Shown: piece after piece, positions 1 through 64,000 of the stretch
Layout of the letters: every line of letters begins with the position of its first letter
Position numbering within the stretch: position 1 is the first letter of the stretch
From: Natrinema salifodinae
Lineage (GTDB): Archaea > Halobacteriota > Halobacteria > Halobacteriales > Natrialbaceae
Assembly (NCBI RefSeq): GCF_900110455.1
Contig: NZ_FOIS01000004.1
Location: forward strand, 248,001 to 312,000
Length of the DNA stretch: 64,000 nt
Direction of reading: 5' to 3'
Position numbers and translations under genes: made by a program
Notes under the pieces: model-generated
The model's input: the letters and a program-made list of their open reading frames with translations, nothing else
Databases searched by the model: none
Told to the model about the DNA's origin: nothing

Positions 1-672
1 GTCGACGCCCATCGCCGCGAAGTTCCCCTGGCAGAACGTGATCCCGTTGTGCTCGCTCGGGACGATGTCGAGCACGCGCTCGTAGGCCTCGACGCTATTG
101 ATAATCCGCGGGACGCCGCGAACGGACTCCCGCGGCGGATCGTCGGGATGGAGGCCGAGTTTGACGCCCGCCTCCTCGGCGACCGGGACGACCCGCTCCA
201 AGAAGTACTCGAGGTTCGCCCAGAGGTCCGCCGCGGTGATCTCCGGGATGTCGGGTTCCGGACCGCGGCGCATCTGGTCGTTATCGTACGCCGACGTCAG
301 CGACCCGCCGCGGGCCGGCACGCTCGTCGCGGTCCGCGCCCAGCGGACGCCGGCCATCCAGTCGTAGCAGACGACCGAGACGCCGAGTCGCCCGAGGTTG
401 CGCAGGAATCGGCAGAACTCCTCGATCTCCTCGTCGCGACCCGGCGTCCCCAGACGCGTCGCGTCCGTCAGCGGGACGCTGCCCTCGACGACTGCCAAAT
501 CGATCCCGGCGTTGGCGAAGCGGTTTTTCCACCGGAGGAGCGTGTCGTAGTCGGACGGACGACGGCCGTCACCGATCTCGAGGGTGTGGACCACGGCGCT
601 GGTGACGCCGACCTGCGTGGCGAGATCCCACCGCTCGTCGGGGTCGGGCGGTAACACGAGTGCGGGTTCCAT
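1..672 (-). CDS. uxuA: D-mannonate dehydratase (UxuA-type), 3' part cut off by window edge
   Basis: The first 224 codons are present; the C-terminus lies outside the window. The ATG at 672 begins MEPALVLPPDPDERWDLATQ. Around residues 190-200 the protein has GVKLGLHPDDPP, a signature of UxuA, the TIM-barrel enzyme that dehydrates D-mannonate to 2-keto-3-deoxygluconate. A CYDWM-like segment and an ITFCQGNFAAMG segment match the same family. It would act in the cytoplasm in hexuronate breakdown. The next gene, a sugar-lactonase-like propeller on the same strand, supports a sugar-acid locus. The family is clear from the motifs; the substrate is inferred. Confidence 0.82.
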   Translation of the reverse strand, partial: MEPALVLPPDPDERWDLATQVGVTSAVVHTLEIGDGRRPSDYDTLLRWKNRFANAGIDLAVVEGSVPLTDATRLGTPGRDEEIEEFCRFLRNLGRLGVSVVCYDWMAGVRWARTATSVPARGGSLTSAYDNDQMRRGPEPDIPEITAADLWANLEYFLERVVPVAEEAGVKLGLHPDDPPRESVRGVPRIINSVEAYERVLDIVPSEHNGITFCQGNFAAMGVD

Positions 673-799
673 CGAAATCGTCCGGTGCATCAGTGCGCCC
701 GGTCTTCAGTCTTCCCTCTGCGTGCAGCGGCGGCCGCCGGTCCGCCGAGGTCCGTCGCCTGGCGCGCTGCCCTCCCGCGACGCGATCGCCCATCGGCGC

Positions 800-1855
800 T
801 CACCGTGACACAATGCGCACGCAGGCCGGCCGAGAGATCGATTCGACCAGGCCCGTCGGTTCGAGCCCACCGGTCTCGTCGTCGATCCGAAACCCGACCA
901 GGCGATCGCCGGTCCGATTTGCGGCGAACAGCCGCGACCCGGTCGGGTCCAGCGCGAGGTTCCGCGGCGTCTCTCCGCGAGTCGGCTCGTGGCCACGCGC
1001 CTCGAGGGTGCCGTCGTCGCGAACGCCGAAGATCGCGACGCTGTCGTGGCCGCGATTCGAGGCGTACACCCATCGGCCGGACGGGTGAACCTGCACGTCC
1101 GCGGCGGTGCTCTCGCCGTCGACGGTCGGCGGCAGGGTGTCGATCGCCTGGCGAGACTCGAGCGAGCCCGACGCCGGATCGCGTTCGAGTACCGTCAGCG
1201 TCGAATCGAGTTCGGTACAGAGGTAGCCCGCTCGGCCGTCGGGACCGAACGTCAGGTGGCGCGGTCCCGCGCCGTCGCGAATCTCGATTCCCGAGTCGGG
1301 CGCCGCCTCGAGCGAGCCGCGCGTTCGGTCGAATTCGTAGCGTTCGACCCGGTCAGTTCCGAGGTCGGGGACGTAGAGGACGCGGTTCTCGGGCCCGAGA
1401 ACGACCGAGTGGGGATGCGGGCTCGTCTGTCGGTCCGGGTGCACGCTCGATCCCGAATGTTCGACCAGGGCGGTCGGTTCGCCGGGACGACCGTCGTCCG
1501 CGATCGGAAGGACGGCGACGCTCCCGCCGGCGTAGTGGGCGACGAAGAGAAATCGACCGGTCGGGTCGACGGCGAGGTGGCAGGGACCGGCGTCGCCGCT
1601 CGGCTGTCGGTGCAGCGCGTCGAGGGCACCGGTTTCGCGGTCGAATTCGTACGCGACGACGCTTCCGGCGGCCGTCTCGGAGACTGCGTACAGCACGTCC
1701 AGATCTGGATGGACGGCCAGAAACGACGGATCGTCCTCGGTGGTGACATCGAGTCGCGTCGCCTGATTCCGGTCGCCGTCAAGCCGGTAACTCGCGAGTC
1801 CGGCGGCACCGTCGTCCGTGTACGAGCCGACGAACGCCAACTGCGACGGGTTCAT
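800..1855 (-). CDS. Lactonase-family beta-propeller protein (6-phosphogluconolactonase-like)
   Basis: A 351-residue protein starting MNPSQLAFVGSYTDDGAAGL. It shows the repeated blade pattern of the seven-bladed Lactonase family (Pgl/YkgB type): PSFLAVHPDLDVLYAVSE, GPCHLAVDPTGRFLFVAHY, GPRHLTFGPDGRAGYLCTEL and PRNLALDPTGSRLFAANR, each a Pro/His-rich turn followed by a beta strand. Length is normal for the family. No signal peptide is seen, so it is probably cytoplasmic. Known members hydrolyse 6-phosphogluconolactone or related sugar lactones. Together with the adjacent mannonate dehydratase it suggests sugar-acid metabolism; the exact lactone is not shown by sequence. Confidence 0.85.
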   Translation of the reverse strand: MNPSQLAFVGSYTDDGAAGLASYRLDGDRNQATRLDVTTEDDPSFLAVHPDLDVLYAVSETAAGSVVAYEFDRETGALDALHRQPSGDAGPCHLAVDPTGRFLFVAHYAGGSVAVLPIADDGRPGEPTALVEHSGSSVHPDRQTSPHPHSVVLGPENRVLYVPDLGTDRVERYEFDRTRGSLEAAPDSGIEIRDGAGPRHLTFGPDGRAGYLCTELDSTLTVLERDPASGSLESRQAIDTLPPTVDGESTAADVQVHPSGRWVYASNRGHDSVAIFGVRDDGTLEARGHEPTRGETPRNLALDPTGSRLFAANRTGDRLVGFRIDDETGGLEPTGLVESISRPACVRIVSR

Positions 1856-1970
1856 GCGCCGTCGTTCGAGAGCGACTCGCTTCGGTCTTCGGGCTTCAGG
1901 CTTCGGTGCTCCCTCGGAAGGCGGGGAAACGGAGTTCGCGGCTCGTCGACGGCGAACGGCGACGGCCCGA

Positions 1971-2339
1971 TTACGAGATGATCGGCGTGAGCAGCGGCTC
2001 GCGAGAGACCAGCAGGACCACGTTGTTACTCGCGAAGAGCGCGTACAGGGCCACGACGCCGACCACGAAGGCGACGTCCAGCGGCCGCGGGAGCACGTGG
2101 CCGATGACGACGATGACGCCGGCGTAGATGAGCGCCGCGAGGACGACGCCCGGGAGCCCGAAGACGTCGTGCAGGAGGACCGTCACGGGGTTTAGCTCGT
2201 ACGCGTACGGGACGACGAAGAACATGATCGTCGCGACGAGGTCGACGAACCAGACCCCGTAAAACGCGGCCCGTAGCCTGGCGGTCCCGGGACGGTCTAC
2301 CAACCCGTCGAACACGTCGAACGAGGGTACGGCCGACAT
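1971..2339 (-). CDS. Small haloarchaeal integral membrane protein, function unknown
   Basis: A 122-residue protein with about four hydrophobic segments (near residues 28-45, 60-80, 83-98 and 100-120) and a short soluble N-terminus, MSAVPSFDVFDGLVDRPGTA. The pattern FYGVWFVDLVATIMFF followed by ELNPVTVLL resembles the DUF5658-type small membrane proteins common in haloarchaea. No catalytic motif is visible. Start ATG at 2339. It does not form a tight operon with its neighbours. Function is not assigned. Confidence 0.7.
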   Translation of the reverse strand: MSAVPSFDVFDGLVDRPGTARLRAAFYGVWFVDLVATIMFFVVPYAYELNPVTVLLHDVFGLPGVVLAALIYAGVIVVIGHVLPRPLDVAFVVGVVALYALFASNNVVLLVSREPLLTPIIS

Positions 2340-2505
2340 ATGCGGTGAGAAGGGCTTTCGGAAGTTAGCCCTGTTACTTGCGGCTTATGGGTGCGTGAGT
2401 CTGTAGACAGGATAGTGCTGTGGCGGGACGCGGTCGCTGGTCCGCGGCCCGCGTGGAGCGCCGAACCGACGGTGCGACCGAACCAGTGGAGCACCTGACC
2501 CGGCG

Positions 2506-2880
2506 TCAGTCCCCGGACGAAGAGCGGGAGTCGCCGATACCGCGGCAATCGGACGGTTTCTCCGAGAGGTGACAGTAGCTCAGGAGGTCGTCGTCCTCGA
2601 CGACGGTCAAGAGAATGTCGCGTTCCGAGAGGTCGTCGTACCGGTCCGCCGAGACGACGAGCTGATCGACGATGGAGTCGCAGTCCTCGAGCAGGATGAC
2701 GACGTGTTCGCCGTCGACGATTCGGTCGACGACGCCGATGTATCGGGTCGCGCCGTCGGCGCGGCCGCGTCGGGCGTCCCCCGTCGAAGCCGAGGCGGTC
2801 GCCGCCGCGACCGTCCCCGTACCGAGGAGGCCGAGCGTTCGCAAGATCGTGCGTCGTGCGGGTCGGGTTCCATCCGACAT
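2506..2880 (-). CDS. Tat-exported small protein with a DUF3006-like domain
   Basis: Start chosen at the ATG at 2880, because the protein then begins MSDGTRPARRTILRTLGLLG, a clear twin-arginine signal (Arg9-Arg10) followed by an Ala-rich hydrophobic stretch. An in-frame ATG at 2964 would bury the signal. The mature part (about residues 35-124) contains RYIGVVDRIVDGEHVVILL and a later ILLTVVEDDDLLSY segment. This resembles DUF3006 domains, short beta-rich units that usually start with a VDRIEG-like strand. The tail is Ser/Asp rich. Likely secreted or wall-associated; role unknown. Confidence 0.65.
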   Translation of the reverse strand: MSDGTRPARRTILRTLGLLGTGTVAAATASASTGDARRGRADGATRYIGVVDRIVDGEHVVILLEDCDSIVDQLVVSADRYDDLSERDILLTVVEDDDLLSYCHLSEKPSDCRGIGDSRSSSGD

Positions 2881-3135
2881 ACCCCCGTTGGCCGCGGGTT
2901 CCCTGATAAACCCTGGACCGGTGGTCCGATCGATCCGTCCGACGAGTTCGACGTAATCGGTCACTGCATCGTCAGGTCCGCGTTCAGCCTGGTACTGTTC
3001 GCACGCTGAAATCGAAGTTCCGGACGGTGGACCGGCAGCGGTGTCCCGCGGACCGGCGCGCCTGGCCGGTGCCGAAGCGCCGCCGGAGAAGAACGAAGCG
3101 GGGACCGGGACGGAAGACGGTGGGTGACCCTGTCG

Positions 3136-4299
3136 CTACTGATACGCCTGCAGTCCGGTCAGCTCCTCGCCGAGGATCAGCGTGTGGATGTCGTGGGTGC
3201 CCTCGTAGGTGTAGACCGTCTCCATGTTCGCCAGGTGGCGCATCGGCGAGTAGTCGGTGGTGATGCCGTTGCCGCCGAGCATCTCGCGGGCGACGCGGGA
3301 CTGTTCGCGCGCCGTCCGGACGTTGTTTCGCTTGGCCATCGAGACGTGCTGCGGTCGCAGATCACCGCGCTCCTTCAGGTCGGCCAGGCGGTAGGCCAGC
3401 AGCTGGGCGAGCGTGATCTGGGTGGCCATCTCGGCGAGCTTGCGCTGTTGGAGCTGGAACCGGCCGATCGGCCCGCCGAACTGCTCGCGGTCAGTGGCGT
3501 ACTGGCGGGCTTCCTCGAAGCAGTCGCGGGCGGCGCCGACCGCGCCCCAGGCGATCCCGTAGCGGGCCTGGGTGAGACAGGACAGCGGCCCCTTCATGCC
3601 GGAGACGTCTGGCAGGACGTTGTCCTCGGGGACGTAGACGTCGTTCAGGCCGATTTCGCCCGTGATGGAGGCGCGCAGGGAGAGCTTCTCGGTGATCTTG
3701 TTGGTCGTGACGCCGTCGCGGTCGGTCTCGACGAGGAAGCCGCGGACGGGGTCGTCCTCGGCCGAGCGGTCCCGGGCCCAGACGACGGCGACGTCGGCGA
3801 TCGGCGAGTTCGTGATCCAGGTCTTCGAGCCGTTAAGGACGTAGCCGTCGCCGTCCCTCTCCGCGGCGGTCTCCATCGCCGACGGGTTCGAGCCGTGTTC
3901 GGGTTCCGTGAGCCCGAAGCAGCCGACCGCCTCGCCCCGACCGAGCGCCGGCAGCCACTCTTCTTTCTGTTCCTCGCTCCCGTAGGCGTGGATGGGGTAC
4001 ATGACGAGCGCGCCCTGGACCGACGCCATCGACCGGAGTCCCGAGTCGCCGGCCTCCAGTTCCTGCATCAGGAGGCCGTAGGCCGTCTCCGAGACGTTTG
4101 GCGAGCCGTAGCCCTCGAGATTGGGCGCGTAGAATCCGAGCTCCCCCATCTCCGGGATGAGGTCGGTCGGGAAGGTCCCCTCCTCGAAGTGCTCACCGAT
4201 ATCGGGTTTGACCCGTTCCTCGACGAAATCCCGGGCCGTATCCCGAATCAACCGTTCTTCCTGGCCTAAGTCCGCCTCGAGCTGAACGAAATCCAGCAT
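3136..4299 (-). CDS. Acyl-CoA dehydrogenase, glutaryl-CoA dehydrogenase type
   Basis: 387 residues from the ATG at 4299 (MLDFVQLEADLGQEERLIRD); the reading frame continues upstream but that part is not acyl-CoA-dehydrogenase-like, and a TATA-like element about 26 nt before 4299 fits a leaderless start. The FAD-binding signature GCFGLTEPEHGSNP lies at residues 127-139, and the catalytic Glu is Glu366 in YTYEGTHDIHTLI. The LTEPEHGSNP and YEGTHDIH forms are typical of glutaryl-CoA dehydrogenases, which oxidise and decarboxylate glutaryl-CoA to crotonyl-CoA. Divergent from another acyl-CoA dehydrogenase at 4590. Substrate is inferred from motif similarity. Confidence 0.85.
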   Translation of the reverse strand: MLDFVQLEADLGQEERLIRDTARDFVEERVKPDIGEHFEEGTFPTDLIPEMGELGFYAPNLEGYGSPNVSETAYGLLMQELEAGDSGLRSMASVQGALVMYPIHAYGSEEQKEEWLPALGRGEAVGCFGLTEPEHGSNPSAMETAAERDGDGYVLNGSKTWITNSPIADVAVVWARDRSAEDDPVRGFLVETDRDGVTTNKITEKLSLRASITGEIGLNDVYVPEDNVLPDVSGMKGPLSCLTQARYGIAWGAVGAARDCFEEARQYATDREQFGGPIGRFQLQQRKLAEMATQITLAQLLAYRLADLKERGDLRPQHVSMAKRNNVRTAREQSRVAREMLGGNGITTDYSPMRHLANMETVYTYEGTHDIHTLILGEELTGLQAYQ

Positions 4300-4537
4300 A
4301 CGTGAACGTCTCCCAACGGCACAATAGGCATTGCGATACACATTATCACGCGAAGACGAATCGAACGGACGGCACCGATCGGCGGACCCGCCCACCGCTT
4401 CGATCGTCCGAACGCCCCCGCGGCCGAGTGCGTCGTCGGGCCGTCGCGGCCGATCGCCGACCGCCGACCATCGACGGTCAGCCGCCGCTCTGTTTTCCAT
4501 CGTGGACGTTGTAGCCCCAGATAGATTAACAAACGAA

Positions 4538-4564
4538 AAAGTAGCGCACAGCCGAAGCTACTTT
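4538..4564. promoter_or_regulatory. 8-bp inverted repeat in a divergent acyl-CoA dehydrogenase promoter
   Basis: AAAGTAGC at 4538-4545 is exactly mirrored by GCTACTTT at 4557-4564, with an 11-nt spacer. It lies just before and partly overlaps the TATA-like CTTTGTAAG that sits about 25 nt upstream of the ATG at 4590. The position is right for a repressor or activator site of the second acyl-CoA dehydrogenase gene. The protein that binds it is unknown. Confidence 0.5.
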
Positions 4565-4589
4565 GTAAGACGACCACAAGCAGACTACT

Positions 4590-5780
4590 ATGGCGTTCCA
4601 GCTATCGGCCGAACACGAGGCGATTCGCGACGCCGTCCGCGAGTTCGGTGAGAACGAGATCGAACCGGTCGCCGAGGAACACGACCAGGCGGGCGAGTAT
4701 CCCGAGGAGCTGCGAAGGAAGGCTGCCGAGTACGACTTCGTCGCGCCGAACATCCCGATCGAGTACGACGGGGCCGGGATGGATAAGCTCTCGACGACGA
4801 TCGTCACCGAGGAGCTCTGGCGGGCCGATCCCGGGATCGGATCGGCCGTCGGCTCCGCCGGTTTCGGGACGGATATGATCGTCGAGTTCGGCGACGAGTG
4901 GATGAAAGAGGAGTGGCTGCCCAAGATCGCCAACGGGGAGGTGGCCTCCTGTTCGATGATCTCCGAGCCCGCACACGGCTCGAACGTCGCGGGGATCGAG
5001 ACGGTCGCGGAGAGGGACTCCGCCGAGGAAACCTCGGCTGATCCCTCGGAACTCGAGGCTTCCGAGGACGGCGACGAGTACGTCCTCAACGGCAACAAGA
5101 TGTGGATTACCAACGGGACCGTCGCGGACGTGGGCGTCGCGATGGCCAAGACCAGCCCCGGCGAGGGCCACCGCGGCATCACCGCGTTCCTCGTGCCGAT
5201 GGACGCCGACGGCATCCAGACCGAGAAGATCGACAACAAGCTGGGTATCCGCGCCTCCGACCTCGCGGAGGTCATCATCGACGACGTCCGCGTCCCCGCC
5301 GAGAACGTCATCGGCGAAGTCGACCAGGGGTTCTACCAGCTGATGGAGTTCTTCGCCTCCGGGCGCACCAGCGTCGCCGCCCAGGCGGTCGGCGCCGCCC
5401 AGGGCGCGCTCGACGCCGCCATCGAATACGCGAACCAGCGCGAGCAGTTCGACCAGAAGATCTCGGAATTCCAGGCCATCCAGCACAAGATCGCCGAGAT
5501 GGCGACCAAGGTCGAGGCCGCCCGCTCGCTGACCTACCGCGCCGCGACCCAGGTCGAGCAGAACAACCAGGACGTCGCCGCGCAGTACTCGAGCATGGCA
5601 AAGCTGTTCGCCTCCGAGATCTCGGTCGAAGTCGCCGACGAGGGCGTGCAGGTCCACGGCGGCTCGGGCTACGTCACGGACTACCCCGCCGAGCGCTACT
5701 ACCGCGACGCCCGCATCACGAAGATCTACGAGGGAACCAGCGAGATCCAGAAGAACATCATCGCCGACCAGATTCTCTGA
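4590..5780 (+). CDS. Acyl-CoA dehydrogenase
   Basis: A 396-residue flavoenzyme starting MAFQLSAEHEAIRDAVREFG. It has CSMISEPAHGSNVAG (FAD contact), an acid-rich insertion at about residues 138-158, MWITNGTVADV and the C-terminal IYEGTSEIQKNIIA with Glu381 as the predicted catalytic base. This is the short- to medium-chain acyl-CoA dehydrogenase layout: N-terminal helical, middle beta and C-terminal helical domains. It should form the 2,3-enoyl-CoA and pass electrons to ETF. Leaderless start: TATA-like CTTTGTAAG about 25 nt upstream. Chain-length preference cannot be read from the sequence. Confidence 0.9.
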   Translation: MAFQLSAEHEAIRDAVREFGENEIEPVAEEHDQAGEYPEELRRKAAEYDFVAPNIPIEYDGAGMDKLSTTIVTEELWRADPGIGSAVGSAGFGTDMIVEFGDEWMKEEWLPKIANGEVASCSMISEPAHGSNVAGIETVAERDSAEETSADPSELEASEDGDEYVLNGNKMWITNGTVADVGVAMAKTSPGEGHRGITAFLVPMDADGIQTEKIDNKLGIRASDLAEVIIDDVRVPAENVIGEVDQGFYQLMEFFASGRTSVAAQAVGAAQGALDAAIEYANQREQFDQKISEFQAIQHKIAEMATKVEAARSLTYRAATQVEQNNQDVAAQYSSMAKLFASEISVEVADEGVQVHGGSGYVTDYPAERYYRDARITKIYEGTSEIQKNIIADQIL

Positions 5781-6115
5781 GCGATTCGGCGACGGACCAC
5801 GCTGTATACTCCGCATACAATGTTTGTTCACATACAATTAAGATCCGCTGGTTCGTAGCTGCGGGTACCCGAGGCGGGTCGACCGCCCGACGAACGGCCG
5901 TAGTATCGGGTCTGCACTGAATTCCCCGCCCCACCACACCACCGTCCACTACCATTCGCCGTTCCTCCATCCGCGGTCGCAGTTCACAGCGGCAGTTCTC
6001 CCGAAGATCGTCGACGGAAAGAGGCACCGCTCGCGGCGAGGCGACCGACGCCCTCCAATCTGTGATGATTGTTCGAAAAGGAACGCTTTTGCCCGTTTCC
6101 GCTGAGGCTCGACAC
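5781..6115. other. 335-nt intergenic region with tandem half-sites and the hbd-type promoter
   Basis: No gene is supported here. The first 60 nt are AT-rich and hold spaced palindromes (see 5803-5836). The middle is GC-rich without recognisable features. The last 50 nt contain a TATA-like GCTTTTG centred near 6088, about 26-28 nt before the ATG at 6116, which fits a leaderless 3-hydroxyacyl-CoA dehydrogenase transcript. Confidence 0.55.
5803..5836. promoter_or_regulatory. Clustered TGTAT/ATACA half-sites, candidate operator
   Basis: TGTAT (5803-5807) and ATACA (5815-5819) form one inverted pair, and TGTTTGT (5821-5827) with ACATACA (5830-5836) forms a second with one mismatch. CATACAAT occurs twice, at 5814 and 5831. 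The cluster precedes an ATTAAG that could be a TATA element for a transcript reading into the gene at 6116. This may be a binding site for a regulator of the acyl-CoA genes; inference only. Confidence 0.4.
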
Positions 6116-7024
6116 ATGCGAATTGCAGTCCTTGGAGCCGGGAGTATGGGTCACGGGATCGCCCAGGTGTCCGCGATGGCGGGCCACGACGTCATCCTTC
6201 GAGACATCGAGACGGGCTTCGTCGAGGACGGCCTCGACGGGATCCGCGAGAACCTCCAGGGGGGCGTCGACCGCGAGAAACTCACCGAGGCGGAACTGGA
6301 GGAGACCCTCGAACGGATCGAGGGAACGACCGACCTCGCGGACGCCGTCGCGGACGCCGACCTGGTCGTCGAGGCGGTGCCCGAGGACATGGACCTGAAG
6401 CAAGAGGTCTTCGCGGACGTCGAAGCGGCCGCCGACGAGGATACCGTCATCGCCTCGAACACCTCCTCGCTGTCGGTGACCGAGATGGCCAGCGCGCTCG
6501 AGCACCCCGAGCGGGCCGTCGGGCTGCACTTCTTCAACCCGCCGCACATCATGGATCTCGTCGAGATCGTGATCGCCGAGCAGACCGCCGAACGAACGGA
6601 AGAGTTCGCCGTCGACTACGTCCGAGGGATCGACAAGACGGACGTCGTCGTCCGAGATACGGCCGGCTTCGCTACCTCGCGGCTCGGCCTGGCGCTCGGC
6701 TTGGAGGCGATCCGGATGGTCGAGCAGGGGGTCGCCAGCCCGGCGGACATCGACGAGGGGATGGAACTCGGCTACGGCCATCCGATGGGCCCGATCGAGC
6801 TGACGGATCACGTCGGCCTCGACGTGCGCCTGCACATCGCCGAACACCTCCGCGAGGAGTTGGGCGAGCGGTTCAAACCGCCCCAATCCCTGCGCCGGAA
6901 GGTCCGGGCGGGCAAGCTCGGCAAGAAAACCGGCGAGGGGTACTACGTCTGGGAGGACGGCGAACGCGTCGGTACGAGCGGCGACTGGGGACAGGGTAGT
7001 ACGCAGGGTGACGCCAATACGTGA
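6116..7024 (+). CDS. 3-hydroxyacyl-CoA dehydrogenase (NAD-dependent)
   Basis: 302 residues from the ATG at 6116 (MRIAVLGAGSMGHGIAQVSA), with the Rossmann motif GAGSMG at residues 7-12. The family signature VVEAVPEDMDLKQ is followed by ASNTSSLSVTEM and the active-site His138 in GLHFFNPPHIMDLVEIV. The C-terminal helical domain contains GYGHPMGPIELTDHVGLD. Length equals that of stand-alone bacterial Hbd enzymes, unlike fused multifunctional forms. It oxidises 3-hydroxyacyl-CoA to 3-ketoacyl-CoA, the third step of beta-oxidation. Starting at the upstream in-frame ATG (6062) would displace the Rossmann strand from the N-terminus. Confidence 0.92.
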   Translation: MRIAVLGAGSMGHGIAQVSAMAGHDVILRDIETGFVEDGLDGIRENLQGGVDREKLTEAELEETLERIEGTTDLADAVADADLVVEAVPEDMDLKQEVFADVEAAADEDTVIASNTSSLSVTEMASALEHPERAVGLHFFNPPHIMDLVEIVIAEQTAERTEEFAVDYVRGIDKTDVVVRDTAGFATSRLGLALGLEAIRMVEQGVASPADIDEGMELGYGHPMGPIELTDHVGLDVRLHIAEHLREELGERFKPPQSLRRKVRAGKLGKKTGEGYYVWEDGERVGTSGDWGQGSTQGDANT

Positions 7025-7149
7025 ACTCGCCGATAAGTACGAGCCACACCGCTTTCTGACTCGGTCACCGCCACCTCTTCCCTCGTCGGCGTCGATACCG
7101 ATGTTCGGCAATGCGGACCCTTTTAGCCGCGTGTGAGCAAGGATCAGGT

Positions 7150-10100
7150 ATGTCCTTGGAGCCGAGCGCCGACCCGGCCGCCGACCGGCGCGCGAATTAC
7201 GACTACCGGAGCGACGAGGTCGATCGCCCGGCGCTGGTCGCCGACATCGAGGAGGTCGTCGACTGCGAGGTCCGCGGCGACTCCTACTCGCGGGAGCTGT
7301 ACGCGACCGACGCCAGCGCCTACGAGATGACGCCGATCGCCGTCGCCTTCCCGCAGTCGACCGCCGACGTCGCCGGCATCGTCGAGTACTGCGCCGAGCG
7401 GGAGATTCCCGTCCTCCCGCGGGGCGGCGGCACCAGCCTGGCCGGTCAGACGGTCAACCGGGCCGTCGTGCTGGACTTCACCCGGTACATGAACGACATC
7501 CTCGAGATCGATCCGGACGCGCGGACGGCGACCGTCCAGCCCGGGACGATCCTCGGGACGCTGAACGAGGCCCTCGATCCCCACGGCCTCAAGTTCGCCC
7601 CCGACCCCGCCTGGGGCGATAAGAGCGCCATCGGCGGCGCGATCGGCAACAACTCCACCGGCGCGCACTCGCTGCAGTACGGCAAAACCGACGCCTACAT
7701 TGAGGAAGTCGAAGCCGTCCTCGCCGACGGGACCGTCACCCGCTTCGGCGAGGTTACGGTCGAGAAAATCGCCGAGCGAGCCGATCCCGACGGGGACCTC
7801 GAGGGACGGATCTACGCCGAAATCGATCGCATTCTCGAGGAAGACGCCGATCGCATCGACGAGGCCTACCCCGATCTCAAGCGCAACGTCTCCGGCTACA
7901 ACCTCGATCGCCTGGTCGCCGAGGCGCGCGGCGACGAGTTACCGGGCGGAGAGGCGACCGGCGAGCCCGGCACCGTCAACCTCGCGCGGCTGCTGGCCGG
8001 CAGCGAGGGGACGCTCGCGGTCGTCACCGAGGCGACCGTCTCGCTCGAGCCGGTGCCGGAGACGAAGGCGGTCTCCCTGCTGTGCTACCCCGATCTCCAC
8101 GAGGCGATGCGGGACGTCGAGCCGATCCTCGAGCACGATCCCGCGGCGGTCGAAGTGCTCGACGACGTGCTGATCGACCTGGCGCGGGACACCGCCGAGT
8201 TCGGCCCCGTAACGGAGATGCTCCCCGAAGGAACCAATGCCGTCCTCTTGGTGGAGTTCTACGCGGAGGACGCCGACCAGGGAAGAGAGCAGGTCGCCGG
8301 GCTGCTCGCGGACCGCGTGCCGTCGGCGACGCCGGAGGGAGAGCCGGCCGACGACGCCCCCGCGAGCGACGCCGAAACGCTCGCAATCGAAGCGCTCGAG
8401 GCCTACGACAGCGCCCAGCGCGCCAAGCTGTGGAAACTTCGCAAGTCTGGCCTCCCGATCCTCCTCTCGCGGACGACCGACGAGAAGCACATCTCGTTCA
8501 TCGAGGACACCGCGATTCCGCCCGCGAAGCTCCCCGAGTTCGTTGAGGGGTTCGAGGAGATTCTAGAGGACAACGGCACCTACGCGAGTTTCTACGCCCA
8601 CGCCGGCCCGGGCGTGCTCCATATCCGTCCGCTCGTAAACACGAAGACCGAAATCGGACTCGAGCAACTCCACGGCATCGCGGACGGCGTGACGGACCTG
8701 GTGGTCGAACTCGGCGGCTCGGTCTCCGGCGAGCACGGCGACGGCCGCGCGCGCACCCAGTGGAACCGCAAGCTCTACGGCGAGGAGCTCTGGGAAACCT
8801 TTCAGGACCTCAAGACCGCCTTCGACCCCGACTGGCTCCTGAACCCGGGCCAGGTCGTCTTCCGCGACGACGACCCGACGGACCTCCGGGAGCACCTACG
8901 GTTCGATCCCGACTACGAGTTCGAGGCCGGCTTCGAGCCGACCCTCGAGTGGGAGAACGAGAACGGCATGCAGGGCATGGTCGAGCTCTGTCACGGCTGC
9001 GGCGGCTGTCGCGGCCAGCAGTCGACCACCGGCGGCGTGATGTGTCCGACCTACCGGGCGAGTCAGGAGGAGATCACCGCCACCCGGGGCCGGGCGAACG
9101 CGCTCCGCCAGGCGATGAGCGGCGACCTCGATCCCGACGAGGTGGCCACCGACGAGTTCATCGAGGAGGTGATGGACCTCTGTATCGGCTGCAAAGGCTG
9201 TGCGATCGACTGCCCGAGCGAGGTCGACATGGCCAAGCTCAAAGCGGAGGTGACCCACGAGTACCACCGGCGCAACGGCGCGAGCCTCCGCGATCACCTG
9301 TTCGCGAACGTCTCGACGCTGTCGAAACTGGGCTCGCAGTTCGCACCGCTCTCGAACGCGCTGCCGAAGCTCCCGGGGGCGCGGAAACTTCTCGAAGTGG
9401 CCGTCGGTATCGACTCCGACAGGCCGCTGCCGACGTTCCACGCGACGACGTTCCGGGATTGGTTCGAGGAACGAGGCGGCACGGCCGCCTCGAAAAAGCG
9501 AGCGGCGGCGGCGAGAGCGGAGCGCGGCGGTGCAAACGTCAGCGAGAGCCAGGCCGAGCGCAAGGTCGTTCTCTATCCAGACACCTACACGAACTACAGC
9601 CACCCCGAGGCCGGCAAGGCGGCCGTCCGCGTGCTCGAGGCCGCGGGCGTCCACGTCGCGGTCCCGGACGACCTCGGCGACACGGGTCGGCCGGCGTTTT
9701 CGAAGGGATTTCTGGAGAAGGCCAGGAAGGCGGCCCGCGAGAACGTCGACGCGCTCGCGCCCCTGGTCGAGGAGGGATGGGACGTGGTCGTCATCGAGCC
9801 CTCCGACGCGGTCATGTTCCAGGGCGACTACCTCGACTTGCTCTCCGCACCGGCGGCCGAGACCCTCGCCGACGCGACCTACGGCGTCTGCGAGTACATC
9901 GACACGTTCCGCCTGGACGCGGAGCTCGAGTTCGACTCCGCGGCGGTCAAGCAGGACCTCACCTATCACGGCCACTGCCACCAGAAATCGGTCGCGAAGG
10001 ACCACCACGCCGTCGGCGTGCTCCGGCGGGCCGGCTACGCCGTCGAGCCACTCGACTCCGGCTGCTGTGGCATGGCCGGGAGCTTCGGCTACGAGTCCGA

Positions 10101-10275
10101 ACACGCCGCCATGAGCGACGCGATCGCCGACATCCTCTACGACCAGGTCGCAGCGAGCGACGGCGACCGCGTCGTCGCTCCCGGGGCCTCCTGCCGGACC
10201 CAACTCGAGAACCGGCCCGGTGCGCCCGAGGAGCCCCCGACGCCGATCGAACTCGTCGCCGAGACGCTCGCCTGA
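7150..10275 (+). CDS. Fused FAD-linked oxidase / Fe-S / CCG-domain oxidoreductase (D-lactate dehydrogenase type)
   Basis: A 1041-residue protein starting MSLEPSADPAADRRANYDYR. The FAD-binding PCMH part (about 60-280) has PVLPRGGGTSLAGQTV and IGGAIGNNSTGAHS. The FAD-oxidase C-terminal domain follows (about 290-590), with SGEHGDGRARTQW. A cysteine cluster CHGCGGC begins at residue 614 and a ferredoxin motif CIGCKGCAIDCP at 678. The C-terminal part carries CCG-type motifs: YHGHCHQKS near 940 and SGCCGMAGSFGY near 970. This joins the GlcD and GlcF parts of D-lactate/glycolate oxidases in one chain. It probably oxidises a 2-hydroxy acid and feeds a quinone or ferredoxin. The substrate is not certain. 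Confidence 0.88.
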   Translation: MSLEPSADPAADRRANYDYRSDEVDRPALVADIEEVVDCEVRGDSYSRELYATDASAYEMTPIAVAFPQSTADVAGIVEYCAEREIPVLPRGGGTSLAGQTVNRAVVLDFTRYMNDILEIDPDARTATVQPGTILGTLNEALDPHGLKFAPDPAWGDKSAIGGAIGNNSTGAHSLQYGKTDAYIEEVEAVLADGTVTRFGEVTVEKIAERADPDGDLEGRIYAEIDRILEEDADRIDEAYPDLKRNVSGYNLDRLVAEARGDELPGGEATGEPGTVNLARLLAGSEGTLAVVTEATVSLEPVPETKAVSLLCYPDLHEAMRDVEPILEHDPAAVEVLDDVLIDLARDTAEFGPVTEMLPEGTNAVLLVEFYAEDADQGREQVAGLLADRVPSATPEGEPADDAPASDAETLAIEALEAYDSAQRAKLWKLRKSGLPILLSRTTDEKHISFIEDTAIPPAKLPEFVEGFEEILEDNGTYASFYAHAGPGVLHIRPLVNTKTEIGLEQLHGIADGVTDLVVELGGSVSGEHGDGRARTQWNRKLYGEELWETFQDLKTAFDPDWLLNPGQVVFRDDDPTDLREHLRFDPDYEFEAGFEPTLEWENENGMQGMVELCHGCGGCRGQQSTTGGVMCPTYRASQEEITATRGRANALRQAMSGDLDPDEVATDEFIEEVMDLCIGCKGCAIDCPSEVDMAKLKAEVTHEYHRRNGASLRDHLFANVSTLSKLGSQFAPLSNALPKLPGARKLLEVAVGIDSDRPLPTFHATTFRDWFEERGGTAASKKRAAAARAERGGANVSESQAERKVVLYPDTYTNYSHPEAGKAAVRVLEAAGVHVAVPDDLGDTGRPAFSKGFLEKARKAARENVDALAPLVEEGWDVVVIEPSDAVMFQGDYLDLLSAPAAETLADATYGVCEYIDTFRLDAELEFDSAAVKQDLTYHGHCHQKSVAKDHHAVGVLRRAGYAVEPLDSGCCGMAGSFGYESEHAAMSDAIADILYDQVAASDGDRVVAPGASCRTQLENRPGAPEEPPTPIELVAETLA

Positions 10276-10327
10276 CGAGATCCGGTCGACGGCCGTCGCA
10301 TCTGCGGGGTCGACCGGCCGCTCGAAC

Positions 10328-10711
10328 TCACTCGCACCGCGCGGCGACAATCAGACAGTCATCGTCCCGGTTCCCCGCACAGTCCGTCGCGTCGTCGCAG
10401 TCCACCACTCGGACCGCGTCCTCGAGCGCGACCAGGCGGTCGGCGAGCAGTTCTCCCCGATCGGTCAATCGGTAGTTCGTCGTCGGTGGACTCGTATCGC
10501 GGACGGTTCGGTCGACCAGGCCGTGACACTCGAGTTCCGAGAGCCGACGCGAGAGCGTCGCCGCGCCCAGCCCGTCGATCTCGTCTTTCAGTTCGTTGAA
10601 CCCGTACCCGCGGCGCCGCGCGTACAGCGCGCGGAGCACGTGACCCGTCCACTTGGCACCGAGGAGGTCGCGCAGCGAGTGCCAGATCGGCTGCCAGTTC
10701 TCGTCGGCCAT
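10328..10711 (-). CDS. HxlR-family winged-helix regulator with a four-cysteine C-terminal tail
   Basis: 127 residues. The HxlR winged helix spans about residues 8-98 (KWTGHVLRALYARRRGYGFN, FNELKDEIDGLGAATLSRRL, NYRLTDRGELL). After it comes a short tail with Cys105, Cys111, Cys119 and Cys126; Cys62 lies in the helix domain. HxlR regulators often sense aldehydes or disulphide stress through cysteines. The clustered tail could bind a metal or form disulphides, which is inference. It is divergent from the cysteine-rich DUF2703 gene at 10849, and the shared promoter holds two palindromes, so it probably controls both. Confidence 0.85.
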   Translation of the reverse strand: MADENWQPIWHSLRDLLGAKWTGHVLRALYARRRGYGFNELKDEIDGLGAATLSRRLSELECHGLVDRTVRDTSPPTTNYRLTDRGELLADRLVALEDAVRVVDCDDATDCAGNRDDDCLIVAARCE

Positions 10712-10733
10712 GAAACCACTAGTCGTCGCGTAA

Positions 10734-10747
10734 CGATACGAGTATCG
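10734..10747. promoter_or_regulatory. Palindrome upstream of the HxlR gene, candidate autoregulatory operator
   Basis: CGATAC (10734-10739) is mirrored by GTATCG (10742-10747) around a 2-nt centre, 23 nt upstream of the HxlR start codon. This is where a TATA box or its flanks would be. A 6-bp-arm palindrome of this form suits a dimeric winged-helix regulator. Confidence 0.5.
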
Positions 10748-10775
10748 CGCGTATGCGAAGCGCAGGGAGAAGAGA

Positions 10776-10791
10776 GTTTCAGCGGTGAAAC
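10776..10791. promoter_or_regulatory. Second palindrome in the HxlR/DUF2703 divergent promoter
   Basis: GTTTCA (10776-10781) and TGAAAC (10786-10791) are perfect inverted arms with a 4-nt spacer. The site is about 35 nt upstream of the TATA-like AGTATAGG (near 10815) that precedes the ATG at 10849. It differs in sequence from the palindrome at 10734, so the two may bind different proteins. Confidence 0.45.
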
Positions 10792-10848
10792 CAGCTATCT
10801 GTCACCAAACTGCCTAGTATAGGCTCTCTCGACGCGTAGCGTGAACCG

Positions 10849-11442
10849 ATGACACCAGAAACAGACGCGCGCGCCCATCCCAACGTCGACGTCGAAACGA
10901 TGTCGCCCGACGCGTACCGGACGCGGACGCTTCGCGTCGATTTTCTCTTTCTCGACAGGAACGACTGTGACCGCTGCAGCGGAACCGAAGACTCGCTCCA
11001 CCGGGCGATCGATCGACTCGCGCCGCTGTTCGACGACCTCGGCGTCGAAATCGTCGTCAGAAACGTCCGCGTCGAGACCGCGGCGGACGCGCGACGGACC
11101 CGCCTGGCGAGTTCGCCGACGATCCGCATCGACGGTCGGGACGTGCAACCGGCGATCGACGAGAGCCCGTGTAACTCCTGTAGCGACCTGTGCGGCGGGG
11201 AGACCGGCGTCGACTGCCGGACCTGGTTGTTCGACGGCGAACGGCACTCGCGGGCCCCGGTCGCCCTCCTCGTCGACGCGCTTCTCCGGGCCGCGTTCTC
11301 GGACCGGTGGGAGCGATACGGAACCCGCGAACGCGACGCGGAAACAGGTGACCCCTATCGACTCCCGGAGAACCTCCGAACGTTCTTCGAAGCCACAGAG
11401 CGCGGCCAGGGCGGTGAAAACGAGACCGAACCCTGCTGTTAG
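10849..11442 (+). CDS. DUF2703-family thioredoxin-fold protein, cysteine-rich
   Basis: 197 residues. The DUF2703 core starts near residue 27: strand VDFLFLDRND, the redox-type motif Cys40-Asp-Arg-Cys43, helix, strand VEIVVRNVRV, then SSPTIRIDG with a likely cis-proline at Pro90. That order is a thioredoxin fold. A second cysteine group follows (Cys108, Cys111, Cys115, Cys123), and the protein ends in Cys196-Cys197. The CxxC, the middle cluster and the CC tail suggest thiol redox or soft-metal handling; no activity is established for the family as far as I know. It ends tail-to-tail with the DoxX gene, sharing 4 nt. Confidence 0.8.
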   Translation: MTPETDARAHPNVDVETMSPDAYRTRTLRVDFLFLDRNDCDRCSGTEDSLHRAIDRLAPLFDDLGVEIVVRNVRVETAADARRTRLASSPTIRIDGRDVQPAIDESPCNSCSDLCGGETGVDCRTWLFDGERHSRAPVALLVDALLRAAFSDRWERYGTRERDAETGDPYRLPENLRTFFEATERGQGGENETEPCC

Positions 11443-11903
11443 CCCCGCGTCGCGTCGACCGGCACGAGCAGCTCGTCGTCGAACACCGCCCGTTCGAGCG
11501 AGAGCGCGCCGGGCCCGCTCAACACGAGGGCGACCGCGACCAGAAAGAGAACCAGCGTGTACTCGAACCCGCCGTCGCTGGCGACGAAGCCGTTGGGCAG
11601 GTGGACGAGCGTCGTCGCGACGAACATAATCGCCGCACCCACCGCCGCCGCGTAGCGCGTGAGCAGTCCCACCAGCAGCAACAGCCCGCCGCTCGCCTCG
11701 GCCAGCGCGACGCACCAGGCGACGACCGTCGGGGCGGGCACGCCGAGCGACGCGAGCGTGCCGGCGAACTCGCTCATCGCGGTCGCCTTCGGCCCGACGG
11801 TGAACAGTTTCCCGACGCCGGCGACGGCGAGGGCGATCCCCAGCGCGAGTCGGAGAACGACCGGATTCCATTGCGTTCCGCCTGCGGCTGTCGAACGGCT
11901 CAT
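11439..11903 (-). CDS. DoxX-family membrane protein
   Basis: 154 residues with four predicted membrane helices (about 14-32, 56-78, 80-98 and 112-130). It has the DoxX pattern VLRLALGIALAVAGVGKLF, then GLLLLVGLLTRYAA and TLVHLPNGF. Known DoxX proteins work in thiosulfate:quinone oxidation or in membrane thiol-redox complexes. Its stop codon overlaps the stop of the DUF2703 gene head-on (shared TTAG). The minus-strand TATA-like element TTATTATTT near 11930 fits a leaderless start at 11903. The proximity to a thioredoxin-fold protein hints at a common redox role; this is inference. Confidence 0.85.
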   Translation of the reverse strand: MSRSTAAGGTQWNPVVLRLALGIALAVAGVGKLFTVGPKATAMSEFAGTLASLGVPAPTVVAWCVALAEASGGLLLLVGLLTRYAAAVGAAIMFVATTLVHLPNGFVASDGGFEYTLVLFLVAVALVLSGPGALSLERAVFDDELLVPVDATRG

Positions 11904-12056
11904 ATGTAGCGTTCGACACGGTATGAAATAATAACGTTTCGGATGGCGATAGCGATCGGAAACGGGGTTCTGTATCGAACGGGCGGGAGCCGAAACCGGC
12001 CTCGGAATCCGGTGGAGCGCCGGTTCGCGGAGAAATCGGCGTCGGGTTCGCCGCCG

Positions 12057-13097
12057 TCAGCGACCGACCAGGTCGTCGTAGCGCGCGCCGGTCTGCTTCA
12101 GCGTCTCGGTGGAGTAGAGCCGCTCGTGGTCGACGGGGAGGTAGTCGGCGGCCAGTTCGTCGATCTTCTCGTCGACGGCCTCGGCGTCGCGGCCGTGGAT
12201 CATCGTGAACAGGTTGTACGGCCACTCCTTGTCGGGTCGGCGGGGGCGATGGTAACAGAGCGTGACGTAGGGGAGGCCGCCGGCACGCTCGCCACGTTCG
12301 TCGAGTTCGGCGTCGGGCACGTCCCAGACGACCATGCAGTTGGCGTCGAAGCCGGTGACGACGTGGTTGATCACGCAGCCGACGCGCTTGAGACAGCCGT
12401 TTTCGAGGAGGCGGTCGATAGCTGCGAGCACGTCATCGACGGGGTCGCCCAGGCGCGCCGCGACGTCGCGGTAGGGCGTCTCCGAGAGCGGAAAGCCGTC
12501 TTGGATCTCGAGCAGCAGGTCGGCCTCGAGTGGGGTGAGGTCGCCCGTCGCTTCCTCGCTGATCCGGGTCGCGGAGGAGTCGGTGCGCGCTTCCAGGGAC
12601 TCGCGTGCGAACCGGTCGGCGTTGACGACGGGAAACTCGAGGTCGATGTAGTAGTCGGTCAGCATCGGCAGATCGAGGACGGCACAGCCCGTCCGCGCTT
12701 CGATCTCGGCGAGGATTTCGTCGCGGGTCCCCCGCGAGCCCGCGGTGACGACGAACCACATGTTCCACTCGTGGTCGCGAGCGTAATTGTGATTGACCTG
12801 CTGGTACTCGTTGACGACGGCGGCGATCTCGTCGAAGCGATCCTCGGGGGCCCGCACCGCGGCGAGGGTCGACGAGCCGATCACGGGCGGGTTGAGGACG
12901 GCCCCGAACCGGCGGACGACGCCCGCACTCCGAAGGGCGCGAACGCGCTCGATCGCAGCCGACTCGTCGATGCCGAGGTCGGCGCCGACGCGACGGAACG
13001 GGCGCTCTTCGACCGGAAAGCCGCTCTGGTAGCCGTCGATCAGCGCCGCATCCACGTCGTCGATGGCCTCGCGCCAGTCCCCCGACAGGGTGCTCAT
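12057..13097 (-). CDS. ahbAB: Siroheme decarboxylase, AhbA-AhbB fusion (Lrp/AsnC-like fold)
   Basis: 346 residues from the ATG at 13097 (MSTLSGDWREAIDDVDAALI). Two homologous halves each have an AsnC-like winged helix followed by a ferredoxin-like domain: the first about 12-160 (GFPVEERPFRRVGADLG, then VNHNYARDHEWNMWFVV), the second about 185-340 (GFPLSETPYRDVAARLG, then VTLCYHRPRRPDKEWPYNLF). The YHR and HNYAR motifs are typical of AhbA/AhbB, which remove two acetate carboxyls from siroheme on the archaeal alternative heme route. In bacteria and methanogens these are separate subunits; here they are one chain. Older annotation may call this an AsnC regulator. Confidence 0.85.
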   Translation of the reverse strand: MSTLSGDWREAIDDVDAALIDGYQSGFPVEERPFRRVGADLGIDESAAIERVRALRSAGVVRRFGAVLNPPVIGSSTLAAVRAPEDRFDEIAAVVNEYQQVNHNYARDHEWNMWFVVTAGSRGTRDEILAEIEARTGCAVLDLPMLTDYYIDLEFPVVNADRFARESLEARTDSSATRISEEATGDLTPLEADLLLEIQDGFPLSETPYRDVAARLGDPVDDVLAAIDRLLENGCLKRVGCVINHVVTGFDANCMVVWDVPDAELDERGERAGGLPYVTLCYHRPRRPDKEWPYNLFTMIHGRDAEAVDEKIDELAADYLPVDHERLYSTETLKQTGARYDDLVGR

Positions 13098-13258
13098 TGA
13101 TGGTCCTAGGGAGAAGGGCCCCGTATCGTTTTCGGGTCCAGCCGATCGGCTGCAGATCGGCTTCGAATTCGGCGGTCGACGGGCAGTATTCCCCGTACGA
13201 CGGACCGACGGATACCGGAAGCGGGGGGTTTTTGCACCGGCCGTCCGAACGAACTGAT

Positions 13259-14326
13259 ATGGCGCAGGCATCCCAGGAATTCGGTGAGTGGCCGCTGAAA
13301 CGGTTGATGACGGAAGTCGTCGGTTCCGGGCCGAAGTCGGCCGACGACATGAACCGCGACCAGGCGCGCGAAGCCATCCAGCGCATCCTCGCCGGCGAGC
13401 CCGACGAGACCACCCTCGGCGCGTTCTGGCTGGCCAACCGTTGGAAGCGCAACAATCCGGAGGAACTGGCGGCCTACACCGACGTCATGCGCGAGGAGTC
13501 GGTCGTCACCGCCGAGCCCGAGGCCGATCCGGTCGACTGCGGCGCGAACTACGACGGCAAGCATTCTTCCGCCGTGCTCGGCGTCGGAGCCGGCATCGTC
13601 GCCGCCGCGGCGGGCACCCCGGTCGTCGTCCACTCCGGCGACCGCGTGCCGACCCAGAAGGCCACCGCGTACAAGCACGTCCTCGACGAACTCGGCGTCC
13701 GGACAGAGCTCGCCCCCGAGGAGAGCGCCGAAATGGTCGACGAGACCGGCTTCGGCTTCTACTACCAGCCCGAGTTCAACCCTGGCATCCACGACCTGTA
13801 CGACCGGCGCGACCAGATGGGCGTCCGCACGTTCGTCAACACCGTCGAGACCGTCGCCAACCCCGCGAACGCCGACGTCCACCTCGGCTCGTTCTACCAC
13901 CTCGCGTTCGCGAAGAAGATGACCGATCTCATCCGAGAGAGCGACGAACTCGACTACTCCCGCGCCATCTTCTTCCAGGGCATGGAGGGCTACGACGATA
14001 TCCGACCCGGCTACACCAAAGTAGCCGAGTGGGACGAGGGCGAGGACCTCGAGGACTACGAGATCGAGACCGCCGAGTACGGCATGGAGATGGAAAACGA
14101 AGACCTCGAAGTCGACGACGTGACCGCCGACTCCGCGGCGATCACCGAGGAGGCACTCGCCGGCGACCGCGAAGACGACTTCGCCGACGCGATCGCGCTC
14201 AACGGCGCGTTCCGCATGTACGCCCGCCAAGACGTCGATAGCCTCGAAGAAGGGCTCGACCGGGCCCGTGAGGTTATCGCCGACGGCAGCGCCGAAGCGG
14301 TACTCGAGGAACTGCGCGACTTCTAA
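13259..14326 (+). CDS. Anthranilate phosphoribosyltransferase-like (TrpD paralogue) protein with altered active-site motifs
   Basis: 355 residues from the ATG at 13259 (MAQASQEFGEWPLKRLMTEV). The N-terminal helical part and the LAGEPDETTLGAFWLANRWK segment match the glycosyltransferase family 3 / TrpD fold. The PRPP-binding region reads VDCGANYDGKHSSAVLGVGA and HSGDRVPTQKATAYKHVLDE, where true TrpD has GTGGDG and KHGNRxxSSxxGSAD. The Asp-Glu metal motif is not evident (FFQGMEGYDDI is found there). It is probably a phosphoribosyltransferase-fold protein with another substrate or a nucleic-acid role. It is not next to other trp genes. Confidence 0.7.
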   Translation: MAQASQEFGEWPLKRLMTEVVGSGPKSADDMNRDQAREAIQRILAGEPDETTLGAFWLANRWKRNNPEELAAYTDVMREESVVTAEPEADPVDCGANYDGKHSSAVLGVGAGIVAAAAGTPVVVHSGDRVPTQKATAYKHVLDELGVRTELAPEESAEMVDETGFGFYYQPEFNPGIHDLYDRRDQMGVRTFVNTVETVANPANADVHLGSFYHLAFAKKMTDLIRESDELDYSRAIFFQGMEGYDDIRPGYTKVAEWDEGEDLEDYEIETAEYGMEMENEDLEVDDVTADSAAITEEALAGDREDDFADAIALNGAFRMYARQDVDSLEEGLDRAREVIADGSAEAVLEELRDF

Positions 14327-14497
14327 CCGGCCGTCTCCTCGATCGGCCGATTCGATTTTCATAGTTCGGTCCGCCAGGCGACCCGAGGACTGGCTCGACG
14401 ACCCGCGACGTGACGCGAGCGACGACAGCGTGACAGCGCTGACAGCGGCGATCCGCGACGACAGTAGGCTTTTGACGGCGCATCGGGACGTGAGACC

Positions 14498-15661
14498 ATG
14501 CGACTCGATTCGGTGCGGATACTCGACCTGACGCGCCTTCTCCCCGGACCGTACGCGACCCAGCTGCTCGCCGACGCGGGCGCCGACGTGGTGAACGTCG
14601 AGGACACCGACGCGGGCGACTACGCCCGCGACATGCCGCCGACCACCGAGCGCGGCGTCGGCGCACTCTTCGACGGCGTCAACCGGGGCAAGCGAAGCGT
14701 CGCCCTGAACCTCAAGCGCGACGAGGGAAAGCGGGCGTTCTACCGCCTGGTCGAGTCGGCCGACGTCGTCGTCGAGGGGTTCCGGCCGGGCGTCGCCGAG
14801 CGCCTCGGGATCGACTACGAGACGCTCACCGAGTACAACGCGGACCTGGTCTACTGCTCGCTGACGGGCTACGGGCAGACGGGGCCGGACGCCGAGCGGG
14901 CGGGCCACGACCTCAACTACGTCGGCGTCGCCGGGCTACTCGACATGACCCGCGAGGACAAGACGTCGGCGCCGCAGATGCCGGGTTACCAGATCGGCGA
15001 CCTCGGTGGCGGGCTGTTCGCGGCCTTCAGCATCGTCGGCGGGCTTCTCTCACGAGAACTGGGCCACGGCGGCGAGTACGTCGACGTGGCCATGACCGAC
15101 GTGGTCGCCTCCTTCGGGCAAGCGATCGCCCACCGGGCGCTCACCGGCGACGACCCGCGGCCTGGCGAGACCGAACTCACCGGAAAGTACCCCTGGTACG
15201 ATATCTACGAGACCGCCGACGGGCGCTACGTCACCCTCGCGGCGCTGGAGCCGAAGTTCTGGCGCGCGTTCTGCGAGGAGGTCGATCGCGAGGACCTGAT
15301 CGACGCTCACGGGAGCGACGATCCGGCCGAACTCGAGGCGCTCCGCGAGGAACTCACGGACCTGTTCGCGACCCGATCGCGGGACGCCTGGCTCGACGCG
15401 CTGAGCGACGAGACGACGGTCGGCCCGGTCTGTACGCCGGCCGAGACCGTCGAACATCCCCAGATCGAGGCCCGAGGCCTGGTCGAGCGACACGACGACG
15501 CGCCGCCGCGGATCGGTTTTCCAGCGGAAGGATCGAATATCCCGGAGCCCCGCGACGAGTCGGTGCCGGCCCACGGGGAACACACCGACGAACTGCTCGT
15601 CTCGGTGGGGTACGACGAGGACGAGGTCGCTGCCCTCCGCGAGGCGGACGTCGTCCGCTGA
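14498..15661 (+). CDS. CoA-transferase family III (CaiB/BaiF) protein
   Basis: 387 residues starting MRLDSVRILDLTRLLPGPYA, the usual N-terminus of this family. The likely catalytic aspartate is Asp138 in AGHDLNYVGVAGLLD. A NRGKRSVALNLK segment and the C-terminal VCTPAETVEHPQIEARG are further family marks. Members either move CoA between organic acids or act as 2-methylacyl-CoA racemases (AMACR). Length and the LNYVGVAG form favour the racemase-like group, but this is a weak call. It sits 5' of a thiolase on the same strand within an acyl-CoA metabolism region. Confidence 0.85.
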   Translation: MRLDSVRILDLTRLLPGPYATQLLADAGADVVNVEDTDAGDYARDMPPTTERGVGALFDGVNRGKRSVALNLKRDEGKRAFYRLVESADVVVEGFRPGVAERLGIDYETLTEYNADLVYCSLTGYGQTGPDAERAGHDLNYVGVAGLLDMTREDKTSAPQMPGYQIGDLGGGLFAAFSIVGGLLSRELGHGGEYVDVAMTDVVASFGQAIAHRALTGDDPRPGETELTGKYPWYDIYETADGRYVTLAALEPKFWRAFCEEVDREDLIDAHGSDDPAELEALREELTDLFATRSRDAWLDALSDETTVGPVCTPAETVEHPQIEARGLVERHDDAPPRIGFPAEGSNIPEPRDESVPAHGEHTDELLVSVGYDEDEVAALREADVVR

Positions 15662-15744
15662 CGGACCGCGCTCGTCCCTGCTCGTCCCCGCTTGTCCGGA
15701 CCAGGCAACCGGTGCGGGAGCTCTCGAGACGCAACCTCTATTTC

Positions 15745-15769
15745 GTGTGGGAGAATATCCCAACCACAC
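15745..15769. promoter_or_regulatory. Nested inverted repeats between TATA and start of the thiolase gene
   Basis: GTGTGG (15745-15750) pairs with CCACAC (15764-15769), and inside it GGGA (15749-15752) pairs with TCCC (15758-15761). A TATA-like CTCTATTTC lies at about 15736-15744, so the repeat covers the expected transcription start before the ATG at 15773. That is a typical place for a repressor site. Confidence 0.45.
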
Positions 15770-15772
15770 AGT

Positions 15773-16978
15773 ATGAACTCCGCAGTCATCGTCGACGCCG
15801 TCCGAACGCCCTTCGGAAAACGCGACGGCTCGTTCAGGGACACGCACCCGCAGAACCTGGCCGCCGAGCCGCTCGAAGCGCTCCGGGAGCGCAACGGGTT
15901 CGAACCCGAAACGATCGAGGACGTCGTCTACGGCTGCGTCACGCCGGTCGACGAGCAGGGACTCAACATCGGGCGGCTCGCGCCGATGGTCGCCGGCTGG
16001 GGCGACGTCGTGCCTGGCGTTCAATTGAATCGGATGTGCGGCTCGGGCCAGCAGGCCGTCAACTTCGCCGCCGCGAATATCATGGCCGGCCAGCACGACG
16101 TACTCGTCGCCGGCGGCGTCGAGCACATGACCCGCGTGCCGATAGGATCCGACGACGGCGGGCTGACGGACACCTACTTCGAGCACTTCGACGAGCGGAC
16201 CCACCAGGGCGAGGGCGCCGAACGCATCGCCGAGGAGTACGGCTTCACGCGCCGAGAACTCGACGAACTCGCCGTCGACTCCCAGCGGCGCTGGAAGGAG
16301 GCCTGGGACGAGGGCCGCTACGACGATCAGGTCGTTCCCGTCGAGACGGAACTCGAGGGTGAGGAGAGCGAGTCGCAAAGCGACTCGGACAGTCGAACGG
16401 GAAGCGAAACGACCCGCGAGACGGTCGTCGTCGAGCGAGACGAACACCCCCGTCCGGACACCGACCTCGAGACCCTCTCCGAACTGCCGCTGTCGTTCCG
16501 CGAGGAGGGCGAGGGGTTCCACCACCCCGGCAACTCCTCGGGGATCGTCGACGGGGCCTCCGCGCTCCTCGTGACGAGCGAGGAGGCCGCCGCGGAGCAC
16601 GGCTGGGAGCCGATGGCCCGCATCGTCCAGACCGAGGTCGTCGGCGTCGACCCGCTCACGATGCTGACGGGACCGATCCCCGCGACCGAGGGCGTCCTCG
16701 AGAAGGCCGACATGAGCGTCGGCGATATCGACTTATTCGAGGTCAACGAGGCGTTCGCCTCGGTCGTCGCCGCCTGGCTCGAGGAGACCGGCGCCTCCTG
16801 GGAGGACGTCAACGTCAACGGCGGCGCGATCGCCCACGGCCACCCGCTGGGCGCGACCGGCGCGACGCTGCTGACCAAACTCGCGCACGAACTCGAGCGC
16901 ACCGGGCAGGATACCGCGCTGTCGGCGATGTGTATCGGGTTCGGGCAGGGAATCGCGACGATCATCGAGCGGGTCTAA
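15773..16978 (+). CDS. Thiolase (acetyl-CoA C-acyltransferase)
   Basis: 401 residues from the ATG at 15773 (MNSAVIVDAVRTPFGKRDGS). All three catalytic residues of the family are present: Cys89 in NRMCGSGQQAVNF, His357 in GGAIAHGHPLGATGA and Cys387 in SAMCIGFGQG. Residues about 190-235 are a Ser/Glu/Asp-rich insertion (GEESESQSDSDSRTGSETT) not needed for the fold. The enzyme should cleave 3-ketoacyl-CoA to acetyl-CoA and a shortened acyl-CoA, or run in the condensing direction. It follows the CoA-transferase gene with its own promoter. Confidence 0.92.
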   Translation: MNSAVIVDAVRTPFGKRDGSFRDTHPQNLAAEPLEALRERNGFEPETIEDVVYGCVTPVDEQGLNIGRLAPMVAGWGDVVPGVQLNRMCGSGQQAVNFAAANIMAGQHDVLVAGGVEHMTRVPIGSDDGGLTDTYFEHFDERTHQGEGAERIAEEYGFTRRELDELAVDSQRRWKEAWDEGRYDDQVVPVETELEGEESESQSDSDSRTGSETTRETVVVERDEHPRPDTDLETLSELPLSFREEGEGFHHPGNSSGIVDGASALLVTSEEAAAEHGWEPMARIVQTEVVGVDPLTMLTGPIPATEGVLEKADMSVGDIDLFEVNEAFASVVAAWLEETGASWEDVNVNGGAIAHGHPLGATGATLLTKLAHELERTGQDTALSAMCIGFGQGIATIIERV

Positions 16979-17134
16979 GCTCGGAACGACCGACCGAGCG
17001 CTCGGACGGTCCTCTCGGCGTTCGGTGAGTCGTGCAGCGTGCGGTCGGGTCGGGACGAGTCGCGCACCTCTGGTTGCCAATTAATGCGATTATAGACCTA
17101 TAGCTTTACAATGCTGTATCCGGTCGTGGGTGAT

Positions 17135-18391
17135 ATGGAATACCACGACTCAGAGAAGGCGAAGGAGGTCGCGGGTCGGGTCGAGTCGTTCATGGACGAG
17201 GTCGTGATCCCGCGGGAGCGGGAGGCGCTCCGGACCGGCGAGCCGATTTCGACGGCCGAGATCGCGGACCTCTGGGACCAGGCGAAGGAGCGCGACCTGT
17301 TCGCGCCGCAGGTTCCCGAGGAGTACGGCGGACAGGGGCTGGACTTCCGCGACATGCTGCCTTCCTTCGAGCAGGTCGGGCGGTCGCTGCTCGGCGCGCT
17401 GGCGATCCGCGCGAACGCACCCCAGGAGGGGAACATGCACACCCTGGAGATGGTCGGCACCGAGGAGCAGAAGGAGGAGTGGCTGCGTCCGCTCGTCCAG
17501 GGCGAGGTCTCCTCGGCGTTCGCGATGACCGAGCCAAAACAGGGCGGCGGCTCGGACCCCAAGATGCTCCAGAGCACGGCCGTCAAGGACGGCGACGAGT
17601 GGGTCATCAACGCCCACAAATGGTGGACCTCCGACGGACTCGACGCCGACTTCTATCTGGTGATGGCCCGGACCGATCTGGACGCCCACCCCTACGAAGG
17701 CACCTCGATCATCCTCGTTCCGCGGGACGCCGACGGCGTCGAGGTCGTCCGAAACATCCCCCACCTCGGCGGCCACGGCATCACCGAGCGCGAGGGCGGC
17801 CACGCCGAGGTGAAGTTCGACAACGTGCGCGTCCCCGTCGAGAACACGATCGGCGAGGAGAACGAGGGGTTCCGGATCGCCCAACTGCGCCTGGGCGGCG
17901 GTCGGCTCACCCACTGCATGCGTTACTCCGGGATGGCCCAGCGCTCGCTCGAGATCGCGAAGGCCTACCTCGGCGAGCGCGAGGCCTTCGGCTCGACGCT
18001 CGAGGAGAAACAGGCGCTGCGCCACCGGATCGCCGACGCGGAGACGCGCCTGCACGCCGCCCGGACGATGGTGCGGCACGCGGCCCGCGAACTCGACCGC
18101 AGCGACGCCCGCATCGAGGTCGCGATGGCGAAGATGTTCACGGCCAACGTCACCGACGACGTCATCGACCTGGCCGTGCAGTGTTGTGGCGGCAACGGCA
18201 TCGGGAAGGACCTCCCGCTCGCGCACTTCTACGAGAACGTCCGCGCCTTCCGGATCGTCGACGGGGCCGACGAGGTCCACCGCCGCACGATCGCCCGCTG
18301 GGCGTTCGAGGACGTCGACGAGCGCGAGATCGAGAACGCCCTACAGTTCGACGAGAACCTGCGCATCGACGCCCTCGATGACCGGGAGTGA
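17135..18391 (+). CDS. Acyl-CoA dehydrogenase, ACAD10/11-like
   Basis: 418 residues from the ATG at 17135 (MEYHDSEKAKEVAGRVESFM); an in-frame ATG at 17111 would add eight residues. TATA-like elements exist for both starts, but the shorter form matches family N-termini. FAD-contact motifs AFAMTEPKQGGGSDP and HKWWTSDGLDADF are present. The C-terminal motif is FRIVDGADEVHRRTIARWAF, so the YEGT Glu of classical acyl-CoA dehydrogenases is replaced by Asp-Gly-Ala-Asp, as in the ACAD10/11 group. Those enzymes act on unusual or long, branched acyl-CoAs. The MaoC gene follows 68 nt later. Confidence 0.86.
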   Translation: MEYHDSEKAKEVAGRVESFMDEVVIPREREALRTGEPISTAEIADLWDQAKERDLFAPQVPEEYGGQGLDFRDMLPSFEQVGRSLLGALAIRANAPQEGNMHTLEMVGTEEQKEEWLRPLVQGEVSSAFAMTEPKQGGGSDPKMLQSTAVKDGDEWVINAHKWWTSDGLDADFYLVMARTDLDAHPYEGTSIILVPRDADGVEVVRNIPHLGGHGITEREGGHAEVKFDNVRVPVENTIGEENEGFRIAQLRLGGGRLTHCMRYSGMAQRSLEIAKAYLGEREAFGSTLEEKQALRHRIADAETRLHAARTMVRHAARELDRSDARIEVAMAKMFTANVTDDVIDLAVQCCGGNGIGKDLPLAHFYENVRAFRIVDGADEVHRRTIARWAFEDVDEREIENALQFDENLRIDALDDRE

Positions 18392-18459
18392 TCGCGCTGT
18401 GAGTGTGAGCGAGACCGAGAGCGAACGAATTCGATCGGCCGTCACCGCGGAGGGCCGCG

Positions 18460-19536
18460 ATGCCGCGTAAGTCGCTCGCGGCCCTCGAAGCGATGGTCGG
18501 TGACACCCGGATCACTGTCGCGGACTTCCGGATCGAACCGGGCAAGGTTGCAGAGTTCGCGCGGGCGATCACCGCCGACGACCCGCTCTTCCGCGACCAG
18601 GCGACGGCCGCGAAACGGGGGTACGACCGCGTGCCCGCACCGCCGACCTACACGCAGGTCGGCCGGTTCCCGCGGTACACGCCGGACGGGATCGAGGGAT
18701 ACGGCTTCGATCTCGGCTTTCGCTCGGAGTACGTGCTCCACGGCGAGCAGCGCTACGAGTTCGAACGGCCGGTCTTCGTCGGCGACGTCCTCGAAGGAAC
18801 GACCAGGCTGGCGGACGTATTCCAGCGGGAGGGCGGCCGGGCGGGGACGATGACGTTCGCCGTCCTCGAGACGGAGTATCGAGATCAGGACGGCGACCTC
18901 GTGCTCACCGACCGGTCGACCGCGATCGAGACATCGGGTGCGGTCGACGACGGGGAGAGCGACGACGCCGACACGGAGCGCGGTGCGGACGGCGAATCGC
19001 CGAGCAACGGCGGCAGCGACAGCGACACTGACGCTAATACCACCGACGCGACCGCGTCGAACGGAGGAACCGACGCCCTCGACACCGCGCTCGGTGCTTC
19101 GTCGCCCGGCGCGGGCGACCGTGAGCGAGTCCGCGACGTCGAAGCCCTCGCGGTCGGCGATCCCGGGCCGACCATCGTCGTCGAGGACGTCGAACGGCAG
19201 GACTTCGTCACGTACGCCGGCGCCAGCGGCGATTTCAACCCGATTCACTACGACGAGCCGTACGCGACCGCGGCCGGCAACGAGAGCGTTTTCGGTCAGG
19301 GGATGTTCACCGCCGGCATCGCGTCCAGGGTCGTCACGAACTGGTTCGAACTCGCGGACGTCTCGGCGTTCGGCGTCCGATTTCAGTCGCGAGTCTTCCC
19401 CGGGGACACCGTCGTCGCCACCGGCGAAATCGTCGCGATCGATCGAGACGCAGGAACGGCAAAAGCGGACCTCCGAGCGACCACGGGCGACGGCGCGGTC
19501 CTGCTCACCGGTTCGGCGACGGTCGATCTCGGCTGA
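18460..19536 (+). CDS. Double-hotdog MaoC-family enoyl-CoA hydratase
   Basis: 358 residues. The N-terminal hotdog (about 25-165) is a FAS1-type dehydratase domain: VPAPPTYTQVGRFPRYTPDG and EYVLHGEQRYEFERPVFVGD. The C-terminal MaoC domain (about 225-358) has the hydratase motif near Asp258-His263, YAGASGDFNPIHYDEPYA, and VFGQGMFTAGIASRV. Between them is a low-complexity linker of about 60 residues rich in Asp, Ser, Gly and Thr (about 168-222). It should hydrate trans-2-enoyl-CoA. It lies just downstream of an acyl-CoA dehydrogenase, consistent with consecutive beta-oxidation steps. Confidence 0.88.
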   Translation: MPRKSLAALEAMVGDTRITVADFRIEPGKVAEFARAITADDPLFRDQATAAKRGYDRVPAPPTYTQVGRFPRYTPDGIEGYGFDLGFRSEYVLHGEQRYEFERPVFVGDVLEGTTRLADVFQREGGRAGTMTFAVLETEYRDQDGDLVLTDRSTAIETSGAVDDGESDDADTERGADGESPSNGGSDSDTDANTTDATASNGGTDALDTALGASSPGAGDRERVRDVEALAVGDPGPTIVVEDVERQDFVTYAGASGDFNPIHYDEPYATAAGNESVFGQGMFTAGIASRVVTNWFELADVSAFGVRFQSRVFPGDTVVATGEIVAIDRDAGTAKADLRATTGDGAVLLTGSATVDLG

Positions 19537-19575
19537 TCGTCTCCCCCCGGTTGTTTCCCCGACCGCGCGACCTGG

Positions 19576-20949
19576 TCAGTCCGAGACCTCCGCGCGCTTG
19601 GCCATCATCGCCGCCGCCGTCTCCGCCCAGTCGCCCCACGCAAATCCCACCGCGACGACAAGCGTCCACCAGGCGTAGGTCAGCACGATCCCGGCGTAGA
19701 CGCCAGGCAGGCCGTACCCGAGCGTGACCCCGGCGAGGTACGCGAAGCCGAGCATGAACCCGAAGGTGCCGGTAAACCGGGCGTAGAAGGGCGTGCGCGT
19801 GTCGCTGGCCCCGCGGAGACTGCCCGAAATTGGGAAGAAAAGACCGAAGAACACCATCGAGACGCCGAAGACGCGGGCGAAGTCGACGGCGTACGCGAGC
19901 GTGGCCGCGTCGCTCGTGAACAGCCGCGCAATCGGCATCGCGCCGACGACCAGGCCGAGGCCGGCCAGCGAGAGCGTCGCGACGCTGAGTGCCGCGATGG
20001 CCAGGCCGGCAAAGCGCGCGTCGTCGGGCCGGCCGTCGCCGAGGGTCTGGCCGACGATCACGCTGGCGGCGACGTTGAAGGAGCGGTACAGCGGACCGGC
20101 GAACTGCTGGTAGATGCGCCGGCCGATGTGGTAGGCCGCCGTCACCTCGGTACCGAAGGTCAACAGGAGGGCGTTGAAGGGGAAGTTCGCGAGCGAGGTG
20201 CTCATTCCCTCGGCGAAGTTCGGCAGGCTCACGGCAACGAGCTGGCGCGTGATCGTGAGGCTGCGCGGCCGCGCGAACGCCAGGCCGGTCCGCTCGCTCG
20301 CGATCGCGGCCGTCATCGCGACGGCTTCGACCGTCCGGCTGACCGCCGTCGCCAGGCCGACGCCGACGATGCCCAGATCCGGGAGGGGGCCGACCCCGAG
20401 GCCCAGACCGACTGTCGCCGCGATGTTGATCGCGTTCGCGAGGCCGTTGACGACCATCGGCGTGCGCGTATCGCCGGTGCCCTGCAGCGACCGCGCGCCG
20501 ACGAGCCCGACGATGCGCATCGGCGCGGCGGCGAAGACGAGCGCGAGGTAGCGCCCGGCCATCTCGACGACCGCGGGCTCGGCCCCGAGCAGGGCGATCA
20601 GCGGCTCCGAGATCGCCAGGCCGGCGACCACGAGCGGGACGCCCGCGAGAAAACCGATGAGAAACGCCTGCGTGATCGCCCGATCGCGAGTCGTCTCCGC
20701 GCCCCGGCCGGTGTCCTGACTCGAGAGGGCGATCGCGCCGGTCCCGAGCCCGAGGCCGATCCGCAACGGGAGTTGCGCGTAGAGGTCCGCCAGGCCGACC
20801 GCGGCGACGGCCGCCGGCGAGAAGAGGCCGGTAACGATCACGTCGACCGTCCGCATCAGCGTGTTGAACGTCTGCTGGATGGCGATCGGCCAGGAGAGCG
20901 AGAACGTCCGTCGCCACACGCGTCGCACGCGCTCGCTGCGGTCGGCCAT
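19576..20949 (-). CDS. MATE-family multidrug/sodium exporter
   Basis: 457 residues from the ATG at 20949 (MADRSERVRRVWRRTFSLSW). About twelve membrane helices in two related halves. Typical MATE features are WPIAIQQTFNTLMRTVDVIV in helix 1, ARSLQGTGDTRTPMVVNGLA in the first half and ISGSLRGASDTRTPFYARF in the second, the two GxGDTRTP-like repeats that mark the halves. It should expel cationic compounds in exchange for Na+ or H+. Divergent from the SDR gene at 21127. The frame runs on upstream of 20949 but that part lacks membrane segments and is not part of the gene. Confidence 0.9.
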   Translation of the reverse strand: MADRSERVRRVWRRTFSLSWPIAIQQTFNTLMRTVDVIVTGLFSPAAVAAVGLADLYAQLPLRIGLGLGTGAIALSSQDTGRGAETTRDRAITQAFLIGFLAGVPLVVAGLAISEPLIALLGAEPAVVEMAGRYLALVFAAAPMRIVGLVGARSLQGTGDTRTPMVVNGLANAINIAATVGLGLGVGPLPDLGIVGVGLATAVSRTVEAVAMTAAIASERTGLAFARPRSLTITRQLVAVSLPNFAEGMSTSLANFPFNALLLTFGTEVTAAYHIGRRIYQQFAGPLYRSFNVAASVIVGQTLGDGRPDDARFAGLAIAALSVATLSLAGLGLVVGAMPIARLFTSDAATLAYAVDFARVFGVSMVFFGLFFPISGSLRGASDTRTPFYARFTGTFGFMLGFAYLAGVTLGYGLPGVYAGIVLTYAWWTLVVAVGFAWGDWAETAAAMMAKRAEVSD

Positions 20950-21095
20950 ACATCGTTTCGAAGCGCCGGCCGCCGGATTACGGTGTCGGTCCTGGCGGGG
21001 AGCGGCGGCTTCGAGAAGGTGTATCGTTACCAGTGTTCGTATTTGATCGCGATTTCGGAAACGATAGATCAGTTTCCCCGTAAAACTATGAACGA

Positions 21096-21102
21096 ATTTA
21101 TG
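21096..21102 (+). promoter_or_regulatory. TATA-like element of the SDR gene at 21127
   Basis: ATTTATG is centred 28 nt before the ATG at 21127 in an otherwise GC-rich sequence, the spacing expected for a leaderless haloarchaeal transcript. Confidence 0.5.
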
Positions 21103-21126
21103 TAGCAGTCGCTCGATACGTGAGCC

Positions 21127-21885
21127 ATGCGACTCGAAGGGAAGACGGTAGTCATCACCGGTGCGGCGGCGGGAATCGGGCGGTCGACGGCCGAACGCTG
21201 CGCCGAGGAAGGGGCGCACGTCATCGTCACGGACGTCGACGTCGAGGGCGGCCAGGCGGTCGCCGAGGCGATCGAGGCAGACGGCGGCCAGGCGACGTTC
21301 CACGAACTCGACGTCACCGACAGCGACGAGTTCCACGCGGTCGTCGACGCAGTCGCCGACGCGCACGGGCTGGACGTGCTGGTCAACAACGCCGGGACCG
21401 GACACCCGGGCGGCGCGCTGGAGACCCTCGACGACGATATTCGAGACTTCGTCATCGACGTCAACATCAAGGGCGTCTGGAACGGCTGTCACGCGGCGCT
21501 CCCGCATCTGAAAGAACAGGGCCACGGCGCCATCGTCAACGTCGGCTCGCTGGCGAGCATCCTCGGGCTGCCGAAGCAGGCGGCCTACTCGATGAGCAAG
21601 GGCGCGGTCCTGAACATGACCAAGGCCGTCGCCGCCGAGGCCGGTCCTCACGGCGTCCGCGCGAACGCGGTCTGTCCCGGCTTCACCGAGACCTCGCTGC
21701 TCGACCAGTACCTCGAGAGTCAGGACGACCCCGAGAAGGCCCGCGAGCAGATGATCCGACAGTACCCGCTCAAGCGCCTGGCCGAACCGGAGGAGATCGC
21801 GGACTCGATCCTCTTCCTGGCCAGCGAGGAGTCCTCGTTCGTCAACGGCCACGGCCTGGTCGTCGACGGCGGATTCTCGGCCTGA
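21127..21885 (+). CDS. Short-chain dehydrogenase/reductase, FabG-like
   Basis: 252 residues of the classical SDR type. Cofactor motif TGAAAGIG spans residues 11-18, NNAG is near residue 87, catalytic Ser is near 141 in IVNVGSLASI, and Tyr154/Lys158 lie in AAYSMSKGAVLNM. The C-terminus has the usual ASEESSFVNGHGLVVDGGFS. An acidic residue (Asp38/Asp40) at the end of strand 2 favours NAD over NADP. It reduces or oxidises a keto/hydroxy substrate, possibly 3-oxoacyl-CoA; the surrounding acyl-CoA genes fit but do not prove this. Confidence 0.9.
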   Translation: MRLEGKTVVITGAAAGIGRSTAERCAEEGAHVIVTDVDVEGGQAVAEAIEADGGQATFHELDVTDSDEFHAVVDAVADAHGLDVLVNNAGTGHPGGALETLDDDIRDFVIDVNIKGVWNGCHAALPHLKEQGHGAIVNVGSLASILGLPKQAAYSMSKGAVLNMTKAVAAEAGPHGVRANAVCPGFTETSLLDQYLESQDDPEKAREQMIRQYPLKRLAEPEEIADSILFLASEESSFVNGHGLVVDGGFSA

Positions 21886-21925
21886 ATCGTCGGCTCCACA
21901 GCGATTCTCCGTCTCAGTCAGCGCT

Positions 21926-22945
21926 TCACTCCTCGCGAACCAGCGCCACGCTCGCGAGTTGGTCGCCGGCCGTGACGGTCGCCTCGCGGGTAAGCGCGTA
22001 GAGCACGCCGTCGCGGTCCGCCCGGGCCTCGTGGAGCGGGTCGTACGTCGTCGGGTGATGGACCGTCCCGATCGGGTCGCCCTCCGCAATGGAGTCCCCG
22101 ACCGCGATCGAAGGATTCGGCCGGAAGAGTCCGGCGTCGTCGGCGGAGACCTGGCCGAGGTGGTTGCGCGCGACGACCTGGTCGCGCTCGGGGGCGTCGC
22201 CGGGGAGGAGATCGAGGTACCGGCAGACGTCGAGCAGCCCGTCGACGCCGTCTTCGACGGCGTCTTCGAGGATCTGCTTGTTGTGCGAGAGTTCGGGCGT
22301 GATCGAGGGGATCCCCTCGTCGGCGGCGGCGACCCGGAGCTTCCCCGCGAAGCCGCGCCGGTGCCACTCCTCGGGGGCGTCCTCGTCCGCCTGTTCGGAC
22401 AGTAGGAGGTCGGTCCCGAAGGCCTCGCCCAGTTCGCGAGAGCGGCGATCCCCCTCCCGGTAGACGACGTGCGGGAGCATGTCGGGACTCCCCGTGTGGA
22501 GGTCGACGACCGCGTCGGCGGTCGCGACGTACTCCCAGAGGCGCGCGGCCATCCGCTGGTGGAGGCTGCCGTCCGCGTCGCCCGGCCAGACGCGGTTCAT
22601 GTTGGGATTGACGCTGTCGAGTTGCTCCGGCGTCGTGTAGGAGACCCGATCGAACGTCAACGGGTTCGCGACGGGGACGGCGATCACGGTCCCCGACAGC
22701 GAATCGAGCGGGAGCCGTTCGTGGAACCGCCGGAGGACCTCCGTGCCGTTGACCTCGCGGCCGTGCTGGGCCGCCTGGACGTACAGCGTCGGCGCCGCTC
22801 CGGACCCGGAAGCGGACCCGGCCGCGGAATCGGATGCCGATTCCGACTCGCTCCCGCGGTAGGTGTGGACCGTCGTCGTCAGTTCGACGCCCGACGGTAA
22901 CCGCGCGAGGGTCACCCGGTCGGCCGTGTGCGTGCCGTCGGTCAT
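21926..22945 (-). CDS. Succinylglutamate desuccinylase/aspartoacylase-family zinc hydrolase
   Basis: 339 residues from the ATG at 22945 (MTDGTHTADRVTLARLPSGV). Zinc ligands of the M14-like AstE/AspA family are visible: His61 and Glu64 in AAQHGREVNG and His150 in VVDLHTGS. Two further marks are NPNMNRVWPG and the C-terminal beta domain (FRPNPSIAVGDSIAEGD) seen in prokaryotic deacylases of this group. A Ser/Glu/Ala/Gly linker (about 31-51) interrupts the first strands. It removes an acyl group from an N-acyl amine or amino acid; the substrate is unknown. Confidence 0.85.
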   Translation of the reverse strand: MTDGTHTADRVTLARLPSGVELTTTVHTYRGSESESASDSAAGSASGSGAAPTLYVQAAQHGREVNGTEVLRRFHERLPLDSLSGTVIAVPVANPLTFDRVSYTTPEQLDSVNPNMNRVWPGDADGSLHQRMAARLWEYVATADAVVDLHTGSPDMLPHVVYREGDRRSRELGEAFGTDLLLSEQADEDAPEEWHRRGFAGKLRVAAADEGIPSITPELSHNKQILEDAVEDGVDGLLDVCRYLDLLPGDAPERDQVVARNHLGQVSADDAGLFRPNPSIAVGDSIAEGDPIGTVHHPTTYDPLHEARADRDGVLYALTREATVTAGDQLASVALVREE

Positions 22946-23112
22946 AGACGCTGCTTTCACGGCCGGCGGTATGTACCTGCGGCCGTCCATCGCCCGTCGG
23001 AACCGTCGCGCCAGGCGATCCCTCGGTCGAGACGATCACGACGATGGCGGACGGCTGGGGACCACGTCCCGAGACCACTAGGGTTTTCACGCGTCCCGCC
23101 GTCCCGGCGGAT

Positions 23113-23628
23113 ATGGGAGACGTTACTGCCACCCTACACACCACCGAAGGGGACATCGAGGTCGAACTCTACGACGAACGCGCGCCGCGGACCGTCGAGA
23201 ACTTCGTCGGCCTGGCGACCGGCGAGCGGACCTGGACCGACCCCGAGTCGGGCGAGGAGGTCGAGGGCGAGCCGCTGTACGACGACGTCGCCTTCCACCG
23301 CATCATCGAGGGCTTCATGATCCAGGGCGGCGACCCGACCGAGACCGGCCGCGGCGGCCCCGGCTACCAGTTCGACGACGAGTTCCACGACGAACTGGGC
23401 CACGACGACGAGGGGATCCTGAGCATGGCGAACTCCGGCCCGAACACGAACGGCTCGCAGTTCTTCATCACGCTGGACGCCCAGCCCCACCTCGACGGGC
23501 GCCACTCCGTCTTCGGCGAGGTCACTGACGGCATGGACGTCGTCCGCGAGATCGGTAACGTCGAGACGGACGCCAACGACCAGCCGACCGAGCGCGTCGC
23601 GCTCGAGTCCGTGACCGTCCACGAATAA
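23113..23628 (+). CDS. Cyclophilin-type peptidyl-prolyl cis-trans isomerase
   Basis: 171 residues from the ATG at 23113 (MGDVTATLHTTEGDIEVELY). Active-site and binding residues of single-domain cyclophilins are present: VAFHRIIEGFMIQGGDPT (Arg and Phe), GILSMANSGPNTNGSQFFIT and HLDGRHSVFGEV. The acidic inserts are usual for halophiles. It acts as a cytosolic foldase. An in-frame ATG at 23044 exists but the added residues are unrelated to the fold. Confidence 0.95.
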   Translation: MGDVTATLHTTEGDIEVELYDERAPRTVENFVGLATGERTWTDPESGEEVEGEPLYDDVAFHRIIEGFMIQGGDPTETGRGGPGYQFDDEFHDELGHDDEGILSMANSGPNTNGSQFFITLDAQPHLDGRHSVFGEVTDGMDVVREIGNVETDANDQPTERVALESVTVHE

Positions 23629-23803
23629 GGTTGCGGCGAGGACGGACGATCGACGCGAACCGCCGACTCGACTGAGGATCCGAACCACGGATTCGGTCGG
23701 CGACCTGCTCGGCCCGAACCGATTCGGGCCGCGACCGCGAGTCGGAGCGACGTGACGTGCGGACGGAGATGTTTTACGGCCAGCGCTGTACTAGCGGCGT
23801 AGA

Positions 23804-26800
23804 ATGGGAGCGTCTTCGCCCACCGACGTGGACCTCCAACGGCGAGTTCGGCGCCAGGAGGTCGTTACCGAACTGAGCCAGCAGGCGCTGGCCACGGCCG
23901 ATCTCGAGCAGTTATTCTCCGACGCGACGGCGGCCATCGCCGAGACGATCGGTGCCGATTACTGTGGCGTTTTCGAGTTACTACCCGAAGGGGACGAAGG
24001 AGTCCTCGAACAAGGTGTCGGTTGGGGCAGCGATCGCGTCGGGTCGGCGTCAGTTCGGATGAACCGTGACTCGCAGCCGGGATATTCCCTTTACGCTGCA
24101 GAACCGATCGTCGTCGACGACCTGACGGCCGACGAGCGGGTCGCCGGTTCCGCCCTTCTCAGAGAGCACGACGTCAGCAGCGCCGTCGGTGTCCGTATTT
24201 ACCCGAACGACGTGGACGCCGACGGCGACGGGCCGTGGGGCGTCGTCGGCGCGTACGCAACCGATCGACGGGCGTTCACCGACGCCGACGCGGACTTCGT
24301 CGAGCGGGTCGCAGGCGTCCTCGAGTCGGCCGTCGAGAACCGGCGCTCGAAACGCGAACTCGAAGCGGTGTACGACCGCATCTCGGACGGCTTCTACGCC
24401 ATCGGCGAGGAGTGGCAGTTCAGCTATCTCAACGACCACGCCCACGAACTCATCAACCCGGACGGGCGGGAGTTGGTCGGCGAGAACGTTTGGGAGGCCT
24501 TCCCCGAAGCGCTCGATCGGGACTTCAAACCGAAGTACGAGTGCGCGATGTACGAACAGGAGCCCGTCTCGTTCGAGGAGTACTACCCCGAGCCGTTAGC
24601 CGCCTGGTTCGAGGTGCGGGCGTATCCCTCGGAGACGGGGCTGTCGGTCTACTTCCGCGATATCACCGAGCGGAAGGAGCGCGAGCACGAACTCGAGCGC
24701 CAGACCCGCCGGTTCGAAGCGATCTTCGAGGATCCGAACATCCTCGTCGGCCTGTTGGAGCGGGACGGCACGGTGCTCGATATCAACGGCACGGCGATGG
24801 AGTACATCGACGCCGATCTCGACGCGGTAATTGGCGAGCCGTTCTGGGAGACGCCCTGGTGGGGGGAGGGAGCGGACGCCGACGGAGAGCGCGCCGCGGC
24901 GGACGACCGCGATCGCCGCGAAATCGCCGGTAACAAGTCCGACGTGAGGGAGTGGACCGAGCGCGCGGCGACCGGCGAGTACGTCGAGTTCGAGGCCGAC
25001 CTCACCAGGCCGGACGGGAACCGGTACACGTTAAACGGCGTCTTCCGGCCGGTCACGAACGACGACGGCGACGTCGTCTCGATCATCGTCTCCGATCGCG
25101 ACGTCACCGCACGCAAGGAACGCGAACGGCAACTCGAGGAGTCGGAGCAGCGCTATCGGACGCTGGTCGAACACTTCCCGAACGGGGCCGTCGCTCTCGT
25201 CGACGAGGACCTGTGTTATCGGACCGTCGGCGGCAATCCGATGGACGTGGCCGACGTCACGGCCGCGCAAGCGGAAGGGAAGCCGGTCCGAGAGGCGTTG
25301 CCGTCGGTCCTCGCCGACGCGCTCGTTCCGCGCTACGAGGACGCACTCGACGGGGAGGCCGGCTCGTTCGAGATCGAACTCGACGGCGGGATCTTCCGGT
25401 TCCAGGTCGTGCCGGTCCGCGACGAGGACGGTGACGTCTTCGCCGCGCTGGGTATGTCCCAGAACATCACCGAGCAGAAAGAGCGCGAGCGCGACCTTCA
25501 GCAGTACGAGCGCATTCTGGAGACGATCGACGACGGCGTCTACGTCCTCGACGGGGACAGTCGCTTCCGTACGGTCAACGAGGCGTTCACCAACGTGCTG
25601 GGTCGCGACCGGGACGAGATCGTAGGCGAACACGCGTCGACCGTCTTCACCGCGGAGAAGGTCGACCGCGCGGAGCGGCTTCAGCGCGAGATGGTCGAGG
25701 GGGGAGCCGACATCGCGGAGTTAGAAGAGCACGTCAAGGCCGCCGACGGAGAGGTTCCGGTCGTGACGCGGTTCTCCCTCTTCGAGACCGACGGCGAACT
25801 CGGCCGCGTCGGCGTCGTCCGCGACGTCACCGCGCGCAAGGACCGCGAACGGCAACTCGAGGAGAGCGAACAGCGGTACCGGGCGCTCGCGGAGTACTTC
25901 CCGAACGGACTCGTGACGCTATTCGACCGCGATCTCCGGTACGAGCTGGCGGCGGGCCAGGGATTCGATCGAATCCCCGTCGAACCCGAGGATCTCGAAG
26001 GAAAGCTGGTCAGCGAGGTCTGGCCCGACGAGACCGTCGCCGAACTCGGGCCGGCGTTCGAGGCCGCCCTGAACGGAGAAGAACGCTCGATCGAACTCGA
26101 GTACGCCGACCGCGAATGGGTCATCCATGCCGTTCCGATCACCGACGAGCGCGGCGCAGTGTTCGCCGGGATGACGATGGCACAGGACATCACCGAGCAG
26201 AAAGAGCGCGAGCGCTATCTGGAAGACGCCAAGTCCCGGCTCGAAGCGGCGACCGAGGCCGGTGCGGTCGGGACCTGGGAGTGGGACATCCAGACCGACG
26301 AGATGGTCGTCGGCCCGTCGTTCGCCAGGACGTTCGGGATCGACCCGGGCGCGGCCCGCGAGGGCGTCTCGCTCGATCGGTTCATCGCGGCCATCCACCA
26401 GGACGACCGCGCTCGTGTCGAAGCGGAGATCGAGGACGCCATCGAAACCTGCGGCGAGTACGAGTCGGAGTACCGCGTCTGGAACGCCGACGGCGAACTC
26501 CGATGGGTCGTGGCCCGCGGTCGGGTCGAGTGCGACGGCGACGGCACGGCGGTCCGATTCCCTGGCGCGCTCACAGACATCACAGAGCGAAAACGCGCCG
26601 AATTACGGCTTCAGCGGACCAACGAGCAACTGGAGACGCTGTTCGAGGTCCTCCCCGTCGGCGTCGTCGTCGCCGACGCCGACGGCCGACTCATTCAGGC
26701 CAACGACACCGCCAGGGAGATCTGGGGCGGGGACGTATTCGACGCCGAGTCCATCGCGGAGTACGAGCGGTACCCGGTTCGATGGGCCGACTCCGGCGAG

Positions 26801-28825
26801 CCCGTCCCGCCCGAGGAGATGACGCTCGCCAGAGTCCTCGACGGCGAGGAAGTGCAGGACCCGGACATCCTCGAATTCGAGACCTACGACGGCGACCGGC
26901 GGATCGTTCGATTGGAGGGGATGCCCGTCCGCAACGAACGCGGCGAAGTGACCCGCGGCGTCGTCACGATGACCGATATCACCGAACGGCGTGAGTTCCA
27001 GCGGCGGCTCGCGGAGAGCGAGCGACGCTACCGGACGCTCATCGAACACTTCCCCAACGGCGCGGTCGCCCTGTTCGACGAGGACCTGCAGTACCAGATC
27101 GTCGGCGGGTCGGCCTTCGACGAGATCGAGGACACTGCCGGGGACATCGTCGGAAAGACCCTCTGGGAGCGGTATCACCCGGAGCTATCTGAGCGCATGG
27201 AACCGAAGCTCAGGGCCGCGCTCGAGGGCGAGACGAACGCGTTCGAACTCGCGTTCCACGACCGGGACTGGATGGCGTATACGGTTCCCGTCATCGACGA
27301 CGACGGCGAGATCTTCGGCGGGATGGTCATGGTCCAGAACATCACCGAGCGAAAGGAACGCGAGCGCGAACTGCGCGAGCGGGAACGCCGCCTCGAGCAG
27401 TACAAGGAGTACACCGACGCCATCCTCGACGCCATCGACGACGTGTTCTACGTCATCGGCGAGGACGGCACGCTCCAGCGGTGGAACCAGAGCTTAGCCG
27501 AGGTCACGGAGTATACGAACGCGGAACTCGCCGGGATGAGTCCGACGGACTTCTTCGAGGGCGACGACGTGGCGGCCACCACCGAAGTGGTCCGCGAGGG
27601 GTTCGAGTCGGGCTCGGCCAACGTCGAAGTGGAGCTGGCGACGAAGGACGGCGACACCATCCCGTTCGAATTCGCCGCGTCCACGCTCGAGGATCCGTGG
27701 GGGAACACGGTCCTGGCCGGGATCGGACGCGACATCACCGAGCGGCTCGAACGTCAGCGCGCGCTCGAGGAGTCCGAACGTCGCTACCGGACGCTGACCC
27801 AACACTTCCCGAACGGTGCCGTCGGCGTCTACGACCACACGCTCGCCTTTACGCTCGCCGAGGGCGCTGAACTCGGCGAGTCGCTCCCGCCGGCGGATCG
27901 GATCGAGGGGAGCCGACTGTCGGAGCTCTTCCCCGAGGGGGTGGTCACAGACCTCGAACCGCTGTGCAGAACAGCCATCGAGGACGGCGAGATCGGGAAC
28001 GTCGAAATAACGTTCGACGGCCGAACCTGGCGCGTGTGGGCGACGCCGCTGCGCGACGCCGACGGCGACATCTTCGCCGGGCTGAGCTTCGCCCAGGACG
28101 TCACGGAGCGCCGGGAGTACCAGCGCAAGCTCGAGCAGTCAAACGAACGCTTAGAACAGTTCGCGTACGCCGCCTCCCACGACCTGCAAGAACCCCTGCG
28201 GATGGTCTCGAGCTACCTCCAGCTGATCGACCGTCGGTACGGCGACGACCTCGATGCCGACGGCGAGGAGTTCCTCGAGTTCGCCGTCGACGGCGCCGAG
28301 CGGATGCGCGAGATGATCGACGGCCTACTGGAGTACTCTCGGGTGGAGACTCGCGGCGACCCGTTCGAACCGGTCGACCTGAACGACGTACTCGAGGAGG
28401 TCCTCGAGGACCTGCAGCTCCGGATCGAGGAGAACGACGCCGAAATCACGACCGAAGAGCTGCCCCGCGTCGAGGGCGACGCCAGCCAACTCCGCCAGGT
28501 GTTCCAGAACCTGCTGTCGAACGCGATCACCTACAGCGGCGCCGAATCGCCTCGCGTCCGCGTCGGCGCCGAACGCCGGGGCAACAGGTGGGTGCTCTCC
28601 GTCGCGGACGAGGGGATCGGGATCGATCCCGAGGACCAGGACCGCGTGTTCACGATCTTCGATCGCCTCCACAATCGCGAGGAATACGAGGGCACTGGCA
28701 TCGGCCTGGCGCTCTGTGAACGCATCGTCGAGCGCCACGGTGGCGACATCTGGGTCGAGTCCGAACCGGGCGAAGGGTCGACGTTCTCGTTCGCGCTGCC
28801 TGCGGACCGCAGTCGCGAGCAGTGA
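23804..28825 (+). CDS. Large GAF / ten-PAS sensor histidine kinase
   Basis: 1673 residues, no membrane helix, so a cytoplasmic sensor. Domain order by residue: GAF about 20-180; PAS modules starting near 190, 302, 450, 568, 691, 808, 943, 1075, 1203 and 1327; HisKA near 1450, with the phospho-His at about 1458 in AYAASHDLQEPLRM; HATPase from about 1560 (NLLSNAITYSG, VADEGIGIDP, GTGIGLALCERIV). Four PAS modules (3, 5, 8, 10) share the opening YRxLxxxFPNGxV and are clearly related by duplication. No receiver domain is fused and no response regulator lies next to it. The ligand is unknown; GAF/PAS kinases of this kind commonly sense redox, light or small molecules. Confidence 0.92.
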   Translation: MGASSPTDVDLQRRVRRQEVVTELSQQALATADLEQLFSDATAAIAETIGADYCGVFELLPEGDEGVLEQGVGWGSDRVGSASVRMNRDSQPGYSLYAAEPIVVDDLTADERVAGSALLREHDVSSAVGVRIYPNDVDADGDGPWGVVGAYATDRRAFTDADADFVERVAGVLESAVENRRSKRELEAVYDRISDGFYAIGEEWQFSYLNDHAHELINPDGRELVGENVWEAFPEALDRDFKPKYECAMYEQEPVSFEEYYPEPLAAWFEVRAYPSETGLSVYFRDITERKEREHELERQTRRFEAIFEDPNILVGLLERDGTVLDINGTAMEYIDADLDAVIGEPFWETPWWGEGADADGERAAADDRDRREIAGNKSDVREWTERAATGEYVEFEADLTRPDGNRYTLNGVFRPVTNDDGDVVSIIVSDRDVTARKERERQLEESEQRYRTLVEHFPNGAVALVDEDLCYRTVGGNPMDVADVTAAQAEGKPVREALPSVLADALVPRYEDALDGEAGSFEIELDGGIFRFQVVPVRDEDGDVFAALGMSQNITEQKERERDLQQYERILETIDDGVYVLDGDSRFRTVNEAFTNVLGRDRDEIVGEHASTVFTAEKVDRAERLQREMVEGGADIAELEEHVKAADGEVPVVTRFSLFETDGELGRVGVVRDVTARKDRERQLEESEQRYRALAEYFPNGLVTLFDRDLRYELAAGQGFDRIPVEPEDLEGKLVSEVWPDETVAELGPAFEAALNGEERSIELEYADREWVIHAVPITDERGAVFAGMTMAQDITEQKERERYLEDAKSRLEAATEAGAVGTWEWDIQTDEMVVGPSFARTFGIDPGAAREGVSLDRFIAAIHQDDRARVEAEIEDAIETCGEYESEYRVWNADGELRWVVARGRVECDGDGTAVRFPGALTDITERKRAELRLQRTNEQLETLFEVLPVGVVVADADGRLIQANDTAREIWGGDVFDAESIAEYERYPVRWADSGEPVPPEEMTLARVLDGEEVQDPDILEFETYDGDRRIVRLEGMPVRNERGEVTRGVVTMTDITERREFQRRLAESERRYRTLIEHFPNGAVALFDEDLQYQIVGGSAFDEIEDTAGDIVGKTLWERYHPELSERMEPKLRAALEGETNAFELAFHDRDWMAYTVPVIDDDGEIFGGMVMVQNITERKERERELRERERRLEQYKEYTDAILDAIDDVFYVIGEDGTLQRWNQSLAEVTEYTNAELAGMSPTDFFEGDDVAATTEVVREGFESGSANVEVELATKDGDTIPFEFAASTLEDPWGNTVLAGIGRDITERLERQRALEESERRYRTLTQHFPNGAVGVYDHTLAFTLAEGAELGESLPPADRIEGSRLSELFPEGVVTDLEPLCRTAIEDGEIGNVEITFDGRTWRVWATPLRDADGDIFAGLSFAQDVTERREYQRKLEQSNERLEQFAYAASHDLQEPLRMVSSYLQLIDRRYGDDLDADGEEFLEFAVDGAERMREMIDGLLEYSRVETRGDPFEPVDLNDVLEEVLEDLQLRIEENDAEITTEELPRVEGDASQLRQVFQNLLSNAITYSGAESPRVRVGAERRGNRWVLSVADEGIGIDPEDQDRVFTIFDRLHNREEYEGTGIGLALCERIVERHGGDIWVESEPGEGSTFSFALPADRSREQ

Positions 28826-28908
28826 GCGGACGAGCCGCGACGAGTGCAGGCCGCGGACCGGCACCCGACGGACCCCTCGGGACCCGTAGCTCTGCCAGGG
28901 GCAGACCC

Positions 28909-28914
28909 ATTTAG
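28909..28914 (+). promoter_or_regulatory. TATA-like element of the SDR gene at 28938
   Basis: ATTTAG-like box (CATTTAGG) centred about 26 nt before the ATG at 28938, fitting a leaderless start and so separate transcription from the upstream kinase gene. Confidence 0.45.
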
Positions 28915-28937
28915 GCTCGGCGGATTCTAGAACGGAC

Positions 28938-29888
28938 ATGGTCTGGACAGCCGACGACATCCCCGATCTGGAGGGCCGGACGATCGCGATCACGGGCGCG
29001 AACAGCGGCATCGGGCTCGAAGCGACTCGCGAACTCGCGCGCAACGGCGCGACGGTGATCATGGCCTGCCGGGCCACCGATCGCGGCGATGACGCGGCCC
29101 AGGAGATCCGCGACGACGTCCCCGACGCCGACCTCCGCGTCGAGCACTGCGACCTGGCCGACCTCGACTCGGTCCGCGCGTTCGCCGACCGGCTCGGGGA
29201 CGAGAAACTCGACGTGTTGATCAACAACGCCGGCGTCATGGCCGTCCCCCGCTCGGAGACCGAGGACGGGTTCGAGACCCAGTTCGGCGTCAACCACCTC
29301 GGGCACTTCGCGCTGACCGGCCTGGTGCTCGACAATCTCCACCTCAACGACGAGCGCGAGTCGCGGATCGTCACCGTCTCGAGCGGCGTCCACGAGCGCG
29401 GCGAGATCGATTTCGACGACCTCCAGAGCGAGGCGTCGTACGACCCGTGGAACGCCTACGGTCAGGCGAAGCTGGCGAACGTGCTGTTCGCGTACGAACT
29501 CGAGCGGCGGCTGCTCACGGCGGGCGCGAACGCGAAGAGCATCGCCGTGCATCCGGGCTACGCGAACACGCAGTTGCAGTTCCGCGGCCCCGAGCAACGC
29601 GGGAGCCGCCTCCGGAAGGCGGCGACGTGGCTCATGAATACGGCGCTGGCCCAATCCGCGGCGGAGGGCGCGCTGCCGACGCTGTACGCCGCGACCGCAC
29701 CGGACGCCGAGGGCGGCGCCTACTACGGCCCCGGCGGAGTCATGAACATGCGCGGCGCGCCCGAGCGGCAGGCCTCCTCGGATCGGTCCTACGATATCGA
29801 GACGGCCAGGCGGCTGTGGGACGTCTCGAGCGAACTGACGGGGGTCGCGTACGACCTGCCCGAGCCGAAGGCCGAAGCGACGGCGTAG
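28938..29888 (+). CDS. Short-chain dehydrogenase, retinol-dehydrogenase-like
   Basis: 316 residues starting MVWTADDIPDLEGRTIAITG. Cofactor motif TGANSGIG near residues 20-27, VLINNAGVM near 96, catalytic YGQAK near 176 (WNAYGQAKLANVLF). ARRLWDVSSELTGV at the C-terminus is characteristic of the RDH/WWOX-like oxidoreductases widespread in haloarchaea. CRATDRG after strand 2 (Arg) favours NADP. Substrate unknown; often annotated as oxidoreductase only. Confidence 0.9.
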   Translation: MVWTADDIPDLEGRTIAITGANSGIGLEATRELARNGATVIMACRATDRGDDAAQEIRDDVPDADLRVEHCDLADLDSVRAFADRLGDEKLDVLINNAGVMAVPRSETEDGFETQFGVNHLGHFALTGLVLDNLHLNDERESRIVTVSSGVHERGEIDFDDLQSEASYDPWNAYGQAKLANVLFAYELERRLLTAGANAKSIAVHPGYANTQLQFRGPEQRGSRLRKAATWLMNTALAQSAAEGALPTLYAATAPDAEGGAYYGPGGVMNMRGAPERQASSDRSYDIETARRLWDVSSELTGVAYDLPEPKAEATA

Positions 29889-29951
29889 CACCGACTCCCC
29901 TCCCCTCCCCTAACCGTAACGGGAAAGACGGCCCAGCCGAACTAGTACCTA

Positions 29952-30290
29952 ATGAGCGACGACGGCATTCAGCGCGCGAGCGACGTCGGCTCGTCGGACG
30001 CGCCGCCGGTTGAGGAAAAGCCCTACAAGATCATCTTCGAGGCGAACAAGTGCTTCGGCGCGGGCAAGTGCGCCGAGGTCAGCGACAACTGGGAGATGTC
30101 GATCGCCTCGGGGATGGCCCAGCCCGAGGAGTACTTCATCGACGAGGAGGACCTAGACCACAACGTCCGCGCCGCGGAGATCTGTCCGGCGAAGAAGGAC
30201 GACGGCTGTATCCACGTCGTCGACCGCCGGACTGACGAGGAGATCGCGCCGGATCCCCACGGCGACGGGACGCTGAGCGTCGACTGGTAG
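29952..30290 (+). CDS. Three-cysteine-type ferredoxin, acidic halophilic form
   Basis: 112 residues. The core (about 24-95) has CFGAGKCAEV near residue 34, then ICPAKKDDGC near 77. The C-x5-C spacing with a later CP is the pattern of small [3Fe-4S]/[4Fe-4S] ferredoxins such as those that feed P450s; the extra Cys in DDGC could be a fourth ligand. N- and C-terminal extensions are acidic, typical for salt adaptation. It lies immediately before tRNA-Leu. Possible partners in this window are the aldehyde:ferredoxin oxidoreductase and Fe-S oxidoreductase, which is inference. Confidence 0.82.
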   Translation: MSDDGIQRASDVGSSDAPPVEEKPYKIIFEANKCFGAGKCAEVSDNWEMSIASGMAQPEEYFIDEEDLDHNVRAAEICPAKKDDGCIHVVDRRTDEEIAPDPHGDGTLSVDW

Positions 30291-30376
30291 ACGCCGGCGA
30301 GCGCGCGCCGTTCCGGTCGCGAGCGGACACCGAAACGCACATCCCACCCCCGCGACAACGAACGACTGCCTTCTGT

Positions 30377-30460
30377 GCGAGGGTAGCCAAGCAGGCCAAC
30401 GGCGGTGGGCTTAAGACCCGCTCCCGTAGGGGTCCTTGGGTTCAAATCCCAACCCTCGCA
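30377..30460 (+). tRNA. tRNA-Leu (anticodon UAA)
   Basis: 84 nt. The acceptor stem is GCGAGGG (30377-30383) with CCCTCGC (30453-30459) and discriminator A at 30460. The anticodon arm is GTGGG-CTTAAGA-CCCGC, giving anticodon TAA. A long variable arm (CTCCCGTAGGGG) makes it a class II tRNA. The T arm is TTGGG-TTCAAAT-CCCAA. No intron and no encoded CCA (CAT follows). Confidence 0.97.
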
Positions 30461-30489
30461 TACCAAATTGAACGACTGTGAGAGACGTG

Positions 30490-30511
30490 TATGCGAGACA
30501 CGGGATTTGAA
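30490..30511 (-). repeat. Inverted imperfect copy of the tRNA-Leu 3' end
   Basis: The reverse complement of 30490-30511 matches 30441-30462 (T loop to just past the acceptor end) at 18 of 22 positions; the first ten and last eight bases are identical. It begins 30 nt after the tRNA gene, in inverted orientation. Confidence 0.65.
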
Positions 30512-30556
30512 TTACGCAAGACGCAGCGCGAATGGAGTGAGCGACCGTCTTGAGGT

Positions 30557-30576
30557 GGTTCAAATTCCGATCCTCG
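30557..30576 (+). repeat. Direct imperfect copy of the tRNA-Leu 3' end
   Basis: GGTTCAAATTCCGATCCTCG matches 30439-30458 of the tRNA at 17 of 20 positions. It resembles the kind of 3'-tRNA fragment left as an attachment site after integration events. No integrase gene is found nearby. Confidence 0.6.
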
Positions 30577-30610
30577 GTCGTCGCACGAATCGCCACCGCT
30601 GCATGTGAAA

Positions 30611-30802
30611 CTACGTCGAGATCGCTTCGAACGCGGCAGCACCGCATCGACATCCGTCTTTCCGGCCGATCAGTTGCACGATGTCATCGGAGCGCAGCCA
30701 CGCGGAATAGACGGCACCGCACTCGTGACATCGCGCGGCTACTTTCACCCGTTCATCAGTCCCGTCACCGTCGGTTTCCGACGACTGTTGGTGACTCGCC
30801 AT
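30611..30802 (-). CDS. Small zinc-ribbon protein, function unknown
   Basis: 63 residues from the ATG at 30802 (MASHQQSSETDGDGTDERVK). Four cysteines in two pairs, Cys25-x2-Cys28 (ARCHECGAVY) and Cys51-x-Cys53 (GCRCGA), form a likely one-zinc ribbon. Short single-zinc-ribbon proteins of this kind are abundant in haloarchaea and mostly uncharacterised. An in-frame ATG at 30853 would add 17 residues without a clear motif. It lies next to the tRNA-derived repeats. Confidence 0.7.
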   Translation of the reverse strand: MASHQQSSETDGDGTDERVKVAARCHECGAVYSAWLRSDDIVQLIGRKDGCRCGAAAFEAIST

Positions 30803-30889
30803 GAACAGACACAGATCGTCCGTCCGGAAGAGGTAGGGGGTTGTATTGACCACTCCGGGAGCACCGACCCGGAGACACCGGAGAGCGGT

Positions 30890-31552
30890 TCACTCGTCGT
30901 CCGGGTGGGTGAACGTCAGCGTACTCGTGATGAGGTTCTCGTGGGCGGCGTGGAATCGCTTCGAGAGCGCCTGTTGGGAGATATTCATTCGGTCGGCCAG
31001 TTCGCTCATCGTTACCGACTGAGGCACCTCGTAGTAGCCTTCTTCGAGCGCAGTAACCAGCGTCTCGCGTTGCTTCGTCGTGAGATCGTACTGGGCGCTC
31101 GCCATCGGCTGTTCCTGATCCCGCATTCGGTTGAGTACGAACGAAATCCCGTTCTCCTCGCAATACGCTCTGAATTTCGAGAGGCCGTCCCGATCGTCGA
31201 ACCGAATTCGTAGTTCCCAGTTTTTGTCCCGACCGATCGCCTGCAGGATCGTCGCCCCGAGTTCGACGTACGCGTAGACGATCGTCTCGACGTTTTTCGT
31301 CCACTCGGCGCGGTACAATCTGGCCTCGTCCACTTCGTCGATCGAGACGATGTTCGTCACGGAGTCGTCGTCCTCGAACGCCGCTTCGAACTCCGCGTGA
31401 TCGCCGCCGGTCACCCAGAAGTACGGCATCACCCTGTCTTCCATCGTCGCCACGACCTGCTCGATCTCGACGACCATGTGCGGCGCTTCGGTGAGCGCGT
31501 GATTCAATGCAAAGTCGTCGGATTTGACCGAAAATTCCGCGATAATGCTCAT
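30890..31552 (-). CDS. Bacterio-opsin-activator-type HTH-10 transcriptional regulator
   Basis: 220 residues. The N-terminal part (1-150) is the alpha/beta BAT-like sensor domain common in haloarchaea (FALNHALTEAPHMVVEIEQV, VTNIVSIDEVDEARLYRAEW). The C-terminal HTH-10 domain (about 155-210) carries YDLTTKQRETLVTALEEGYY, then MSELADRMNISQQALSKRFH, a standard helix-turn-helix. One-component regulator; its ligand is unknown. Confidence 0.88.
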   Translation of the reverse strand: MSIIAEFSVKSDDFALNHALTEAPHMVVEIEQVVATMEDRVMPYFWVTGGDHAEFEAAFEDDDSVTNIVSIDEVDEARLYRAEWTKNVETIVYAYVELGATILQAIGRDKNWELRIRFDDRDGLSKFRAYCEENGISFVLNRMRDQEQPMASAQYDLTTKQRETLVTALEEGYYEVPQSVTMSELADRMNISQQALSKRFHAAHENLITSTLTFTHPDDE

Positions 31553-31664
31553 ACGGCCGGTTCGCCGCCGAACAGGAAAAGCCCGCGGCCGAAAGTCGAC
31601 GCGACGCTGCGCCGACCGACCCGATCGTCACGGCTCGAACGAGGGTTCGAACAGCGGGTCGCTC

Positions 31665-33992
31665 TCACTCCGCCTGCGCCGTCTCCTCCGCCTGGCCGAG
31701 TCGCTGGACCAGCGCCTGGCGGAGCGTCCGCGGGGACCGCTGTTCGCCGCGGGCCATCACGACGGGGCCCTCGGTGTTGTCGACGATGCTCTGTGGGATC
31801 GAGCCGTAGAGTGCCTGTGCGACTGGGTTCGTGCCCGTCGCGCCGACGCAGACCGTATCGTATTCCGTCACCGTTTCGATGAGCGTCTCGCGGACGTCGT
31901 CGGCGACGACGACCCGTGAGTCGTACTCGTCGTCGGCGAGGTCGGCGTCCGACGAGACGTCCGAGATGAGCGCACGGCCGATCGTTTCGGGGTCGGCATC
32001 CTCGTCCGCATCGGTATCGAGTTCGGAGTCGGGTTCGGGTTGCACGTTCAGGAGGGTCAACGTGCTGTCGGGGAAGGCGCGGTGGAGTTCGCCGGCGCGT
32101 CGCGCGGACGCCGACGCGTGGGGGCCGCGGCCAGCCAGCGAGACGATATCGCCTGGTCGCTCGGTCGGATCTTTCACCAGCGTGACGTCGCTGGATGCCC
32201 GCTCGAGGAGCGGATCGATCGTCGAGCCGAACAGCACGTCTCGCCGACGGCGTTCGCCACGCCAGCCGAGGAGGACGTGGTCCGCATCCTCCTCGTCGAT
32301 CACCGACAGGAGCGTTTCGCCCGCGTCGCGGCCCACGATCGCCCGCGTCCGCAGCGGCACGTCGAGGTCGTCGGCCACGTCACGCGCGTTCTCGAGGAGG
32401 TGCTGCTGGCGTTCGACGCGTTCTTCCTCGAATTCGATCTGCGCCGGTGAGGTCTGGGGCGGAACCTCGATGACGTTGACGGCGACCAGTTCCGCCGGTT
32501 CGGCGCGGCTCGCGGCGCTGGCCGCGGCGTACTTGATCAGCGGCCGTTCGGTCTCCGGATTCGAGACCGGGACGACGACGCGGAATCGGTCTTCCTCGAC
32601 GTCCACTGCGGGCGTCGGTGCGACCGCCTCGCCGATCAACGTCGTCGAGATTGCCCGGTCCTTCGCGTAGAACTGGTACCAGAGGACGCCGACGAGGACG
32701 ATCACGAGACCGATCACCTGCACCGTTCGGGCCATCTGGAGCATGACCGCCAGGCAGGCGAGAAAGCCGACGATCGGGACGATCGGATACAGCGCCGAGG
32801 GGATGCGGAAGTCGGGCTCGTACTCGTCCGGATCCGCGCGCCGCAGAACGACGACGGCGGCGTGGACGAGCGCGTACGTGATGAGGAACATGAAACTCGC
32901 CACGTCCGCCAGCGTGTCGATCGGGAGCGGACCGGCGATGAGCGCGAGGATGACGACGCCGGTCGCGAGGATCGCCCGATACGGCGTTTGGTACCGGTCG
33001 TGGATCTTGTTGAGCCAGTCGGTGAGGATCTCGTCGCGGCCCATCGCGAAGTTGACCCGCGCCGCCGAAAGGATCGACGCGTTCGCCGACGAGATGGTCG
33101 CCAGCATCGCGCCGGCGATCATGACGAGCGAGCCGACGGTGGCGAACTCGAGCGTGAATCCGGCGACGGTGACCGTCCCGAACGCGCCGGCGGTCTCGGC
33201 GGCGACGGTCGCGACCGGAACGTTCGAGTCGGCCAGTTCGGGGACGGGAAGCGTCCCCGTACTGACGAGCATCACGAGGACGTAGAGGATCGTCGGCGTA
33301 ACGACCGCCGCGATCATCGACAGCGGGAGGTTCCGCCCAGGGTCCTTGATCTCCTCGGCGCTGGTCGCGATCACCTCGAAGCCGATGAACGTCACGAAGA
33401 CGGTCCCCGCGGTCGCGGCGACGACCGGCCAGCCACGCCCTTCGCGGACGAACGGGCTGAGCAACTCGGGATCGAGGTTCAACAGCCCGACGAGGATGAA
33501 GACGAGAATGAGGCCGATGAGCGCGATCACGATCACGTTCTGTAGCGAGCCGGTCTCCTTGACGCCCCGGTAGTTGACCGCGACGAGCAGCGAGGCCATC
33601 GCGACTGCCGCAAGGACGACGGGAATGGCGTCCGACGGCTGGCTGAGCAGGTACTGGCCGAAACCGAGCATGTAGAACGCCGTCGCGAACATCAGTCCGG
33701 CCCACATCCCCCAGCCGACGATCGTCCCGAAGAAACTCCCCAGCGCGTGGTTGACGTAGTAGTAGCTGCCGCCGGCCTTCGGCATTCCGGTCGCCAGCTC
33801 CGAGAGCGAGAGCGCCGCGAGGAGGGCGACGAGCCCGCCGATGACGAACGAGATCATGCTGGCCGGCCCTGCGCTCGCGGCGACGATCCCGGGGAGGACG
33901 AAGATCCCCGCGCCGATCATCGTCCCGAGGCCGAGCGTGTACGCCTCGAGGAAGCCGAGATCGCGTGCGAGTTCCTGATCGGACTCGGCCAT
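31665..33992 (-). CDS. APC-superfamily transporter with two C-terminal universal-stress-protein domains
   Basis: 775 residues from the ATG at 33992 (MAESDQELARDLGFLEAYTL); an ATG at 34004 adds four. The first about 450 residues have twelve membrane helices of the amino-acid/polyamine/organocation family: GLGTMIGAGIFVLPGIVAAS in helix 1 and TFIGFEVIATSAEEIKDPGR in helix 6. A cytoplasmic part follows with two Usp-like domains, about 475-620 (DADHVLLGWRGERRRRDVLF) and about 625-760 (DTVCVGATGTNPVAQALYGS). The Usp domains probably bind ATP or AMP and gate transport. Transcribed beside the Lrp/TrkA-C regulator, which may control it. Confidence 0.88.
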   Translation of the reverse strand: MAESDQELARDLGFLEAYTLGLGTMIGAGIFVLPGIVAASAGPASMISFVIGGLVALLAALSLSELATGMPKAGGSYYYVNHALGSFFGTIVGWGMWAGLMFATAFYMLGFGQYLLSQPSDAIPVVLAAVAMASLLVAVNYRGVKETGSLQNVIVIALIGLILVFILVGLLNLDPELLSPFVREGRGWPVVAATAGTVFVTFIGFEVIATSAEEIKDPGRNLPLSMIAAVVTPTILYVLVMLVSTGTLPVPELADSNVPVATVAAETAGAFGTVTVAGFTLEFATVGSLVMIAGAMLATISSANASILSAARVNFAMGRDEILTDWLNKIHDRYQTPYRAILATGVVILALIAGPLPIDTLADVASFMFLITYALVHAAVVVLRRADPDEYEPDFRIPSALYPIVPIVGFLACLAVMLQMARTVQVIGLVIVLVGVLWYQFYAKDRAISTTLIGEAVAPTPAVDVEEDRFRVVVPVSNPETERPLIKYAAASAASRAEPAELVAVNVIEVPPQTSPAQIEFEEERVERQQHLLENARDVADDLDVPLRTRAIVGRDAGETLLSVIDEEDADHVLLGWRGERRRRDVLFGSTIDPLLERASSDVTLVKDPTERPGDIVSLAGRGPHASASARRAGELHRAFPDSTLTLLNVQPEPDSELDTDADEDADPETIGRALISDVSSDADLADDEYDSRVVVADDVRETLIETVTEYDTVCVGATGTNPVAQALYGSIPQSIVDNTEGPVVMARGEQRSPRTLRQALVQRLGQAEETAQAE

Positions 33993-34105
33993 AGTCACGT
34001 CCACCTCTCCCCGACGGCCGGCGCCGGGTCGTAGTCAGTCGTCCACCGACGCGTTCCGGAATCGGGAACGCTATTCATATGTGACTACTGCGATCCCAAT
34101 CCGAA

Positions 34106-34118
34106 TTAAGTCTACTGA
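34106..34118 (+). promoter_or_regulatory. Candidate Lrp/TrkA-C regulator site upstream of the APC transporter
   Basis: TTAAGTCTACTGA at 34106-34118 shares ten of eleven bases with TTAAGTCTGCT at 35091-35101 upstream of the regulator gene. TCTACTGA also recurs there in inverted form at 35108-35115. This is about 115 nt upstream of the transporter start. A second CTACTG is at 34085-34090. Confidence 0.4.
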
Positions 34119-34202
34119 CTCGAAACCGAGAGCGCGATCGGATCGGAGGCGGTCCTGCGCGACGAGGCCGCAGAGAACGGCGGCCCGACGGTGAGTCGCG
34201 GA

Positions 34203-34236
34203 TACGGCTACGACTACGATTACGACTACGGTGCCG
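34203..34236. repeat. Imperfect hexamer repeat (TACGAC-like) at the 3' end of the regulator gene
   Basis: About six tandem units of the form TACGRY (for example CTACGACTACGATTACGACT) lie immediately downstream of the regulator's stop codon, and the sequence stays similar over the stop. Slippage here could change the C-terminal length. Confidence 0.6.
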
Positions 34237-34237
34237 G

Positions 34238-34981
34238 CTACGATTCGGCCCGAAACGCGTCGAGCGACGGCTCGGCGATACCGTTGCGCGAGACGATCGT
34301 GAGGAGGTCGTCCGCTCGAATGCGAGTTTGACCGCGCGGCGTGACCACCTTATCGTCGCGTTCGATCGAAACGACGAGCAACTGATCATCGAGGACATCG
34401 TCGTCGCCGGCCTCTGCGAGCGTCATGCCGGCGATCGGGGCGTCGTCTTCGATCGTGACCTCCGCGACCTCGGCGTTTCCGGTCAGACTGATGAAATCGG
34501 AGAGCGCGTACGGCGCCTCGTTGTCGGGGCCGAACGGCTGGTAGCTCTGGTAATCCTCGGACTGGACGAGGTCCTCGTCCTCGATTTCGATCCCGAGTGC
34601 GGCGATCTCGCGGGCGACGCGGCGGAGATCGCTCGTGTCTTCGCCGACGGCGAGAATGTGGAGGTTCCGACGTCCGGCCATCAGCACGCGCACGTTGATG
34701 ACGCCCGGAATGAGCCTAGCCTGGTTGGCGAGTCGCTCGCGGGAGTCGACCGGTGCGTGACAGATATACAGGTTCCTGAAGTGGCGGTTCGCCGCCTCGA
34801 AGTTGACGTTCGCGTGGTATCCCTGGAGGACGTTCGCCTCCTCGAGTTGCTCGATTCGGTTCCTGACGGTCGCCGGCGAGACCCCCACCTCGTCGGCGAT
34901 CATCGGCGCGGAGGTATTTCTGGCATCGTCCATCAGGGCGTGGATGATGCGTCGGTTCACTTCGTCGAGCCGAATTCCCAT
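34238..34981 (-). CDS. Lrp/AsnC-family regulator with a C-terminal TrkA-C (RCK) domain
   Basis: 247 residues from the ATG at 34981 (MGIRLDEVNRRIIHALMDDA). AsnC-type helix-turn-helix (about 1-60: MIADEVGVSPATVRNRIEQL), then a ferredoxin-like ligand domain (about 65-150), then a TrkA-C domain (about 165-240: VTIEDDAPIAGMTLAEAGDD and RIRADDLLTIVSR). RCK-C domains bind ions or nucleotides in potassium channels and transporters, so this may link transcription to the K+ or energy state. It is divergent from the usp-trkA-trkH genes at 35213, and the APC transporter follows downstream on the same strand. Confidence 0.88.
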   Translation of the reverse strand: MGIRLDEVNRRIIHALMDDARNTSAPMIADEVGVSPATVRNRIEQLEEANVLQGYHANVNFEAANRHFRNLYICHAPVDSRERLANQARLIPGVINVRVLMAGRRNLHILAVGEDTSDLRRVAREIAALGIEIEDEDLVQSEDYQSYQPFGPDNEAPYALSDFISLTGNAEVAEVTIEDDAPIAGMTLAEAGDDDVLDDQLLVVSIERDDKVVTPRGQTRIRADDLLTIVSRNGIAEPSLDAFRAES

Positions 34982-35090
34982 AGGAGCGCTTCTTTCCTGT
35001 AGTAAAAGGGTCTGTTCGTTTCGACGTTCCGGACGGTGGGGCCGAGCCGGCGGCCCCATCGATCGGTAATCTGGTATCGGTATATCCTAG

Positions 35091-35115
35091 TTAAGTCTGC
35101 TTTTGATTCAGTAGA
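35091..35115. promoter_or_regulatory. Inverted TCTRCT element in the Lrp/TrkA-C to Usp divergent promoter
   Basis: TTAAGTCTGCT (35091-35101) followed by TCAGTAGA (35108-35115) presents TCTGCT and AGTAGA as facing arms with one mismatch. AsnC-family proteins bind such degenerate palindromes. The same motif is upstream of the transporter gene. The intergenic stretch is AT-rich, with several TATA-like boxes (TATATCC, TTTAAGTTTT). Confidence 0.42.
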
Positions 35116-35212
35116 TAAGACAGGTTTAAGTTTTCGAATGAAAAATTGCCCGAGAGACGTATGATAGCCAACACGAATCGGCCCAAACGCTGCAATCCCG
35201 CCGGAGGGAGCG

Positions 35213-35653
35213 ATGACTGACACGATCCTCGCGCATCTACTCGTTCCGGTTGCGAACGAGGACGATGCGAAGGCGACGTGTCGAGAGCTCGACTCGTACA
35301 TCGACGACGAGACGGAGACGATCATCGTCACCCACGTGATCGAGAAGGCGGAGGGGTACATGGACAAGGCGCCGCTCGAAGCGCGGGAACGGCAGGCCGA
35401 AACCGTGTTCTCGATCGTCGAAGACTACTTCGACGACGGCCCTCGGATCCGGCGCGAACTGCGATACGGTACCGACGTCGTCGACGAGATCGTCGCGGCG
35501 GCCGAGGAGTTCGACGTCTCGGCGATCGGCTTTACGCCCCGCCCGGGCGGGCGGATCCGCGAGTTCCTGACGGGCGATCCGGCGTACCGACTGCTCACCG
35601 AGAGCCACCACCCCGTCGTGGCGTTTTCCACAGACGAGGAGGGTGATCGCTAA
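35213..35653 (+). CDS. Universal stress protein (UspA family)
   Basis: 146 residues with the alpha/beta Usp fold: MTDTILAHLLVPVANEDDAK at the N-terminus, ETIIVTHVIEKAEGYMDKAP, and a C-terminal nucleotide-binding-like turn, GFTPRPGGRIREFLTGDPAY. The classical ATP motif GxxG-x9-GS is not exact, so AMP/ATP binding is uncertain. It is followed after two nucleotides by trkA, indicating an operon with potassium uptake, where Usp-like proteins can modulate transporters. Confidence 0.88.
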   Translation: MTDTILAHLLVPVANEDDAKATCRELDSYIDDETETIIVTHVIEKAEGYMDKAPLEARERQAETVFSIVEDYFDDGPRIRRELRYGTDVVDEIVAAAEEFDVSAIGFTPRPGGRIREFLTGDPAYRLLTESHHPVVAFSTDEEGDR

Positions 35654-35655
35654 CG

Positions 35656-36333
35656 ATGTATCTCGTCATCGTCGGTGCCGGAGACATCGGATCGAACCTG
35701 ATCGAGCGCGCAGTGGGCGACGGCAACGACGTCGTCGTCATCGAGCGGAACGACGAGCGAGCGAACGCCGCCTCCGCTGAATACGACTGCCTCGTCCTCA
35801 ACGCCGACGCGACGAACCACGACACGCTCAGAGAGGCGGGGATCGAGCGCGCGGACGCCGTCATCTCCACGACGGACGTCGACGCGACCAACATCATGGT
35901 GATGTTGCTCGCGCAGGAACACGACGTGCCAAACCTCGTCAGCGTGGTTCACGACCCCGAGAACCTCCCCGTGTTCGAGAAGATCGGCGTCACTTTGATC
36001 GAGAATCCGCAGCAGCTGATCGCGGACCACCTCTATCACACGGTCCGGTATCCGAACGTCGGCGACTTCGTCGACCTCGACGACGAGACCGAACTGGTGG
36101 AACTGACCGTCACCGAAACGGCACCGATGAGCGGCCAACTCCTCGAGACGGCCACGGAGTCCGGCACGCTTCCGGAGGGGAGTCTGGTCGTCGCGCTCGA
36201 ACGCGACGGGGAGATTCGCGCGCCGAGAGGGGAGACGACGATCCGGACGGGCGACACGGTGACGGTGTTCACCGACGACGCCAGGCTGGCCGACGCCGTC
36301 GCGGCGTTTACCGCTACCGACAGCGAGCCATGA
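35656..36333 (+). CDS. trkA: Trk potassium uptake regulatory subunit TrkA
   Basis: 225 residues. The TrkA-N (RCK-N) Rossmann domain has GAGDIG at residues 7-12, an acidic Glu30 ending strand 2 (VVVIERND, favouring NAD(H)/ADP type ligands) and LNADATNHDTLREAGIERAD. The TrkA-C domain is at about 148-220 (LTVTETAPMSGQLLETATES). It forms a cytoplasmic ring under TrkH and gates K+ flow in response to nucleotides. Its stop overlaps the trkH start (ATGA), so the two are co-translated. Confidence 0.92.
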   Translation: MYLVIVGAGDIGSNLIERAVGDGNDVVVIERNDERANAASAEYDCLVLNADATNHDTLREAGIERADAVISTTDVDATNIMVMLLAQEHDVPNLVSVVHDPENLPVFEKIGVTLIENPQQLIADHLYHTVRYPNVGDFVDLDDETELVELTVTETAPMSGQLLETATESGTLPEGSLVVALERDGEIRAPRGETTIRTGDTVTVFTDDARLADAVAAFTATDSEP

Positions 36334-37877
36334 GGGCGCGGTATCCGACGGTCGGACGGGACGTCGGCCGCATCCTCCAGGCCGTCTCGCTGATGCTCGT
36401 CGTGTCGGTCCTGATCGCCGTCGGCACCCGCGAGTTCTTCGCCGTCCCCGCCTTCGTCGTCTCCGCCGTCGCGATGGGCGGGGCCGGGACCGCGCTAGCG
36501 CGGCGGTACGGGGACGCGCCGCCGGCCGGAAAACTCGAGGCGATGATCACCGCGGCCAGCGCGTGGGCGTTGGTCGGCGTGCTCGGTGGGTTGCCGTTCC
36601 TGCTCGTCGCCTGGTCGATCGCGCTCGATCCGTTCCCGGCGTGGGCGAACGCGCCGCCGATGGACGACACGACGGTCGTCTTCCTCTCCCCGCTCGATGC
36701 CGTCTTCGAGAGCGTGAGCGGCTTTACCGGGACCGGGCTGACGGTCGCCGCGGTCGAGGAGGAACTCCCCCGGTCGCTGCACTGGTGGCGGTCGTTCACC
36801 GAGTGGATCGGCGGCGTCGGCGTGATCGTGCTGACCGTCGCCATCCTCGCGCGGCCCGGCAGCGGCTCCTTTACGCTCTACGAGAGCGAGGCGCGCTCCG
36901 AGAAGATCCACCCCAGCATCGTCGCCACGGTCAAAGAGATCTGGAAGATCTATCTCGGCCTCACGCTCGCCTCGATCGGCCTGTTCCTCGTGGTCGGCAT
37001 GCCGCTGTGGGACGCGATCAACCACGGGATGACCGGGATCGCCACCGGCGGGTTCTCCGTCCACGCGGCGTCGATCGGCCACTACGGCAGCCCCCTCATC
37101 GAGTACGCGGTCGTGCCGGTCATGGTCGCCGGGAGTATAGCGTTCCCGATCCACTACCTCATCGTCAACGGCGAACTGGAGAACTTCTACGCGGATATCC
37201 AGACCCGCTGGGTGTTCCTCTGGTTCGGAATCGGATCGCTCGCGCTGACCCTGATCTTGGGGTTCAACGGGCAGTACGAGACGCTCGAGGAGAGCTTCCG
37301 AACCGCGCTGTTCCAGTTCGTCTCCGCCACGTCGAACACTGGCTTCGGGACGGCGACGATCGGCGACGGCACGGACCGGGTCTGGACGGCCGGCGCGACG
37401 CTGGTGACGTGCCTGGGGATGCTCACCGGTGCGGCGGCCGGGTCGACGGTGAGCGGCCTCAAGCTCATCCGCGTCATCACGCTCGTCAAAGGGACGGCCT
37501 GGCAGATCGCCGACGTCTTCCAGCCGGACAGCGCGGTCCGACGCCTCCGCATCGGCGAACGGAGTCTCAGCGAATCGCAGGTCCAGCGGGAGTACACCGA
37601 GGCGACCGTCGTCTTCGTCCTGTGGGTCGCCTTCCTCGCCGTGGGCGTGGCCGTTCTCCTGCGGACGCTCTCGCCCGAACACCCGCTGGAGTACGTCATC
37701 TTCGACGTGATGAGCGCACAGAGCAACGTCGGGCTCGATTCCGGGATCACCGGCCCGAACATGCCCGACCCCGCGAAGGCGATGCTGATCGTCAACATGT
37801 GGGTAGGACGGCTCGAGATCATTCCGGTCGCCGTGCTGCTCGGAACCGTCTTCCGGCGGGCGAACCTCTACCGGTGA
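36330..37877 (+). CDS. trkH: Trk potassium uptake membrane protein TrkH
   Basis: 515 residues with about twelve membrane segments arranged as four K-channel-like repeats. Filter-type sequences are visible: FESVSGFTGTGLTVAAVEEE, NHGMTGIATGGFSVHAASIG, FVSATSNTGFGTATIGDGTD and VMSAQSNVGLDSGITG; each contains a TGxG/SNxG loop. The WWRSFTEWIGGVGVIVLTVA segment is family-typical. It overlaps trkA by four bases. Translocates K+ (with H+ or Na+), a key job for a salt-in halophile. Confidence 0.93.
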   Translation: MRARYPTVGRDVGRILQAVSLMLVVSVLIAVGTREFFAVPAFVVSAVAMGGAGTALARRYGDAPPAGKLEAMITAASAWALVGVLGGLPFLLVAWSIALDPFPAWANAPPMDDTTVVFLSPLDAVFESVSGFTGTGLTVAAVEEELPRSLHWWRSFTEWIGGVGVIVLTVAILARPGSGSFTLYESEARSEKIHPSIVATVKEIWKIYLGLTLASIGLFLVVGMPLWDAINHGMTGIATGGFSVHAASIGHYGSPLIEYAVVPVMVAGSIAFPIHYLIVNGELENFYADIQTRWVFLWFGIGSLALTLILGFNGQYETLEESFRTALFQFVSATSNTGFGTATIGDGTDRVWTAGATLVTCLGMLTGAAAGSTVSGLKLIRVITLVKGTAWQIADVFQPDSAVRRLRIGERSLSESQVQREYTEATVVFVLWVAFLAVGVAVLLRTLSPEHPLEYVIFDVMSAQSNVGLDSGITGPNMPDPAKAMLIVNMWVGRLEIIPVAVLLGTVFRRANLYR

Positions 37878-37943
37878 TCGGCGTCTCGGCGGCCAGATGG
37901 TGCAGGTGGAACCGTTTCGGCGGTTCGTGCGGTATCGCGAACG

Positions 37944-38201
37944 ATGAGTGACGCGGACGGGAAACGGCACGGCAACGAAAGCGGCTCTCGCATCGCGACC
38001 AACCGAACGGCGGTCGCCATCGCCGCCGCCTCGGTGGTGCTCGCGGTCGCCCTCTGGGTCGTCGTCCGACGCGGCCTCCTCGGGGACCTGATCGTCTACG
38101 CCGTCGCGATCGACACGTTGCCGCTGGTCCTCCTGTTCGTACTCACCGCGGGGTGGCTCGTCGTCTGGAGTTGGGGTCGCCTGGTGTCGCTGCTCCAGTG
38201 A
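37944..38201 (+). CDS. Small two-helix membrane protein, unknown function
   Basis: 85 residues: a charged N-terminus (MSDADGKRHGNESGSRIATN) and two hydrophobic stretches (about 22-44 and 58-80). It lies 66 nt after trkH on the same strand and could be an accessory subunit, but nothing in its sequence shows this. No motif recognised. Confidence 0.6.
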   Translation: MSDADGKRHGNESGSRIATNRTAVAIAAASVVLAVALWVVVRRGLLGDLIVYAVAIDTLPLVLLFVLTAGWLVVWSWGRLVSLLQ

Positions 38202-38243
38202 GCGGTCCGGGTCGGATCCGGACAAGTACGCGCGGACGGCGCA

Positions 38244-39722
38244 TCAGAAGGGATACTCCCGCGGCTCGTGCTGGACCGAGACCCACTTCGTGGTCGTCAT
38301 CTCGTCGAGAATCTGCTCGCCGTTGTACCGACCCATCCCGGACTGTTTCATCCCGCCGAAGGGGACGTGGGGCTCGTCGTTGATCGGCTGGTCGTTGATG
38401 TGGATCATGCCCGTGTCGATCCCGTCCGCGATCGCGCGGGCCTGGCCGAGGTCCTCGCTGTGGACCGACCCCGACAGCCCGTGGATCGTATCGTTGGCCA
38501 ACTCGATCGCCTCCTCGTCGCTCGAGTAGGGGATCACCGGCGCGATCGGCCCGAAATGCTCGTTTTCCGCCGCGGCCATGTCGTTGTCGGCGTCGACGAG
38601 CACCGTCGGCTCGACGACCAGGCCGTCGTGGTCGCCGCCGGCCGCGACGGTCGCGCCCTCGTCGACCGACCGCTCGACGTAGTCGAGGATCTGATCGCGT
38701 TGGCTCTCGTCGATGATCGGGCCGATGATCGTGTCCTCGTCGGTCGGATCGCCGGTCGGCAGCGAGGCGGCTCGATCGGCGAGCGCGTCCGCGTACTCGT
38801 CGGCGACGTTCTCGTGGACGAGGTGACGGTTGATCGAGATGCACGCCTGGCCCTGGTGGAGGAACGAGCCGAAGATACCGCCGTCGACGGCCCGGTCGAG
38901 GTCGGCGTGCTCGGTGACGACGTGGACGTTATTGCCGCCGAGTTCGAGCGCGGGCAGGGCGCAGTTACTCGCCGCCTTTTGCGCGACTCGCTGTCCGATC
39001 TCGGTCGAGCCCGTGAAGGCGAGGACGCGGGGGACCTCGTGGTCGGCGACGGCGTCGCCGATCTCCGAGCCGCGACCGGGGACGACGCTGAGCACGCCTT
39101 CGGGCACGCCCGCTTCCTCGAAGATCCGCGCGAGCAGCAGGCCGCCGGTGATCGGGGTGTTCGAGGCGGGCTTGAGCACTACGGCGTTGCCCGCCGCGAT
39201 GGCCGGCGCAACCGCCCGCATCGAGAGGTGCAGCGGGAAGTTCCACGGGGAGATGACGCCGACGACGCCGACGGGCACCCGCTCGGCGACGTTCTCCTTT
39301 CCCGGCGTGATCGAGTCCATGTGCTGGCCGTCCATCCGGAAGGGATAGCTGGCCGCCTGCTGCATCATTCCGCGCGCGGTCTGCAACTCGGCCTCGCACT
39401 TGACCTGCGCGCTGCCGGCCTCGACGGCCAACAACTCGGCGATCTCCTCGCGGTGGTCGCCGACGAACTCGATCGCGGCGTTGACCGCGCCCGCTCGGGC
39501 CTGCGGTGGCTGCTGAGCCCACGCTTCCTGCGCCGCCGCTGCAGCCTGGTAGGCCGCGTCGACGTCGTCCTCGGTTCCCGCCGGGATGGTCGCGACCTCC
39601 TCGCGCGTGTACGGATTCTCGACCGACAGCGGCTCCCGGCCGCCGACGTCGGTCCAGTCGCCGGCCAGGTACAGCGAGTTCCAGCCGCTCTCGGGGGCGA
39701 GTGGCAAGTCCGACTCGGACAT
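38244..39722 (-). CDS. NAD(P)-dependent aldehyde dehydrogenase
   Basis: 492 residues from the ATG at 39722 (MSESDLPLAPESGWNSLYLA). Cofactor/active-site motifs: GVISPWNFPLHLSMRAVAPA, LKPASNTPITGGLL, FTGSTEIGQRVAQKA, catalytic Glu in ALELGGNNVHV and catalytic Cys in HQGQACISINR. The ISPWNFPLHLSMR form is common in benzaldehyde/aromatic aldehyde dehydrogenases. The VPFGGMKQSGMGRYNGEQIL segment near the C-terminus is standard. It oxidises an aldehyde to the acid; substrate specificity unproved. Confidence 0.92.
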   Translation of the reverse strand: MSESDLPLAPESGWNSLYLAGDWTDVGGREPLSVENPYTREEVATIPAGTEDDVDAAYQAAAAAQEAWAQQPPQARAGAVNAAIEFVGDHREEIAELLAVEAGSAQVKCEAELQTARGMMQQAASYPFRMDGQHMDSITPGKENVAERVPVGVVGVISPWNFPLHLSMRAVAPAIAAGNAVVLKPASNTPITGGLLLARIFEEAGVPEGVLSVVPGRGSEIGDAVADHEVPRVLAFTGSTEIGQRVAQKAASNCALPALELGGNNVHVVTEHADLDRAVDGGIFGSFLHQGQACISINRHLVHENVADEYADALADRAASLPTGDPTDEDTIIGPIIDESQRDQILDYVERSVDEGATVAAGGDHDGLVVEPTVLVDADNDMAAAENEHFGPIAPVIPYSSDEEAIELANDTIHGLSGSVHSEDLGQARAIADGIDTGMIHINDQPINDEPHVPFGGMKQSGMGRYNGEQILDEMTTTKWVSVQHEPREYPF

Positions 39723-39812
39723 ACGGCGGGCTATCCCGCGCTCATGGAAAAGGAACACCCGCGCACTCGCAACTGGACCGCACCGACTCCGGGCTCGCGC
39801 CGTCGCCGTCGG

Positions 39813-40250
39813 TTAGGAGAGCCGCCGCGGCAGCAACACCGCCAGCGAGAGGTAGATCACCGTCGTCAACACCAGCGTCACGAGGACGCCGATCAGGAGA
39901 CTATCCGAGACGAACCGCCAGGTGAGCAGCAGGATGCCTGCCGGCGGGAGCGCGAGCCCGGCCGCCGTCCGGTGGAACGTGCGGACCCGCTCGCTCGGAG
40001 CGATCGGTTCGAACTCGTCGCCGTCGTCCGCGGACGCCTGGTCGTCCGCGATGACCGCCGGCAGGAACAGATACATCCCGAGTCCGATCACGAGGCCGAC
40101 GGCCGCGCCGAAGGCCGCCTCGCCGAAGAGGACCAGGCCGACGTAGGCGAACACCGGCACGTCGACGGCGCCGACGGCGAGCGCGATGAGGTTCGGCGAC
40201 AGTCCGGCTTCGCCGTCCGACTCCGCGCCCGCGTCAGATGAACCGCTCAT
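39813..40250 (-). CDS. Haloarchaeal membrane protein, unknown function
   Basis: 145 residues with four hydrophobic segments (about 20-38, 42-66, 93-112 and 115-138) separated by an acidic loop (ADDQASADDGDEFEPIAP). The Ser/Asp/Glu-rich N-terminus is cytoplasmic or external. No family is recognised. Start ATG at 40250. Confidence 0.65.
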   Translation of the reverse strand: MSGSSDAGAESDGEAGLSPNLIALAVGAVDVPVFAYVGLVLFGEAAFGAAVGLVIGLGMYLFLPAVIADDQASADDGDEFEPIAPSERVRTFHRTAAGLALPPAGILLLTWRFVSDSLLIGVLVTLVLTTVIYLSLAVLLPRRLS

Positions 40251-40338
40251 ACGTGTCCGATCCGAGACGGCCCAGGTTTATTACCGCTCTGTCATGCGCC
40301 TGTGCGTTGCCTTGCGGGATCGCGTCGCCTGGCTGCGA

Positions 40339-41058
40339 TCACGCCTGGCCGGATCCGTTTCCGGTCGAATCGCCGTCGCCGTCGTCGACCCGCGAGAGGT
40401 ACTCGGGCGGGACGGCGTCGGTCGTGTACGTCTCCCGGCCCCGTTTCGCGATCCGGTGGCCGTCCGCGAGCATCGCCGCGGCGTCGACGGCGAGCAGGAC
40501 GGGATCGTCGGCATGGCGCTGTCCGACGCGGCGGGCCGCCGCCCGGCTCCCGGAGAGGTGGACCTGCTGGCGGTTCATCGGACGAAGCCCCTCCTCGCGG
40601 ATCGAATCGAGGGTCGCCGGCGCGGTCCCGTGGTAGAGGTCGTCCGGGACCGGCGCGTCAGTCGGTTCGAGGTCGACGTCGACGGAGTGGCCGTACGACG
40701 CGCGAACGCGAACGCGACTACCGGCGTCGTCGTGTTCCGCAGCCGTATCAGTTCGGGTCCGCTCGAACCGCCCCTTCGGATCCGTCGCGATCACGGCCGC
40801 GACGTGCTCTGCGGTGGCCCAATCGTACGTCCGTTCGACGGCGTCGATCAGGTCGTCGAAGGCCGTCCAGCCGCGCTCGTCGAGTTCGAGGCCGACGTCG
40901 TTGGGGAAATGCCGGAGCGCGCCGCTCAGGAACTTCGAGAGGCGGCGGCGCCGCTCGCCCGACAGCAGTCGCGCGCCTGGCGCGTCGCAGGCGGGACACC
41001 GCTCGCAGTCGGCTACGAACGCACCGTGGTCGTCGCAGGTGCGAACGGGATCGGTCAC
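40339..41058 (-). CDS. kptA: RNA 2'-phosphotransferase (KptA/Tpt1) with N-terminal zinc-finger-like segment
   Basis: 239 residues. Residues about 38-225 carry the KptA marks: RRLSKFLSGALRHFPNDVGL, GWTAFDDLIDAV, ASYGHSVDVDLEPT, DLYHGTAPATLDSI and NRQQVHLSGSRAAA. The enzyme transfers an internal 2'-phosphate of RNA to NAD. An added N-terminal segment holds Cys8, His11, Cys18, Cys21 and Cys24 (CDDHGAFVADCERCPACD), a likely small zinc site; it probably helps RNA binding. The acidic C-terminal tail is halophilic. The physiological RNA in archaea is not settled. Confidence 0.9.
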   Translation of the reverse strand: MTDPVRTCDDHGAFVADCERCPACDAPGARLLSGERRRRLSKFLSGALRHFPNDVGLELDERGWTAFDDLIDAVERTYDWATAEHVAAVIATDPKGRFERTRTDTAAEHDDAGSRVRVRASYGHSVDVDLEPTDAPVPDDLYHGTAPATLDSIREEGLRPMNRQQVHLSGSRAAARRVGQRHADDPVLLAVDAAAMLADGHRIAKRGRETYTTDAVPPEYLSRVDDGDGDSTGNGSGQA

Positions 41059-41122
41059 GGGTTTACCGATACTCGTCGCTCGAACGGAAAAATTCGCTCG
41101 GCGATCCCGGCTCGGATCCGGT

Positions 41123-41830
41123 CTACTCCGCGTCCTGTAGCTCTTCCTCCGCGCGGAGCTCCTCGCTGGCCTCTCGGACCTCCCGCATCACGCTCGAGAT
41201 CCGCTCTTCGGCCTCTAACTCCTCCTCGACGGAGAGGTCGACGCCCTCGACTTCCAGCAGGAACTTCGCGACCTCGGTGGCCTCGTACATCACGTCGTCG
41301 AGCTCCTCGGCGGTGAAGAAGTCGCACATCGCGCCGTAGAGAAACGTCGCGCCGGCCGTGCGAACTTTGTCCTCGAACGACGATCGGGCCTGGTTGACCG
41401 CCTGGGGCGAGTAGGTGTCGGTCATGAAGGGGACCAGTTCAGGAAGGTTCTCGCCGATCTTGGTCATCTCGACGCCGGTCTCGGTCCGGAAGTCCGAACA
41501 GAGGCGGGCGATAGCCCACTCGCGAGCGGTGATGTAGGTCCGGTCGCGCAGGAAGTCGTTCACCCGGTCGTACTGGGCGCCGTCCATCTTCTTGAAGCGG
41601 GCGTACTTCCGCACGTCCTCGGGGACGTCCGACTCCTGCGGTTCGGGGTCCGGGACGCCGGGCATCGTTCCGTCGCCGTCGCTGTCGCCGGCGGCCGCCG
41701 CCTGGTCGCCGTTCGTCGCGGTGTCCGTGTCGCTCACGTCTGCGTCCGTGTCGGTGTCGGCCGCACCGTCGCGATCGGTACGGTCGGCGCGGTCGGCGTC
41801 GGACCGATCGACCGTCTCGTTGCCGTCCAT
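41123..41830 (-). CDS. DUF5806-family conserved haloarchaeal protein
   Basis: 235 residues from the ATG at 41830 (MDGNETVDRSDADRADRTDR). The first about 75 residues are low-complexity Asp/Thr/Ala. The conserved part (about 78-225) is helical (RKYARFKKMDGAQYDRVNDF, REWAIARLCSDFRTETGVEM, YSPQAVNQARSSFEDKVRTA) and corresponds to the DUF5806 type. The end is a charged coiled-coil-like helix. No catalytic residues are evident; function unknown. Confidence 0.75.
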   Translation of the reverse strand: MDGNETVDRSDADRADRTDRDGAADTDTDADVSDTDTATNGDQAAAAGDSDGDGTMPGVPDPEPQESDVPEDVRKYARFKKMDGAQYDRVNDFLRDRTYITAREWAIARLCSDFRTETGVEMTKIGENLPELVPFMTDTYSPQAVNQARSSFEDKVRTAGATFLYGAMCDFFTAEELDDVMYEATEVAKFLLEVEGVDLSVEEELEAEERISSVMREVREASEELRAEEELQDAE

Positions 41831-41919
41831 GGAGGGCCATTGCCAAACGGCGGGCAAAAGGGTTCCCCTCCCCCGCGACGGGCCGCGATCGGTCCGTCAG
41901 AGAGCGCGGCGGAGACGCG

Positions 41920-43896
41920 TTACAGGTCGAGTCGCGTCGTTTCGTCCCAGGTCCGCTCGTCGAGGACGACGACCTCGTCCTCGCCGAAGACGTAGAGGGA
42001 GTCGCCGACGTACATCGCGCGGGCGCCCGGCCCGCCGACGTCGACGTGAGCGACTTCTTCGAGTTCGCCGCCCTCGTAGTCGACGACGTAGCTGGCCTCG
42101 TTCCCCGGCATGAAGAACACGCCGTGGGCCTCGTCCTGGAGGAAGGCGGTGTGCGTTCGGCTGACGTCGCTGTATCGCTCGTCGGCGAAGATCTCCGAGT
42201 CGAGTTCGATCGGGTCCTCGGGATCGGTCACGTCGAAGAGCGTGGCTTTGGGATGGCGATCCTCCTGACCGACGCCGAGCACCAGGTCGTCTTCGAGGGG
42301 GTGGAGGTACTCCGAGAAGCCGGGTAGTTTGAGTTCGCCGTCGACAGTCGGGTCCGTCGGCTCCGAGAGGTCGAGCGTGTAAAACGGGTCGATCTCGCGG
42401 TAGGTGACGACGTAGCCCTCGTCGCCCTCGAAGCGAACCGAGTAGATCCGTTCATCGACGCCCAGGCCGGTCACCGAGCCGACCGTCTCGAGGTCCGAGT
42501 CGAGGACGTAGACGTCGTTCTCGGAGTCGACCCCGTGAGTCCGAGGGATCGTCGTCGCGATGCGGAGGTGGTCCTCGTGTTCGTCCATCGAGAACTGATT
42601 GAGCGGCGTCCCGGGCACCTCGCCGCTCGCGTCGGCGGCCAGGTCGCCCTCGATGTCGATCCTGACGATTCCCGTGGTGGTCAGATTCCGATGATTGGCC
42701 GCGGCGTGCTCCCGGACGCCCTCCTCGAACGCTTGGCGGGCCTCCCGGCGCTCGTCGTCGGCCATTCGGTCGTACCAGGCCCGGAGGATCTCGCGCAGTT
42801 CGACGCGTTTCGCCCGATCGGAGATTTCGAGGTCGTCGAGCGCCGCGACGCGCTCGCGGGCCCGAGCGTCGAGCAGTTCGGCGCCCGCTTCGGTCCCGAG
42901 GAACGACCGCCGGAGTTCGTACCCGGAGGTCGACCGCATGTACGAGAGGTAGATCCCGTTCTCGGAGACGTAGGTCGCCGACAGCGACTGCGAGCCGACG
43001 ACGCTCTCTCGGCTCTCGAGGGCCCCCGTCTCGGGGTCGACGCGGGCGGCTGTGTAGACGGCGTCGGCGTCCGCGGGCGTCGCGGGGCGAACGACGTCCG
43101 TGCACTCGACCGGGTCGTCGCCGTAGGGCGTCATCGGGCACGGATCGCCGCCTGGCCGATCGACGAGGATCAGGTAGAGGTCGCCGTCGTGGAGGCGGGC
43201 GGTGTCGATGTCCGCTGCGAGGTCGGTTCGCCACCGTTCTTCGGGCTCGGCGGGGTCGCTCACGTCGTAGCCGGCGGCCTCGTCGTCGCCGAGGACGACG
43301 AGCGTGTCGTCGGCCAACAGCAGGTCGCCCGAGAGCGGGATCGAGCCGACGGCCGTCGGATTCGCGGGATCGCTCACGTCGACGACCGACGTCTCGGCCC
43401 ACCGGGAGGTGTACCGGTAGTCGGCGTAGTAGACCGACTCGCCGTCGGTCTTCAGGACGGCCGGTTCGTCGAGAGCGGCCTCCTGGACGTTCGTCTCGGA
43501 GTGTCGCGGTTCGGAGTCGGGAGCGGAACCGCCGTCGCCGCCCGACGGTGCCGTCGCCGCGTCCGACTCGACGGCAGCCGACCCGTCCGCGGCCGTCTCG
43601 GTGTCGTCGAGGTCCTCCTCGACCGCCGCGTCGTCGCCGCCGGTTAGAGCGGTTGTAGCCGGCCCGGTCCACGCGTCGTCCGGCCGGCCGTCGAGGTACT
43701 CGGCGAAGGCCGCGTCCGATTCGAAGGTCACCAACTCGGGATCGCTCACGCCCTCGATCGGCCTGGCCTCCCGGTCGACGGCGTCGGCAGTGTGCCCGTC
43801 GAACAGTCCCGTCAGTCCGGTGCCGACGGCCGCCCCCACGAGCAGCGCCGCGAGGGCGACCGCGAGCAGCCTGGTCCGCTCAGTTCGTGCTGTCAT
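41920..43896 (-). CDS. Secreted or membrane-anchored beta-propeller protein (PF09826 type)
   Basis: 658 residues. An N-terminal hydrophobic helix (about 9-32) acts as anchor or signal. After an acidic low-complexity stretch (about 80-130) comes the Beta_propel core: TNVQEAALDEPAVLKTDGES, YYADYRYTSRWAETSVVDVS, LVVLGDDEAAGYDVSDP, IVRIDIEGDL, GYVVTYREIDPFYTLDLSEP and YSDVSRTHTAFLQDEAHGVF. These repeated blades are distantly WD40-like. Family members are extracellular and of unknown role. No lipobox Cys is seen. Confidence 0.85.
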   Translation of the reverse strand: MTARTERTRLLAVALAALLVGAAVGTGLTGLFDGHTADAVDREARPIEGVSDPELVTFESDAAFAEYLDGRPDDAWTGPATTALTGGDDAAVEEDLDDTETAADGSAAVESDAATAPSGGDGGSAPDSEPRHSETNVQEAALDEPAVLKTDGESVYYADYRYTSRWAETSVVDVSDPANPTAVGSIPLSGDLLLADDTLVVLGDDEAAGYDVSDPAEPEERWRTDLAADIDTARLHDGDLYLILVDRPGGDPCPMTPYGDDPVECTDVVRPATPADADAVYTAARVDPETGALESRESVVGSQSLSATYVSENGIYLSYMRSTSGYELRRSFLGTEAGAELLDARARERVAALDDLEISDRAKRVELREILRAWYDRMADDERREARQAFEEGVREHAAANHRNLTTTGIVRIDIEGDLAADASGEVPGTPLNQFSMDEHEDHLRIATTIPRTHGVDSENDVYVLDSDLETVGSVTGLGVDERIYSVRFEGDEGYVVTYREIDPFYTLDLSEPTDPTVDGELKLPGFSEYLHPLEDDLVLGVGQEDRHPKATLFDVTDPEDPIELDSEIFADERYSDVSRTHTAFLQDEAHGVFFMPGNEASYVVDYEGGELEEVAHVDVGGPGARAMYVGDSLYVFGEDEVVVLDERTWDETTRLDL

Positions 43897-44058
43897 GTCC
43901 GCGTAGACATGGGACTGTACTAAGGCGTCGGCGCTAGCTGAAACGAGGCTTTCACCGACCGAATACCGGACGATCGGCCGCTCGGCGGTCGTATAAACGG
44001 CTATTCTACCCCTGGCAGTTGTATCGGATTTAAGTTCGTGAGGGACCTTCGGTAGTAT

Positions 44059-45195
44059 ATGTCACAGACGCCAGTCGTGGTGAAGGCAGTACGGACGCCC
44101 CAGGGGAAAGAAGACGGCGTGTTCGCCGATCTGCGAAGCGAGGACCTCTCGGTGCCGCTGATCGACGAGATCCTGGCCGAGACGGGGCTCTCCGGCGACG
44201 AGATCGACGATCTGATGTGGGGCTGTGCCCAGCAGCGCGGCGAGCAGGGGAACAACCTGGCTCGGGTCATCGCCCTGCTCTCCGAACTGGGCGAGAACGT
44301 CCCCGCAACGACGATCAACCGCTGGTGTGCGTCCTCGATGCAGTCGGTCATCTCCGCGTCCGACGCCATCGCGGCGGGCAACCGCGACGCCGTCATCGCC
44401 GGCGGCGTCGAAAGCATGAGCCGCGTCCCGATGGGCGAGAACACCCAGAACGTCCACCCGCGCCTGGCCGAACTGTACAACATCGGCGAGCTCCAGATGG
44501 GGATGACCGCCGAGAAGGTCGCCGAGGAGTACGGCGTCAGCCGCGAGGAACAGGACGAGTACGCCGCCCGCAGTCAACAGCGAGCCGCCGAGGCGACTGA
44601 GGAGGGCCGCTTCGACGACGAGATCGTCCCTATCGAGACCGGAGACGGCACCGTCTCCGAGGACGAGGGCATCCGACCGGGCACGACGACGGAGAAGCTC
44701 GCCGAACTGCCGACCGTGTTCAAGTCCGACGGCACCGTCACGCCCGGCAACGCCTCCCAGATCTCCGACGGCGCTGCCGCCCTGCTCGTCACGAGCGAGG
44801 CCTTCGCGGAGGAGCACGACCTCGAGATCATGGCCGAGGTCGGCATGAACAACGTCGCCGGCGTCGACCCCACGGTCATGGGGATCGGCCCGGTCCCGGC
44901 GACTGAGGGGCTGCTCGAGCGCAACGGCCGCGACATCGACGAGTACGACCAGGTCGAACTCAATGAGGCCTTCGCCAGCCAGACGATCTACTCGCGCGAC
45001 CAGCTCGGGGTCGACCCCGAGATCTTCAACGTCAACGGCGGCGCCATCGCGCTCGGCCACCCGCTGGGCGCCTCTGGCGCTCGTCTGCCGGTGACGCTAA
45101 TCAACGAACTTCGGCGGCGCGGTGGCGGCCTCGGCCTGGCGACGCTCTGTGTCGGCTTCGGTCAGGGCGCGGCGATCGAGTTCGACGTCAACTGA
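44059..45195 (+). CDS. Thiolase (acetyl-CoA C-acetyltransferase type)
   Basis: 378 residues starting [20 protein letters not shown]. Catalytic residues: Cys90 in [15 protein letters not shown], His334 in [13 protein letters not shown], Cys364 in [29 protein letters not shown] is intact. It lacks the acidic insertion of the other thiolase in this window (15773). A TATA-like GATTTAAG about 28 nt upstream suits a leaderless start. It cleaves or forms 3-ketoacyl-CoA; the second copy suggests a different chain length or direction. Confidence 0.92.
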
Positions 45196-45434
45196 GGCAT
45201 CGAGCGCGGGCACGGTACCGCGTTCGGAAGCGAGAAGCAGCGCGGTGTGGGGCGTCCGTCCGCCCCACCCGCCCCATTCTACTCGGTTCGACGCTCCTCC
45301 GATCGACCCCGTCGGAGAGCGCGCGGCGGTCGTCGACGATGCGCCGACTGCTCGGTCGGCCCGGACGAACTGCAATCGGGCCGAGCACGACCGTCGCCGT
45401 GCGGTGAAACACGGTACGAGAGCGGTAGGGCGCG

Positions 45435-45869
45435 TTAGAGCAGGTCCCCGAGGCTGCCGTCGAGGACGTCACCGAGCGGATCCTCGGGGATGTCGACGAG
45501 CTCGTTGATCAGATCGACGGGCACGTCGGAGTCGTCGGACGGCTCGTCAGCAGGTTCGTCGGGTTCGTCAGCAGGTTCGTCGGACGGGTCATCGGCTGGT
45601 TCGTCGGACGGCTCGTCAGCTGGTTCGTCGGTTGGTTCGTCTGGGAGCTCGATATCAATCGGGAGCTCGTCCTCGACGAACTCTTCCGACACGTCGGTCG
45701 AATCCTGGGAGACTTCGTTGACCGATTCGCGTTCGATCGTTTCCGAGTCTACTTCTTCGGTCGTCTGGTCCGTTTCGGTCGTTGACTGGGCCGCGACTGT
45801 GCCTGCGCCGGCGCTGATCGCCAGCAGGCAGACCGCAATCGCGACGAGGAGTGTTCCGATCCGATTCAT
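45435..45869 (-). CDS. Secreted acidic low-complexity repeat protein
   Basis: 144 residues from the ATG at 45869 (MNRIGTLLVAIAVCLLAISA). A signal peptide (about 1-27, ending near GTVAAQS) precedes an acidic Ser/Thr/Glu region and then about ten copies of a DEPAD/DEPSD repeat (residues about 78-118). The tail PVDLINELVDIPEDPLGDVL is mildly amphipathic. It is probably exported; the charge and repeats recall haloarchaeal surface or biofilm-type proteins, but no domain is recognised. A minus-strand AATTTATTG near 45918 may be its TATA. The longer in-frame start at 45938 is disfavoured. Confidence 0.7.
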   Translation of the reverse strand: MNRIGTLLVAIAVCLLAISAGAGTVAAQSTTETDQTTEEVDSETIERESVNEVSQDSTDVSEEFVEDELPIDIELPDEPTDEPADEPSDEPADDPSDEPADEPDEPADEPSDDSDVPVDLINELVDIPEDPLGDVLDGSLGDLL

Positions 45870-46188
45870 TGGTATTCTGCCACGATGGGCAATGACAGTT
45901 GCCAGCAGTAGCGGCAATAAATTGACAGAACCGTTCACCGATCGAACGGCAGGTTTCGGCGATAAGACCGGGACAGCGAACGAGCGTAGCGACCGGCAAC
46001 GGATCGAAAGCCCGCGCCTAGAGACGGGTCCGGATGGCCGTATTGCGACCCTACCGACCGATCGTGTCGAACCGGTTACGAGCGACGGAGACTCACCTAT
46101 CCATCAGCGCCCGATCTCGGACTCGAGCGGTCACCGGATGGGGGCCGCGGGTGTCGGCGTTTTATATCGGCGGGCCGTACGACGTGGC
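45870..46188. other. 319-nt divergent intergenic region
   Basis: Contains the likely promoter of the acidic repeat protein on the left (AATTTATT near 45918, minus strand) and the TATA element TTTATAT at 46161-46167 for the gene at 46189 on the right. The middle 200 nt are GC-rich with no gene, repeat or RNA structure that I can support. Confidence 0.5.
46161..46167 (+). promoter_or_regulatory. TATA element of the small membrane protein gene at 46189
   Basis: TTTATAT, centred 25 nt before the ATG at 46189, decides this start and indicates a leaderless transcript. Confidence 0.6.
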
Positions 46189-46518
46189 ATGAGCCGACAC
46201 CTACTGGCGGTGATCGTGGGCATTCCGATCGCCTGGCACCTCGGGCTGACCGCGGTGGCCTACTACGACGCCGGGCGGGTCGGCCTCGAGCCGCCGTGGA
46301 AATGGGCGGCGATCACATTCTGTCTCCCGCTGATCGGCTTTTTCATCTACCTGTTCGAGCGCAGCGAACTCTCCTACGACCCGGAGAGCGATCCCTACCG
46401 AGGACACAACGTCAACATCCATCCCTCCCGGGCCGACGACACGTCGCTGCCGTCCCGCGAGGACGACCGGGGCTCGGCGGGGGACGGGCGGGAGGAGGGA
46501 GACGGAGACGACGCCTGA
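46189..46518 (+). CDS. Small two-helix membrane protein with acidic tail
   Basis: 109 residues starting MSRHLLAVIVGIPIAWHLGL. Two membrane segments (about 3-26 and 38-57: WAAITFCLPLIGFFIYLFER) form a short hairpin, and the remaining 50 residues are hydrophilic and end in an Asp/Glu/Gly-rich tail. The layout with FIYLFERSELSYD after the second helix is seen in small haloarchaeal membrane proteins resembling PLDc_N-type stubs. Function unknown. The start was chosen by the TATA spacing; the frame runs further upstream, but that part looks noncoding. Confidence 0.75.
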   Translation: MSRHLLAVIVGIPIAWHLGLTAVAYYDAGRVGLEPPWKWAAITFCLPLIGFFIYLFERSELSYDPESDPYRGHNVNIHPSRADDTSLPSREDDRGSAGDGREEGDGDDA

Positions 46519-46559
46519 ACTAAATTATAGATGATACGTTTTCTCGGGTCGGCGAATCG

Positions 46560-46578
46560 GAGACGCCGGCGGCGTCTC
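46560..46578. terminator. Perfect 8-bp-arm hairpin between 46518 and the MFS gene
   Basis: GAGACGCC (46560-46567) and GGCGTCTC (46571-46578) are exact inverted arms with a 3-nt loop, 41 nt after the stop of the upstream gene. The T-run of a classical terminator is absent, so it might instead be an operator of the MFS gene at 46644. Confidence 0.4.
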
Positions 46579-46643
46579 TGACGACGCGACCGGCGTTTTA
46601 CCGGAACGGGTAGGGTTTTTAGCCGGGCGACTGGAGCCCGACT

Positions 46644-47825
46644 ATGGACCGGGTCCGTCTCTGGACGGCCGCGATCTTCCTGTTCGTCTTCGGCGACGCG
46701 ATGGCGATGCAGGCGCGCGGCCCGATTCTCGCACCGCTCGAGCGCACGTTCGGCGTCTCGGAGAGCGTCCTCGGCCTGGTCGCGCCCGCCGGGACCGCCG
46801 GCTTCGTCGTGGTGGTGGTCGCGACGGGGCTGCTCGCGGGTCGGATCAGCGTTCAGCGGACGCTGTTGGTCAGCGTCGTCGCCGTCGCCGTCGCGCTCGT
46901 CGCGATGGCGGCCGCGCCCCTGTACGTCGTCTTCCTGCTCGCGTTGCTCGCCCAGGGGGCCGCGGCCGGCGCGTTCCGCGGCGTCGACCGCGTCGTGTTG
47001 AGCCACCTTTACGCCGGCCGTCGCGGACGGGTGTACACCGCGTACGCGCTCATGTGGGCCGTCGGCGCGGTCGCCGGACCCCAGCTCGTCAGCGCCGTCC
47101 TGGCGGTCGCCGACTGGCGGGCCGTCTTCCTCGTCCTCGTCTTCAGCTTCGTGCCGACCGCCGTCGTCGCCGGCCGCGTCGACCTGCCCGAGATGACCGC
47201 CGAGCGGTCGCTCTCCCTGAGCGCGTTCGGGACCCTGCTCCGACGGCCGTCTGTCGTCGGCTCCTGTACCGGGCTGTTGCTCTTCGGCGCCGTCGAGGGA
47301 ATCATGTTCACCTGGCTCTCCTACTACGCCAGCCAGTTCGCCGCGACGACGACGGCGAACCTCCTGCTTTCGGCGTACCTGCTCGCGTACATCCCTGCCC
47401 GATTCGGGTACACGCTCGCCGTCGATCGCGTTCCGTACCTCGCGCTGGTGCTCGCCGTCGTTCTCCCCGCGATTCCGGCGCTGGTCGTCGTCCTCACCGT
47501 CTCCGGCCAGGCGGGTCCCGTCCTCTTCCTCGCCGTCTTCGTCGCCGGTGCGGGTCTCTCGAGCGGGTTCCCGATCCTGTCGGCCTACGCCGTCGAGGCC
47601 GCCCCGGCGTACACCGGGCCGCTCAACGCGTTGACGACCGGCGCGACCTACACGGGGATCGCCGTCGGTCCGGCCGTCGTCGGCGTGCTCGCGGAGCTAT
47701 ACGGTATCGGCCAGGCGCTGTGGCTGGCCGTCGCCATCGCCGGCGTGCTGTTCGTCACGATCGCGGGCACCTGGCTGTGGACCGGGACGGCGACGGCGCC
47801 GACGGTTACGATGGCGTCGGACTAA
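46644..47825 (+). CDS. Major facilitator superfamily transporter
   Basis: 393 residues with about twelve membrane helices. Helix 1 MDRVRLWTAAIFLFVFGDAM; RVVLSHLYAGRRGRVYTAYA at the loop of helices 4-5 and GPQLVSAVLAVADWRAVFLV (motif C-like plus WR) are typical of drug/proton antiporters and sugar exporters. A TATA-like GTTTTTAGC lies about 26 nt upstream. Substrate unknown. Confidence 0.88.
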   Translation: MDRVRLWTAAIFLFVFGDAMAMQARGPILAPLERTFGVSESVLGLVAPAGTAGFVVVVVATGLLAGRISVQRTLLVSVVAVAVALVAMAAAPLYVVFLLALLAQGAAAGAFRGVDRVVLSHLYAGRRGRVYTAYALMWAVGAVAGPQLVSAVLAVADWRAVFLVLVFSFVPTAVVAGRVDLPEMTAERSLSLSAFGTLLRRPSVVGSCTGLLLFGAVEGIMFTWLSYYASQFAATTTANLLLSAYLLAYIPARFGYTLAVDRVPYLALVLAVVLPAIPALVVVLTVSGQAGPVLFLAVFVAGAGLSSGFPILSAYAVEAAPAYTGPLNALTTGATYTGIAVGPAVVGVLAELYGIGQALWLAVAIAGVLFVTIAGTWLWTGTATAPTVTMASD

Positions 47826-47894
47826 CTCGCAGGAAACGCACAGAACGAGACCGAAGACGGAGAATCGAAAAACGGGGACCGGCGGTCGACGGAC

Positions 47895-49586
47895 TCAGTC
47901 GTCGGCCGGCGCGGGACTGCTGCTCTCGGTCTCGAGCAGCTCCTCGGGGACCGTCCCGTCGTCGTTCCAGCCGCGCTCCGCGTAGTACTCGTCGAGCCCC
48001 CGCTCGAAGTCCGGGATCTCGTAGGGAAGCTGATCGTCACCGCGGTCGAAGCCGCGCTGGTTGTTGAAGTGGCGCTCCATCGAGACGACCCGAGCGCCGA
48101 CTCCGAGCAGGTCCTCGTAGTCGGCGTCGAGCAGCGTCGAAATGCGCTCCGGAGTCATGAAGTCCCGGGAGAACTTGCAGACGACGGCGCTGTCCTTGAT
48201 CGCGTTGACGTTCTCGAGTTCGACCACTTTCGGCGGCTTGCCCTCGAGTCCCTCCTTGTCGAAGGCGTCCTCGGCGTCGACCAGCGGGTACTCGTAGGGG
48301 TAGAACTCGGCGTACATGTGATCGGCCCCGCGGTTCGAGGTGGCGAAGGCCAGGCCCTGGCCGTTCAGGGTGCGGCCGTCGTGGGCGGCGAACTCCATAC
48401 CCTTGACCGACCAGTTCTCGACGCCGAGTTCGTCGTGAACGCGGTCGACGCCCTCGGCGAGCGAATCGCCGACGTCTTCGCGGTAGGCGATCTTCTCGAC
48501 GAGGTCGTGGATCAGCTCGACGTTGCCGAACTCGTCCTCGCTGGCGAGGTAGGCCGCGACGGTGTCGCCACAGGAGATGGTGTCCATCCCGAGTTCGTCG
48601 CAGAGCTTGTTCGACTGCATCACATCGACGATGTCGTCGACGCCCGAGTTCGGCCCGAAGGCCATCAGCGTCTCGTACTCCGGCCCCTCGGTTTCGAGGC
48701 CCGTCTCCTCGTCGCGGGTCGGCAGCTTGCAGGCGAACGCGCAAGCCGAGCAGGTCCCCTTCTTGTACTTCTTCTCCTCGACGCGGTCGCCGTTAACCCC
48801 CTCGATGCCCTCGAAGGACAGCTCCGAGAAGTAGTGCGTCGGCAGGGCCTCGACCATGTTCGCGTACTCCGCGACCGAGGTCGTCCCCTGATCTTTCATC
48901 GGGCTGTCGGACTGGGCGGCCTCGCCATGGATCTCCATCTGGATCGGCGGGATCTCGACTTCGTGAGTCGAGTCGCCGTCGAAGGTGATCGCCTTGACGT
49001 TCTTCGCGCCGAGGACGGCGCCGAGGCCGCCGCGGCCGAAGGCCCGCTCCTTCGAGGTCATGATCGAAGCGAACCGGACCCGGTTCTCGCCGGCCGGGCC
49101 GATGACCGTGGTGTGTTCCGACCCCAGATCGTGCTCGTCCTCGATGTACTCGCAGGTCTCGGAGACGGTCGCCTCGGCGAGGTCCGGCACCGCTTCGAAC
49201 TCGACGCCGTCGTCGGTGACGTGGACGATGACGAGTTCGTCGCTCGCGCCGGTGATCTCGACGGCGCTGTAGCCCGTTCCGGTGAAGTTCCGCGAGAGGA
49301 ACCCGCCGGCGTTCGAGGAGAGCAGCCCGTCGGTCAGCGGCGAGATACCGGTCGCCGACATCCGGCCCGTAAAGCTCATCGTGGAGTGCTGGAGCGGCCC
49401 CGTCGCGAAGTACAGCCGGTTGTCCGGCCCCAGCGGATCGGCGTCGAACGGGATCCGGTCGTGGGCGAGTTTCGTCCCGAGCGCCCGGCCCCCGACGTAC
49501 GACTCGAGGACGTCGTCGATCTCTTCGGTCTCAGCCGTGCGCTCGCCGACGTCGATCGAACACAGCGGCCCCCGTACGTGTCTCAT
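47895..49586 (-). CDS. aor: Aldehyde:ferredoxin oxidoreductase (tungsten pterin enzyme)
   Basis: 563 residues starting MRHVRGPLCSIDVGERTAET. The N-terminal AFOR domain has YVGGRALGTKLAHDRIP and STMSFTGRMSATGISPLTDG. The 4Fe-4S ligands are Cys279, Cys282 and Cys286 in TCSACAFACKLP, with the fourth Cys near residue 470 (VVCKFSRDF). YETLMAFGPNSGVDD and AFATSNRGADHMYAE fit the pterin-binding core. It oxidises aldehydes to acids and passes electrons to ferredoxin. Shorter than hyperthermophile AOR (about 605), comparable to other haloarchaeal copies. The ferredoxin at 29952 is a possible but unproven partner. No cofactor synthesis genes are adjacent. Confidence 0.92.
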   Translation of the reverse strand: MRHVRGPLCSIDVGERTAETEEIDDVLESYVGGRALGTKLAHDRIPFDADPLGPDNRLYFATGPLQHSTMSFTGRMSATGISPLTDGLLSSNAGGFLSRNFTGTGYSAVEITGASDELVIVHVTDDGVEFEAVPDLAEATVSETCEYIEDEHDLGSEHTTVIGPAGENRVRFASIMTSKERAFGRGGLGAVLGAKNVKAITFDGDSTHEVEIPPIQMEIHGEAAQSDSPMKDQGTTSVAEYANMVEALPTHYFSELSFEGIEGVNGDRVEEKKYKKGTCSACAFACKLPTRDEETGLETEGPEYETLMAFGPNSGVDDIVDVMQSNKLCDELGMDTISCGDTVAAYLASEDEFGNVELIHDLVEKIAYREDVGDSLAEGVDRVHDELGVENWSVKGMEFAAHDGRTLNGQGLAFATSNRGADHMYAEFYPYEYPLVDAEDAFDKEGLEGKPPKVVELENVNAIKDSAVVCKFSRDFMTPERISTLLDADYEDLLGVGARVVSMERHFNNQRGFDRGDDQLPYEIPDFERGLDEYYAERGWNDDGTVPEELLETESSSPAPADD

Positions 49587-49743
49587 AGTACCACTGTGAG
49601 AGTCACTGTCGCAAAACGGTACCGGTTTTTCGAGCAGGTTCGGCCGCCGACAGGACGGTCCCTGTGATCCGTGTCAGTGGAACACCGCGATCGCCGCGCG
49701 CTGGTAGCGGCCTCCGATCTGGCTCGCGGGGCGGCGCTCGCGG

Positions 49744-50225
49744 CTAGAGCTCCTCGACGCCGCCGGCGACCGTCGTCCCGTCGAGGTCGCTACCCGACCC
49801 GACCGCGACGGCCGCGATCGCCTCCTCGCTGTCCTCGAGCGCCTGGCCGAACACCGGCGGGAGTTCGACCTCGCGGAGGACGACCTCGGCGATATCGGCC
49901 GCGGCGTCGCAGATCGCCTCGGAGGCCGCCGTCAGGTGAAGCAACCCCCGGAGCTGGTCGGCGCTGCCGACGTCGTCGCCGGCCTCGATCACCCACGTCT
50001 CGAGGCGCGTCTTCTGGTCGTCGGACTCGTCCTCCAGCGCGTGCACCTGCTGCGCGCGTGATACTGGAGGTAGTCGACCCGCGACTCGAGTTCGAGCACC
50101 TCGTCGGCCAGCGCCGCGTCGTCGCGTGCGGCGGAGTAGGCGAGGTCGACCGCGAGCTCGGGGGAGTCCTTGAGCTCGACGAGAATCTCCCGGACGTTCC
50201 GGGGCTCGTAGGCGATTTCCCGCAT
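49744..50225 (-). pseudogene. Frameshifted PhoU-domain protein next to mgtE halves
   Basis: A PhoU-like reading frame starts at the ATG at 50225 (MREIAYEPRNVREILVELKD). It keeps good similarity to the intact PhoU/TrkA-C gene at 61818 as far as DEVLELESRVDYLQYHAR near 50060, then runs out of frame. A different frame resumes at about 50050 with QQVHALEDESDDQK and continues LHLTAASEAICDAAADIAEV to the stop at 49744. The break lies in an alternating GC run, TGCGCGCGTG at 50051-50060. A one-base change would restore one protein of about 160 residues. It lacks the TrkA-C part of its paralogue, ending shortly after SGSDLDGTTVAGG. This could also be a sequencing error. Confidence 0.7.
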
Positions 50226-50350
50226 CACCCCTCCCGTCGCGTGCGGTCGTAATCAAGATTTGGCCGGATCGGGCCCGCAACGCCCGGAGAGCGACCAGCC
50301 GGCCGCCGTCGGACCAACGCTTAATGTATCGGACCGGGACCATCGGCTAG

Positions 50351-50923
50351 ATGCGTGGCCACGATTCCGCCCTCGACGTCTACCGCCAGGCGCTGCCGGT
50401 TATCCTCGTCAGCCTCGTGGCGGGCCTGTTCGCCGGCACGCTGTTAGGCACCGAGACGATGCGCGAGGGGATCGAGAGCGTCCCCGGAATCCTGCTGTTG
50501 CTGCCCGCGTTCCTGGCCACTCGCGGCGGCGTCTACGGATCGCTCGGCGCGCGGCTCTCGAGCGGGCTCCACCAGGGCCTGATCGACCCCCGCTTCGAGT
50601 GGAACGAGCGGCTGCGCAACGCCGTCGTCGCCTCCTTCCTCAACGGGATGATCGTCTCCGTCTTCATCGCCGTGCTCGCCTGGGGCGTCATGCTCGTCCT
50701 CGGGCGCTCGGCGAGCCTGGCCGAACTGGTCATCGTCCTGATCGTCGCGGCCCTGCTGAGCGCCGTCGCGATGCTGGGCGTGTTGCTGACCGTGATCTTC
50801 AAGGGCTACCGACGAGGCCTGGATCCGGACAACGTCATCGGGCCCGTCGTGACGACCGTCGGTGACGTGTTCGGGGTCGTCTTCCTGCTGATCGGCATCG
50901 GTGTCGCGGGGGTGATCCTGTGA
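50351..50923 (+). CDS. MgtE-type magnesium transporter, first membrane half
   Basis: 190 residues with five membrane helices: ALPVILVSLVAGLFAGTLLG, PGILLLLPAFLATRGGVYGS, SFLNGMIVSVFIAVLAWGVM, VLIVAALLSAVAMLGVLLTV and GDVFGVVFLLIGIGVAGVIL. The LPAFLATRGGVYGSLGARLS and PDNVIGPVVTTVGDVFG segments are the SLC41/MgtE membrane-domain signatures that line the Mg2+ pore. It overlaps the next half gene (GTGA), so the pair makes one pore. No cytoplasmic N or CBS domain is present, unlike full MgtE. Confidence 0.87.
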   Translation: MRGHDSALDVYRQALPVILVSLVAGLFAGTLLGTETMREGIESVPGILLLLPAFLATRGGVYGSLGARLSSGLHQGLIDPRFEWNERLRNAVVASFLNGMIVSVFIAVLAWGVMLVLGRSASLAELVIVLIVAALLSAVAMLGVLLTVIFKGYRRGLDPDNVIGPVVTTVGDVFGVVFLLIGIGVAGVIL

Positions 50924-51522
50924 GCGCCGGCGGCGACCTCCTGCACGGGGAGGAGCTCGAGGACGAGATCAGCGATGAGTGGGCAGTCCGGAACATCGTC
51001 ACGACGCTCGTGCCCCTGCTGGCGGTCCTCTCGGTCCTGCAGATGGTCTCGGGGGCCGTCCTCGAGAGCTTCGAGGAGCAGTTGCTCGAGAACCCGTCGT
51101 TGCTCGTGCTCGTCCCGGTGATGATCGGCACCGCCGGCAACCTCGGCTCGATCATGTGCGCGCGGCTCTCGACGCAGTTGCACCTGGGAACCCTGGAGTT
51201 CTCGCCGTCGAACCCGAACGTCCGGGCCAACGTCGGCGCGATCATGGGCCTGGCGGCGACGGTGTTCGTCCTACTGGGGATCGCCTCGTGGGCGATCGGC
51301 CGCGCCCTGGGCGGGACCCTCGGACTCCCCAGGCTGTTGGTCATCACGATCGTCAGCGGTATGCTGCTAGCGGTCTGGGTCGTCATCGTCAGTTCGACCG
51401 CGGTCTACGCCTCCTACCGGCTCGGCTACGATCCCGACGACACGACGATCCCGGTGGTCACGAACGTCTGTGACATCACCGGCGTGCTCATCCTCTTTGC
51501 GGTGGTCGCGGTCGTGCTGTGA
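50920..51522 (+). CDS. MgtE-type magnesium transporter, second membrane half
   Basis: 200 residues, GTG start at 50920 overlapping the TGA of the first half. About five helices. Pore-type sequences PSLLVLVPVMIGTAGNLGSI and DDTTIPVVTNVCDITGVLIL are the counterparts of the first half. It starts with an acidic stretch (HGEELEDEISDEWAV). The two halves presumably assemble as a heterodimer equal to a five-helix MgtE dimer. Confidence 0.87.
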   Translation: MSAGGDLLHGEELEDEISDEWAVRNIVTTLVPLLAVLSVLQMVSGAVLESFEEQLLENPSLLVLVPVMIGTAGNLGSIMCARLSTQLHLGTLEFSPSNPNVRANVGAIMGLAATVFVLLGIASWAIGRALGGTLGLPRLLVITIVSGMLLAVWVVIVSSTAVYASYRLGYDPDDTTIPVVTNVCDITGVLILFAVVAVVL

Positions 51523-51562
51523 CGCGGCCGCGTCGCAACGCTCGGGACCGTCCGCTGTGACG

Positions 51563-53449
51563 CTACACCGGTTTCCCGCACCGCTCGATCGCCTCGTCGA
51601 CCGCTTCGGTCCGCCCGATGAGCGTGACGTGATCGCCTCGCTGCAGTTCGACGTCCGGGGTCGGCACCTCGCTGGTTCCGTTCCGGCTCACCAGCGCGAT
51701 GAGGACGCCGTTCGGGAGCTCACTCCCGACGTCGGCGATCCGCTCACCGGCGAGCGCGCTGTCGGTCACCTCGATCTCCTGGACGTCGCCAGAGCGGCCG
51801 AGTTCGGACATCCAGTTCGACAGCGCCGGGCGCTCGATCTCGTTGTCGATCGCCCACGCGGTCGACTCGGCCGCCGAGATCGTCTCGACGCCGAGTTCTT
51901 TGAACGCCGCCGCGTTCGAGGGCTCGTTCGCTCTCGCGATCACCTTCTCGACGTCGAAGTTCGACTTCGCGAGCTGGGCCACGAGGAGGTTCGCGTCGTC
52001 GTCGCCGGTCGCCGCGACGACGGTCCGGGCGTTCTCCGCGCCCGCCCCGCGCAACACCTCGACGTCGGTCCCGTCGCCGTCGCGGGCGGTAAAGCCCTCG
52101 TTGCGAAGGTCCTCGAGGACCGCGCGGTCCTCCTCGATGATGACTACGTTTTCGCCGCGCGCTTCCAGTCGTTCTGCCAGCGAGCGACCGACCCGGCCGC
52201 CGCCGACGATGAGTACACGCATGGGTATCACGTCCAGTCGTTCCGCGATCTGCCTGGCGAACCCGCCCTCCAGCACTACCGTCACGAAGATGACGAGAAA
52301 GACCGTCCCGACGAGCAGGTCCGCGCCGGCCTCGTTCGTCGGCGCTGCGGGGGTCTGCAACCGAATCGCGAACAGGGTCGCGACCGATGCCGGAATGATC
52401 CCCCGCGGGCCAACGGCGCTCATGAAGAGTCGCTCCCGGAACGTGAAGCGATCGCCGCGAGTCGAGAGGAAGACCAACAGAGGTCGGAGGACGAGCATGA
52501 TAACTGCGACGACGGCCAGGCCGGTGAGCCCGAGCGCGAACAGCTGGTCGAACTCCAGCAGGGCCGCGAGCGTGATGAAGACGAACGAGAGGACGAGCAG
52601 CGTCACGTCGCCTTTGAACGCCTCGATCTCCTCCTCGTAGGGGAGGTTGGCGTTGCCCAGGATCAGTCCGGCCGTCGCCGCGGCCGCGACCCCCGCCTCG
52701 GCGAAGACGTAGTCGGCCGTACCGAAGGCGACGATCGCGCCCGCCAGCGTCAGCAGCCGCGCGTTCCGCGGCGCGTCGTCCGGCGAGATGTCGACGTACT
52801 GGAGCACCGACCAGACGACCGCGGCGACGAGGACGCCGACGAGCAGCCCCGTTCCGAGCCGCTCGGCGAACAGCTGCAGGTAGACGTCGGCGGTCAGTTC
52901 CCGGACGGTCATCGCCTTGAACAGCACGATCGCCAGGATCGCCGCCGTCACGTCATTGACGATCCCTTCGGTCTCGAGGGTCGCGGCGACCCGGTCGCGG
53001 ACGGGGACGACCTTCAGGATCGGCGTGACGACCGTCGGTCCCGTCGCAACCAGGAGCGCGCCGATCAACAGCGCGATATCCCAGTCGGCCCCGAGGAAGA
53101 CCCGGACCGCGCCGGCGGTCCCGAGCAGTGCGATCGCCGCGCCGGCCGTCGTCAGCCGCAACACGGCCGCCGGAGCCTCCTTGATCTTCTCGACTTTGAG
53201 GTGGAACGCGCCCTCGAAGACGATGATCGCGACGCTCAGGCCGACGATCGTCGAGAGGCCGCTGCTCCCGCCGAACGACTCGACGGTCAACACGCCGAGG
53301 CCCTCCGGCCCGATGGCGATCCCGGCGACGATGAGAAAGAGAACGCTCGGAACGCGAAACCGCTCCGCCAGAAGCTGCGAGACGACGCCGAGCCCGACGA
53401 TTGCCGCGACCAACACGAGCAGGTCGCCGCTCGCCTCCGCCCCGGTCAT
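51563..53449 (-). CDS. CPA1-type sodium/proton antiporter with TrkA-N and TrkA-C domains
   Basis: 628 residues from the ATG at 53449 (MTGAEASGDLLVLVAAIVGL); the ATG at 53482 is also possible. About thirteen helices (residues 5-390) have SVLFLIVAGIAIGPEGLGVL, GPTVVTPILKVVPVRDRVAA and the ion-site EGIVNDVTAAILAIV with Asn-Asp. After PMRVLIVGGGRVGRSLAERL (GGGRVG nucleotide motif) comes a TrkA-N domain (about 400-540), then TrkA-C (about 555-628: VTDSALAGERIADVGSELPN). RCK domains would gate the antiporter. Possibly K+/H+ or Na+/H+ exchange. Confidence 0.9.
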   Translation of the reverse strand: MTGAEASGDLLVLVAAIVGLGVVSQLLAERFRVPSVLFLIVAGIAIGPEGLGVLTVESFGGSSGLSTIVGLSVAIIVFEGAFHLKVEKIKEAPAAVLRLTTAGAAIALLGTAGAVRVFLGADWDIALLIGALLVATGPTVVTPILKVVPVRDRVAATLETEGIVNDVTAAILAIVLFKAMTVRELTADVYLQLFAERLGTGLLVGVLVAAVVWSVLQYVDISPDDAPRNARLLTLAGAIVAFGTADYVFAEAGVAAAATAGLILGNANLPYEEEIEAFKGDVTLLVLSFVFITLAALLEFDQLFALGLTGLAVVAVIMLVLRPLLVFLSTRGDRFTFRERLFMSAVGPRGIIPASVATLFAIRLQTPAAPTNEAGADLLVGTVFLVIFVTVVLEGGFARQIAERLDVIPMRVLIVGGGRVGRSLAERLEARGENVVIIEEDRAVLEDLRNEGFTARDGDGTDVEVLRGAGAENARTVVAATGDDDANLLVAQLAKSNFDVEKVIARANEPSNAAAFKELGVETISAAESTAWAIDNEIERPALSNWMSELGRSGDVQEIEVTDSALAGERIADVGSELPNGVLIALVSRNGTSEVPTPDVELQRGDHVTLIGRTEAVDEAIERCGKPV

Positions 53450-53642
53450 CGTCGCGATCGGCGGTCGACGCGCGGTCGGCACGACGTTACTGGAACGGCC
53501 ATTGTCCTCACTGCAGTCACTCCACGCTGTTAACTCCTGCGAGAACGCGGTGAACGACGGTCGGAGACGGTCGTTGCGGATCGGCCGAACGCAGCCCCGA
53601 AAGCGCCACGTGACGGACTCCGACGTTCCCCGTCCCCGGCGA

Positions 53643-55637
53643 TTACGCGTCGTCGTAGATCCGGTCGACCCGATCCGCGAACTCGTCGAGGATGACGCGG
53701 CGTTTCTTCTTCATCGTCGGCGTCAGCATGTCGTTTTCCTCGGTGAACTCCTGTGGAACGAGTTCGAACCGCTTGATCCGCTCGTGTTTTTCGAAGGTCT
53801 CGTTGGCCCGGTCGACCTCCCGCTGGATGTGCTCGCGGACGCGGTCGTCGGTACACATCGCCTCGGGATCGTCGGGGAGGTCGATCCCCTCCCCGTCGGC
53901 CCACTCGCGAACCCGGTCCGTGTTGGGCACGATCAGCGCCCCGATGAACTTCTCGCCGTCGCCGACGACCATGCACTGCTCGACGACGTCGCTCGCGGCG
54001 AAGGCATCCTCGATCGGACCAGGCGCGACGTTCTTCCCCGTCGAGAGCACGATGAGCTGCTTAGCGCGGTCGCGGAATTCGAGGTAGCCGTCGGGCCGGA
54101 CGTGGACGATGTCGCCGGTCCGGAACCACCGGCCGGCCGACTCGTCGTCCGATCCGCCGGTCGATTCGCGCCCGGGGACGTCTTCAGTAAAGGCGCTCTC
54201 GGTCGCGCCAGGCCGGTTCCAGTAGCCCTCGGTGACGTTCGGCCCGCTCACGAGGAGTTCGCCGACCTCGCCGGGGTCGTCGGCGAAGGCCGCCTGGTCG
54301 GCGACGGACTCGTCGACCGCGATATCGACGTTGGAAAGCGAGGGGCCGATGGTCCCGATCTTCACCGCCTCCGGCGGATTCGTCGATACGACCGGCGCGG
54401 TCTCGGTCAGGCCGTACCCTTCGTGGATGGGCAGGCCCATGGCGTGGTAGAGCCGGCACAGTTCCGGCGAGAGGCTCCCCCCGCCGCTGATGAGGAGTTC
54501 GAGTTCGCCGCCCAAGGCCTCGCGGACCGTCGAGAAGACGAGTCTGTCCGCCAGCGCCTGCTTGGCTTTCAGGACCGGGCCCGGCGAGTCGGCCCGCTGG
54601 TACTCGACGCCGACGTCCGTGGCCCACTCGAAGATCCGCCGCTTGGCCGGGGACTCGCCGGCCTGGTCCCGGATCGCGTCGTAGATCTTCTCGTAGACGC
54701 GGGGAACGCTCGTCGTCGTCGTCGGCTGCACGATGCCGAAATCCTCCTGAAGCGTGTCCGGACTCTCCGCGTACGCGACGCAGGCCCCGTTGGCGAACAG
54801 GGCGAAGTGGCCCGCCGTCCGCTCGAAGACGTGGGCCAGCGGCAGGTACGACATCGCCAGCGACTCCTCGTCGAGCGTCGGCGCGTCGTCGTCCCTGTCC
54901 GGCCGCGGCGCGAACCGCTTCCGGATCGCGTTGACGTTCGACCGGAAGTTCCAGTGGGTGAGTTTTACCCCCTTCGGCTGGCCCGTCGTCCCGCTGGTGT
55001 AGACCAGACTCGCCAGGTCGTCCACGTCGATTTCGTCGAGCCGCGCCTCGTAAGTTTCGCGGTCGAACGTCTCCTCGCCGCGGGCGTAGACGTCGGCAAG
55101 CGTCAGTACGTCGTCGCGGTCGTCGTAGCCGTCGAGGGCGTCGATCGAGACGATAAACTCGAGGTCGAGGTCGTCCTCGACCTCGAGGACCCGTTCGAGG
55201 AGCGTTTGGTTTTCGACGATGACGCCGGTCGCGCCGGGATCGTCGAGCAGGTACCGAACTTGGTCGGGCGAGGAACTCGTGTAAACGGTGGTAACGACGG
55301 CCCCGGCCGCGAGGAGGGCGAAGTCGGACTGGGCCCACTCCATCCGAGTGGCCGAGAAGAGACCGACCCGATCCCCGTGCTCGATGCCCAACTCGCGAAA
55401 GCCGGCCGAGAGCGTCCGGACGAGATCGCGCAATTCGGCGTAGGAGAGCGATCGGAACTCGCCTGGCGTCGCGGCGGGCAGGACGGACTCGGTCAGTGAC
55501 CGCTCGTAAATGCCACCCTTGTACTGCTGCGCCGGCCGATTTTTGTTCCGATCGGCCGACTCCTCAAACAGCCGTGCGAGGGTCGTCTCCCCGATGACCG
55601 CGTCCTCGTACTCTCGTTCGGCGTCCCGCCAGTCCAT
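53643..55637 (-). CDS. Long-chain acyl-CoA synthetase (AMP-forming)
   Basis: 664 residues starting MDWRDAEREYEDAVIGETTL. Motifs: P-loop-like YTSGTTGQPKGVKLTHWNF near residue 215, QPTTTTSVPRVYEKIYDAI, GYGLTETAPVVSTNPP, GRWFRTGDIVHV and ILDEFADRVDRIYDDA at the C-terminus. This is the ANL fold of the long-chain FadD/ACSL group. It activates fatty acids to CoA esters and so supplies the beta-oxidation genes in this window. An insertion in the C-terminal half (SSESTGGS-like, DDESAGRW) is halophilic. Confidence 0.92.
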   Translation of the reverse strand: MDWRDAEREYEDAVIGETTLARLFEESADRNKNRPAQQYKGGIYERSLTESVLPAATPGEFRSLSYAELRDLVRTLSAGFRELGIEHGDRVGLFSATRMEWAQSDFALLAAGAVVTTVYTSSSPDQVRYLLDDPGATGVIVENQTLLERVLEVEDDLDLEFIVSIDALDGYDDRDDVLTLADVYARGEETFDRETYEARLDEIDVDDLASLVYTSGTTGQPKGVKLTHWNFRSNVNAIRKRFAPRPDRDDDAPTLDEESLAMSYLPLAHVFERTAGHFALFANGACVAYAESPDTLQEDFGIVQPTTTTSVPRVYEKIYDAIRDQAGESPAKRRIFEWATDVGVEYQRADSPGPVLKAKQALADRLVFSTVREALGGELELLISGGGSLSPELCRLYHAMGLPIHEGYGLTETAPVVSTNPPEAVKIGTIGPSLSNVDIAVDESVADQAAFADDPGEVGELLVSGPNVTEGYWNRPGATESAFTEDVPGRESTGGSDDESAGRWFRTGDIVHVRPDGYLEFRDRAKQLIVLSTGKNVAPGPIEDAFAASDVVEQCMVVGDGEKFIGALIVPNTDRVREWADGEGIDLPDDPEAMCTDDRVREHIQREVDRANETFEKHERIKRFELVPQEFTEENDMLTPTMKKKRRVILDEFADRVDRIYDDA

Positions 55638-55816
55638 ATGCGTGTGAGAGCATCTCCCGTGCGATAAAATATGATGAAACTGGTTTCAGACGCACAACCG
55701 TTTATCGAAGCCGCAAACCGCCGCGCAGGGGGAAAACGGAGCAAGCAAGCGCGAGCGCCGTTTCGCGAAGTCGATGCGCGGCGATCCGACCGGCGGCCGT
55801 GGCCGGCCGTCCTCGG

Positions 55817-56743
55817 TCACTCGCGCCGGTCCAGGTAGCCCAGAACGCCGCGCGCGTTCATCGCTGCCTCCGCGGCGGCTTTCTCCTCGCCCCAGACGTC
55901 GGTCATCTCCGACGTCTCGGCGAAGTGGCCGATCACGGCCGCGTCGTCTTCGAGTTCCGCGCGCTTCTCCGCGACCGCCTCGACCCACGCTTCGAGAACG
56001 GTCGCGTACTCGTCGAGCGCCGCAGCGGCGTCGTCGCCGACCTCGCGCGGACCGAAGTGGGGATAGCAGAACACGTCCGGGTCGAGATCCTTGAGCGTCT
56101 CGACGTCCTCGAGACACGCCTCGAGGTCGAACTGCGACGGCGGGGACGTTTCCCTGATCTCCTCGGTCTCTGGGACCCAGATCCCGGCGGCGTCGGCGGT
56201 GAAGACCGCGTCGTTCGCCGGATCCTCGAAGACCACCTGGTGGGGCGCGTGGCCGGGCGCTTCGTGGACGCGTAGGTCGTGCGTGCCGAGGTCGACGACG
56301 TCACCGTCTCCGATTTCGACGATCCGCTCCTCGGGGATCGGCTCCGGTTCCACGTAGTACTCCCACTGATCGCCGACGGCCTGCTTCGTCCCCGCGACCA
56401 GGCGCGAGGGATCGACCAGGTGGTCGGCGCCGATCGCGGGGACGTAGACGTCGGCGTTCGGGTAGTCGGCGGCGAGAAAGCCCGCGCCGCCGGCGTGGTC
56501 GAGGTGGATGTGGGTCACCGCGATAACTTCGAGGTCGTCCTCGCCGATACCGACCTCGTCGAGGGCCTGACGAAGCAGGTCGTAGTTGGACCCGATGCCG
56601 GTGTCGACGACGGCGGGTCGCTCGTCGTCGATGATGTAGACGGCGCCGTACTCGTTCGTCCCGTACATCCCCGTGTCGAGGTAGTAGAGGTCCGAACAGT
56701 CACCGGTCGTGACTTCGCGGACGTCTCCGACTTCCATGGCCAT
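55817..56743 (-). CDS. Metallo-beta-lactamase-fold hydrolase
   Basis: 308 residues. Metal ligands: His78, His80, Asp82 and His83 in AVTHIHLDHAGG; further ligands in EAPGHAPHQVVFE and FTADAAGIWV; last His in YPHFGPREVG. This is a glyoxalase II/thioesterase-like arrangement. The C-terminal about 80 residues are helical. The minus-strand GCTTTTATC near 56771 is a TATA-like element about 28 nt before the ATG at 56743 and supports that start; ATG 56737 is two codons later. Substrate (acylthioester or other) unknown. Confidence 0.86.
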   Translation of the reverse strand: MAMEVGDVREVTTGDCSDLYYLDTGMYGTNEYGAVYIIDDERPAVVDTGIGSNYDLLRQALDEVGIGEDDLEVIAVTHIHLDHAGGAGFLAADYPNADVYVPAIGADHLVDPSRLVAGTKQAVGDQWEYYVEPEPIPEERIVEIGDGDVVDLGTHDLRVHEAPGHAPHQVVFEDPANDAVFTADAAGIWVPETEEIRETSPPSQFDLEACLEDVETLKDLDPDVFCYPHFGPREVGDDAAAALDEYATVLEAWVEAVAEKRAELEDDAAVIGHFAETSEMTDVWGEEKAAAEAAMNARGVLGYLDRRE

Positions 56744-56950
56744 ATCGGTAGCCCGTCACCACGTGAGATAAAAGCTCGCGTCCCGGCGACCTCGAGCGAT
56801 CGCGTCCGTCGAGGACGCTCGAGATGAGCCTGACGCCGAGACCGACGCCGGGAAACGAGCGGGCAGCCGGTACAGACTTTACGCCCAACTCTCTTGCATC
56901 TAGTAGATGATTCGAATCGTCTCCGGCCGAATCCCCTCGGACGATCCGAG

Positions 56951-58174
56951 ATGAGCCACGAGACGTCGGATCCGGATCGCACCGCGTCGGAACGGAACCG
57001 GGACCAGTCGTCTCCGTCCGGGTCGCGGCGTCGCCGGGAGTGCGGTCCCTGGTTCGTCAGCGGGTTCGGCGGCCTCTCGGTCTGCGTGCTGGTCGCCTGG
57101 TGGTTCGCGTTTCCCGATCAGCACACCGCGACCGGGTTCGCCCTCAGCATCGTCTCGACCGGCATTCCGTCGCTCGGACTGGGCTGGGGCGGGGTTCGAC
57201 TCGCGCGAAGCGACGTCGATGCCCACCGGTACGCGCGGGTCTGCAAGTGGTGTTTCGGCGGGGCGATCGGCTTCCTGGCAATCAACCTCCCGACGATGAT
57301 CGTCTTCCCCTGGTACGACCTCGCGGGGACCATCTCGTGGGCTCACTTCGCGGTGACGACGGGCGCGGTCGGCGGCTTCGCCGTCGGCTACGTCGAAGCG
57401 CGGGCGATCCAGCGCGAAGTCGAGGCGACGGCCGCTACCGTCCGCGCCAATCAGCTCGAGGACGAACGCGAACTGCTGACCTACCTGAACGATCTCCTCC
57501 GTCACGAGGTGCTGAACTCCGCCCAGATCATCGGCGGCCACGCGACGCTGCTGCGCGAGGAGTGCGACGACGACCGGGTCCGCAATCGGCTGACGACGAT
57601 CGAACGCAAGAGCGACGACCTCATCGACGTCATCGAGGACGTCCGGGCGATGCTGAACGCGAATCGCGGCCCCGAAACCGCCGCCGTCGTCGACCTCACC
57701 GACGTCATCGAGGATCAGGTGGCGGCGTATCGCGCCCGATTCGGCGACGCCGTCTTCAAGACGGAGCTTCCCGATTCGGCACCCGTCAGCGGAAACGAAG
57801 GGCTCACGTGGGTCTTCGCCAACCTCCTCGAGAACGCGATCGAGCACAACGACAGCGAGTCGCCTCGCGTTCGCGTGACCGTCGAGACAGCGTCGGCGGC
57901 CGAGACCAAGCCCGAAACGGGAACCGTGACCGTCACGATCGCCGACAACGGATCCGGTATCCCCGAGAAGACCAGGGAAACGCTGTTCGAGCGCAAGTCC
58001 AAGAACCACGGGCTCGGGCTCTACCTCTCGCGCATCCTGGCGGACAGATACGGCGGGACCGTCGAGCTCGACGAGACGGGCCCGGACGGCAGCGTCTTCG
58101 TCGTGACGTTGCCGCACGCGTCGCCAGATGCCGACGAACCGGACGAACGGGACGAGTTCGAGACGGCCATCTGA
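56951..58174 (+). CDS. Membrane sensor histidine kinase
   Basis: 407 residues from the ATG at 56951 (MSHETSDPDRTASERNRDQS). After a charged N-terminus there are four membrane helices (about 35-55, 62-82, 97-115 and 125-145). A coiled-coil linker (AIQREVEATAATVRANQLED) leads to HisKA with His185 in LLRHEVLNSAQIIGGHATLL. The HATPase domain has NLLENAIEHND, IADNGSGIP and HGLGLYLSRILADRYGG. This 4TM-type haloarchaeal kinase is an orphan, with no response regulator beside it. It senses a membrane or extracellular cue not identifiable here. Confidence 0.9.
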   Translation: MSHETSDPDRTASERNRDQSSPSGSRRRRECGPWFVSGFGGLSVCVLVAWWFAFPDQHTATGFALSIVSTGIPSLGLGWGGVRLARSDVDAHRYARVCKWCFGGAIGFLAINLPTMIVFPWYDLAGTISWAHFAVTTGAVGGFAVGYVEARAIQREVEATAATVRANQLEDERELLTYLNDLLRHEVLNSAQIIGGHATLLREECDDDRVRNRLTTIERKSDDLIDVIEDVRAMLNANRGPETAAVVDLTDVIEDQVAAYRARFGDAVFKTELPDSAPVSGNEGLTWVFANLLENAIEHNDSESPRVRVTVETASAAETKPETGTVTVTIADNGSGIPEKTRETLFERKSKNHGLGLYLSRILADRYGGTVELDETGPDGSVFVVTLPHASPDADEPDERDEFETAI

Positions 58175-58199
58175 GGCCCGGCGCTCGTCGGAACGTCCG

Positions 58200-59114
58200 T
58201 CAGTACTCGTCGGCTGACTCCTTCCACTCCCCGATTCCCGACGGATCGAGATGGACGTGCGCGTCTCCTACGTCGTCGAGCCTCCGGAGGCGTTCGACGA
58301 GTTCCGACTCGATGTCGTGGGCCTCCCGGAACGGCATGTCGCCGTCGACCTCGACGTGGACCTCGACCTCGAGGACGGTCCCGTCGTAGAAGACCGCCAG
58401 GTCGTGGACGCCTTCCACCGCCGGATGGCTCCGTAAGGCGTCGGTGATCTGCGCGCGCTTCTCGGTGCCCGGCGCGGCGCCGATCAGGTAGTCGACGTTC
58501 TCGTTGGCGATTTCGACGCCCTGGTAGACGACCAGCACGCTCACCAGGCCGCCGGCGAGAGGATCGAGTAGCGGGTAGCCCGCGACCACCCCGAGGACGC
58601 CGACGATGGCAGCCATCGAGGTGTAGATGTCGTTCAAGCAGTCCTTCGCGAGCGCCGCGAGCGCGGTCGACTGCAACTGGTCGTTGATCCCCACGGTGTA
58701 GCGGTAGACCGCGTACATATCGACGATTGCGAACCCGAGCGCCGCGAGCAACAGGGGACTGGCCGTGGGAAATGCACGGTCGACCAGGCTCTGGCCGGAG
58801 TCGTAGAGCAGATACAACCCGAGGAGCGCGATCATGGCCCCGACGAACAGCGCCGTCAGGGGTTCGATCCGGTCGTGGCCGTGGGGATGGGTGGCGTCGG
58901 GTTCGTCGAACGCGCTCCGGCCCCAGACGAGGACGACGACGCTGGCGACGAGATCGGCCAACGAGTGGGCCGCGTCCGCGAGCAGGGCGATGCTCCCGAA
59001 GAGGTAGCCCGCGCCCCCCTCGACGATGATCTTGGCGATGTTGCCGACGACGTTCACCCACGAGGCTCGTGTGAACGCGCTCCGGCCGCCGTCAGCGGCG
59101 ACGTCGTCGGACAT
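58200..59114 (-). CDS. Cation diffusion facilitator (CDF) metal exporter
   Basis: 304 residues from the ATG at 59114 (MSDDVAADGGRSAFTRASWV). Six membrane helices; the metal site has LLADAAHSLADL (Asp47, His50, Asp54) in helix 2 and ALAKDCLNDIYTSMAA in helix 5. HPHGHDRIEP is the His-rich loop start and the C-terminal domain (about 210-304) contains VEVHVEVDGDMPFREAHDIE and VHLDPSG. It exports Zn2+, Fe2+, Mn2+ or similar in exchange for H+. Divergent from the crcB genes. Metal preference not determined. Confidence 0.9.
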   Translation of the reverse strand: MSDDVAADGGRSAFTRASWVNVVGNIAKIIVEGGAGYLFGSIALLADAAHSLADLVASVVVLVWGRSAFDEPDATHPHGHDRIEPLTALFVGAMIALLGLYLLYDSGQSLVDRAFPTASPLLLAALGFAIVDMYAVYRYTVGINDQLQSTALAALAKDCLNDIYTSMAAIVGVLGVVAGYPLLDPLAGGLVSVLVVYQGVEIANENVDYLIGAAPGTEKRAQITDALRSHPAVEGVHDLAVFYDGTVLEVEVHVEVDGDMPFREAHDIESELVERLRRLDDVGDAHVHLDPSGIGEWKESADEY

Positions 59115-59247
59115 AGGTCGGTTTAGAGGCAGTCTAAACTTGGGTCTTTTCCTTCCGCGGCTCGGCGCCGGCGAGCGAATCGGACCAGCTTTCGCAACGC
59201 TCATTGCGACCGCGCGAGAGGACGGATACGACCGCAATTACGCGATC

Positions 59248-59361
59248 GGGCGATGGGGCCCGCCTGCTCCAACCGCCGGACGAGACCGCCGGCCGGGCGA
59301 GGACGACGGCAGTATCGTCGTCTCGCCGTCCGCGCCGAGCGGAAGTCGGCTGACGGTCCCT
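59248..59361 (+). ncRNA. Candidate fluoride (crcB-motif) riboswitch
   Basis: It lies directly upstream of tandem crcB genes (ATG at 59382). GGGCGATGGGGCCCGCC (59248-59264) is close to the 5' end of the known fluoride riboswitch: hairpin GGCG (59249-59252) with CGCC (59261-59264), loop with GGGGCC (59255-59260). Conserved AACC is at 59271-59274. GCCGG (59275-59279) can pair with TCGGC (59346-59350), followed by TGACGGTCCC (consensus TGATG). GGTCCC (59355-59360) pairs with the loop GGGGCC to close the pseudoknot with one G-U. An extra 12-bp hairpin (59296-59327, one bulged G) lies in the stem loop. Inferred by eye; the TGATG/TGACG difference and long stem insert leave doubt. Confidence 0.6.
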
Positions 59362-59381
59362 GTGACGACCCAGTCACGACC

Positions 59382-59789
59382 ATGACCGCCGATCACCCGC
59401 TCGTTCGACTCGAAACGCTCGCCTTGATCGCCGTCGGCGGCTTCGCCGGCTCGAACCTCCGCCTGTTCGCGATGGACCTGCTCCCGGACGTTCCCTCGAT
59501 CGTCCTCGTCAACGCCGTCGGGAGCGCCGTCCTCGGACTGCTGGTCTACGAGGCCGAGTACACCGGCCTGGTCGGCTCGCGGAGCCGCCTGGTCTTTACC
59601 ACCGGATTCCTCTCGTCGCTGACGACCTACAGCACGTTCGCGCTCCAGACCGCGTTCGCGTCGTCCCCGCTCGCGATGCTTGGAATCGTTGCCGCCAATT
59701 ACGGGCTCGGGTTCACCGGGGTCCTCGCGGGACGCGGGCTCGCACGCCGGCTCAGTCACGTGCCAGCCGCTGGCGGTGAGACGGCGTGA
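59382..59789 (+). CDS. crcB1: Fluoride ion channel subunit CrcB/Fluc, first of two
   Basis: 135 residues from the ATG at 59382 (MTADHPLVRLETLALIAVGG). Four membrane helices. Family motifs: GGFAGSNLRLF (Arg), IVLVNAVGSAVLG (Asn) and GFLSSLTTYSTFALQ (the Thr/Ser/Phe stretch near the Na+ site and F- path). The GFAG-Arg-LF is slightly altered from the common GGxxGAxxRY. Its stop overlaps the start of the second copy (GTGA). Exports toxic F-; two-gene forms assemble as antiparallel heterodimers. Confidence 0.9.
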   Translation: MTADHPLVRLETLALIAVGGFAGSNLRLFAMDLLPDVPSIVLVNAVGSAVLGLLVYEAEYTGLVGSRSRLVFTTGFLSSLTTYSTFALQTAFASSPLAMLGIVAANYGLGFTGVLAGRGLARRLSHVPAAGGETA

Positions 59790-60205
59790 GCTGGAGTGCG
59801 AGCGCGGGCGAGACCGCGTGGCACCTCGCGGCACTCGTCACGTTCGACCCCGACCCGGCCCACGTCGTCGGCACGGGCGGCGCGATCGGGGCGCTCCTCC
59901 GGTACTGGGTCTCCCAACGAGTGGCCGGCGACGGGTTTCCGCTGTCGACGTTCCTCGTCAACGTCGTCGGCAGTTTCGTCTTCGGCCTGGCCGTCTTCGC
60001 GGGCGCCGGCGAGTCGACGCTTCGCCTGGTCGGCACCGGGATCTGCGGCTCGTTTACGACCTTCTCCTCGTTCTCGGTCGAGACGGTGCGACGCTACGAA
60101 CGCGGCGACCGCGCCCTCGCGGTCGCCAACGCCGCAGCCAACCTCCTCGCCTCGCTCGCGGCGATCGGCCTGGCGTGGAGCCTCGTCGCCGTCGGGTCCC
60201 TCTGA
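59786..60205 (+). CDS. crcB2: Fluoride ion channel subunit CrcB/Fluc, second of two
   Basis: 139 residues, GTG start at 59786 overlapping the TGA of the first copy. Four helices with GTGGAIGALLRYWVSQR, TFLVNVVGSFVFG and GICGSFTTFSSFSVE, all close to the canonical CrcB signature. Tandem, overlapping crcB genes typically encode a heterodimeric Fluc channel. No other promoter is seen between the copies. Confidence 0.92.
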   Translation: MSWSASAGETAWHLAALVTFDPDPAHVVGTGGAIGALLRYWVSQRVAGDGFPLSTFLVNVVGSFVFGLAVFAGAGESTLRLVGTGICGSFTTFSSFSVETVRRYERGDRALAVANAAANLLASLAAIGLAWSLVAVGSL

Positions 60206-60326
60206 GCGCTGCGAGCGCGCCGAGTCGCGGTCACATCGGCGACGGCCTCGATACATTAGCGAACGATCAGGAACGGTACCAACCCGCACGGCATCGCGCG
60301 ATCCGTTCGCGTTCGACCCACGGTAG

Positions 60327-60333
60327 GTTTATG
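60327..60333 (+). promoter_or_regulatory. TATA-like element of the second mgtE-half pair
   Basis: GTTTATG centred 27 nt before the ATG at 60357, indicating a leaderless transcript separate from crcB. Confidence 0.5.
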
Positions 60334-60356
60334 TCCAGACTGGGTTATATGCCGCT

Positions 60357-60932
60357 ATGGAGGCTCGCCAAGAGGCGTGGCGCATCTACCGCGAGTCATT
60401 GCCGATCCTCGCGGTCAGCCTCGCTGGTGGGATCTTCTCGGGGACGGTGCTCAGTTCGGACGGGATGACGGCGGGATTCGAACGGTTCCCCGGGCTGTTG
60501 TTGTTGCTTCCGGCGTTTCTCGCGACCCGAGGGAACGTCTACGGCGCGCTCGGAGCGCGCATCTCAAGCGGTCTCCATCAGGGGATGATCGACCCGTCGT
60601 TCTCGTGGGATCGGCGCCTGGTCAACGCGGTCGCGGCGTCGTTCATCAACGGGATCGGAATCTCGGTGTTTATCGCCGTCCTCTCGTGGGCCATTTTAGA
60701 GGTCCTCGGCCGCGAATCGGCCAGGCTGATCGAACTCCTCGGGATCATGCTGGTCTCCGGGGTCCTGACGTCCGCCGCACTGATCTTCGGACTGCTGGCG
60801 CTGGTCTTCGCGAGCTACGAGTACGGGCTCGATCCGGACAACCTGATCGGCCCAATCGTGACCACGCTCGGAGACATCTTCGGCGTCGTCTTCCTGTTCG
60901 TCGCCGTCACCGTCGTGGGGGTGGCGTTCTGA
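60357..60932 (+). CDS. MgtE-type magnesium transporter, first membrane half (second copy)
   Basis: 191 residues, the paralogue of the gene at 50351: SLPILAVSLAGGIFSGTVLS, LLLLPAFLATRGNVYGALGA, SFINGIGISVFIAVLSWAIL and GLDPDNLIGPIVTTLGDIFG. About 55-60% similar over the pore stretches by eye. The stop TGA overlaps the ATG of the second half. Mg2+ or another divalent cation uptake or export; direction is not shown. Confidence 0.87.
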   Translation: MEARQEAWRIYRESLPILAVSLAGGIFSGTVLSSDGMTAGFERFPGLLLLLPAFLATRGNVYGALGARISSGLHQGMIDPSFSWDRRLVNAVAASFINGIGISVFIAVLSWAILEVLGRESARLIELLGIMLVSGVLTSAALIFGLLALVFASYEYGLDPDNLIGPIVTTLGDIFGVVFLFVAVTVVGVAF

Positions 60933-61513
60933 TGGGGGGCACCGACCCCGACGAGTCGCTCGACGCCTGGTCGATCCGCAGCATCGTCGGGACGATGTTT
61001 CCGATCCTGATCGCCCTCTCGGTCCTCGAGATGGGGTCGGGGTACGTCCTCGAAGAACTCGAGGAAACCTACCTCGGGAACCCGACGCTGCTGGTGCTCG
61101 TCCCCGTGATGATCGGCATGGGCGGTAACCTCGGCGCGATCCTCGCCTCGCGACTCTCGACGCGGCTCCACCTCGGTCTCCTCGAGTTCGATCCCCGGGA
61201 CACGGTGCTGTGGACGAACATCGTCGCGATCCTCGGCCTGGCGGCGACGATCTTCTCGGCACTGGGCGTCATCGCCTGGCTCGTCAGTCGACTCATCGCT
61301 CATCCGATGCCGCTGGCGGACCTGTTTCTCATCTCGGTCATCAGCGGCATGCTGCTCGCGGGCCTGGCGATCGTGCTCAGCCTCGTCGCGACCTACGTCT
61401 CCTACGCGTACGGGCTGGACCCGGACGACACGACGATTCCGGTCGTTACAAACGTCTGTGACATCCTCGGCGTGATCGTCCTCTCGGGAGTCGCGATCGT
61501 CGTCCTGAACTGA
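60932..61513 (+). CDS. MgtE-type magnesium transporter, second membrane half (second copy)
   Basis: 193 residues from the ATG at 60932 (MGGTDPDESLDAWSIRSIVG). Pore motifs match the first copy: NPTLLVLVPVMIGMGGNLGA and DDTTIPVVTNVCDILGVIVL. Unlike the 50920 gene it has a shorter acidic leader. The downstream neighbour is a PhoU/TrkA-C protein on the opposite strand, the same partner family as for the other pair. Confidence 0.87.
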   Translation: MGGTDPDESLDAWSIRSIVGTMFPILIALSVLEMGSGYVLEELEETYLGNPTLLVLVPVMIGMGGNLGAILASRLSTRLHLGLLEFDPRDTVLWTNIVAILGLAATIFSALGVIAWLVSRLIAHPMPLADLFLISVISGMLLAGLAIVLSLVATYVSYAYGLDPDDTTIPVVTNVCDILGVIVLSGVAIVVLN

Positions 61514-61606
61514 AGCCGACCCGCGAAATGGTCGCGAGCGAGAACCGTAGACCCGCAGGTCGCGAGTGGGCCTCCGGAGCTTCGAGAAGCGCGAGAAGAA
61601 CCGATC

Positions 61607-61648
61607 TCCCGTCGTAGCTTCACCTTGTGACCAGAACCACGTAAAAGA
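61607..61648. repeat. Copy 1 of a 42-nt direct repeat
   Basis: Matches 61741-61782 at 33 of 42 positions; the common core CTTGTGACCAGA is identical. It begins TCCCGTCGTAGCT and ends in GTAAAAGA. Confidence 0.65.
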
Positions 61649-61740
61649 TACTTCGAGCCGAGATCGGCAGCGCCGTCAGGCGAGGCGATCGAGCGCTATC
61701 GATATAACTGGCGAACGTGAGTGCGTGAGAACGGACGACT

Positions 61741-61782
61741 TCCCGTCATAGCTCTATCTTGTGACCAGAGATACTTAAACGA
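61741..61782. repeat. Copy 2 of a 42-nt direct repeat
   Basis: 134 nt downstream of copy 1, begins TCCCGTCATAGCT, contains CTTGTGACCAGA and ends in CTTAAACGA. No ORF overlaps it. The upstream flanks of the two copies are also alike (GAGAA about 15-18 nt before each). Confidence 0.65.
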
Positions 61783-61817
61783 CGAACGGGAGGAGAGACC
61801 ACCGGATACGAGTGCGG

Positions 61818-63038
61818 CTACTGGCTCGCCGACCCGGACGCGAGGTCGCGGAAGGCGGCCGCGGCCGTCCGGGTCCCCTTCGAGATGAGCATGTCGCCGC
61901 CGCGGAGTTCGGCGTCGGCGTCCGCAACCAGCAGCCAGCCCTCGCCTGGCCGGCGGATGGCGATCACCGACATCGTCGAATCGGCGTCGGGCACGCCCTC
62001 GGTCACCGACGTGCCGTCGAGGCCGCTACCCTCGTCGACCTCGACGCGAGTGATGATCTCGTCGCTCTCCTGAACCGCGACTTGAACGACCGGGTGGACG
62101 TCGATGTCCCGGAGGACGCCCTCGCTGATCTCGATCGCGGTATCGCTGATCCGCTCCGTGCTGCTGCCGAGTTGAATCAGTCCGCGCAGGACGATCGGAT
62201 CGTCCGCGTCGGCGGCCGCCCGGAGCGTCCAGGCCTCGAACCGCGACTGCATCGCGTCGACTTCGACCTCGAGGCTGCGGACCTCTTCGGCCAGTTCCTC
62301 GCTGTCGAAGAGGACGCTGCTGTAGGCTAGGTCGACCGCCAGCTCGGAGAAGTCCTTCATGTGGATGATCGTGTCTACGGCCCGTTCTAAGTCGTCGAGA
62401 TCGGGCGTCGCGACGGCGGGTGCCTCGTAGGGGTCCCCGGTCAGCATCTCGCAGACGTCGCCGATCGCCGCGTCGGGGCCACGGAGGAAGGCGACGTCGT
62501 CGGCCTCGATGCGCGTCGTCGGGCCCGGGTTGAGCAACCAGTCGCTACCCCGGCGGAGCGCGATCACGCGCACGCCCGTCTCGGACTCGAGGTCGATATC
62601 CTGGAGAGTCCGGCCGGCGTACGACGAGTCCGCCGAGACGACGCCCCGGAGCAGGCTCTCGGCGGCGTCGGGCAGGGCCGCCCGCATCGCCTCGGGCAGG
62701 CCCATGTCCTCGAGGACGATCTTCGCGATGTCGCCGGCGGCATCGCTGATGCCGTCCGCGGCGCCGACGATGCCCAGCACCGGCGCGAGCTGTTCCGCGT
62801 CGGCCGGCTTCCGGGCGGCCATCAGGAGACTCATTCGCGCGCGCAACTCGAGGACGTCCATTCGCTCCTCCAAGCGGAGCACCTCCGTCGCGAGCTCCTC
62901 GCTGCGGTGGAGGACCGCCGAATAGGAGAGGTCGATCAGCAGCTCCGCGGTGTCTTTCATCTCGACCAGCACGTCCTTGACGCTGACGGGCTCGTACTCG
63001 ATCGGCGCCGACGACGTCTCGCCCTCGAGCGGGTCCAT
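61818..63038 (-). CDS. PhoU/TrkA-C repeat protein (duplicated two-domain unit)
   Basis: 406 residues from the ATG at 63038 (MDPLEGETSSAPIEYEPVSV). Two successive copies of a PhoU-like helical domain plus TrkA-C: PhoU about 18-125 (VKDVLVEMKDTAELLIDLSY), TrkA-C about 128-205 (SYAGRTLQDIDLESETGVRV), PhoU about 225-315 (IIHMKDFSELAVDLAYSSVL), TrkA-C about 320-400 (GSGLDGTSVTEGVPDADSTM). PhoU helices bind metals or transport regulators; TrkA-C binds small ligands. Located beside an mgtE pair as in the frameshifted copy at 49744, so it probably gates that transporter; inference. An upstream extension to 63155 is not supported. Confidence 0.85.
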   Translation of the reverse strand: MDPLEGETSSAPIEYEPVSVKDVLVEMKDTAELLIDLSYSAVLHRSEELATEVLRLEERMDVLELRARMSLLMAARKPADAEQLAPVLGIVGAADGISDAAGDIAKIVLEDMGLPEAMRAALPDAAESLLRGVVSADSSYAGRTLQDIDLESETGVRVIALRRGSDWLLNPGPTTRIEADDVAFLRGPDAAIGDVCEMLTGDPYEAPAVATPDLDDLERAVDTIIHMKDFSELAVDLAYSSVLFDSEELAEEVRSLEVEVDAMQSRFEAWTLRAAADADDPIVLRGLIQLGSSTERISDTAIEISEGVLRDIDVHPVVQVAVQESDEIITRVEVDEGSGLDGTSVTEGVPDADSTMSVIAIRRPGEGWLLVADADAELRGGDMLISKGTRTAAAAFRDLASGSASQ

Positions 63039-63154
63039 ACCCGAGAGTCGACTCGCCGACGAAAAAAACGTTTCCCGCCGACGGTCGGCTCCGACGGCGA
63101 GTCCGCCTTCCGACACGGTTTTGCCGGGGCGCAAAGAACGCACGAGCAATACCA

Positions 63155-64000
63155 ATGCTCGACCGGACCTACCTGCGCGAGAATCCCGACGAGGTGCGCG
63201 ACGCCCTCGACAACCGGGGCGCCGACGTCGACATAGACGAGGTGCTCGAGATCGACGAACGGTGGCGCGAACTGAAGGCCCGCGGCGACGAACTCCGCCA
63301 CGAGCGCAACCAGATCACCCAACAGATCGGGGAACTCGTCGCCCAGGGGAAAGACGAGGAACGCGAGGAAGCGATCGAACAGTCCAGAGAGCTCAAAGAC
63401 GAGATCGAGGACGTCGAAGCGGAGGCCGACGACCTCCAGGAGGAGCTCCAGGATCGGCTGCTCGAGATCCCCCAAGTCCCCCACGAGAGCGTCCCGCTCG
63501 GCGTCGACGAGCGCCACAACGTCGAAGACCGTCGCTGGGGCTTCGACGACCTGCGCGACCTTCCCGCGGAAGTGACCCCCCACTACGATCTGGGCGAGGA
63601 CCTCGACATCATCGACGAGGAGCGCGCCGCCAAGGTCACCGGCTCCGGCTTCTACTTCGTCAAGGGCGAGGGCGCGCGCCTCGAACACGCCCTGATCCAG
63701 TTTATGCTGGACGTCCACCGCGAACAGGGGTACGTCGATCTCTTCCCGCCGATCCCGGTCAAGAGCGCGTCCATGCGCGGCACCGGCCAGCTCCCGAAGT
63801 TTGCCGACGACGCCTACCGCCTGGGCGGCAACAACGAGGAGGCGTACGACGATGAGGACCTCTGGCTCTGCCCCACCGCGGAGGTGCCGGTCACCAACAT
63901 GTACGCCAACGAGATCCTCCTGCAGGACGACCTCCCGCTCAAACACCAGGCCTACACGCCCAACTTCCGGCGCGAGGCCGGCGAGCACGGCACCGAGACC
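63155..64000 (+). CDS. serS: Seryl-tRNA synthetase, C-terminal part cut off by window edge
   Basis: The first 282 codons from the ATG at 63155 (MLDRTYLRENPDEVRDALDN). A long coiled-coil arm (about 30-100: ELRHERNQITQQIGELVAQG and EIEDVEAEADDLQEELQDRL) precedes the class II core with GFYFVKGEGARLEHALIQF, LPKFADDAY (motif near 212) and FRREAGEHGTET, motif 2, at the cut edge. This is the common (bacterial-like) SerRS form; the missing part should hold motif 3. Confidence 0.95.
   Translation, partial: MLDRTYLRENPDEVRDALDNRGADVDIDEVLEIDERWRELKARGDELRHERNQITQQIGELVAQGKDEEREEAIEQSRELKDEIEDVEAEADDLQEELQDRLLEIPQVPHESVPLGVDERHNVEDRRWGFDDLRDLPAEVTPHYDLGEDLDIIDEERAAKVTGSGFYFVKGEGARLEHALIQFMLDVHREQGYVDLFPPIPVKSASMRGTGQLPKFADDAYRLGGNNEEAYDDEDLWLCPTAEVPVTNMYANEILLQDDLPLKHQAYTPNFRREAGEHGTET

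Follow-up and report, generated by a model that had tools for sequence, protein, structure and literature searches.

The genome of Natrinema salifodinae raises the question of whether the leader of two tandem crcB genes carries a fluoride riboswitch and, if so, how such a switch might control an exporter in a haloarchaeon. We use "the window" for the whole stretch of DNA analysed, 64,000 nucleotides of contig NZ_FOIS01000004.1. Read directly, the 135 nt ahead of crcB1 contain, in order, P1, the loop strand, CCAACC, P3 and GGTCCC. The original prediction, made from the letters of the window, had placed the elements of a fluoride aptamer before crcB1, and every one of them was found there, including a GGGGCC/GGTCCC pseudoknot of six pairs, one of them G-U, and an added 12-bp hairpin within the closing stem (Table 1). 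The conserved GAUG and AAC are present in the aptamer, and CUGACG stands for the CUGAUG of RF01734. The predicted crcB context also held: both genes match Pfam CRCB, and the arrangement is shared by nearly all relatives. By its sequence, the segment 59247-59360 is almost certainly the aptamer of a fluoride (crcB, RF01734) riboswitch. Taken as a whole, the locus is very probably explained by a fluoride riboswitch that would turn on translation of crcB1 and crcB2.

Table 1. Predicted and observed features of the crcB leader in the window
Feature	Position	Strand	Basis or remark
BRE/TATA-like promoter element CGCAACGCTCATT	59193..59205	+	predicted, for crcB transcript
Predicted transcript start, GATAC	59225-59229 (near 59228)	+	promoter comparison
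17-nt extra 5' leader, predicted start to aptamer	59230..59246	+	absent from most relatives; upstream sequences compared
P1 hairpin	59247..59266	+	stem CGGGCG 59247-59252 / CGCCTG 59261-59266; Rfam alignment and pairs kept in relatives
Pseudoknot 5' strand GGGGCC, in P1 loop	59255..59260	+	partner 59355-59360
Joining segment CCAACC	59269..59274	+	near-invariant across alignments
P3 closing stem, 5' strand GCCGG	59275..59279	+	partner 59346-59350; compensatory changes at pairs 2-5
Variable P3 arm, 66 nt	59280..59345	+	contains 12-bp hairpin 59296-59327, one bulge
P3 closing stem, 3' strand TCGGC	59346..59350	+	partner 59275-59279
TGAC	59351..59354	+	C at 59354, Rfam consensus U
Pseudoknot 3' strand GGTCCC	59355..59360	+	covariation with P1-loop strand
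21-nt linker, proposed expression platform	59361..59381	+	GTGAC 59362-59366 / GTCAC 59373-59377; GACC 59378-59381 with GGTC 59355-59358
crcB1, fluoride channel subunit, 135 aa	59382..59789	+	Pfam CRCB 51.8 bits
crcB2, second fluoride channel subunit, 139 aa, GTG start	59786..60205	+	4-nt overlap with crcB1; Pfam CRCB 84.4 bits

At the gathering threshold the whole window has no match in Rfam, the score of 34 bits required for RF01734 not being reached. Relaxing the threshold brings up RF01734 as the top Rfam match in the window (20.3 bits; E = 0.0046 with 4227 families searched), spanning model positions 10-45 only and ending inside the long P3 insert. The covariance check that had been proposed was therefore sub-threshold with the Rfam model and strong with a clade model from which all sequences of the host's own genus were left out: the latter gives a full-length match of 56.7 bits (E = 5.4e-13 for a search of the window), unique in the genome, where the next best site scores 17.3 bits. 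The low Rfam score is attributable to the 66-nt P3 arm, since a compact member with nearly the same core and a short arm scores 38.6 bits, above the Rfam cut-off. We assign the element to RF01734 despite its score because structure and covariation fit: P1, P3 and the P1-loop pseudoknot stand in family order and covary, with P1 extended here by up to two pairs. Minimum-energy folding of the whole leader gives a z of about -2, which alone is not decisive; the aptamer is absent from the free fold, as expected for a pseudoknotted switch. Other weak Rfam matches on the region (dauA, gntR-DTE and others) have E values above 3 and are attributed to chance, and the weaker RF01734 matches elsewhere in the genome (13.9 bits or less) are unsupported by the clade model.

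The aligned core of the Natrialbaceae RF01734 matches is almost invariant, reading GGGCGATGGGGCCCGCC, CAAC(C/T)GCCG and then CGGCTGACGGTCCC. In 46 sequences, 97.9% of the pair cells of the named structure are kept and 6 of the 17 pairs have changed on both sides, a number reached in 0 of 500 shuffles, which is not a probability because the leaders are related. A wider set of 89 distinct leaders represents several haloarchaeal families. Every one of them forms the full set of six pseudoknot pairs, as GGGGCC/GGUCCC, GGAGUC/GACUCC or GGCGUC/GACGCC, and double changes occur at pairs 3 and 5 (in 23 and 26 leaders, respectively). The comparison with relatives suggested at the outset thus yields strong covariation.

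The original prediction regarded the long inserted helix as unusual. This view was not borne out: long arms are ordinary in Natrialbaceae, and the length of the P3 segment varies between 10 and 183 nt in the set of 89 leaders. The 28 segments that reach 50 nt are more stable than their shuffles (mean z -2.0), and the arm of the window with its closing stem folds at -46.0 kcal/mol (z -2.8). In-register covariation in P3 is clear for the first five pairs and for pair 9 alone. Because no register is conserved past pair 5 except at pair 9, the arm seems to be a tolerated helical insert that changes quickly rather than a special device. Two Natrialba genomes (L131 and L133) have P3 segments of 167-183 nt made of TCGGCTGG-like tandem repeats.

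To describe the distribution of the element, 125 Natrialbaceae genomes were searched. RF01734 exceeds the cut-off in 8 genomes and gives dozens of weaker matches, nearly all of which lie immediately before tandem crcB genes, and the clade model finds the aptamer in 91 genomes, covering 25 of the 29 genera; more than nine tenths of the Natrialbaceae family of switches therefore lie below the Rfam cut-off. CRCB genes occur in 120 of the same genomes, and 61 of 80 named crcB loci carry the aptamer. By comparison with named relatives, the window falls within Natrialbaceae, close to Natrinema/Haloterrigena. In a sample of Halobacteriales the clade model detects it in 97 of 342 genomes (40 of 89 genera), sporadically outside Natrialbaceae. 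Across the phylum RF01734 is above cut-off in 48 of 295 genomes, so the class is already known in archaea, where it was documented earlier (PMC2864571). Eroded, deleted or interrupted copies of the switch lie before crcB in the host's own genus (L056, L057, L126, L127, L128 and L174), and their sequences suggest recurrent loss at this gene. One Natrialbaceae genome has a 53.9-bit fluoride aptamer with no crcB adjoining (L009:1501-1565). In Halogeometricum pallidum (L225:989-1472) two aptamers of 49.2 and 54.6 bits lie about 360 nt apart, the former before a short ORF for what is apparently a small membrane protein and the latter before crcB1, with GAGTC directly preceding the ATG.

A switch can act only if its 5' hairpin is transcribed, and the original prediction depended on this point. 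Across 58 relatives sharing the leader type, upstream A/T content peaks at -42, -37/-36, -32, -30/-29 and -14/-13 from the aptamer, with AA conserved at about -37/-36, TCATT at about -32 to -28 and AA at -14/-13, a pattern that matches haloarchaeal BRE, TATA and -10 elements (PMC4983044). The promoter-like element of the window is about 14 nt further upstream of the aptamer than in the relatives, and we therefore place the start, and a 17-nt extra leader, as listed in Table 1. A start near 59228, predicted from the conserved BRE/TATA-like element, would be upstream of P1 and keep the hairpin within the transcript.

Several other features adjoin the locus. A perfect inverted repeat, GTTTAGAggcagTCTAAAC, at 59121-59139 lies just upstream of a divergent cation-efflux gene (58200-59114, minus strand); from its sequence it is likely to be the operator of a metal regulator. 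TTTAGAnnnnnTCTAA is found at 39 of 48 Natrialbaceae crcB loci. After crcB2, two adjacent half-size genes with MgtE domains occupy 60357-61513, and an mgtE relative lies inside the flank examined at 21 of the 48 loci. Fluoride is sensed jointly with magnesium, which makes the mgtE neighbourhood noteworthy.

The way in which the aptamer might control crcB is suggested by the linker. GTGAC and GTCAC, just before the ATG, had been proposed as an expression-platform hairpin. Both pairing strands are present, but the extent proposed was too short: the window linker has no CAGCC, the motif of many relatives described below, and pairs in another register, GGTC 59355-59358 with GACC 59378-59381, which runs into GTGAC/GTCAC. 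Because this GGTC belongs to both structures, the start-proximal hairpin competes with the pseudoknot. The 3' segment folds at -12.0 kcal/mol; all fold energies were computed for 37 C under standard conditions rather than for molar KCl. When a longer segment is folded freely, the same strands cross the AUG to GACC 59384-59387 and GCCGAT 59388-59393, and the start is covered in both alternative folds of the window. Accessibility from -8 to +3 rises from 0.30 in the free RNA to 0.57 with the aptamer held (P1 and P3 fixed, and the pseudoknot strands barred from other pairs), and the same treatment raises start-region accessibility in 68 of 87 leaders.

Pairing of this kind recurs among the relatives. 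The start codon lies 11-21 nt past the pseudoknot strand in 87 of the 89 leaders, and pairing between the linker and the aptamer 3' strand can extend as far as the base preceding the AUG. The longest helix between linker and aptamer averages 5.83 pairs in the GGUCCC-type leaders of Natrialbaceae, against 4.28 when shuffled (0/300), and 5.37 against 4.23 in the other families (0/300), neither count being a probability since the leaders are related. This pairing is specific to the last 16 nt of the aptamer, where the mean Watson-Crick helix is 5.2, compared with about 3.1-3.9 in non-overlapping segments. CAGC(C/T) stands immediately 5' of the ATG in 44 of 59 GGUCCC-type leaders and in just 1 of 345 long ORFs taken as background from 400 kb of the host's own genome; of the 19 crcB loci in which the model detects no aptamer, two have it, both with eroded aptamer remnants. 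In the best examples GGCUGACGGUC pairs with GACC-GUCAGCC, and the helix reaches the base that adjoins the AUG. When aptamer strands were exchanged, Natrialbaceae-type linkers paired better with their own strand than with a foreign one in 48 cases versus 6, and those of the other families in 10 versus 20, where the foreign strand is the more GC-rich. The exchange thus suggests co-evolution of linker and aptamer in Natrialbaceae-type leaders only.

One core position separates the Natrialbaceae from the rest. Just before the pseudoknot strand, C replaces the consensus U in all 59 GGUCCC-type leaders, whereas the 30 others have U, as does the CUGAUG of the Rfam consensus. The C at 59354 occupies what we take to be U41 of the T. 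petrophila aptamer, a residue whose phosphate helps to hold magnesium ions. Among the leaders whose linker finishes with NTCAGC(C/T), 21 are C-type, of which 15 have G and 3 have A as N, and 3 are U-type, all with A. Small and drawn from related leaders, these counts hint that the masking strand follows the U-to-C change.

These observations point to a translational ON switch for the crcB1-crcB2 exporter genes, which on the modelled folds we regard as quite probable because there is no terminator, the pairing adjoins the start and accessibility rises once the aptamer is fixed. At the level of sequence and predicted fold, the leader offers two mutually exclusive pairings, one of which covers the start region. 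Without fluoride, the linker would be paired, as far as the last base ahead of the AUG, with the P3 3' strand and the pseudoknot strand; in the window, GGUC-GACC stacked on GUGAC/GUCAC would hide the start. When fluoride is present, P3 and the pseudoknot would form, the masking pairing would be lost and the freed start would allow both overlapping crcB genes to be translated.

The same aptamer could instead act by transcription attenuation, with premature termination of the leader when fluoride is lacking, as in many bacteria. In bacteria, predicted terminators overlap many crcB RNAs (PMC2864571), and some leaders outside Natrialbaceae have a short T run right after the pseudoknot strand. However, no hairpin-plus-T-run terminator is present in 59150-59450, no intrinsic terminator overlaps the aptamer 3' strand, the linker of the window has no T run, and linkers in general, just 11-21 nt long, are paired up to the start codon. 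We consider attenuation unlikely. Still more improbable is an intact aptamer that binds fluoride poorly, or with altered specificity, through the C at U41. The fixed difference between the GGUCCC-type leaders and both the other leaders and the Rfam consensus would fit such an effect, but the clade that has fixed the change has otherwise retained an invariant core and the crcB context, and the base at U41 may vary freely because it is the phosphate that serves the magnesium site.

Marginally less probable again is a switch that has decayed in this strain, as it has in several congeners. Its linker and 5' leader are unlike those of most relatives, and eroded or interrupted copies are known from the genus; yet the window retains both stems, the pseudoknot and all invariant core positions, and the nearly invariant positions as well, except residue 21 (A to C). 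That the leader holds no regulatory RNA and resembles one by chance in GC-rich sequence is scarcely credible: the Rfam score does fall under the gathering cut-off, but covariation and the conserved crcB context refute this reading, as do the E value of the own-genus-free model and the uniqueness of the site in the genome. A fluoride-responsive translational switch remains the preferred account.

Earlier work had established the aptamer class, its occurrence in archaea and its association with crcB. In the open-licence literature we found no report of a haloarchaeal fluoride riboswitch and no mention of the sub-cut-off haloarchaeal group, the fixed U-to-C change or the start-adjacent masking hairpin. 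Tentatively, and with slightly less than even confidence, we suggest that haloarchaea possess a widespread natural translational switch that operates without Shine-Dalgarno control, the aptamer 3' strand masking the bases before the AUG, and that in Natrialbaceae the U-to-C change has co-evolved with a G in the masking strand (GGCUGAC with GUCAGCC). In Haloferax volcanii most mRNAs lack a leader, and the start-site study of that species describes control by structured leaders as atypical of haloarchaea (PMC4983044). If the proposal is true, this would be a rare natural riboswitch among organisms with mostly leaderless messages. The locus is a test case for switching initiation without Shine-Dalgarno sequences, and the presence of the switch family in 25 of 29 Natrialbaceae genera opens natural riboswitch control in halophiles to direct testing.

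The element resembles RF01734 in P1, P3, the pseudoknot, the CAAC joining segment, the CUGA-N-G motif and its position in the crcB leader. It differs in its long variable P3 arm, a P1 with up to two additional pairs, C in place of the consensus U ahead of the pseudoknot strand, a score below the cut-off and the lack of a terminator. The fluoride switch of Thermococcus kodakarensis (Speed et al. 2018, cited in PMC8241225) is likewise archaeal, of the fluoride class and presumed to act on translation, and PMC8241225 names the Thermococcus switch as the sole natural archaeal riboswitch shown experimentally up to 2021. That switch belongs to a hyperthermophile and lies upstream of TK0513, not crcB (PMC4247193), whereas the element described here precedes tandem crcB genes in haloarchaea. 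Synthetic theophylline riboswitches in Haloferax volcanii (PMC8241225) resemble the mechanism proposed here in that the ligand frees the start region; they are Shine-Dalgarno-based, whereas the crcB leader is natural, has no evident Shine-Dalgarno sequence and would be masked by a pairing that ends at the base just before the AUG.
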